A model generated the notes under the pieces. That model searched no databases, had not been told where the DNA came from, and saw nothing but the letters and a program-made list of their open reading frames with translations. Positions 1 to 27,665 of a stretch of 27,665 nucleotides of DNA are shown here, one piece after another. Position numbers and translations under genes: made by a program. The stretch is from positions 1-27,665 of IMG/VR virus record IMGVR_UViG_3300042922_000989. One strand, given 5' to 3'. Each line of letters starts with the position of its first letter. Position 1 is the first letter of the stretch. The DNA is from a virus.

Positions 1-1294
1 CTCCATTCTTTCTTATAATTAAAGCTGTTGGCATATTATTAACAAAATACACCCAAAGTTGTGTTCCCGCATAATTATATGCTTTTTCATATGATGAAGC
101 ATAAGCATATGTTATTTTATTTAAATAATCAATATAAGCATATGATGTATTAGCAATGCTTTCATTTGATATTTGATTTCCAGTTATCATATCGTAACAA
201 TATGCTTTATTATTAAATATGAAGTAACAATAATTATTATAAGAAAAAAAATTTAATGATGTATACCCAGTTAAGACATATGTTTCTGCGCCTGTTGATG
301 TCCCATTTTGATTAATTTTCTGATAAGTAACACTTGAGCTATTTTGTCCCATAATATAAATGTAGTTAGTATCAGCATATATTCCTATTAGTGTCGAATA
401 TGCACCAAAGGAATGCGATAATGCACAAGTCCATATTAAAGCACCAGTTGTTGCATTCCATTTTCTTAAATTTGCGCTATCAACAGTATAAAAATATCCA
501 TCATTACAACTATAAATTTTTGCATTTGATGAGGTTACTTGTATTGAGCTTTGGACTTTTGAATATGTTAGTTTATTAATTATTTCAATATAGTAGCCAC
601 TTCCAGTATAATACCAATAATAAAAATTATTATTATCAATACAAGCTGGTCTATATGCTGTTGTAGAAGGTTGTTGCATTATTACTGTTAATGGCGCATT
701 CTCTAAAAATTTTGTTATTGATATTTTGTCGCCTGCTCCATACTGTAGTTTATTTCCTGTTATCCCTGCTATTGTTACGTCTTTTCTTATATTGTCTGCT
801 GTTAACTGACTTTCGTCCCTTGTTCCTACTTGGTCTATGTCAACCTCCGTACTGTATGTTTCGCCTGCTAGTACCTTGTCGGGGGTTACTGTTCCTGTGG
901 CACTAGCCTTGATAAAAAAACATCCTGCTCCACTATCTCCTGAAGTACTATACCAGACCGTATACGCCTTATCTTTTTTTAATGTTGGGACATTGGTTGT
1001 TCCTGGTTTATATAAGTTTTTTCCATTAATTGTGGTAGCAGCTCCGCTATTATCTGCACTTGCAATAAAAGTTTTAGGATGCAAATCTTCCAATACCACA
1101 TTTGTAAGTGTTATTGCTGTCCCAGTTCCTCCTGCAAGTTGGTACGTATAATCTGCCTTATGCGTAGCAAGTGCATCTGCATTAGCCTTTAATTGTTCAT
1201 CTATAATATCCATATTTCCATTCTGATCTTCTACATTATAATTTTCTGTCCCTAATGGTTTTTTGAGGTTATAATTTGTTGTATTATTTGCCAT
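1..1294 (-). CDS. Tail fibre / receptor-binding protein (3' end cut by window edge)
   Basis: The frame is open from an ATG at 1294 to the left edge (431 codons, no stop), so the C-terminus is missing. A GGAGGT ribosome site precedes the start. The N-terminus (about residues 1-45) looks like the attachment segment of clostridial tail fibres. Near residues 165-180 is the motif ADNIRKDVTIAGITG, common in Firmicute phage fibres. The part after residue about 210 has short beta-rich units such as KWNATTGALIW, which resembles a PQQ/quinoprotein-type propeller blade. As the last gene of the baseplate series it probably contacts the host surface; receptor unknown. Fibre call is fairly sure, propeller is inference. 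Confidence 0.8.
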   Translation of the reverse strand, partial: MANNTTNYNLKKPLGTENYNVEDQNGNMDIIDEQLKANADALATHKADYTYQLAGGTGTAITLTNVVLEDLHPKTFIASADNSGAATTINGKNLYKPGTTNVPTLKKDKAYTVWYSTSGDSGAGCFFIKASATGTVTPDKVLAGETYSTEVDIDQVGTRDESQLTADNIRKDVTIAGITGNKLQYGAGDKISITKFLENAPLTVIMQQPSTTAYRPACIDNNNFYYWYYTGSGYYIEIINKLTYSKVQSSIQVTSSNAKIYSCNDGYFYTVDSANLRKWNATTGALIWTCALSHSFGAYSTLIGIYADTNYIYIMGQNSSSVTYQKINQNGTSTGAETYVLTGYTSLNFFSYNNYCYFIFNNKAYCYDMITGNQISNESIANTSYAYIDYLNKITYAYASSYEKAYNYAGTQLWVYFVNNMPTALIIRKNG

Positions 1295-1309
1295 CTAATT
1301 ACCTCCTAT

Positions 1310-1852
1310 CTAAAATTGATGAGTTCTTATTTCATCATTAGTTAATACTGCTAATTCATCATGTGTATGTCCACTTATTGTATTATAGGTATTATAGGTA
1401 TATGCAAAAATAAAACCTAAGTGTGCAGGCTTAATATCCTCTACAGCTTTCTGCAAATCATCCATATTAGGAGGTATGCCCAAAATACTTATAAACTTAA
1501 TTGTAAAGTTATAATTAGCATTATCCTCAATTACATCTACTTCTCCATTAGAAAAACTTTCAGAAATGTTTTTTATAAGGCTTACTGTAACAGTGCCTTG
1601 CCCTCTTAATTTAGATTTAATTCTGCTACGCCTGAAGTTAATATCATAATTATTATTAACTTCTATGCCAAGTTCCTTTTCCCATCTTTCTAATGTGTAA
1701 TCCGCTGTGTCTACGAAAAATTGATTTAATATATTATTTAACTCATCATTAAAAGCAGTTAATTCAATTGAATTTGAATTATTGATATTGTCAATGACTT
1801 TACTAGTTTTATAATACTTTGGCATGTAGGAAAGTAAAGTACTTTTATCCAA
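1310..1852 (-). CDS. XkdU/YmfQ-like baseplate wedge protein
   Basis: This 180-aa protein has the usual size and N-terminus (LLSYMPKYYKTSKVI) of the DUF2313/XkdU (Mu gp48-like) family, which caps the inner baseplate next to gpJ. It starts with TTG at 1852 behind GGAG and overlaps the end of the upstream baseplate J gene by 8 bp, so the two are probably translationally coupled. The C-terminal tail HTHDELAVLTNDEIRTHQF is a short conserved-looking end found in several Firmicute members. It lies between baseplate J and the fibre, the expected place in PBSX-like tails. Confidence 0.83.
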   Translation of the reverse strand: MDKSTLLSYMPKYYKTSKVIDNINNSNSIELTAFNDELNNILNQFFVDTADYTLERWEKELGIEVNNNYDINFRRSRIKSKLRGQGTVTVSLIKNISESFSNGEVDVIEDNANYNFTIKFISILGIPPNMDDLQKAVEDIKPAHLGFIFAYTYNTYNTISGHTHDELAVLTNDEIRTHQF

Positions 1853-2888
1853 CTGTAACCACTCCTAACACAGCGACTTCTTCATCTGCTACCGATACAT
1901 TTGATGTACCAGTATTAACAGTCAGTCCTGAATAATCTAAAACACCAGGAGTATCTAATATTAAACCGCCTATTTTTGCATAACTAACATAGGATTCTAT
2001 AAACGCTATTCCTTTTAAATAATCAGTTATTTCACTTTCTATAGCAGCTTTTACACCATCTAAATTATAATTATTAGTATCTATAGTTAATGCAATTCCT
2101 ACATCAATTGCCTTTTCCGTAGCACTTATAACAGTAACTGTAGCCCCAATAGGTCTAACTTCTTCTATGTGTGTGCTAACACTATCAATCAATGTGGAAT
2201 CTGCAGCTCTTTTATTTGAATTTATTATTACTACTTTAACAGTACCATTGCCATTCCATATTGGAACTACTTTTGCATCCCCAACTCCTGAAACTTCCTT
2301 GGCCCAATTTTTATATTCATACTTATTACCACTTGTGGCAGGAGTTTGAACTTTATCATAATATCTTTGTCTTAATTCATCATCCGTTTCCTCATTATAT
2401 CCATTAGTAAAAGGTGATGCATTGGTTACTGCCTGAATACCATCAAGAGTTTTAGGGAAATATTTAATAGCACCTGCTGGCACATTGCCAATTGTTCCTA
2501 TAGATATACATTGTACTGTTACATCTATAGTTCCACTTTCAGGCATAATTGAATTACCAATAAATTTAAAAATTGCTGTGTCGCTTGATACATACTCGCC
2601 ATCTGGTATAGCAGAACCAGCTATACCAGTAATAGTTACTATTCCGCTGCTGTACCCTCCTGATTTTCTTGTAAGCCCTTGTTCAGCAACTTTTTTATCC
2701 AAATCTGAGCCTGTTGCAGTATCCGCAAAAGCTTTATTAACTATATCATCCTGTTGCTTATAGGCACCTTCTAATTCAATAGCAACTGGCATTTCTGCAT
2801 CATAAAAAAAAGAGCCTTCGCTCTTATCAAATTCACTACTAATATAGTTCAATAATCTGGCCAGTATTGTTTCTTTACTGTCAGCCAC
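1845..2888 (-). CDS. Baseplate J family protein (XkdT-like)
   Basis: At 347 aa with a GTG start, this matches the baseplate J (Mu gp47/PBSX XkdT) family. The N-terminal segment around residues 20-45 carries SFFYDAEMPVAIELEGAY, and the middle holds the typical NGYNEETDDELRQRYYDKVQTP stretch, in which (E/D)ETDDELRQR is the most recognisable family signature. The protein forms the wedge of contractile tail baseplates. Its start overlaps the stop of the XkdS-like gene by one base (TAGTG), supporting coupled translation. Confidence 0.93.
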   Translation of the reverse strand: MADSKETILARLLNYISSEFDKSEGSFFYDAEMPVAIELEGAYKQQDDIVNKAFADTATGSDLDKKVAEQGLTRKSGGYSSGIVTITGIAGSAIPDGEYVSSDTAIFKFIGNSIMPESGTIDVTVQCISIGTIGNVPAGAIKYFPKTLDGIQAVTNASPFTNGYNEETDDELRQRYYDKVQTPATSGNKYEYKNWAKEVSGVGDAKVVPIWNGNGTVKVVIINSNKRAADSTLIDSVSTHIEEVRPIGATVTVISATEKAIDVGIALTIDTNNYNLDGVKAAIESEITDYLKGIAFIESYVSYAKIGGLILDTPGVLDYSGLTVNTGTSNVSVADEEVAVLGVVTVG

Positions 2889-3316
2889 TATATAATCACC
2901 TCACTTACTGTACTACCATACACACTATTAACTGTAAATTTTACTGTTAGAGTTCGCTTATCTCTTGTAAACTCAAAATCACTTATTGATTTTATATTAC
3001 TATTTGTCGATAAAGCTTCTCCAACTTCTCTCTCAATTTCAGATTTAATGAAAGCTATAGGAAAATTACTTGTTATATATTCAGATAGAGCAACACCATA
3101 CCCGTTTACATATATTTTGTATTTATTTTTTTCTGTCCTTAATTTTTTCTGTATCCAATTTTCAAGTGCATCAATTCTCTCAATTTCTTGTAACTTTCCA
3201 TCCTTAACTACAAAATCCCCTGTTTCATAATCAAACAAAAAAGACTTACCATTAGTTTTTACTATATTAGAACTATTGGTTAAATTATTTATATTAACCT
3301 CTTGTGTTGGAAACAT
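2888..3316 (-). CDS. XkdS-like baseplate protein (DUF2634)
   Basis: A 142-aa protein with the DUF2634 layout: a core FDYETGDFVVKDGKLQEI, then a WIQKKLRTEKNKYKIY stretch that is typical of XkdS and related gp25-like wedge proteins. It ends one base into the following baseplate J gene and begins right where the XkdR-like gene ends (3316 shared), so these genes are packed as one translation unit. Its role is a baseplate wedge component around the tail tube tip. Confidence 0.88.
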   Translation of the reverse strand: MFPTQEVNINNLTNSSNIVKTNGKSFLFDYETGDFVVKDGKLQEIERIDALENWIQKKLRTEKNKYKIYVNGYGVALSEYITSNFPIAFIKSEIEREVGEALSTNSNIKSISDFEFTRDKRTLTVKFTVNSVYGSTVSEVII

Positions 3317-3636
3317 TATCCCACCACCCTATCTATTATAAAAAATTTTTGCCCATTGGCAGTAGGGAGACATAAAACTTTATCATTGGGTTTTAATATA
3401 TCCTTAAATGTAATTTGTCCGTTGCTTGTTACATTATCTATCACTATATCTGCAGCTTTAGTATTACTTATTAAATTACTACATATATAACAATTTTCTC
3501 CATTTAAAATCACTTTATTATTATATATTGAAATTGTTAAAGGTTCATTAGTTATAACGGTACCTAATACAGCTCCTTCAACTTCTTGGTTATCTCTTTG
3601 TTTAAACTCTTTTGCTAACTCTATATCCCAATTCAT
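3316..3636 (-). CDS. XkdR-like baseplate protein (DUF2577)
   Basis: A short beta-rich 106-aa protein of the XkdR/DUF2577 family; LKPNDKVLCLPTANGQKFFIIDRV near the C-terminus is the family's usual ending. A longer frame opens at 3651, but the ATG at 3636 is preferred: it is preceded by GGAAGGTG at good spacing and overlaps the XkdQ stop as ATGA, whereas the upstream ATG has no ribosome site. In PBSX-like tails this protein lies between the hub (XkdQ) and XkdS. Confidence 0.82.
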   Translation of the reverse strand: MNWDIELAKEFKQRDNQEVEGAVLGTVITNEPLTISIYNNKVILNGENCYICSNLISNTKAADIVIDNVTSNGQITFKDILKPNDKVLCLPTANGQKFFIIDRVVG

Positions 3637-4550
3637 GGATTCACCTTCCATTCAATAGTTAAATTAACTTTATGCGTTCCTTTAGCTAATGTATGTGTAG
3701 CACTTTTAATTTTATAAAATCCACATAACCTTTTCCCTGCATTTAAATATATAAGCCTATTTGCTTTTATATCCTCTCCACCATTTATAACTAGTATGTT
3801 ATCAATATTACAGCTGCGAACTATTTTATTATTTTCATTTAATGCATTATTAGCAATGGTTTGCGCTTTTGCTATATCTTTATCATCAACTTCCTGAATA
3901 TCAGTTAATAAGCCATACCAATCTCGCCTATATGTGTTCTCTGCTGTAGCTATAATAGAGTTATTCTTTTCACTATTACTAACAATTTGTATTTTATTTT
4001 TCATATTTTCTATACTGCTTTCAGGATTTATCTCTTTAGGCAATATTATTGTAGGATTTATTTTCATATCCTGTAGCTTTCTAATGTATAGAATATTACC
4101 TTCAATTTCTTTAAAGTATTGAATCCCCTGGTCCTGCTTTGCCTGATCTAATATATCATCTATAATTTCTGCTATAGTCTTATTTTTGTATATTTTATTA
4201 ATTTTTGTAGGTATCTTTACTATGTCACCAATAATATAGGCTTCATTTAGCATAGAACTTATTGCATCACTTGCAGTAATATTATTAAATTGCTTTATAA
4301 CTTTATTTTTTAAGTATCTTGAATAATCCTGTGTAGTATAATTCCATGTCCATCTGCCCCAATTCTTTTTAATTATTACGCTTCTAACTAATTCCTTTGT
4401 ATCACTGACTAAACTCACTACAGCGCCTTCAAATAAGTCCTTCATGCTTTGAAAGGATAACTGTGAGCCTAATGTATCAACATCACTTTGCCATGTAACA
4501 GAGTTCGAATTATACAAAATATCGCTATTCCCAGTAATTAATTTATACAT
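3633..4550 (-). CDS. XkdQ/YqbQ-like tail hub protein
   Basis: At 305 aa and with the N-terminus YKLITGNSDILYNSNSVTWQSDVDTLGSQ, this resembles XkdQ/YqbQ, a hub protein analogous to late control protein D/gp27 that links the tail tube to the baseplate. The C-terminal end (GFYKIKSATHTLAKGTHKVNLTIEW) matches the family's terminal beta strands. No peptidase or lysozyme domain is visible. It follows the XkdP-like gene by 13 bp and is coupled to XkdR by an ATGA overlap. Confidence 0.88.
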   Translation of the reverse strand: MYKLITGNSDILYNSNSVTWQSDVDTLGSQLSFQSMKDLFEGAVVSLVSDTKELVRSVIIKKNWGRWTWNYTTQDYSRYLKNKVIKQFNNITASDAISSMLNEAYIIGDIVKIPTKINKIYKNKTIAEIIDDILDQAKQDQGIQYFKEIEGNILYIRKLQDMKINPTIILPKEINPESSIENMKNKIQIVSNSEKNNSIIATAENTYRRDWYGLLTDIQEVDDKDIAKAQTIANNALNENNKIVRSCNIDNILVINGGEDIKANRLIYLNAGKRLCGFYKIKSATHTLAKGTHKVNLTIEWKVNP

Positions 4551-4563
4551 TAAATCACCTCCC

Positions 4564-5304
4564 TCATTTTAAAGCACCATTAGCATCTACAGCATATCCA
4601 TCTTGTGTAGTGGTATTCACATACAAAGCTCCGTTAGCATCAAAGCAATACCATATACCTCCAATTTTAAGCCATTCTGACTTGGCCATAATACAATTAT
4701 CTTTTAAGTAATACCATAAGCCATTATATTGTAACCATGTAGATTGTAGTGCATATCCTTCTTTATTAAAATAATACCATTGGTTATCTATTAACTGCCA
4801 ACCATCAGTATAATATTTATAATTGGCTACATCAGTACAATACCACCATCCTGTTGCATCTTGATTCCAACCATATACGTAAACACCATGAGAATATTCT
4901 CTCCATTGCTTAAGACCTAAAGTATATTTATAATCACCACGTTTAATCATGTGATAATCAAAGTTTTCAATGGAGAATTTATCATTAATATACGTCTGAC
5001 TATTTGAATTGATTATTACTATTCTAATAGGCTCTACCCTATCTATTGCATTATTAAAAAGATCTATAAAGTCAGTAGCTAAATATACACTTCTTGCAAA
5101 ATTATATTTTTTCATAGGCAGCCAGCTATCAAATGATAAAGTTGTTAATCCTGCCTTTTCTATAAAATTAAATGTACCATTATCATATGTTTCAAATTCC
5201 TCATTACTTATCTTTCTAGATATAGGAGGCAATTCTTCCGGAATAATTGGTAATTGTAAAACTTTTGTTTTATTATAGTCTGCAATATAGATATCATATT
5301 TCAT
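4564..5304 (-). CDS. XkdP-like tail protein with C-terminal cell-wall-binding repeats
   Basis: Residues 1 to about 130 have the pattern of the XkdP/YqbP N-terminal domain (LQLPIIPEELPPISRK near the start, YTLGLKQWREY at the end), which lies between tape measure and XkdQ in PBSX-like tails. In the usual member a LysM domain follows. Here residues about 140-246 instead carry four to five tandem aromatic repeats such as GWWYCTDV, GWQLIDNQWYYFNKEGY, GLWYYLKDN and GIWYCFDANGALYVN, the pattern of choline-binding/CW_binding_1 repeats of clostridial and streptococcal surface proteins and lysins. This suggests the tail tip binds wall polymer. Start ATG has a perfect GGAGG site. Confidence 0.85.
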   Translation of the reverse strand: MKYDIYIADYNKTKVLQLPIIPEELPPISRKISNEEFETYDNGTFNFIEKAGLTTLSFDSWLPMKKYNFARSVYLATDFIDLFNNAIDRVEPIRIVIINSNSQTYINDKFSIENFDYHMIKRGDYKYTLGLKQWREYSHGVYVYGWNQDATGWWYCTDVANYKYYTDGWQLIDNQWYYFNKEGYALQSTWLQYNGLWYYLKDNCIMAKSEWLKIGGIWYCFDANGALYVNTTTQDGYAVDANGALK

Positions 5305-5319
5305 TTATTAATTACCTCC

Positions 5320-6936
5320 TTACATATTTTGTAATACTGTTAGAACTTTATTAGCTACATGCCCTCCAACTTCATCTGCAAATTCTTCATTTCCTATTAC
5401 ATTGCCTTGTACTGTTACATAAACAATAATTTTACCATCACTCATTAATTGGGTTGATTTATCTGCAGGAATAACCTTAGCTCCGCTTGGTAAGTCAACT
5501 ATTTCACCACCATGTTCATTAATTCTAGTAGCTCCACCTTTCCAATATTGAGTTCCAGTAGCATTTCTGCCTAAATCCATTGATTTTTGCACCGCCAAAC
5601 TTGTTTTTGAATTATCCTGAGAGGTTCGATAACCTACATTAGCGATTTTTGATATATTAATACCTGGAAGTTTATTTAATTTATCTATAAACCAATTTAT
5701 TTTATCTATGCACCAGTTAACACCGCTTGTAAATGTAGCTTTAATGCCATCCCAGAATGAAGATAATTTTGATGATACGGTCCCCCAGTTTCTCCATAAA
5801 GCAAACCCGGCAGTTATTAATGCTGTAATACCAATAACTACCCATCCAAATGGAGATAATACTAACGTACCATTAAATATAGCCCATATGACTTGAAGCC
5901 CCATTATAGCAGTTTTTAATGCCATTGCAATCCTAACTGCTACCATAAACCCAGCAATAGCCACTGCAAAGGTTTCAAAAGTTTTTTGATGTGCCATAAT
6001 AAAATTACCAACTTTTGATACAATATTATATATTTTTGTAAATGAATCTGAAAAGCTTTGGGATGCTCTCTGTATGGTACCATCTGTTTGCCATTTTGAG
6101 AATGTATCAGATAATTGTTTAACTTTTGATTTTATCTTGTCTAATAAGCTGCCCTGCTTAATAGTACCATCATCCATCATACCTGCAAAATTAGCTAATG
6201 AGGATTTAGTTACACCTGTTACAGTGGACCATAAACCTTTTATACTATTTGATTGTTTTTCCATTCCTCCTTTAAATCTATCAGCCATTATAGCTTCGAG
6301 GGCCTGATTAAATTTCTGTTGATCTACAATTTGCCCCTTGTTATTTATAACCGTTTGGTTTCTAAACATCTGATTAGATTTTTCTGTTATTAATGCTTTA
6401 GTAATACCAAATTCTTTCAATCTTTCAAGTTCACCTGTCTGAGCATCTATCATTGCTTCAACAGCCTGGTCAACTGGTTTATTAGTAGCAGCAGCCATAT
6501 CACCAACTAAAGGTAAATATTTTTTTGCACTTAACCCCATTGCTTCAAATTTGGATGCTGCTTCAACAAGTTCGCCACCTTCAAAAGGGGTTTTATTAGC
6601 TAAGTCTATTGCATAAGACATAATTTCCCCAGCTTTTTTAGTATCTTTAGTTGCAGTTTCTAATTGAAGTTTATATCCTTCCAAATTCAATGACTCACTA
6701 AGTCCAGTTTTGAGTGCAAAAGCTCCGGCTATACTTGCACCTACAGCAGCGAATTTTAATGCTTTACTTGACATTTCATCAGCTTTTTTCTTAAAATTAT
6801 TAGCCATATTTGCAACTTGTTTACTTGCCTTTTGAGCATCCTTACTCATATTATTTATATTTTTAGATACTTTTACAAATCCGCTGCTCATATTATCTTT
6901 TAAATTTAATATTGTACTGATTGTTTTGCTTGACAC
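5320..6936 (-). CDS. Tail tape measure protein
   Basis: A 538-aa protein, long relative to its neighbours but short for the family (PBSX XkdO exceeds 1,000 aa). The N-terminal 60 residues are Lys/Asn/Ser-rich and helical, then come a glycine-alanine segment (AAVGASIAGAFALKTG), a PFEGGELVEAASKFEAMGL segment typical of tape measures, and hydrophobic helices at about 325-385 with SPFGWVVIGITALITAG. It starts with GTG at 6936 behind GGAGGTGA, which overlaps the stop of the frameshift extension. It sets tail length and probably helps membrane passage; its size implies a short tail. Confidence 0.92.
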   Translation of the reverse strand: MSSKTISTILNLKDNMSSGFVKVSKNINNMSKDAQKASKQVANMANNFKKKADEMSSKALKFAAVGASIAGAFALKTGLSESLNLEGYKLQLETATKDTKKAGEIMSYAIDLANKTPFEGGELVEAASKFEAMGLSAKKYLPLVGDMAAATNKPVDQAVEAMIDAQTGELERLKEFGITKALITEKSNQMFRNQTVINNKGQIVDQQKFNQALEAIMADRFKGGMEKQSNSIKGLWSTVTGVTKSSLANFAGMMDDGTIKQGSLLDKIKSKVKQLSDTFSKWQTDGTIQRASQSFSDSFTKIYNIVSKVGNFIMAHQKTFETFAVAIAGFMVAVRIAMALKTAIMGLQVIWAIFNGTLVLSPFGWVVIGITALITAGFALWRNWGTVSSKLSSFWDGIKATFTSGVNWCIDKINWFIDKLNKLPGINISKIANVGYRTSQDNSKTSLAVQKSMDLGRNATGTQYWKGGATRINEHGGEIVDLPSGAKVIPADKSTQLMSDGKIIVYVTVQGNVIGNEEFADEVGGHVANKVLTVLQNM

Positions 6937-6948
6937 AGTTTCACCTCC

Positions 6949-7511
6949 TTATTTTTCACTAAATAAGGCCTTATATTTTTCAGTTTCCTCTTCGTAATAT
7001 TCTTCTCTTGCACAATGAAGGAATTGTTTTTCTAAGTAACTTAAATTTGCTAAATCACTTAATTTATATCCTCTTACTGCATAGAAAGCGAACATATTCA
7101 TTTCTTCATCGTGCTGTACTAGTTTTTTATTTTTTCAACCTTTCCCTGGACATCAATAAAATCAGCAAGTTGTTCACCAATTGACATTATTTCACCTAAG
7201 TCAAATAATGCATCTACAGTATCAAATGGATCTACTACTCCTAATTTATTTTGCAACTCCGGATTCTGAAGCATTTCACAACATTGATATATTAATTTTT
7301 TAAAAGCTTCTACCATTTTTTCAGTATCTTCACTATTTTGTATATCATCAACAACATTAAATATGAATTGATCCTTGGGCTTTTTAAAAGTCATAATAGC
7401 ATCCATAGATACAACGTAAATATCTATTGTTTTATATCTATCTTTTTCCCTCTGAATTTTTTTCTTTAATAAATCTTCAAAAGTTGCTTTTTTTGCAGTT
7501 TCCTTACTCAA
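6949..7511 (-). CDS. Predicted -1 frameshift product of the tail assembly chaperone
   Basis: Downstream of the 130-codon chaperone gene, the -1 frame stays open for 57 codons (6949-7122): LVQHDEEMNMFAFYAVRGYK followed by LSDLANLSYLEKQFLHCA and an acidic end. Switching frames at A AAA AAC (7122-7128), directly before the zero-frame TAG, would give a 187-aa fusion, equivalent to lambda gpG-T and the two-frame chaperones of many contractile-tail phages. The extension has no convincing start of its own and ends just before the tape measure gene, as expected. The long form would recruit tape measure or tube; this is established for the family and inferred here. Confidence 0.82.
7119..7511 (-). CDS. 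Tail assembly chaperone, XkdN-like (zero-frame product)
   Basis: A 130-aa protein of the XkdN/YqbN type, located between tube and tape measure. It is helical and charged; visible family features are the basic segment LLKKKIQREKDRYKTI and the core FVVSM-like strand IDIYVVSMDAIMTFKKP. It is the short form of the chaperone pair and ends right after a slippery heptamer. A hairpin terminator precedes the gene (7533-7563), so its expression is probably lower than that of the sheath and tube genes upstream. Confidence 0.85.
   Translation of the reverse strand: MSKETAKKATFEDLLKKKIQREKDRYKTIDIYVVSMDAIMTFKKPKDQFIFNVVDDIQNSEDTEKMVEAFKKLIYQCCEMLQNPELQNKLGVVDPFDTVDALFDLGEIMSIGEQLADFIDVQGKVEKIKN
7122..7128 (-). 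other. Slippery heptamer A AAA AAC for -1 frameshift
   Basis: On the minus strand the sequence reads A-AAA-AAC in the zero frame, immediately followed by the TAG stop at 7119-7121. This is the X-XXY-YYZ pattern of -1 frameshifting, with both tRNAs able to re-pair on AAA AAA. The -1 frame is open downstream for 57 codons. Confidence 0.8.
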
Positions 7512-7532
7512 TTTAATTCCTCCTAACTAAAT

Positions 7533-7563
7533 AAAAAAAGCACTATAATAGTGCTCTTTTTTT
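7533..7563 (-). terminator. Intrinsic terminator between tail tube and chaperone genes
   Basis: The stem arms GCACTAT/ATAGTGC (7540-7554) lie almost back to back and are followed on the minus strand by a run of seven T; a similar A run precedes them. It starts at the stop codon of the tube gene and probably causes partial termination, lowering transcription of the chaperone and later genes. Confidence 0.75.
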
Positions 7564-7990
7564 AAGCTGATATTGACTCAAGTGGTTCATAATTAGAAAA
7601 CTTAAATGGGAAATCTTCTTCTATTGGTTTTTTTGCTTCAAAGGCAGCTAAATTGAACTCGGTAATTGTTATATTACTAATTGAGACTCTTTCTGATTGA
7701 TTAGTTGAAACATCTTTTAATGAAGTAACAATTTTTATATCTGGCATTATTCCAGATTTATATGCATCTGCAACTAGCTTCCAAACCTCAGAATCAATTT
7801 TTTGCAATGTTAATGTACCTTCTCCTGACCATCCATTGTATAATGAATACGTTGCATTATCACCGCAAAAATTAGTATCGTCAAATTCTCCTTTAACTTT
7901 TGCTTCAATTTTTTTTACATTAGCAAGAAGTTTTCCATTAAACCACACATTACCATTGTTACCCTTAAGTATTCTATTTACATTTATCAA
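7562..7990 (-). CDS. Tail tube protein (XkdM-like)
   Basis: At 142 aa this matches the XkdM/DUF2001 tail tube family: NGKLLANVKKIEAKVKGEFD near the N-terminus, and a mainly beta structure ending in EEDFPFKFSNYEPLESI. It starts with TTG at 7990 behind GGAGGTG with 8-nt spacing. It directly follows the sheath gene, the standard sheath-tube order of contractile tails, and is followed by a terminator, in keeping with high expression of the two structural proteins. Confidence 0.92.
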   Translation of the reverse strand: MINVNRILKGNNGNVWFNGKLLANVKKIEAKVKGEFDDTNFCGDNATYSLYNGWSGEGTLTLQKIDSEVWKLVADAYKSGIMPDIKIVTSLKDVSTNQSERVSISNITITEFNLAAFEAKKPIEEDFPFKFSNYEPLESISA

Positions 7991-8002
7991 TTATCACACC
8001 TC

Positions 8003-9085
8003 CTACGCCATATTAAATTCTAGGCTGAGATTTTCCATGGCTCCTAAGATTTTTATATCACCTAATAAAAATACACTACGTTTAAAAGATGATATTCTTA
8101 CTTTTGCATCATCCCAGGTACTAGCTTCTGTTGTACCATTTGCTACCCAAGCAGCCCTCTGCGCATCAACATTTATTCCTACTATGTTATTATATTCACT
8201 GTCAAGTACATCTTCATCTGATATATCTTTTAAATAACTATTTACAGCACTAATAAATAGAATTTGATTATCATATTTATTCTTATATAATCCCTGATAA
8301 TCTTTAAATGCGCTGTTAATATCATCATAGATTAGATCCATGGCTTCAACTATATCTATATACTTCATATCCTCAGTTGTAGTTGTTCCATCTGTGGTTT
8401 GCAATGAGTTTATTCCTAGGCCAACTTTAACCTCATCAACATCATTTACCAATATAAATTGTCCGCCACCAACTGCAGTATTATTATCAGCAACTTCTTC
8501 AACATGAGTTAAATTACTACATACATAGTTAGTTGCTGCTCTTGTGATATTACATGAAGCTAATATTCCTATAATTGAAGGACAATATTTCTCACCTGAT
8601 TGTGCTGCTCTAGTATCTTTGAAAGTTACTGTATTATTATAAAGATTAACTATATGCTTGCAATCCGTTGTTGCCGCCTTATAGCAAACTGATTTATAAT
8701 ACTTTTTCAATGATTCTTTTGTTTTGCTCCAGCTTGCTAAAGCTGCAAAATCTTCTGTTGATCCATCAGCTATAGTTACCCATCCTGTTTTAACATTACC
8801 CTCTAAAACAGTAAACGCATTCGCTATTGTATCAACTGTAGTATCTATTCTTACTATGCATACCTTATACGGATTGAATGTGAATATATCTTTAATGTAT
8901 TGATAATTTGCAGCTGAATAATCTGCTTCAACTACATCCGTTAATTGGCTATATTCTTTATAATCAAAGGTTTTATTTGTATCATCTCTAATTATTAGAA
9001 TTGCATAGCCTCTTTTACTTCTAGCAATTATATTACTTGCAAGTTTCTTAAATATTATATCTATGCTAGGCATTGTAACTGGCAT
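8003..9085 (-). CDS. Contractile tail sheath protein (XkdK-like)
   Basis: A 360-aa protein, somewhat shorter than PBSX XkdK. The N-terminus (MPSIDIIFKKLASNIIARSKRG) and the pattern YQYIKDIFTFNPYKVCIVRI are typical for the Firmicute sheath family; the C-terminus VRISSFKRSVFLLGDIKILG carries the conserved end domain that forms the sheath inner layer. The gene precedes the tube gene by 12 bp and follows the tail terminator. Its presence defines the phage as a myovirus. Confidence 0.93.
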   Translation of the reverse strand: MPVTMPSIDIIFKKLASNIIARSKRGYAILIIRDDTNKTFDYKEYSQLTDVVEADYSAANYQYIKDIFTFNPYKVCIVRIDTTVDTIANAFTVLEGNVKTGWVTIADGSTEDFAALASWSKTKESLKKYYKSVCYKAATTDCKHIVNLYNNTVTFKDTRAAQSGEKYCPSIIGILASCNITRAATNYVCSNLTHVEEVADNNTAVGGGQFILVNDVDEVKVGLGINSLQTTDGTTTTEDMKYIDIVEAMDLIYDDINSAFKDYQGLYKNKYDNQILFISAVNSYLKDISDEDVLDSEYNNIVGINVDAQRAAWVANGTTEASTWDDAKVRISSFKRSVFLLGDIKILGAMENLSLEFNMA

Positions 9086-9100
9086 ATTTTCACTCTCCTC

Positions 9101-9544
9101 CTAAATATCTAAATTTAATTCATCCATTGTTTCGCTTGTATCAGTATCAGGTAATAATTCGATAGTATATAACTCGAAACTGCATTCTAAAACCGAATCA
9201 ATTACTTCACTACTAACATCATCAATTGGTATATAAAAGCTACCATTTACTATTAAATCATCAAGAAAAGCATTTTCGATTAAATCTTGCATTTTAGTAT
9301 TATCAATTTTATATTTATATTTATCTTTGGCAAAAAAATAAACCCTACATGTAAGGTTTTTATCTCTGCAGCATGAATTAAACTTTCCGTTAATTGAATT
9401 TCCTAATTGTACTTTTATACTAGGTCTTACAATCGGTTCGCTGATGTCCTCAGCTATTAGAGGTACTGCACTAAATTCAGTACCTACTAATGCTGCCTTA
9501 ATTTTATCATTTATTGCTTTATTTATTTCTACTAGAGTTACCAT
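9101..9544 (-). CDS. Tail terminator family protein (DUF6838-like)
   Basis: A 147-aa protein located between the gp10-like neck protein and the sheath, the position of tail terminator/completion proteins in PBSX-like phages. Features are VTLVEINKAINDKIKAAL at the start and ISEPIVRPSIKVQLGNS, similar to the clostridial DUF6838 tail-terminator group. It would cap the tube and join tail to head. The assignment relies on position, size and a few family-like segments. Confidence 0.72.
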   Translation of the reverse strand: MVTLVEINKAINDKIKAALVGTEFSAVPLIAEDISEPIVRPSIKVQLGNSINGKFNSCCRDKNLTCRVYFFAKDKYKYKIDNTKMQDLIENAFLDDLIVNGSFYIPIDDVSSEVIDSVLECSFELYTIELLPDTDTSETMDELNLDI

Positions 9545-9545
9545 T

Positions 9546-9974
9546 TTATAACCCCTTTTCTAACATATCATCGATGAACTTTTCTGTATCTCCAAAATAT
9601 TCTTCTCCGAAGGCTTTTCTCGCATCATCCATAAAATTAAATCCTGGTATAAATTTTTCCTGGCCACTTTGTCCTTTGTGTGGCTTCCATATAAATCCTT
9701 TATCTAACAAATGTGCATGTGGACTGCTATTAAAGACTCTAGCACTCCATGCACCATTATATTTATATACTTTTCCACTCTTAAAGCCTTTAATTAAGCT
9801 GCCTGTTCTTTCTTCTATACCTTTACTTTTGTAAATGCTTTTATTTTTATTATTAAGCTTACTAGCCTCCTTCTTTATAAATTTTTTAGATTCATTAGGC
9901 ATATTATCATTAGCTAAACTAAGTAATTTCTTTTCAAGTTTCGTCAATTCAGTGACATCTATTATATCTGCCAT
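9546..9974 (-). CDS. HK97 gp10-like neck protein (XkdI-like)
   Basis: A 142-aa protein with the HK97 gp10 hallmarks: Lys-rich helical N-terminus, the central RTGSLIKGFKSG segment, then the motif SPHAHLLDKGF (in the family [YH]A.[YL][VL]E.G), followed by IPGFNFMDDA. It takes part in head-tail joining or tail completion. It overlaps the preceding closure gene by one base at 9974. Confidence 0.88.
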   Translation of the reverse strand: MADIIDVTELTKLEKKLLSLANDNMPNESKKFIKKEASKLNNKNKSIYKSKGIEERTGSLIKGFKSGKVYKYNGAWSARVFNSSPHAHLLDKGFIWKPHKGQSGQEKFIPGFNFMDDARKAFGEEYFGDTEKFIDDMLEKGL

Positions 9975-10303
9975 TATTCAATCACTTCCTCACAAAACAA
10001 CTCCAATGTTTCATTTTTAAAATAAGGATTAAGTATATAATCAATATTGAATCTTTTACCTCTAAAAATAATATACATATCCTGAGTAATGTCATTACCC
10101 GCACCATATCTCACTATAATTTTATGAGTAACATTTGATAAAATAGTGTTTGCTTGTTGAACTTGAAGTTTTCCTGTTTGAGGCATTATAGCAGCCCATA
10201 ATGTTTTAATCTTACTAGGAGAATATTCAGTTTCTCCTAGTTCATTTGTAGTTGATACATTGCCCCAAATATCTATTCTATGTCTTAATTCTCCAGGATT
10301 CAT
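9974..10303 (-). CDS. Head closure / head-tail adaptor protein
   Basis: A 109-aa protein with the typical start MNPGELRHRIDIWG and the segment LWAAIMPQTGKLQVQQANTI, hallmarks of the SPP1 gp16-like head-tail adaptor family (phage_H_T_join). It closes the portal channel under the connector. Start and stop overlap both neighbours by one base, indicating a tightly coupled connector cluster. Confidence 0.9.
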   Translation of the reverse strand: MNPGELRHRIDIWGNVSTTNELGETEYSPSKIKTLWAAIMPQTGKLQVQQANTILSNVTHKIIVRYGAGNDITQDMYIIFRGKRFNIDYILNPYFKNETLELFCEEVIE

Positions 10304-10593
10304 TAAACATCACCTAACTTATAAGCTTCTAATTGCGCATACATACTAATTATTACTGGGCTTAACTTGGATGATCCGTCTCTATTTTCATACAAATCAG
10401 TTATTATCATCTTTTGCAATGTTTTGTAAAGCTCTAATGCCGAAGGAACGCTTTGAACATCTATTAAATCAACATTTGTAGACTGTTTTATCAATAATTG
10501 ACTTGTATTTATCAGAGATACTAAAGTAACATCATCATCAGTGCTATCAATTCTTAGCCATTCTTTTAATTCTGTAAGATCATTTTCACCCAT
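10303..10593 (-). CDS. Head-tail connector protein (gp6-like)
   Basis: A 96-aa, mostly helical protein with LTELKEWLRIDSTDDDVTLVSLI at the start, the signature of the HK97 gp6/SPP1 gp15-like connector family (LIxxLRID..DDD). It forms the ring below the portal. It is placed between the capsid genes and the head closure gene, as usual. Confidence 0.9.
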   Translation of the reverse strand: MGENDLTELKEWLRIDSTDDDVTLVSLINTSQLLIKQSTNVDLIDVQSVPSALELYKTLQKMIITDLYENRDGSSKLSPVIISMYAQLEAYKLGDV

Positions 10594-10602
10594 TCAGACC
10601 AC

Positions 10603-11199
10603 CTACACAATTAGATATGCATCTACAACTTTGCCAGCTAAAGTACTATTTAATTTTATTGTATTATTTTCTAAAATAGCAGAATCTACCGCTACTGTTG
10701 GTGCTGTGGCTTCTTTTGCATTATCTAAATAAGCAAGCAAAACAGTGTTATGTGATAATTTATAAGGTAGCCCAAGTTTTTCACCAAAGCCTACACTTAC
10801 TGTATCTGTCCCAGCATGAGTTTCAATAGGTAAATCTATTTCTGTAACTGTTTTAAATGCTTTAGAACCTTCTACTGCTGTGATACCATTTAATACAATA
10901 GTTTCTGTTATGACATCACCATTATAATTAGTCCCCTTTATAACAACATTGCCTGCAATTCCTGCTGCATTGCCTATTATTTTGATATTTCGTGGCACCG
11001 CTGGGTTTGTTATATTCGCTGTTACTGCTTGTGTAGCTGCTGTTAATGCTGTAGCCGCTAAAACTGCGGTATTACTTCCTGCCACGGCAGTAGCAGCACT
11101 TACCTGAAAATGCGCTAAAAATGATTGATCTACATTTATACCTTTGCAATTAGTTTGTATCGTTTGGCCTATATTAGGGTTATATGGATAATAATTCAT
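10603..11199 (-). CDS. Virion protein, probable head decoration protein
   Basis: A 198-aa protein rich in Ala, Thr, Val and Asn, following the major capsid gene. The middle (GTNYNGDVITETIVLNGITAV then KAFKTVTEIDLP, with GTDTVSVGFGEKLGLPY) resembles a beta-sandwich domain seen in structural proteins of several phages. Position and composition suggest a capsid decoration or head fibre, but a tail-side structural role cannot be ruled out. It is separated from the capsid gene by a weak terminator, and starts with ATG behind GGAG. Confidence 0.6.
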   Translation of the reverse strand: MNYYPYNPNIGQTIQTNCKGINVDQSFLAHFQVSAATAVAGSNTAVLAATALTAATQAVTANITNPAVPRNIKIIGNAAGIAGNVVIKGTNYNGDVITETIVLNGITAVEGSKAFKTVTEIDLPIETHAGTDTVSVGFGEKLGLPYKLSHNTVLLAYLDNAKEATAPTVAVDSAILENNTIKLNSTLAGKVVDAYLIV

Positions 11200-11235
11200 A
11201 TATTTTCTCCTTTCTAACTACACTATATTACTTAG

Positions 11236-11264
11236 ATAAAAGGCAAGGATATTTCACCCTGCCT
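11236..11264 (-). terminator. Weak intrinsic terminator downstream of the major capsid gene
   Basis: On the minus strand an 8-bp stem, AGGCAGGG with CCTTGCCT (one G-U pair), encloses an 8-nt loop and is followed by TTTTATCT. It lies 8 bp after the capsid stop codon and probably reduces readthrough to the decoration and connector genes, favouring capsid protein output. Confidence 0.6.
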
Positions 11265-11271
11265 CAAATTA

Positions 11272-12606
11272 TTAAGCTTTTTTAATTCTTTCAAATCCTT
11301 TGTAAGCTGCTACATTACCGCCGGAGTAAATATCACCAGCATATGCGACCATGCCTTCCCCAAATTTGTAATCTGTAGACATTTCAACATCAATGTCCGA
11401 GAATACTGGCATTTCATAATTTTGAAGTACTCCATATGCCATACAATATGTCCCTGATGCTGTTGCATCAACTGAGAGCGCTGGGCATGCACTATTTAGT
11501 ACATAGTTTACTGAGAAACTATCATCAGAGGATATTGTTCCAGTATTTCCATTAGTAACAATTTTGTAAAGTTTCTTCCCATCAGCTGTTCTTATTGCTG
11601 CAAATGCTGAAAGGTCTTTTTTGCTTAAGATTAAATAAGCAGTGCCTTCAACATCTTCATCACCACCATAGCCAAATACAATAGAATCTAGTGTATCGGC
11701 ATCTATTTCAGTAATTTCAAGGTCGCTTGCTGCAGGGATTACATTTTCCGGAGCATTGAATATACCTACAAAATGGCCTGCTTCCCCATCACCTATTAAT
11801 ATTTCTCTTGCTATCTTTCTTCTAAGTGCGTTTCTCAAATCAGTACCAACTTCTCCTTGATAGTCAATGTTTGGTAACTTAATAGACTGCTTTGAAATTT
11901 CAGTATAATCAGTTAAATATGTCTTTGAAATAGTTACTTTATCCCATACAGAGTCAACATTTTTGTATGCTGTATTTTCTGGTGTATAGTCTGGTAATTC
12001 AGTAACTGGTACTTTAAAACCTTTTGTATAAGTTTCTCCCCCCATCATTGGGACAGCATGTACTAAATCGACTAATGATGAAACTTGGTTGAAAGTAGGA
12101 TTTAATGTGTTACTAGTTTGGTTTGGTACAACAAGATTACTACTTGCAACGGTAATAGCACGTGAAATAGGGAGTTCACTTCTTACATCATATGTTACTT
12201 TCTTTCTATCTTTAAGATCCTGCCCTCTTTGTTCAAATTTAGCTTTTAGTGCTTCTGCCTCTGACCTTTGATTTGATGGTTCACTTCCACCATTTAGGCC
12301 AAAAGTACCAAGTATTTGAGACTTTCCTATAGGTGATTTTCCTCTTCCTTCTGCTGGCTTTCCTTCACCTTCTTTAGGTGGCATTGCTGCAATATTAGGA
12401 TCAATTTGTGGATTAGCATTTCTTGCTTCTTCAGCTTCAATTTCAGCTATCATTCCATTTATTTCAGTTATTTCACTATTCAATCCATCAATTTCAGTTT
12501 GTGCACTTCTGATTTCCCCAATTTTATCAGTAGAATCAACTGTCTTTTTTAAAGCTGCTTTTCTTTCTTCTTTTGACTTTAATAATTTTAATAATTTTTC
12601 TTTCAT
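11272..12606 (-). CDS. Major capsid protein, HK97 fold
   Basis: A 444-aa protein with a charged coiled-coil N-terminus (about residues 1-63), a Pro/Gly linker, then a capsid domain with GTFGL near 105 and PNQTSNTLNPTFNQVSSLVDLV. The first ~100 residues form the scaffold-like delta domain normally removed by the prohead protease, whose gene lies directly upstream. C-terminal features such as VYAGDIYSGGNVAAYKGFERI are typical of clostridial HK97-type capsid proteins. The exact cleavage site cannot be read with certainty. Confidence 0.93.
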   Translation of the reverse strand: MKEKLLKLLKSKEERKAALKKTVDSTDKIGEIRSAQTEIDGLNSEITEINGMIAEIEAEEARNANPQIDPNIAAMPPKEGEGKPAEGRGKSPIGKSQILGTFGLNGGSEPSNQRSEAEALKAKFEQRGQDLKDRKKVTYDVRSELPISRAITVASSNLVVPNQTSNTLNPTFNQVSSLVDLVHAVPMMGGETYTKGFKVPVTELPDYTPENTAYKNVDSVWDKVTISKTYLTDYTEISKQSIKLPNIDYQGEVGTDLRNALRRKIAREILIGDGEAGHFVGIFNAPENVIPAASDLEITEIDADTLDSIVFGYGGDEDVEGTAYLILSKKDLSAFAAIRTADGKKLYKIVTNGNTGTISSDDSFSVNYVLNSACPALSVDATASGTYCMAYGVLQNYEMPVFSDIDVEMSTDYKFGEGMVAYAGDIYSGGNVAAYKGFERIKKA

Positions 12607-12620
12607 TACTCTTCACTCTC

Positions 12621-13301
12621 CTAAAATTTTAATAATGTTTGTACTCTTAATCTTTCAAGTTCAAGTTTTCTTTTTTCTTCATCTTCTAAACTCCCCAGTT
12701 TTTTAGATCTTGCATTATCCAATGCTAGTTTTGCACTCTCCAGTGCCTCTTTATCTCTTGATGAAGATATATCAGTACCGTCATAAGCAGGAAAACTCAC
12801 AACGGAAACTTCTACTACTTTATCTATTTTTTCTATGTGTCGAGTTGGCATATCAGTTTCTAAGCCTTCCCATCTTTCCTCAGCCACATAAAAAATAAAA
12901 CTCATACCATCCATATCTCCTCTGGAGATTGAACTATACAAGCTTTTAGCGTCATTGTTATTCTCAACATCTAAGTTTGCTCTAACTGCTAATCCCACAT
13001 TGTCTACTTGTAACTGTAATGTAGAATTAACGTTATTATTTCTACTTCTTGCAAGTGGAATATTGTCTAAATCATGGTTTACGCTTAGTAATACATCTTT
13101 AAAATCTGTACCATCAAATGCTCCACGCTCTATTACTTCATTAAACCAACCGCCAATATTAGTTATTTGATTAAATACTGCAGCATGACCACTTATTACT
13201 GATTGATTAGAATCCTGTGTTGGTTCTATTGCCCTTAAATCAGCCATAGTGAAATTACGTTTTGTCCTTTCCCCTGTTGTGGGAAGTTTATTTTTAGCCA
13301 T
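12621..13301 (-). CDS. HK97-family prohead protease
   Basis: A 226-aa protease of the U35/S78 type. Residues 37-62 hold the usual ISGHAAVFN...EVIERGAFDG block; the likely catalytic histidine is H76 in SVNHD and the serine S124 in DGMSF. It matures the capsid and itself after assembly. The C-terminal ~50 residues are charged and helical. It lies between portal and capsid genes as in HK97. Confidence 0.92.
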   Translation of the reverse strand: MAKNKLPTTGERTKRNFTMADLRAIEPTQDSNQSVISGHAAVFNQITNIGGWFNEVIERGAFDGTDFKDVLLSVNHDLDNIPLARSRNNNVNSTLQLQVDNVGLAVRANLDVENNNDAKSLYSSISRGDMDGMSFIFYVAEERWEGLETDMPTRHIEKIDKVVEVSVVSFPAYDGTDISSSRDKEALESAKLALDNARSKKLGSLEDEEKRKLELERLRVQTLLKF

Positions 13302-13313
13302 TATTTCTCCCTC

Positions 13314-14789
13314 CTATTCTTCATTTCCTTCGCTTACTTGTACAGTATCATCTAAAATTTGTTCTGCATCATCTTTGCTTATTCCAAAAGATGATGTAAT
13401 TATTGTAATTGCTGAATTTTTACCTATAGTCCCATTTTTATAAGATTGAACAACACTAATAAGACTTTGAACTTGTGCTCCATTTAACTTACTTCCTGTT
13501 GTTTCTTCTGCTGTACTAACTATTTTATCTTTTTTATCAGTATTAATATTAATACTTGTATCTCCTGTGCCTGCTTTTGTCATTTGATATTGTGTAGCTA
13601 TAGTTGTATCTACATAATTTAGACTTATGGTCCTTCTTCCACCGGTTCCATCTGCTAAAGGTGGATAACCTAATATTGCAAGCTTTTGATCGTCCCTTAA
13701 TAATCCCTGCCCACCTGCAATATTTAATAAATCTAACTTAGACTTAGTGCTTAAATACATCATATCCTTCTGATAGAATACAATTTCATTGCCTACGTCT
13801 AACTCTCTTTGACTAAACATACACTTAGAAAATGCCTGACCTAATCTTATTAATATAGGTTCCAAAGTTTTTTCATAGAATGCTTGATAATCATCATCAT
13901 TGTATGTCCCTGTTAGTATTGGAACCGATACTCCAAACCAATTTAAAACTTTATCTTGAAGAAACTGCATTGTATCCTTATCAATTAATTTTGGGTCTAT
14001 AGTTAATGGTGTATAATCTCCTTTTAAATCCATAGGCAATATTCCAGTATCACCACTCGCTATTGCAGCTTCAAACTTTGTTCTTTCAGCCTTTTGTTTA
14101 TCATCATCAAGCATGGTATTTATTTTTAAAATTCCTCTAATATTTAGGGTCGTTTTAATTGCTTTAGCAATACCTTGTAATGCTGTATCGTTTATTTCTA
14201 GAACTTTTAATAATGCGGCATTGTCAGGTTGCCCATTTGCCCCGCCGCCCATAATGTCATTTACACTAAACTTTTTTCTGATATGAATCACATCGGAATA
14301 AGGCAACGTATAATTATTACCATTACTAAAATAAAACTTTACAAACATAGTTCCGGTAGGATCCTGCAGAAAATCAACTTGCGTAGGATTCAAAGGATAA
14401 AACCCAGTATAATAAGTTTGCAGATTTCCGTTAGCATCGTAATAAGTATCATAAGTGGGATATATAAAAGCGTTGTAATTCATAAATAAAAGCCATATGA
14501 CCTTTTCTATGAATTCAGAAGTTGTCATTAGTGCGTTGGGTGCAAATTTAAAAAGTCTGTTTATACTACTTTTAGGTATTTGCTGTAACCCTGCGCTATT
14601 AGTAAAAATATGCTTAGGTTGCAACTTGCTGCATTCTGTTGCTATAACATCTATGCAATTCTGAACTATATCAGATACATAAATATTCTTTCCAAATTGG
14701 CTAAAGGCTGGATAACTTCCATCAAGTAATTTTGCATATTGTAGATTTTTATTTGATTGATTATTGTTAATTAAACTCTGTAATAACAT
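13314..14789 (-). CDS. Portal protein (HK97 family)
   Basis: A 491-aa portal. Recognisable elements are CIDVIATECSKLQPKHI near residue 50, the NYTLPYSDVIHIRKKF stretch, and the clip/stem region FLQDKVLNWFGVSVPILTGTYNDDDY (given here only in part as motif NWFGVSVPILTG), which is the most characteristic segment of this family. It forms the dodecameric DNA channel and docks TerL. The C-terminal ~70 residues are a Thr/Ser/Asp-rich extension ending in a short helical acidic segment. ATG start with GGAGGA. Confidence 0.93.
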   Translation of the reverse strand: MLLQSLINNNQSNKNLQYAKLLDGSYPAFSQFGKNIYVSDIVQNCIDVIATECSKLQPKHIFTNSAGLQQIPKSSINRLFKFAPNALMTTSEFIEKVIWLLFMNYNAFIYPTYDTYYDANGNLQTYYTGFYPLNPTQVDFLQDPTGTMFVKFYFSNGNNYTLPYSDVIHIRKKFSVNDIMGGGANGQPDNAALLKVLEINDTALQGIAKAIKTTLNIRGILKINTMLDDDKQKAERTKFEAAIASGDTGILPMDLKGDYTPLTIDPKLIDKDTMQFLQDKVLNWFGVSVPILTGTYNDDDYQAFYEKTLEPILIRLGQAFSKCMFSQRELDVGNEIVFYQKDMMYLSTKSKLDLLNIAGGQGLLRDDQKLAILGYPPLADGTGGRRTISLNYVDTTIATQYQMTKAGTGDTSININTDKKDKIVSTAEETTGSKLNGAQVQSLISVVQSYKNGTIGKNSAITIITSSFGISKDDAEQILDDTVQVSEGNEE

Positions 14790-14792
14790 CCG

Positions 14793-14987
14793 CTATCCTC
14801 CTTTCTTTGCAATAAAAAAAGCAAATGCAATGAAGCAAATGCCTAATATAATATATCCTGCAGGAATAAATATTTTAAATACACCTATAGATAACAAAAT
14901 AGTTCCTAATACTAAAGAAATATCATCCAAACATTTTAATATTATATTCCCTATAGTTTTTAATATTTTATCTATTTTCTTTTTCAC
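14793..14987 (-). CDS. Small two-TM membrane protein between TerL and portal
   Basis: A 64-aa protein with a lysine-rich start and two hydrophobic helices (about 23-40 and 43-60) that end in KKGG. It starts with GTG at 14987 after GGTGGTGA and is 3 bp from the portal start. Many cos phages have an unrelated short hydrophobic ORF at this spot. Function unknown. Confidence 0.72.
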   Translation of the reverse strand: MKKKIDKILKTIGNIILKCLDDISLVLGTILLSIGVFKIFIPAGYIILGICFIAFAFFIAKKGG

Positions 14988-14999
14988 TCAATCACCACC

Positions 15000-16739
15000 T
15001 TATGCGGCTCTTTTTACTAATTCTAAGAATTCTGTCCTGTTATCAATGTAAACTCTATAACATATTATCGTTGTCACAGCTCCATCAATTTTTTTATCAT
15101 CCTGTCCTTGAACTTTTATTGGCATAATATCTTGCTTTGAATTTAATACAAATGCTGTATTTTCAAGGCACCATTTATCTACTGGATTATTATTGTATAT
15201 AATTAACTTACTCTTTAAATCAGTTTCAACAAGCTTCATAGGTTCGCTCATTGTGCCAAAGTCCTGATTTATTCGAGCCATATCAAAACCATAGCTTTCC
15301 ATTTCCTTAGTCCAGTATATTGCTGACCATTTATCGTAGCCGGTCTTATATACTCTAATGTTATAATCCTTATAAAGTTTATAAAACCATGCAGTAACTA
15401 AACTAAAATCATTTTCATTTCCTGAACAAACTGTAATATATCCTTGCCTTATCCATTCTTTAAATTTTACTAAATCCTCTTTATTTAATTTCTTTAATTT
15501 ATTTTCAGGAATAAAGTACTGCTGATAAAAATATTTATGCTCATCATTTGGTTTCATTAACATTATTCTTGCGCTTGTTAAATCACCTGTCTTTGATAAG
15601 TCTCCTGCACCAATAGCAAAACAATTTCTGAAATCTTCAAGTCTAAATGTTGTTTCATTTACAATATCCTCTGTAGTAAGCCATGCAGCTGAATTATTTT
15701 GTTTAATGTTAAAGTCTTTGCTAAGTACAAATACTCTTGTAGGTTTACTTGTTTTAGCCTCTTCAATCATTTGCCTTAAAAAGCTTTTTTTCTTAACCGC
15801 AACTAAAGATGGGTTAGATTTATACCAGCTGTCTTCATTCTGCCAGATCTCTCTTTCATTGTCCTGAGTATAAAGCCATATTAACCAGCGCGGTCTTTCA
15901 AGTTCACCATTTAAAACCTGTCTAGCATCTTTCAGTCTTCCATCTAAATAGCCATCATTAACAATTCCTTCTGTACTTAATTCAAAGTATAATGGTTCAT
16001 CCTGTGTCGATAGTGCCTGCCTTATAGGCATTATTGGGCTATTATCCTTTAATTCATGGACTTCATCTGAAGCGCCAACCTTAATATTTCTTCCCTCTTT
16101 GGCTCCTGCTTTTGCGGATATTTTTTTAATACTGCCATGATTTTGCCAACTGAATTTGCCTTTCTTCCTAGTTTTCTTTATGTCTCCAAAGAAAATTCCC
16201 TTAACATTACTCCTTGTTACTTTGGCAATGCTAGGAGAATCTGTTCTCATATTATTTATTGCATCAAACATTAAACTAGCTTGTTCATAATCATTACTAG
16301 AGCATAATATTTTGGTACCAGGTTCACCACAGAAAAATTCAGCTAAACATATTGCACCTATAAGTGGGGTTTTACCATTTTTTCTACCAACTAGGAATAA
16401 TATATCCTGATATAATCTTACTTGCCTTCCGATTTCTTCATCATAAATCTTAAATGAGTAAATGGCTTCTATAAACGCCTTTTGGTAAAGCAATAATATA
16501 AATGGTTTCCCTGCAAATGGTGCTTCACTATGCTTACATTTAGTTTCAATAAATTTTATTCTTTTATGCGCATCTTCAAAGTCTATCGTTATATCTTTGT
16601 TATCAAAATGAGTAATTAATATATCTAACTGCAGCATTAATTCATGGCCAATTATTATTTCTCCACTTTTACATTTTGAAATATATTCAAGTAGCCATGA
16701 GTATTGACCATTGTAGGTAAAATCAATTATGTTAGGCAT
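15000..16739 (-). CDS. terL: Terminase large subunit
   Basis: A 579-aa packaging ATPase-nuclease of the Terminase_1 type. The Walker A-like motif is VGRKNGKT at 117-124 and the Walker B/catalytic carboxylate segment is IKVGASDEVHE at 219-229. The C-terminal nuclease domain starts at about 340 with FAIGAGDLSKTGDLTSARI, in which the aspartate before LS is a likely metal ligand. It works with the TerS and the HNH protein encoded upstream to cut and package DNA. Its ATG overlaps the stop of the zinc-ribbon gene by one base. Confidence 0.95.
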   Translation of the reverse strand: MPNIIDFTYNGQYSWLLEYISKCKSGEIIIGHELMLQLDILITHFDNKDITIDFEDAHKRIKFIETKCKHSEAPFAGKPFILLLYQKAFIEAIYSFKIYDEEIGRQVRLYQDILFLVGRKNGKTPLIGAICLAEFFCGEPGTKILCSSNDYEQASLMFDAINNMRTDSPSIAKVTRSNVKGIFFGDIKKTRKKGKFSWQNHGSIKKISAKAGAKEGRNIKVGASDEVHELKDNSPIMPIRQALSTQDEPLYFELSTEGIVNDGYLDGRLKDARQVLNGELERPRWLIWLYTQDNEREIWQNEDSWYKSNPSLVAVKKKSFLRQMIEEAKTSKPTRVFVLSKDFNIKQNNSAAWLTTEDIVNETTFRLEDFRNCFAIGAGDLSKTGDLTSARIMLMKPNDEHKYFYQQYFIPENKLKKLNKEDLVKFKEWIRQGYITVCSGNENDFSLVTAWFYKLYKDYNIRVYKTGYDKWSAIYWTKEMESYGFDMARINQDFGTMSEPMKLVETDLKSKLIIYNNNPVDKWCLENTAFVLNSKQDIMPIKVQGQDDKKIDGAVTTIICYRVYIDNRTEFLELVKRAA

Positions 16740-17173
16740 TAATCATCAACTCTTTTGAAACTACATTTAAAGCGACCATTATCAGTATTAATAATTACAT
16801 CATATCTAGGTATTTCAGAGCCATTTTCTACTACATCAAAATGTTTTGACATTCCTTTATAGTACAAAATATAATGTGGCTCACCGTATTCAATTTTTAT
16901 ATCTGTTACTAAAATATCTCTAAAAACTTTAAGCATTTGTTCCGGATTTTCTCTGATTAAATCACTGCTTACTTTTATTATTCCTAAACGATGCCGCAAA
17001 TCATTTTTCTTTAAATCATTATATGATGGTATATGTCTTGAATGATAATCTTTAAATTCACTTATAGGTACGACATATGCTGCGCATACAGGGCAGCATA
17101 TACCTTCCTTCCCTACTCCGTGGAATATCGAATTACATTTCTCATTTAAGCACTTATAGACTAGATCTTGCAT
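16739..17173 (-). CDS. Zinc-ribbon protein of unknown function in the terminase operon
   Basis: A 144-aa protein with an N-terminal zinc ribbon: C8 and C13, then C26/C27 and C30 (CCPVC). The rest (from about residue 40) has no family I recognise; it contains a helical segment and a C-terminal beta-rich part ending GRFKCSFKRVDD. It lies between TerS and TerL, overlapping the TerL start by one base, so it may act in packaging or nuclease control. Function is not assigned. Confidence 0.75.
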   Translation of the reverse strand: MQDLVYKCLNEKCNSIFHGVGKEGICCPVCAAYVVPISEFKDYHSRHIPSYNDLKKNDLRHRLGIIKVSSDLIRENPEQMLKVFRDILVTDIKIEYGEPHYILYYKGMSKHFDVVENGSEIPRYDVIINTDNGRFKCSFKRVDD

Positions 17174-17185
17174 GATTTATCACCC

Positions 17186-17512
17186 CTATTCAAACTCTTC
17201 TAAATCGTCATCATCATCACCAATTCTTTTCTGCAGAACACCACTAAGTGTTTTTATTACAACTGCATAGCTATTAAGATTTTGTCTATACTCTTTTGCT
17301 GCTGGTAAAGGCTTTTGCAATGTTGGATTATCATGGTGAAATTTAATCATACCTGTTTTATCTAGAGCCTGTTTTAACACATAATTTTCTGCATATAAAA
17401 AAGCTGCATCTTGGATTAAACCTTCAACCAGCTTTTTATTGGATTCATCAACATCCTTGAATAATTCAGTTAACTTCACAAGTTCTCCTTCATATACCTT
17501 TTGTTTCAGCAT
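17186..17512 (-). CDS. terS: P27-family terminase small subunit
   Basis: A 108-aa protein with the P27 signature toward the C-terminus: PLPAAKEYRQNLNSYAVVIKTL, preceded by ALDKTGMIKFHHDNPTLQK. P27 TerS proteins recognise the cos/pac region and start packaging. The tail is strongly acidic (DDDDDLEEFE). Located one gene before TerL and directly after the proposed cos region. Confidence 0.88.
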   Translation of the reverse strand: MLKQKVYEGELVKLTELFKDVDESNKKLVEGLIQDAAFLYAENYVLKQALDKTGMIKFHHDNPTLQKPLPAAKEYRQNLNSYAVVIKTLSGVLQKRIGDDDDDLEEFE

Positions 17513-17627
17513 TTTTCAAAATCTCTCCAATGATTTTCAAATTTTTTGCCGTGTATTAATCTACTGTGCGACATACGGTCTTGAGCTCAAGGGCAAAATT
17601 TCCTTGGTGGGGGGGAGTATTGAGGCC
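17513..17627 (-). other. Candidate cos/packaging region
   Basis: A 115-bp non-coding gap between the HNH gene and TerS, with a base composition unlike its surroundings: a 12-bp perfect palindrome CTTGAGCTCAAG (17580-17591), a G run of seven (17609-17615) and a GC content near 50% over 17570-17627. In cos phages of the HNH-TerS-TerL-portal type, cos lies at or near this position. No terminator or ORF explains the segment. The exact nick sites cannot be determined. Confidence 0.45.
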
Positions 17628-18323
17628 TTATTCACTATAATCATTAAACCATTTATCAATATAACCTCTCCATTCTTCAATTCTATATTGTCTTTCACTA
17701 TCAATGTCTAGTCTTAAATAACACTCTTCCTTAGTTGCCTTACAGTATACAAGCTCTGCTCCTAAGTCTTCAGCAAGTCTCTCCCTCTTGTACCTATCAG
17801 CATAACCGCCAATAATCCAAGCATTATACCATTTACCGTAATGTGTTTTGATGTTATCAATTAAATAATTTCTAATACCTATTACATTACTTAGTAAATT
17901 ATCTGGCTTATCATAAATAGATTGCATTGATACAGCACTAAACAATCGATCCATATCTATTACTATATCTCCACGTTCCATGTTCTCTAAAACAAATGTT
18001 TTCTTTCCTGCCAAAGGTGGACCATATACTAGATATACTTTCTTTCCTGGCTTATATCCGAATCTATGATGTTCTTTATCATGACAAGCATGACATATTA
18101 GTTCAATTAGATCAGGATTAAGGCTTATGCTATAATCATGCACATTCTCAGGTGTTAAATCAATCTTATGATGTGCATGTATATCTATAGGCTTCATTAT
18201 TGGCTTTCCACATTTTTCACAAATGACTACACCATTCTTACTACGTTCAATGATTAAGTTTAATCTAAAGTTTCTCCATACATCTGAAGCATAGAATGTT
18301 TGTAGTACTGCATGCTTAGCCAT
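17628..18323 (-). CDS. HNH endonuclease fused to a P-loop kinase-like domain
   Basis: A 231-aa two-domain protein. Residues 1-90 are an HNH nuclease: zinc ligands C35/C38 and C77/C80, the His motif HAHHKI at 49-54, and N69 with H81. Residues 95-231 form a P-loop domain: YLVYGPPLAGKKTF (Walker A region 101-109) and VIDMDRL (likely Walker B). The usual Ser/Thr after GK is a lysine here (GKKT). HNH proteins next to terminase assist cos cleavage in HK97-type phages; the added ATPase/kinase part may act on DNA ends or be regulatory. It overlaps the 53-aa ORF by 8 bp. Confidence 0.85.
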   Translation of the reverse strand: MAKHAVLQTFYASDVWRNFRLNLIIERSKNGVVICEKCGKPIMKPIDIHAHHKIDLTPENVHDYSISLNPDLIELICHACHDKEHHRFGYKPGKKVYLVYGPPLAGKKTFVLENMERGDIVIDMDRLFSAVSMQSIYDKPDNLLSNVIGIRNYLIDNIKTHYGKWYNAWIIGGYADRYKRERLAEDLGAELVYCKATKEECYLRLDIDSERQYRIEEWRGYIDKWFNDYSE

Positions 18324-18477
18324 TAGAGTTCACCAGATATTTAAATGGTATACCGCACAATATAAATGTCTGCTCATCAAATTGTTTTAAGTATTCATTG
18401 CATAAATTATCATTGATATTTGTATTTAATTGTTCAGGTGTAATGTTAAACGCTTCGCAAATATTATTTTCATTCAT
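18316..18477 (-). CDS. Small hypothetical protein (53 aa)
   Basis: Starts with ATG at 18477 behind an AGGTGAT site and ends inside the first codons of the HNH gene (8-bp overlap), a sign of translational coupling. The sequence begins MNENNICEAFNITPEQLNTN, is acidic and likely helical, and ends with a more hydrophobic FKYLVNSNG. It resembles no family I can name. It fills an otherwise empty gap between the XtmA-like and HNH genes. Confidence 0.65.
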   Translation of the reverse strand: MNENNICEAFNITPEQLNTNINDNLCNEYLKQFDEQTFILCGIPFKYLVNSNG

Positions 18478-18485
18478 ACTATCAC

Positions 18486-19265
18486 CTACCAATTATTCTT
18501 TTCATCCATTTCCTTTTGATGTTCAAATCTTTCCTTTTCTAATTGAAGTTTCTTTTCTGCCACATTTTTTCTATTTTGGATATCTTCTTTTGTGCTATTA
18601 ATATTTACTTTTAATTTTTCTATTCTTAATCTCTGTTCTTCAGTTGAAAGTCCATCTTTAAGCATATCTTCATATTGTTTTATTAGACTCCTGAGTAAAC
18701 TCATAGCTCTTGACTGAGCATTTAAAAAAGTAGCTTGTTTATCCCATGCGAATTGAAGTTCATATTCTTCTTCTCTATAAACTTCTTCAAAGGTTTCATC
18801 TCCTCTTGGTCCTACATAATCAGATTGTACTTTTGTTTTCTTAAGTTCTTTAGTTAAGTCATTATGACTTTTAACATACATAAGCTTTTGCGCTCTGATT
18901 ATGGCCGCATATTGTGTTGTAATTTGTGCCCATAAAATATCTAAAGTACTTGCATTACTTTCTTCAAGCTCTTTAATTATATTAACGGTTTGTGTTGGCA
19001 TATATTTTGAATACCATCCAAACTTTCTAGCATTTTGATTACCTGAAGGTGTTGTACCAGTATGCCCAACTGCATTTTTATTTCCTTTAGGAGCACCACC
19101 TTGAGGATTATAATTTCCATTCCAGTCATCAGCAGTTTTCCAATATTCTATGTTTTTTTCTTTTTCATCAATCAATTTAGCTATTTCTTTTACTGTTATC
19201 TTTCCATAATATTTTTTATAGATTTCAAATGCTTTATCTCTGTTTGGACTTCTATTTCTTGCCAT
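18486..19265 (-). CDS. XtmA/YqaS-like terminase small subunit
   Basis: A 259-aa protein whose N-terminus MARNRSPNRDKAFEIYKKYY, followed by an HTH (VKEIAKLIDEKEKNIEYWK), closely resembles PBSX XtmA/YqaS small terminase proteins. A Gly/Asn-rich linker (QGGAPKGNKNAVGHTG) follows, then a helical C-terminal part with a long charged coiled coil. An in-frame ATG at 19283 exists, but GGAGG lies inside its first codons, so 19265 is the true start. A second, P27-type small terminase lies downstream, so this protein may be a cofactor or cos-binding protein. It is the first gene of the late packaging block. Confidence 0.82.
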   Translation of the reverse strand: MARNRSPNRDKAFEIYKKYYGKITVKEIAKLIDEKEKNIEYWKTADDWNGNYNPQGGAPKGNKNAVGHTGTTPSGNQNARKFGWYSKYMPTQTVNIIKELEESNASTLDILWAQITTQYAAIIRAQKLMYVKSHNDLTKELKKTKVQSDYVGPRGDETFEEVYREEEYELQFAWDKQATFLNAQSRAMSLLRSLIKQYEDMLKDGLSTEEQRLRIEKLKVNINSTKEDIQNRKNVAEKKLQLEKERFEHQKEMDEKNNW

Positions 19266-19611
19266 ATTAATTCCTCCAAACATTACTAGGGAAAATAACT
19301 CGTAATAAAATGCTTTTAAAACTTTTAAAATAAATAATTAGAATTGCTTTAGTTGAACCGTTCCAAGCCATTTTAAAAATAATTTTTACGAGTTATTTTT
19401 TGTCTAATTTTCTTTACTTTTATAATATTTTTAATAAAATATATCTCAGCCATTATATATCAATAGTTTAAGCTACTTTTTATATAGTGCTTTAAAATCA
19501 GCAATAACATATAGGATTACGGATTTATTTTTTTAATGCATATATTAGTAGAAATTTTTATTTTCATCAAAAATAAGTATGTATCACCTAATTACTGATT
19601 ATAAGTTTAAT
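19266..19611 (-). promoter_or_regulatory. Non-coding region before the packaging genes, with a 14-bp inverted repeat
   Basis: This 346-bp gap has no ORF. It contains a perfect 14-bp inverted repeat AAAATAACTCGTAA (19292-19305) / TTACGAGTTATTTT (19386-19399), with TTTTAAAA blocks and a near-palindrome TTGAACCGTTCCAA (19353-19366) between. A possible -10 TATAAT on the minus strand lies at 19452-19457, without a good -35. It may hold a late promoter with operator sites, a structured 5' leader, or a recombination site for the adjacent recombinase. Confidence 0.5.
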
Positions 19612-20253
19612 TTACAATTTTCTACCAGCAATTTTAGCAGCAGATTCTTTAACTTCATCATCTATCCCTAAATATCTTTTCGTTACCTCTACACTTTTAT
19701 GGCCTAAAGCAATTCTTACATAATTGAGATCCTTTGTTTCTTCATAAAGCCTCCTAGCATAAGTTTTTCTTAAACTATGTCCGGTAATATTTTTTAAATT
19801 AATCTCTTTATCATCAGCAACTTTTTTTAATATATCTGAATAAGCCTTGGCTGATATATATTTGCTACCATCAAACTTTTGTGATGGGAAGGCATATTCG
19901 GACTTCTTTTTACCTTTAATATATTTTTTTAATATTACCTCAAGCTGATGTACAATATCATGCTGTCTTTTCTCAGTCATTTTCTTTAAAGATTTAGGAT
20001 ATTTTCTCATATGAGTTTTCCAAGCATTAAATTGTTTTTTCTCCTGTATTTCGAAATATCCATTCTTTAATGCTTCTTGAATATCGGATATAGTCAGATC
20101 TATTACATCTTGAATTCTATATCCGGTTGCAATATCTAATAAAAACAAAGTAATATTTCTTTCAGCCCACTCTCCACTTAATTCATCTAAACGATATTTA
20201 AACCGTTCATAATAAGTCTCTGGAATTGGCTTCGAAGGCTTCTTTTTACTCAC
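19612..20253 (-). CDS. Small tyrosine recombinase/integrase
   Basis: A 213-aa catalytic-domain-only tyrosine recombinase. Active-site residues are visible: R46 (ATGYRIQD), H159-x-x-R162 (GHSLRKTYA), H185 (ALGHKS) and nucleophile Y194 (TKRYLG). It lacks the separate N-terminal core-binding and arm-binding domains of classical phage integrases (normally 350-400 aa), which is typical for plasmid- and phage-borne recombinases that resolve multimers or invert DNA. Together with parAB it fits phage-plasmid maintenance, but integration cannot be ruled out. Its start overlaps the 69-aa gene by 4 bp. Confidence 0.9.
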   Translation of the reverse strand: MSKKKPSKPIPETYYERFKYRLDELSGEWAERNITLFLLDIATGYRIQDVIDLTISDIQEALKNGYFEIQEKKQFNAWKTHMRKYPKSLKKMTEKRQHDIVHQLEVILKKYIKGKKKSEYAFPSQKFDGSKYISAKAYSDILKKVADDKEINLKNITGHSLRKTYARRLYEETKDLNYVRIALGHKSVEVTKRYLGIDDEVKESAAKIAGRKL

Positions 20254-20459
20254 TCATGCCTCACCTGCCTAATTGCTCCATTATGTCTGCAATAGCTATC
20301 ATGCTGCATCAGTTTTTTTACATCAGAAAAAGAGAGATATTCTTTATTTTTACATTTTTTATGTTTATGCTTTTTATTTTTTCTAAGTTTTTTATAAGTT
20401 TTAGGTTGTTGTTTTGAAATTATCTCTCCAATTTTAATATCTCTCACCTTCCTTTCCAA
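20250..20459 (-). CDS. Small basic protein (69 aa), unknown function
   Basis: A Lys-rich protein: a very basic middle (LRKNKKHKHKKCKNKEY) followed by LSFSDVKKLMQHDSYCRHNGAIRQVRHE, an ending I recall from short ORFs in Firmicute phages. The frame opens at TTG 20459, but a GTG at 20447 behind GGAAAGG is equally possible. A strong terminator (20460-20492) directly precedes it, so it needs readthrough. It overlaps the recombinase gene by 4 bp. A nucleic-acid-binding role is likely from composition only. Confidence 0.65.
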   Translation of the reverse strand: MERKVRDIKIGEIISKQQPKTYKKLRKNKKHKHKKCKNKEYLSFSDVKKLMQHDSYCRHNGAIRQVRHE

Positions 20460-20492
20460 AAAACAAAAAACACCAGTATTTTCAACTGGTGT
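20460..20492 (-). terminator. Strong intrinsic terminator in the leader of the late block
   Basis: On the minus strand ACACCAGT and ACTGGTGT form a perfect 8-bp stem with a 7-nt loop (TGAAAAT), followed by TTTTTTGTTTTTT. It ends where the 69-aa gene begins, leaving no room for another promoter in between. Confidence 0.82.
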
Positions 20493-20536
20493 CTAGCAGG
20501 GAATTTCTTGATTAAGTTATTAGTATTACCACCTAA

Positions 20537-20587
20537 TTAGTATGGCCTGCGCTTTATTTTTCTTAGCGCCGTTAGTCTTTTAGCCAT
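20537..20587 (-). CDS. Possible 16-aa leader peptide
   Basis: An ATG frame encodes MAKRLTALRKIKRRPY and stops, within the structured leader and ahead of the terminator. The peptide is very basic (7 Arg/Lys of 16). The upstream ribosome site is weak (AAGTCAG). It could control the terminator by ribosome position, or be chance; the start of the frame coincides with the outer stem of the RNA. Confidence 0.25.
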   Translation of the reverse strand: MAKRLTALRKIKRRPY

Positions 20588-20604
20588 TTCTGACTTATAA
20601 ATAA

Positions 20605-20668
20605 ACTATACAATAGTGTTTTAAAAAAGTATATTATTTTGTCCCATAAATGTCCCACTTTTGTCCGA
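20605..20668 (-). promoter_or_regulatory. Leftward promoter with three phased TGTCC boxes (activator site?)
   Basis: TGTCCCA, TGTCCCA and TGTCCGA start at 20640, 20651 and 20662, an exact 11-bp spacing, so the boxes face the same side of the helix. In leftward orientation they lie directly upstream of a -10 like TATAGT (20605-20610), whose -35 position (about 20628-20633) reads TATACT and is not consensus. This is the layout of an activator-dependent promoter for the leader, recombinase and late genes. The regulator may be the RinA/ArpU-like protein, which is inference. Confidence 0.45.
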
Positions 20669-20732
20669 GTATTTTAAATATATATTTTAACTGTATATTT
20701 TTGTAAATTATAGAAAATATTATATTGTTCCA

Positions 20733-20761
20733 TTAACACATATTATAACACGTGTTATATT
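20733..20761 (+). promoter_or_regulatory. hicAB promoter with operator palindrome
   Basis: -35 TTAACA (20733-20738), 17-bp spacer, -10 TATATT (20756-20761). A perfect 16-bp palindrome TATAACACGTGTTATA (20744-20759) fills the spacer and part of the -10, where a bound repressor would block polymerase. HicB proteins with a C-terminal ribbon-helix-helix autoregulate through such sites. Confidence 0.65.
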
Positions 20762-20783
20762 ATAATTGTAAGGAGGATATGAT

Positions 20784-20966
20784 ATGAAACCAAAAGAATT
20801 ACTTAAGCAACTAAATAAAGATGGCTGGGTAGTAAAACATCAAGTTGGCTCACACATTCAACTAGTTCATCCAAGCAAAGCTGGAAAGGTCATAGTTCCA
20901 TATCATAATAAAGACCTTGATATTAAAACAGTAAATAGTATTCTCAAGCAAGCAGGGCTTAAATAA
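20784..20966 (+). CDS. hicA: HicA toxin (mRNA interferase)
   Basis: A 60-aa protein with the compact double-stranded-RNA-binding-like HicA fold: KPKELLKQLNKDGW, then VVKHQVGSHIQLVHP with the catalytic histidine H24 in GSH, and a VIVPYHN strand followed by the terminal helix VNSILKQAGL. HicA cleaves mRNA and inhibits translation unless bound by HicB. AAGGAGG precedes the ATG with good spacing. It is transcribed opposite to the phage operons, from its own promoter. Confidence 0.95.
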   Translation: MKPKELLKQLNKDGWVVKHQVGSHIQLVHPSKAGKVIVPYHNKDLDIKTVNSILKQAGLK

Positions 20967-20984
20967 ATGCCATGTCGAATGAGA

Positions 20985-21020
20985 ATTAATAATATAATTA
21001 ATAATATAATTAATAATATA
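20985..21020 (+). repeat. Three tandem copies of ATTAATAATATA between hicA and hicB
   Basis: Three exact 12-bp copies in a row. They create TATAAT elements and lie just before the hicB ribosome site, so they may give hicB its own promoter or binding sites. hicA and hicB are usually separated by only a few bases; here the gap is 75 bp. Confidence 0.85.
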
Positions 21021-21041
21021 CTATAAAAGGAGGATTGAAAA

Positions 21042-21452
21042 TTGGATAAATATATTTTCCCAGCTATATTTGAGCCTGGCGAAGAAAAAGGTTATTGTGT
21101 AACTTTCCCTGATCTACCAGGATGTATAACTGAAGGTGATACACTTGAAGAAGCATATAGTATGGCAAAGGAAGCTTTAGAACTCCATATATACGGCATG
21201 GAAGAAGATGGAGACACTATTCCTTCACCAACTGAGCCAAGTAAAATAACAATTAATAAAAATTCATTTATAACATTAATTGAGGCATGGATGCCATTAA
21301 TCAGAAATGAACTAGCTAATAAAGCTGTTAAGAAAACCCTTACTATTCCAAAGTGGCTTAATGATGCAGCAGAAGAAAAAAAGATTAACTTTTCTCAAGT
21401 GCTTCAATCAGCCTTAAAGGACTATTTAGGCTTAAAAGACAATAATGTTTAA
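21042..21452 (+). CDS. hicB: HicB antitoxin
   Basis: A 136-aa antitoxin. The N-terminal partial RNase H-like domain has YIFPAIFEPGEEKGYCVTFP and DLPGCITEGDTLEEA, both family signatures; the C-terminal segment (about 95-130; TLTIPKWLNDAAEEKKINFS) is a ribbon-helix-helix DNA-binding domain. It neutralises HicA and represses the promoter. The start is TTG at 21042, 7 nt after AAAGGAGGA. Confidence 0.94.
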   Translation: MDKYIFPAIFEPGEEKGYCVTFPDLPGCITEGDTLEEAYSMAKEALELHIYGMEEDGDTIPSPTEPSKITINKNSFITLIEAWMPLIRNELANKAVKKTLTIPKWLNDAAEEKKINFSQVLQSALKDYLGLKDNNV

Positions 21453-21478
21453 AAGAGCCTCAAAGGGCTCTTTTAAAC
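21447..21478. terminator. Bidirectional terminator between hicB and the RexB-like gene
   Basis: A perfect 13-bp stem GTTTAAAAGAGCC / GGCTCTTTTAAAC with a 6-nt loop, with T-rich arms for both directions. It overlaps the hicB stop and lies 7 bp after the stop of the convergent membrane protein gene, so it serves both operons. Confidence 0.82.
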
Positions 21479-21485
21479 TTAAACT

Positions 21486-21992
21486 TCATTTTCCTTTATC
21501 AAAATATAATTTATCTATTTTTGGCTCAACTCGCTTACTTTTTATAGCCGTATCTTCTTGAAATACTCTATTTAGTAATTTTAACATAATATATATTATT
21601 CTTATAGTTGTTAATATTAAGTAACAAAATAAAAACATCCATATACTCGAAAAAAGAACATAATATTCTTTTAGTATTTTCCAGTCAAAAATTACTGCAA
21701 GAATAACGGAATAAATAATTATTATTAACCCAGAAGCAACTGGGAATGCAAAATAGCTTTTTAATAAATTATCAGCTTTATAATCCCTAATTGTCTTCAT
21801 GATTTTTCTATTTGTTAATGTTAAAAGTATTGAGACCATAGTTATCAGAAATCCAATTATTATTGAACTAAAACTAATCGTATTTGAGTAAACAAATTTG
21901 TAGTCTACAAAATTTGAAAAATTTAATTTAAGAATATAGAAAAATACAGACACTAAAATTGAAAAAAAAAGTGGACCTATTCTTTCAATCAC
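21486..21992 (-). CDS. Four-TM membrane protein, RexB-like candidate
   Basis: A 168-aa protein with four hydrophobic helices (about 7-24, 38-59, 80-103, 110-137) and a charged C-terminal tail of ~30 residues. After TM2 comes a basic segment, TLTNRKIMKTIRDYK, before TM3. Lambda RexB (144 aa, four TM) has, as I recall it, a similar R-rich segment ending in IREYG at this point. It lies 9 bp downstream of a soluble partner gene, the rexA-rexB order. It might form a channel that depolarises infected cells. GTG start at 21992 with AAGGTGAT. Homology is not proven; it could be an unrelated defence or superinfection-exclusion membrane protein. Confidence 0.55.
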   Translation of the reverse strand: MIERIGPLFFSILVSVFFYILKLNFSNFVDYKFVYSNTISFSSIIIGFLITMVSILLTLTNRKIMKTIRDYKADNLLKSYFAFPVASGLIIIIYSVILAVIFDWKILKEYYVLFSSIWMFLFCYLILTTIRIIYIMLKLLNRVFQEDTAIKSKRVEPKIDKLYFDKGK

Positions 21993-22001
21993 ATTATCAC
22001 C

Positions 22002-23027
22002 TTATTCTATTTTCAATTTTTTTGTTAAGCCACTCCAATGTTTATTATATGAATCTAATATATTTAATATTACATTCCCATGAGAAATTGGATTTGTCTT
22101 TGAATATTCCAGAACAAATTTATCTTTTAGTCTTTGTTCAATCAAATCTATTACTTCAACGTTTGTATCAATCTCCTCACTTGAACGTAACCTGAGTTTG
22201 TTAACATTCGGATCTTTGTTAAGTTCCAATACAGTATCAACTGAAAGATTTTGAGATAAAGTCTTACCCCTTTTAGAGTTGCTCATACTCATTGTTAATG
22301 TTGCTGTTGATGTATCAAAGTCATTAAATGCATCTAGAATATTATTTAATTGTTTAATGCCTGTTTTTATTTTTCTTTCTTTATTTAGCTCAGAAAACCC
22401 AATTTCAATTTTTCTAAATATATTACTTTTTTTTATTTTTGATAAATCAATATCTAAATCAATAACATCTAATGCAATATTATTATTATCAGAAACTTTC
22501 CGTAAAAAATCTAAAATTCCGGATGGCGTTATACCATCAACATTTCTTTGCAAAACAAGGACACATAACTTATTATCATATATTCCTGATATAGTTTCAG
22601 CTATTCCTTGATTATCCTTTAAATATTTAGACAACAACTCAGGATCATACTCGCCTTCATCATTTGCTATTCCTGGCAATAAATCCTTTCTTATTCTAAC
22701 AAATTGTATTTCCCATAAATCTTTACAATTTACTATATTATCATGTTTTATTTTTTCTTCAATTGGTCGTACAATTTGTAGTCTTGCTATATCATCATGA
22801 TAATCCCAAGTTCTTTCTTTAACATTCGTCTTTTGTGCCAATTCAAAAATCGGCTTTAAACCATATAAATTATTAGCTATTAACTCTCCATCCTCATAAA
22901 TTTTCTCTCTACTTTGAAAATAATCAATAGAGATATTTTTTTTCTTACTTTTTTCTTTTTTCTTTTTTGGCTTTTTTTCAGCAATATCATTACTTTCAAC
23001 ATTAATTTTTCTTATTTTTTTAGCCAC
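22002..23027 (-). CDS. Soluble sensor-like protein, RexA-like / DUF6731-like candidate
   Basis: 341 aa from GTG at 23027, which has AAGGGGAT upstream; a TTG at 23069 would add 14 residues but its site is too close. Residues 1-31 are a Lys-rich tail. The core shows WEIQFVRIRKDLLPGI (105-120), IYDNKLCVLVLQRNVDGI (149-166), SGILDFL and FRKIEIGF (204-211), a pattern that I associate with DUF6731/DUF4747-like proteins and which, by eye, parallels the central part of lambda RexA (strand, FLF-type strand, D-L-T-DFL helix, then K-V/I-E strand). RexA senses phage and triggers RexB. Function is inference; there is no catalytic motif. Confidence 0.5.
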   Translation of the reverse strand: MAKKIRKINVESNDIAEKKPKKKKEKSKKKNISIDYFQSREKIYEDGELIANNLYGLKPIFELAQKTNVKERTWDYHDDIARLQIVRPIEEKIKHDNIVNCKDLWEIQFVRIRKDLLPGIANDEGEYDPELLSKYLKDNQGIAETISGIYDNKLCVLVLQRNVDGITPSGILDFLRKVSDNNNIALDVIDLDIDLSKIKKSNIFRKIEIGFSELNKERKIKTGIKQLNNILDAFNDFDTSTATLTMSMSNSKRGKTLSQNLSVDTVLELNKDPNVNKLRLRSSEEIDTNVEVIDLIEQRLKDKFVLEYSKTNPISHGNVILNILDSYNKHWSGLTKKLKIE

Positions 23028-23092
23028 AATATCATCCCCTTCTTTATTTTTTTCTACAGAAAGGAGCAATATCCTTTAACTTTCGTTCGACT

Positions 23093-23127
23093 ATTTCTGA
23101 TATAAAATAACATTTTGCATCAGAAAT
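23093..23127. promoter_or_regulatory. 35-bp imperfect palindrome upstream of the RexA-like gene
   Basis: Arms ATTTCTGAT (23093-23101) and ATCAGAAAT (23119-23127) match perfectly; inside, AAAAT and ATTTT pair after a 2-base mismatch, leaving AAC at the centre. No T run follows on the minus strand, so it is more likely an operator for the rexAB-like operon than a terminator of the gene at 23133. Confidence 0.5.
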
Positions 23128-23132
23128 TATTT

Positions 23133-23531
23133 TTATTCAATATATCCCAATGCCCTGGCAAAACACTCTAGAGCTCTATCTCTTAGCAAATAATAATTAT
23201 ATTTATTTAAATTTAACTGTCTCAAAACATCTTTCCTGCTGTAATCTCTAAAATATTTAAGTTCTATAATCTCTTTCATTCTACCATGGAGCCTATCATA
23301 TACTTTTTCAATTATAAATACTTTTTTCTCTATGTCATTTTCTAATTCTGCCATGCTTTCAACTATACTTCCAAAACTATAGGCGCATCCACCTATAGGA
23401 ATTTTTCTTGAAGGTACCCCTAGTCCATCTGCTTCAAGTTTAATAATCCAATCTGGATATCTTTTTAAATCGCTTTCAACTTTTTTAATAATCTCTTCTG
23501 TTAAAATCCTATCCTCTGATTTCTGTTCCAT
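23133..23531 (-). CDS. RinA/ArpU-like late transcription regulator
   Basis: A 132-aa protein with the size and layout of the RinA/ArpU family: a helical N-terminal part with LTEEIIKKVESDLKRYPDWI, a middle helix, and a C-terminal sigma-region-4-like HTH (MKEIIELKYFRDYSRKDVLRQ then YYLLRDRALECFARAL). Such proteins activate phage late promoters. It sits between the early block and the accessory cassette, as late regulators often do. A terminator ends 20 bp before its start, so expression probably depends on readthrough. Good GAGGAGG site. Confidence 0.75.
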   Translation of the reverse strand: MEQKSEDRILTEEIIKKVESDLKRYPDWIIKLEADGLGVPSRKIPIGGCAYSFGSIVESMAELENDIEKKVFIIEKVYDRLHGRMKEIIELKYFRDYSRKDVLRQLNLNKYNYYLLRDRALECFARALGYIE

Positions 23532-23551
23532 TGTCTCTCCTCCTCATTAAT

Positions 23552-23588
23552 AAAATACAAAAGCACTGAATCACATTAGATCCAGTGC
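23552..23588 (-). terminator. Intrinsic terminator just before the late regulator gene
   Basis: On the minus strand GCACTGGATC pairs with GATTCAGTGC (10 bp with one G-U, 6-nt loop), followed by TTTTGTATTTT. It lies between the 54-aa gene and the ribosome site of the RinA-like gene. Confidence 0.78.
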
Positions 23589-23609
23589 CTCCGTTTTTCG
23601 GTCAGCCAT

Positions 23610-23774
23610 TTAAATTTTCTCTTTTTCTGTATAACTTGGTTTTATTACTAATTCCCCATTAGTGTGTTTAATATTAATTTCAAAATAATTTATTTTACCT
23701 ACTTTGTCTAAGGTATCAATAGTAGTATCTATGGTTTCATATATTTTCTGTTTCAACTTTTCCTTTTCTTTCAT
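23610..23774 (-). CDS. Small hypothetical protein (54 aa)
   Basis: Starts with ATG at 23774 behind AGGAG, overlapping the end of the HTH gene by 38 bp. The protein begins MKEKEKLKQKIYETIDTTID with a charged helix and continues with a beta-like part (YFEINIKHTNGELVIKP). No family recognised. It is the last gene before the terminator at 23588. Confidence 0.7.
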   Translation of the reverse strand: MKEKEKLKQKIYETIDTTIDTLDKVGKINYFEINIKHTNGELVIKPSYTEKEKI

Positions 23775-24036
23775 CTAGTTCGCTCCTTTTAAGATATCTT
23801 TTTACCCTCTGACATGCAGTACTATCAAGTATTCCATATATTTCTCCGATTTCTTTCCATGTCATACCCTCATTTTTAAATTTAATCATATCTTTAGTGT
23901 CCTCATCATTTAATGGACTTTTTTTATCAAATTTACCTCTGTCCAGCACTTTATGAAAGGCAATTTCTTGACAAACTCCTTGAAATACCGAAATATATAA
24001 AGCTTCAACACAATTATTAAATCCATAATTAATCAT
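23737..24036 (-). CDS. Small helix-turn-helix protein
   Basis: A 99-aa protein with a C-terminal HTH: EDTKDMIKFKNEGMTWKEIG, then IYGILDSTACQRVKRYLKR, in which the second helix would be the recognition helix. The first ~40 residues are less polar and may mediate oligomer formation. It directly follows the parS-like palindrome and parB; it may regulate the par operon or later genes. Strong AGAGGAGA site. Confidence 0.7.
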   Translation of the reverse strand: MINYGFNNCVEALYISVFQGVCQEIAFHKVLDRGKFDKKSPLNDEDTKDMIKFKNEGMTWKEIGEIYGILDSTACQRVKRYLKRSELDERKGKVETENI

Positions 24037-24053
24037 TATGTTCTCCTCTTACC

Positions 24054-24078
24054 AAAGGTGTTCACAGTGAACACCTTT
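24054..24078. other. parS-like palindrome beside parB
   Basis: Perfect 12-bp arms AAAGGTGTTCAC and GTGAACACCTTT around a single A. The core TGTTCACAGTGAACA resembles the bacterial Spo0J parS consensus (TGTTNCACGTGNAACA). It touches the last base of the parB stop. No T run follows on the minus strand (it continues TTTGGTAAGAGG), which argues against a plain terminator. The likely role is ParB binding for partition. Confidence 0.65.
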
Positions 24079-25115
24079 TATAAACTCTCATTAATAACTT
24101 TTATAGTACCCTTCATTATAGAATCAATTAGTTGTTTGTTTTCTTTTGAAATTGCTGTATTTTTTTCTTTATTAACAATTTTAATTAATACATTGGATGA
24201 AGCTGCTCTGAAATTTTTTAATAAAATCAATAATTCAGTATTATATTTTATTTCCTGTAAATTTGGATTCTTATTAATGGCTTGGTCAACTTTATTTGGA
24301 TTTTTTTGTTTTTCCTCAAGTTCCTTAACTTCTCTGTTAAAATCTTCTCTAAGCTTATATATTTTTTTCTTCTCTTCTTCTAGTTTTAATGTTTCTTTTT
24401 CCTTTTCCTTTTGAAAAATATTTAGCTGCTGTTTATAAGTATCCTTGATTTGCTGAATTTCTTCTCTTGTTAAATCCATATTAGTTTTTAGTATTTCAAG
24501 CATAGCTTTTTGTGCATCTGTATCCATGGCTGCTATAATATCTGCTTTAGACATACTAATTTTATTCTTATCTAAAAGCTCCTTAATTTCTGGTATCAAT
24601 TCTTTATTTATTTTTTGGTATCTACCAACTTGCACTCCTGAAAGTCCTAAGTCTTTACCAATTAAATCTCTTGTTTTGCCATCCAGCTTTTCACCAGTTT
24701 GTCTTTTGTATTTATATAGCTCTTCTAGTTTTTCTATTTGCTTCATTTTTTCAGCATGGGTTAACTCCCTGGTTTTTGCATTAGCCTGTATTAATAATAT
24801 TTCACTGTCAACATCATTTAAGTCTCTAACCTGGCATGGTACCTTTTTAAAGCCAAGCTTTTTTAAGGCATGATATCTTCTCTCTCCAGATATTATTTCG
24901 AATGTTCCATCATTCCTCGACCTAACTAACAAATTATGATAAAGACCATTTTCTTTAATATCTCCAGCTAGTTCATCTATATCTCTTATGCCATATATAT
25001 TTTTGGTACTTGGAATTAGCTTGTCTATATCAATGTTTTGGAGTTTAAAATCATCTTTTGCCTCAAGTGTATTTAGTTTATCCTGGAGATTAAGCGAGAG
25101 ATTTTGTTTCAACAT
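24078..25115 (-). CDS. parB: ParB-family partition protein
   Basis: A 345-aa ParB/Spo0J-type protein. The N-terminal ParB/sulfiredoxin-like nuclease-fold domain has IDIDKLIPSTKNI, NGLYHNLLVR and the CTP/DNA-binding GERRYHALKK (77-86). A central HTH (DLIGKDLGLSGVQVGRYQKI, about 147-168) should read parS. A long charged coiled coil spans about 215-275, and the C-terminus would dimerise. It overlaps parA by 26 bp, which couples their translation. The extended coiled coil makes it longer than typical Spo0J (about 280 aa). ParB loads on parS and is moved by ParA. Confidence 0.95.
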   Translation of the reverse strand: MLKQNLSLNLQDKLNTLEAKDDFKLQNIDIDKLIPSTKNIYGIRDIDELAGDIKENGLYHNLLVRSRNDGTFEIISGERRYHALKKLGFKKVPCQVRDLNDVDSEILLIQANAKTRELTHAEKMKQIEKLEELYKYKRQTGEKLDGKTRDLIGKDLGLSGVQVGRYQKINKELIPEIKELLDKNKISMSKADIIAAMDTDAQKAMLEILKTNMDLTREEIQQIKDTYKQQLNIFQKEKEKETLKLEEEKKKIYKLREDFNREVKELEEKQKNPNKVDQAINKNPNLQEIKYNTELLILLKNFRAASSNVLIKIVNKEKNTAISKENKQLIDSIMKGTIKVINESL

Positions 25116-25875
25116 GTTCTATAACCTCCTGTGATAAAACTTTATAATCCTTACTGCTTGCAGCATTCTTGGCAAAAGTTATAACTGGCTTTTGTTCAAA
25201 TGTTGATTGAACTAACTTAACATTTTCTCTAATAGTGGTTTTTAACAGTTTGTCCTTAAGTATTTCTTTAAGGTCCTTTTTAATTTCTCTATTTACTGCT
25301 GTCCTTTTATCCATGGTTATAAAAGCTCCTAAAAATTCTAATACTGGATTGAATTCATCTTTAATGTCATATATTTTGTCAATTAAGTATCCTAGTCCAT
25401 CAATGGCAAACTGGTCAATTTTTATTGGTACTAAAACATAATCTGAGGCTACAAGAGCATTCGTAGTAAAAATACTTAGGCTTGGAGGACAATCAATTAA
25501 AATATAGTCATAATCTTTTTCAATATTTCTTAATGCTTTGATTAATCTGGTTTCTCTGCTTCTCATAGTGTTATTTATAATTTCATTTTCACATGCAGCC
25601 AGTTTAATATTTCCCGGGATTATATCAACATTTGCTATTCCAGTATTGGCTATAGCACTATTTACATCTAAAGATTTTTCCATAAGTACATCATAAGTTG
25701 ACAGTTTTTGTCCTTTTATATCGTATCTGTTTAAATATTGGGTAGCATTACTTTGAGGATCTATGTCCACAACTAGCACTTTTTTACCCATTTCACTAAA
25801 ACATGCTGCTAAATTTACAGTAGTAACAGTTTTTCCAACTCCACCTTTTATATTTACAATACTAATAATTTTCAC
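25090..25875 (-). CDS. parA: ParA-family partition ATPase
   Basis: A 261-aa Soj-like Walker-type ATPase. Deviant Walker A is KGGVGKT at 10-16, A' is DIDPQ at 37-41, and Walker B is YDYILIDCPPSL near 120-131. There is no N-terminal HTH, as in type Ib or chromosomal Soj proteins, so autoregulation, if any, would be by ParB or another protein. It segregates the plasmid form of the genome. GTG start at 25875 after AGGTGGG. Confidence 0.96.
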   Translation of the reverse strand: MKIISIVNIKGGVGKTVTTVNLAACFSEMGKKVLVVDIDPQSNATQYLNRYDIKGQKLSTYDVLMEKSLDVNSAIANTGIANVDIIPGNIKLAACENEIINNTMRSRETRLIKALRNIEKDYDYILIDCPPSLSIFTTNALVASDYVLVPIKIDQFAIDGLGYLIDKIYDIKDEFNPVLEFLGAFITMDKRTAVNREIKKDLKEILKDKLLKTTIRENVKLVQSTFEQKPVITFAKNAASSKDYKVLSQEVIEHVETKSLA

Positions 25876-25891
25876 AAGAATCCCACCTTTA

Positions 25892-26119
25892 TTAAATTTT
25901 ATATAAATCTTTAATTTCTTCTATGGACTTGCCCTCTCTTAACCAATGTTCAATTTCACTTGCATGATAAAGAAATTGCTCAATGTTATTACATTTAATT
26001 TTTTTACATAGATTTATTATTTCTTCATTTTCTTCTACATTCGAACCAATAGATTGAATCTTTTTCTTAATTTCAAGTTCCTTTTCATGTAATTTAACTA
26101 TGTTATATAAATGCCCCAT
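25892..26119 (-). CDS. Hypothetical protein (75 aa)
   Basis: An acidic, mostly helical protein: KLHEKELEIKKKIQSIG then EENEEIINLCKKIKCNN and HWLREGKSIEEIKDLYKI. It has two cysteines and no recognised domain. It lies 16 bp upstream of parA with GGGAG before its ATG, so it belongs to the replication-partition operon; a copy-control or partition-accessory role is possible but unproven. Confidence 0.65.
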   Translation of the reverse strand: MGHLYNIVKLHEKELEIKKKIQSIGSNVEENEEIINLCKKIKCNNIEQFLYHASEIEHWLREGKSIEEIKDLYKI

Positions 26120-26182
26120 ACTTATCTCCCATCATAAATATAATTAGATTATCTAAAGATTCATTTTCTTTTACCACTAAGT

Positions 26183-27193
26183 TTACCCATCACACCGACC
26201 CAGTAGCTTTTTTTCAAGTTCATTAAAGTCATAATCTCGCTGCTTGTAATTATTAAACGTATCTACCTGAGCCTTAACATTTGGTGGATTTGGATGCGGT
26301 TTATTGTCATAGTTACCATCAAAAATTTTAATAGCATTTGATGCCTTTATAATCCAATCAAAGCTGCATCCACTCCAGTTTCCACTTCTGCCTGATAAAA
26401 ATTCACTGTTTTCAGCCCTAGTAAAAATATCTTTTATGACCTTAAAGCTTTTAAACTCATTCCAAAATGATTTTAAAGCTCTATTTCTGCTTTTGCTCAT
26501 CTTGGTTGCTCTTGGCAGTGAAATACAAATGCTATTATATAAATTTACTATTTCTGAATATGGAATTTGCTCACGCTTATCAGATGTTTCATCTGATGGA
26601 GTTGGCTTATCAATATTCTCTTCAAAGTTATCCATATTATTCGCATTATCCACAATTTCATTTTTTATAGAATTATCTATATATTCTTCTTCTATATTCT
26701 CTATTCTTATTTCTTTATTCTCTATTCTTTCTTCTTCCCCTATAGGTATGGATACCGTATCCTTAGGGTATAAAATGCCTTCAAATATGCTATCTACAAG
26801 CAGTCCTTGCCTAGTGCAAATATCATATAATTCTTTAAGTAATTCCTGGTCTTTTACCTCTAATAAATTGTTATGAATACATGATATTACTGTAGCACTA
26901 TTGATAAAGTTGTACTTCATCCAGTTAATGATTAATAACTCTTTTGTAGCTGTGCTATATGATATTTTTCCATAATCAATAAACCTTTTTAAAAGCTTGT
27001 CTACAGTTTCTCTATTATAACCAGTTTCTGCAGCAATTAATTGCTGTGGCAGCTCAAATATTCCGCACTGTGTAGTTCTTGTATTTGTTAGTAAATATAC
27101 ATAGAAGAATTTTTCTTCTGGTGTAAGGTCCATTACAAATGGATCTTGCCAATAACTTGTTTGTACCTGTCTGTATGTTCCTTTTTTACCCAA
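26183..27193 (-). CDS. Phage replication initiator (DnaD-type)
   Basis: A 336-aa protein. Residues 1 to about 105 form the winged-helix domain of phage replisome organisers (SYWQDPFVMDLTPEEKFFY, GIFELPQQLIAAETGY). An acidic low-complexity linker (about 150-205) contains IENKEIRIENIEEE. The C-terminal domain (205-310) has YSEIVNLYNSIC, SKSRNRALKSFW and SGRSGNWSGCSFDWIIK, typical of phage DnaD-like initiators in Firmicutes. It would bind the origin and load the helicase machinery. TTG start at 27193 behind AAAGGAGA. No helicase loader gene follows in the window. Confidence 0.88.
   Translation of the reverse strand: MGKKGTYRQVQTSYWQDPFVMDLTPEEKFFYVYLLTNTRTTQCGIFELPQQLIAAETGYNRETVDKLLKRFIDYGKISYSTATKELLIINWMKYNFINSATVISCIHNNLLEVKDQELLKELYDICTRQGLLVDSIFEGILYPKDTVSIPIGEEERIENKEIRIENIEEEYIDNSIKNEIVDNANNMDNFEENIDKPTPSDETSDKREQIPYSEIVNLYNSICISLPRATKMSKSRNRALKSFWNEFKSFKVIKDIFTRAENSEFLSGRSGNWSGCSFDWIIKASNAIKIFDGNYDNKPHPNPPNVKAQVDTFNNYKQRDYDFNELEKKLLGRCDG
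26682..26762. other. Candidate replication origin inside the initiator gene
   Basis: Two exact 14-bp direct repeats TATTCTCTATTCTT (26695-26708 and 26716-26729), start-to-start 21 bp (two helical turns), with a further TATTCTT at 26682. Next to them lie overlapping palindromes GGTATGGATACC and GGATACCGTATCC (26745-26762), and AT-rich DNA on the other side. Many phage initiators bind iterons inside their own gene at the linker region, as here. Confidence 0.5.
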
Positions 27194-27217
27194 AGCAAGT
27201 ATCTCCTTTCAAAAGCA

Positions 27218-27472
27218 TCAGAATTTAATATCTTTTATCCCAAGGATCACGAAATTTTCTTTAACGAAGTGTATATCGTCAAGTTTATAAGTAACTAACA
27301 CTGGCAGCCATGCCCCTGTATACATTCCTTTGTTAGGATCATATTCTTCTAATATCAACGTATCTCCAACTTCAAAATGCCTATCATTTTTTCTTACTTC
27401 AAATGGTTTATTTCCATTCTTAACTTCTTTAAAAAATTGTGGCCAGGTTTTTAGATTATGCACATTTGCCAA
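27218..27472 (-). CDS. DUF3850 (ASCH/PUA-like) protein
   Basis: An 84-aa beta-rich protein with the DUF3850 pattern: LKTWPQFFKEVKNGNKPFEV, RKNDRHFEVGDTLILEEYD, then VLVTYKLDD and the C-terminal FVILGIKDI. These are ASCH-like RNA-binding-type domains often carried by phages; the target is unknown. It starts with TTG at 27472 (GAGGGAG upstream) and is the first gene of the leftward early operon in this window. Confidence 0.85.
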   Translation of the reverse strand: MANVHNLKTWPQFFKEVKNGNKPFEVRKNDRHFEVGDTLILEEYDPNKGMYTGAWLPVLVTYKLDDIHFVKENFVILGIKDIKF

Positions 27473-27665
27473 AATATCAACTCCCTCTATAATTGAATTC
27501 TTAACACGTTTAATAATTATCTATACTTTCTTCGTAAAATCTTTGAAATGTAAATTAATTGTTTAATTTTATTTATATTAGGAAAACTATATAAATTAAG
27601 ACTCATATATATTTTCTATATAGGTACATAGAATTTTTGTAATTGAAAAACAAACAAGTGAGGTA
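27473..27665. promoter_or_regulatory. Probable divergent control region
   Basis: 193 bp of AT-rich DNA without an ORF. It lies in front of the leftward early operon, and its right end (AAGTGAGGTA) could be a ribosome site for a rightward gene beyond the window. This would fit the repressor-early operon switch of a temperate phage. I see no convincing -35/-10 pair or operator palindrome. Confidence 0.35.

Follow-up and report, generated by a model that had tools for sequence, protein, structure and literature searches.

Among the oldest known phage exclusion systems is RexAB of phage lambda; the staphylococcal enzyme also called 'RexAB' acts in DNA repair and is unrelated. In lambda, the gene for the sensor RexA (PF15969; structure 8TWQ) is followed at a short spacing by the gene for the four-transmembrane (four-TM) protein RexB (PF15968), and both are cotranscribed with cI. 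The actinophages Sbash (gp30/gp31; PMC6426596) and CarolAnn (gp44/gp43; PMC6426606) have two genes in the identical order, which encode a soluble protein of 370–372 aa and a four-TM partner of 165–178 aa. The P. putida pair RexABpp (PP_5643-5644; PMC12894663) likewise combines a protein that is RexA-like by structure with a four-TM partner, and its activation damages the membrane. So far, the described Rex-like systems number only five (PMC12894663), and the literature that we searched contained none from Bacillota.

We analyzed positions 1 to 27,665 of a 27.7-kb virus record (IMGVR_UViG_3300042922_000989), hereafter the window, in which an earlier note had read two adjacent genes as a RexA/RexB-like exclusion system of a clostridial phage. 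Gene A (22002..23027, minus strand) encodes a putative RexA-like sensor of 341 aa that starts at GTG 23027. Gene B (21486..21992, minus strand) encodes a putative RexB-like effector of 168 aa with four TM segments and matches phrog_17119 (E 1e-17). The ORF calls place the end of A at 22002 and the start of B at 21992, leaving a gap of 9 bp on the minus strand. Thus, the layout described in the note, that is, a soluble 341-aa protein, 9 bp, and a four-TM 168-aa protein, was confirmed by ORFs, hydropathy and AlphaFold2 (AF2), and it is the order of sensor gene and four-TM gene found in lambda.

Both reading frames were intact and each had a ribosome-binding site; that of gene A, GAAGGGG, is a good match and lies just 5′ of GTG 23027. 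An alternative start for A is TTG 23069, the first start codon of the ORF, which would give a protein of 355 aa. Because the 341-aa form starts at GTG 23027, the coordinate 23069 belongs to the longer ORF, and residues of A are numbered here according to the 341-aa form. Downstream of B, a terminator-like hairpin of 13 pairs (21447..21478, minus strand) is common to B and the convergent hicB gene; among the 27 intact loci described below, 17 had terminator-like sites within 120 bp after B, a count for which no baseline was computed. Upstream, a 16-nt inverted repeat (23093..23127) lies between the neighboring regulator gene and A. Within that regulator gene there is a promoter-like site reading into A (TTGAGA-18-TATAAT, 11/12 match; 23196..23225, minus strand). 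One could speculate from its sequence that this site drives A; promoter-like sites numbered 47 versus 37 expected, which makes the signal weak.

Protein A matched the Pfam family DUF6731 (PF20505) at E 1e-54, with 186.4 bits versus a gathering cut-off of 27. DUF6731 has no assigned function in Pfam, and our literature search found no papers naming it. Direct sequence searches of the PDB returned nothing relevant. Using the window protein together with 11 relatives, we built an AF2 model of A (mean pLDDT 72, pTM 0.72), the confidence of which is middling. A structure check of A had been proposed in the note, and it returned lambda RexA 8TWQ as the only significant PDB match (Foldseek 4.6e-7, probability 1.00; the single match below 1e-3). 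The second Foldseek match was E. coli RdgC (2OWL, 2OWY; 1.7e-3; VIA Z 5.6), which resembles A more weakly than RexA does. RdgC is not known to be paired with a membrane protein. A resemblance to RdgC has been described for lambda RexA too (PMC11077077), and in this respect A and lambda RexA are alike. VIA-align of the A model with RexA gave a Z of 13.4 over 153 residues at 2.9 Å versus 7.7 for the next best entry, a ranking that covers VIA's own entries and does not thereby exclude KwaB or other folds outside that list. The Foldseek whole-chain rmsd between A and RexA was 16 Å, that is, the two domains did not superpose as one rigid body. Such a large value is expected if the two domains of A are placed differently from those of RexA, and lambda RexA has been described as hinged (PMC11077077).

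We compared DUF6731 by hhalign with lambda-type RexA sequences gathered from phage records and viral contigs. Against four RexA sequences DUF6731 scored 31, and none of 150 column shuffles scored as high. A set of 15 DUF6731 sequences scored 41.9 against a deeper RexA set (P 4.4e-5; 0/100 shuffles), and 27 DUF6731 sequences scored 55.8 against lambda-type RexA (Prob 93, P 3.4e-7, 265 columns; 0/60 shuffles). The match spanned nearly the entire protein, and within it the DFL helix, whose likeness to RexA the note had recognized by eye, was aligned with DFLIGK of RexA. Residues R219 and K221 of lambda RexA are required for DNA binding, as judged from mutants (PMC11077077), and many DUF6731 relatives have R-x-[R/K] at this position. 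In window A, codons 281–283 (22179..22187, minus strand) encode R-S-S and were aligned with R219-A220-K221 of lambda RexA; that is, as judged by this alignment, R281 is retained and the equivalent of K221 is Ser283. Window A is longer than lambda RexA, and its relatives are in Bacillota. That A is a RexA homologue is well supported by the profile comparisons and the predicted fold, and we regard DUF6731 as a separate family inside a RexA-fold superfamily.

The hydropathy of B fits four TM segments. AF2 predicted four long helices and, behind TM2, a short one in the cytoplasm (pLDDT 77), and the loop charges of 27 B proteins fit a layout in which both termini are inside and the cytoplasmic loop is basic, as has also been given for Sbash gp31 (PMC6426596). 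The R70A and D73A mutants of Sbash gp31 no longer defend. In the window protein this loop, placed by the AF2 helices, the loop charges and the alignment with the RexB loop, lies between TM2 and TM3 at residues 61–72, NRKIMKTIRDYK (21777..21812, minus strand). B matched only PHROGs of unknown function. Its model had no significant Foldseek match in the PDB, and its top matches in BFVD were all unnamed phage proteins; a 165-aa Sbash protein, equal in length to gp31, was among the weak BFVD matches (TM 0.50, E 3.9).

We found no solved structure of RexB, and B was compared with RexB by profile. The outcome depended on the depth of the B alignment, and shallow sets were not used alone. With the first set, 18 of 150 shuffles reached or exceeded the real score; with 17 B proteins, none of 100 full shuffles and 6 of 100 local shuffles did so. 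The match to lambda-type RexB was seen only after the alignment was enlarged to 30 B proteins (score 28.1, P 6.8e-4, 72 collinear columns), when neither 80 full nor 80 local shuffles gave a score as high. Because local shuffles keep the hydrophobic pattern, the match exceeds shared membrane composition. The similarity runs collinearly from TM1 through TM2 into the TM2-TM3 loop, whereas TM3-TM4 is unmatched. Since TM3-TM4 is unmatched and the B set had been enlarged beforehand, we counted the support as moderate, and it is with this moderate support that B resembles RexB by profile. The note had pointed to a shared basic segment after TM2, and this stretch of B does sit opposite the basic loop of RexB; the IRDY/IREY likeness that it read there is not conserved. 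We rejected IRDY/IREY as a family motif, for IRD occurred only in window B and in one relative (L002).

Neither the Pfam models for RexA and RexB (PF15969, PF15968) nor those of PADLOC matched the pair at E 10, and NCBIfam gave no match to either protein. The same RexA/RexB HMMs recognized lambda RexA and RexB but missed CarolAnn gp44, a Rex protein by experiment (PMC6426606), and these models are therefore insensitive to the wider Rex group. The RexA/RexB reading of the note was largely right as to fold, profile and pairing, with the amendment that A belongs to the separate family DUF6731. By hhalign, neither A nor B showed detectable profile similarity to actinophage Rex proteins, and no relation was detected between actinophage Rex, represented by three sequences only, and lambda RexA. 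Because actinophage Rex is also unmatched to lambda Rex, its comparison with A and B is uninformative; yet DUF6731 was detected, so by hhalign it is closer to lambda RexA than are these accepted Rex systems. The P. putida pair is gammaproteobacterial, and we liken it to A-B by description, not by sequence. A further link is DUF4747 (PF15931), which has been reported for both lambda RexA and Sbash gp30 (PMC6426596): one DUF6731 relative (L096) matched it at 5e-6, slightly below the cut-off, and in the Pfam search window A itself matched DUF6731 only.

When viral and genome contigs were scanned with single proteins, no relatives were found, and small alignments were required. The 27 intact loci, which form 26 clusters at 70% identity, came from phages AP45 and Javan1, viral contigs, a Niallia plasmid and Bacillota genomes; in Javan1 the B gene is unannotated. 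The neighborhood survey proposed in the note bore out the pairing, because a four-TM gene lay directly after A in all 27, at a spacing of −14 to +56 bp. Among the soluble ORFs of at least 200 aa in the relatives' loci, 26/73 had a four-TM gene behind them and all 26 were A genes, in contrast to 0/47 for the others. Distances among A and B proteins co-diverged (mirror-tree r 0.90 vs a permutation maximum of 0.33). In related loci dN was well below dS in both genes, with dS saturated in several pairs. The family was sporadic, as DUF6731 was found in 15/397 genomes sampled within the order of an Ornithinibacillus genome and in 5/398 sampled across its phylum.

Upstream of A lies a gene for a late-activator-like protein (phrog_248), and the window pair sits between this late-regulator-like gene and the hicAB/integrase genes. 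A small tyrosine recombinase-like gene (19612–20253) is also present. Adjacent ParB-like and ParA genes (24078–25875, minus strand) suggest plasmid-like maintenance; from these genes a phage-plasmid, as the note had proposed, is plausible, and its attribute 'clostridial' was not established. The tail region encodes a protein ending in choline-binding cell-wall repeats (4564–5304, minus strand; PF19127 1e-10). We identified no cI-like repressor in the window or beside the pair, which differs from lambda; Sbash rexAB is likewise unlinked from the repressor (PMC6426596). The window, Javan1 and three other loci (L008, L016, L094) have the pair between regulatory/integrase genes and HNH/terminase genes, whereas in two loci (L005, L033) it follows an endolysin gene. 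The Niallia plasmid copy precedes and adjoins a type I restriction-modification operon. Most of the loci examined were phage or prophage, in which genes for a late regulator, terminase or endolysin lie near the pair. Accessory phage genes and defense genes usually reside at such positions.

The HicA-HicB toxin-antitoxin pair of the window (20784–21452, plus strand; PF07927 2e-21, PF15919 1e-19) is convergent to B. We considered a toxin-antitoxin reading of the locus through hicAB and rejected it, because the hicAB genes converge on the pair, match families of their own, and are separated from B by the terminator-like hairpin. A gene of the YcfA (HicA) family is annotated ~4.4 kb from the AP45 pair.

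Together, these data make it probable that A and B act as a pair in phage exclusion (abortive infection) of the Rex type. Protein A would be a two-domain RexA/RdgC-like protein, presumably a DNA-binding dimer, that senses a feature of another phage's infection, probably via DNA or a protein-DNA complex. Protein B would sit in the inner membrane as a RexB-like protein whose four TM helices leave both termini on the inner side and whose cytoplasmic loop is basic. Once activated, A would open B; permeabilization of the membrane would abolish its potential, and growth would cease before the invading phage could mature. Rex of lambda, Sbash, CarolAnn and P. putida is thought to work by such sensing and permeabilization (PMC11077077, PMC6426596, PMC6426606, PMC12894663), and our functional model rests on these studies. 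From this analogy we infer DNA binding, dimerization, sensing, A-B contact, channel opening, depolarization and phage protection.

Two other functions would fit parts of the data. In lambda, RexA influences the lysogeny switch independently of RexB (PMC11077077), the pair adjoins the endolysin gene in L005 and L033, and in the window it lies between the late-regulator-like gene and packaging genes on the same strand. These points would accord with a role in the phage life cycle, with A as an RdgC/RexA-like DNA-binding modulator of lysis-lysogeny or recombination and B as a holin-like or membrane-tethering partner. However, a place beside an endolysin gene is not the rule, B has a RexB-like four-TM layout, the plasmid copy is beside a restriction-modification operon, and the pair has the sporadic occurrence of an accessory gene in the order sampled; we consider such a role improbable. 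In Kiwa, too, a four-TM protein has a soluble partner that binds DNA. Given this, and the only moderate profile match of B to RexB, the locus could be some other membrane-associated defense pair, Kiwa-like or with a different sensor and effector, that came to the Rex layout by convergence. But the fold and profile of A match RexA specifically, well above the other entries compared, and no model in PADLOC-DB, which presumably includes those for Kiwa KwaA/KwaB, matched A or B at E 10, which leaves this explanation very improbable.

A separate matter is whether the window copy is as active as the Rex-type family to which we assign it. In window A, N139-Q140 stands in place of the D-E found in most relatives, and A143 in place of a G that is likewise kept by most, so that its own activity is less certain than that of the family. 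Judged by its sequence, window A may be specialized, degenerate or weakened. Its Lys-rich N-terminal tail (residues 1–30; 22938..23027, minus strand), which the note had remarked upon as a feature not in RexA, is present as described and is peculiar to this copy; it is missing from the aligned relatives and thus not a family trait. Residues 1–21 had low pLDDT in the AF2 model. The three substitutions, the serine at the K221 equivalent, and the existence of relatives in which A is broken but B is intact (L038, L040, L099) would be consistent with a window copy that is decaying or inactive within an active family. Against this, both frames are intact with their ribosome-binding sites and 9-bp spacing, the protein keeps R161, N162, P168, R205 and Y327, and its AF2 model still has the RexA fold. 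Decay of this copy is therefore unlikely in our judgment.

If A and B are a Rex-type pair, then the classic exclusion system of lambda probably occurs more widely than has been recorded, because Gram-positive bacteria have the same unannotated pair in phages, on a plasmid and in chromosomes. Placing a functionally uncharacterized domain in the RexA fold, together with an always adjacent partner, makes the family testable in Gram-positive hosts that are amenable to genetics, and its 26 diverged natural variants could be used for mapping the residues of sensing and gating. A bolder proposal, which we put forward tentatively, is that DUF6731 and its four-TM partner form a large unrecorded Bacillota branch of Rex immunity, spread over phages, a plasmid and chromosomes, and that a deep superfamily of RexA, DUF4747 and DUF6731 underlies Rex systems generally. 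Under the same proposal, the window copy, with a Lys-rich tail that contacts DNA and a lost acidic pair, might be a specialized variant with a different trigger.

Several loci departed from the intact arrangement. In one genome (G324; loci L037/L040) an ORF that by eye resembles a TnpB transposon protein interrupts A, and B is intact. Gene A is split in L038 and shortened in L099, each with an intact B, and in L018 both genes are broken up. A divergent DUF6731 branch of five loci (L097, L098, L100, L101, L102) has a four-TM partner with a long charged C-terminal tail and a total length of 204–236 aa. Lastly, the archaeon Methanocaldococcus jannaschii, which served as a control genome, gave a sub-threshold PF20505 signal.
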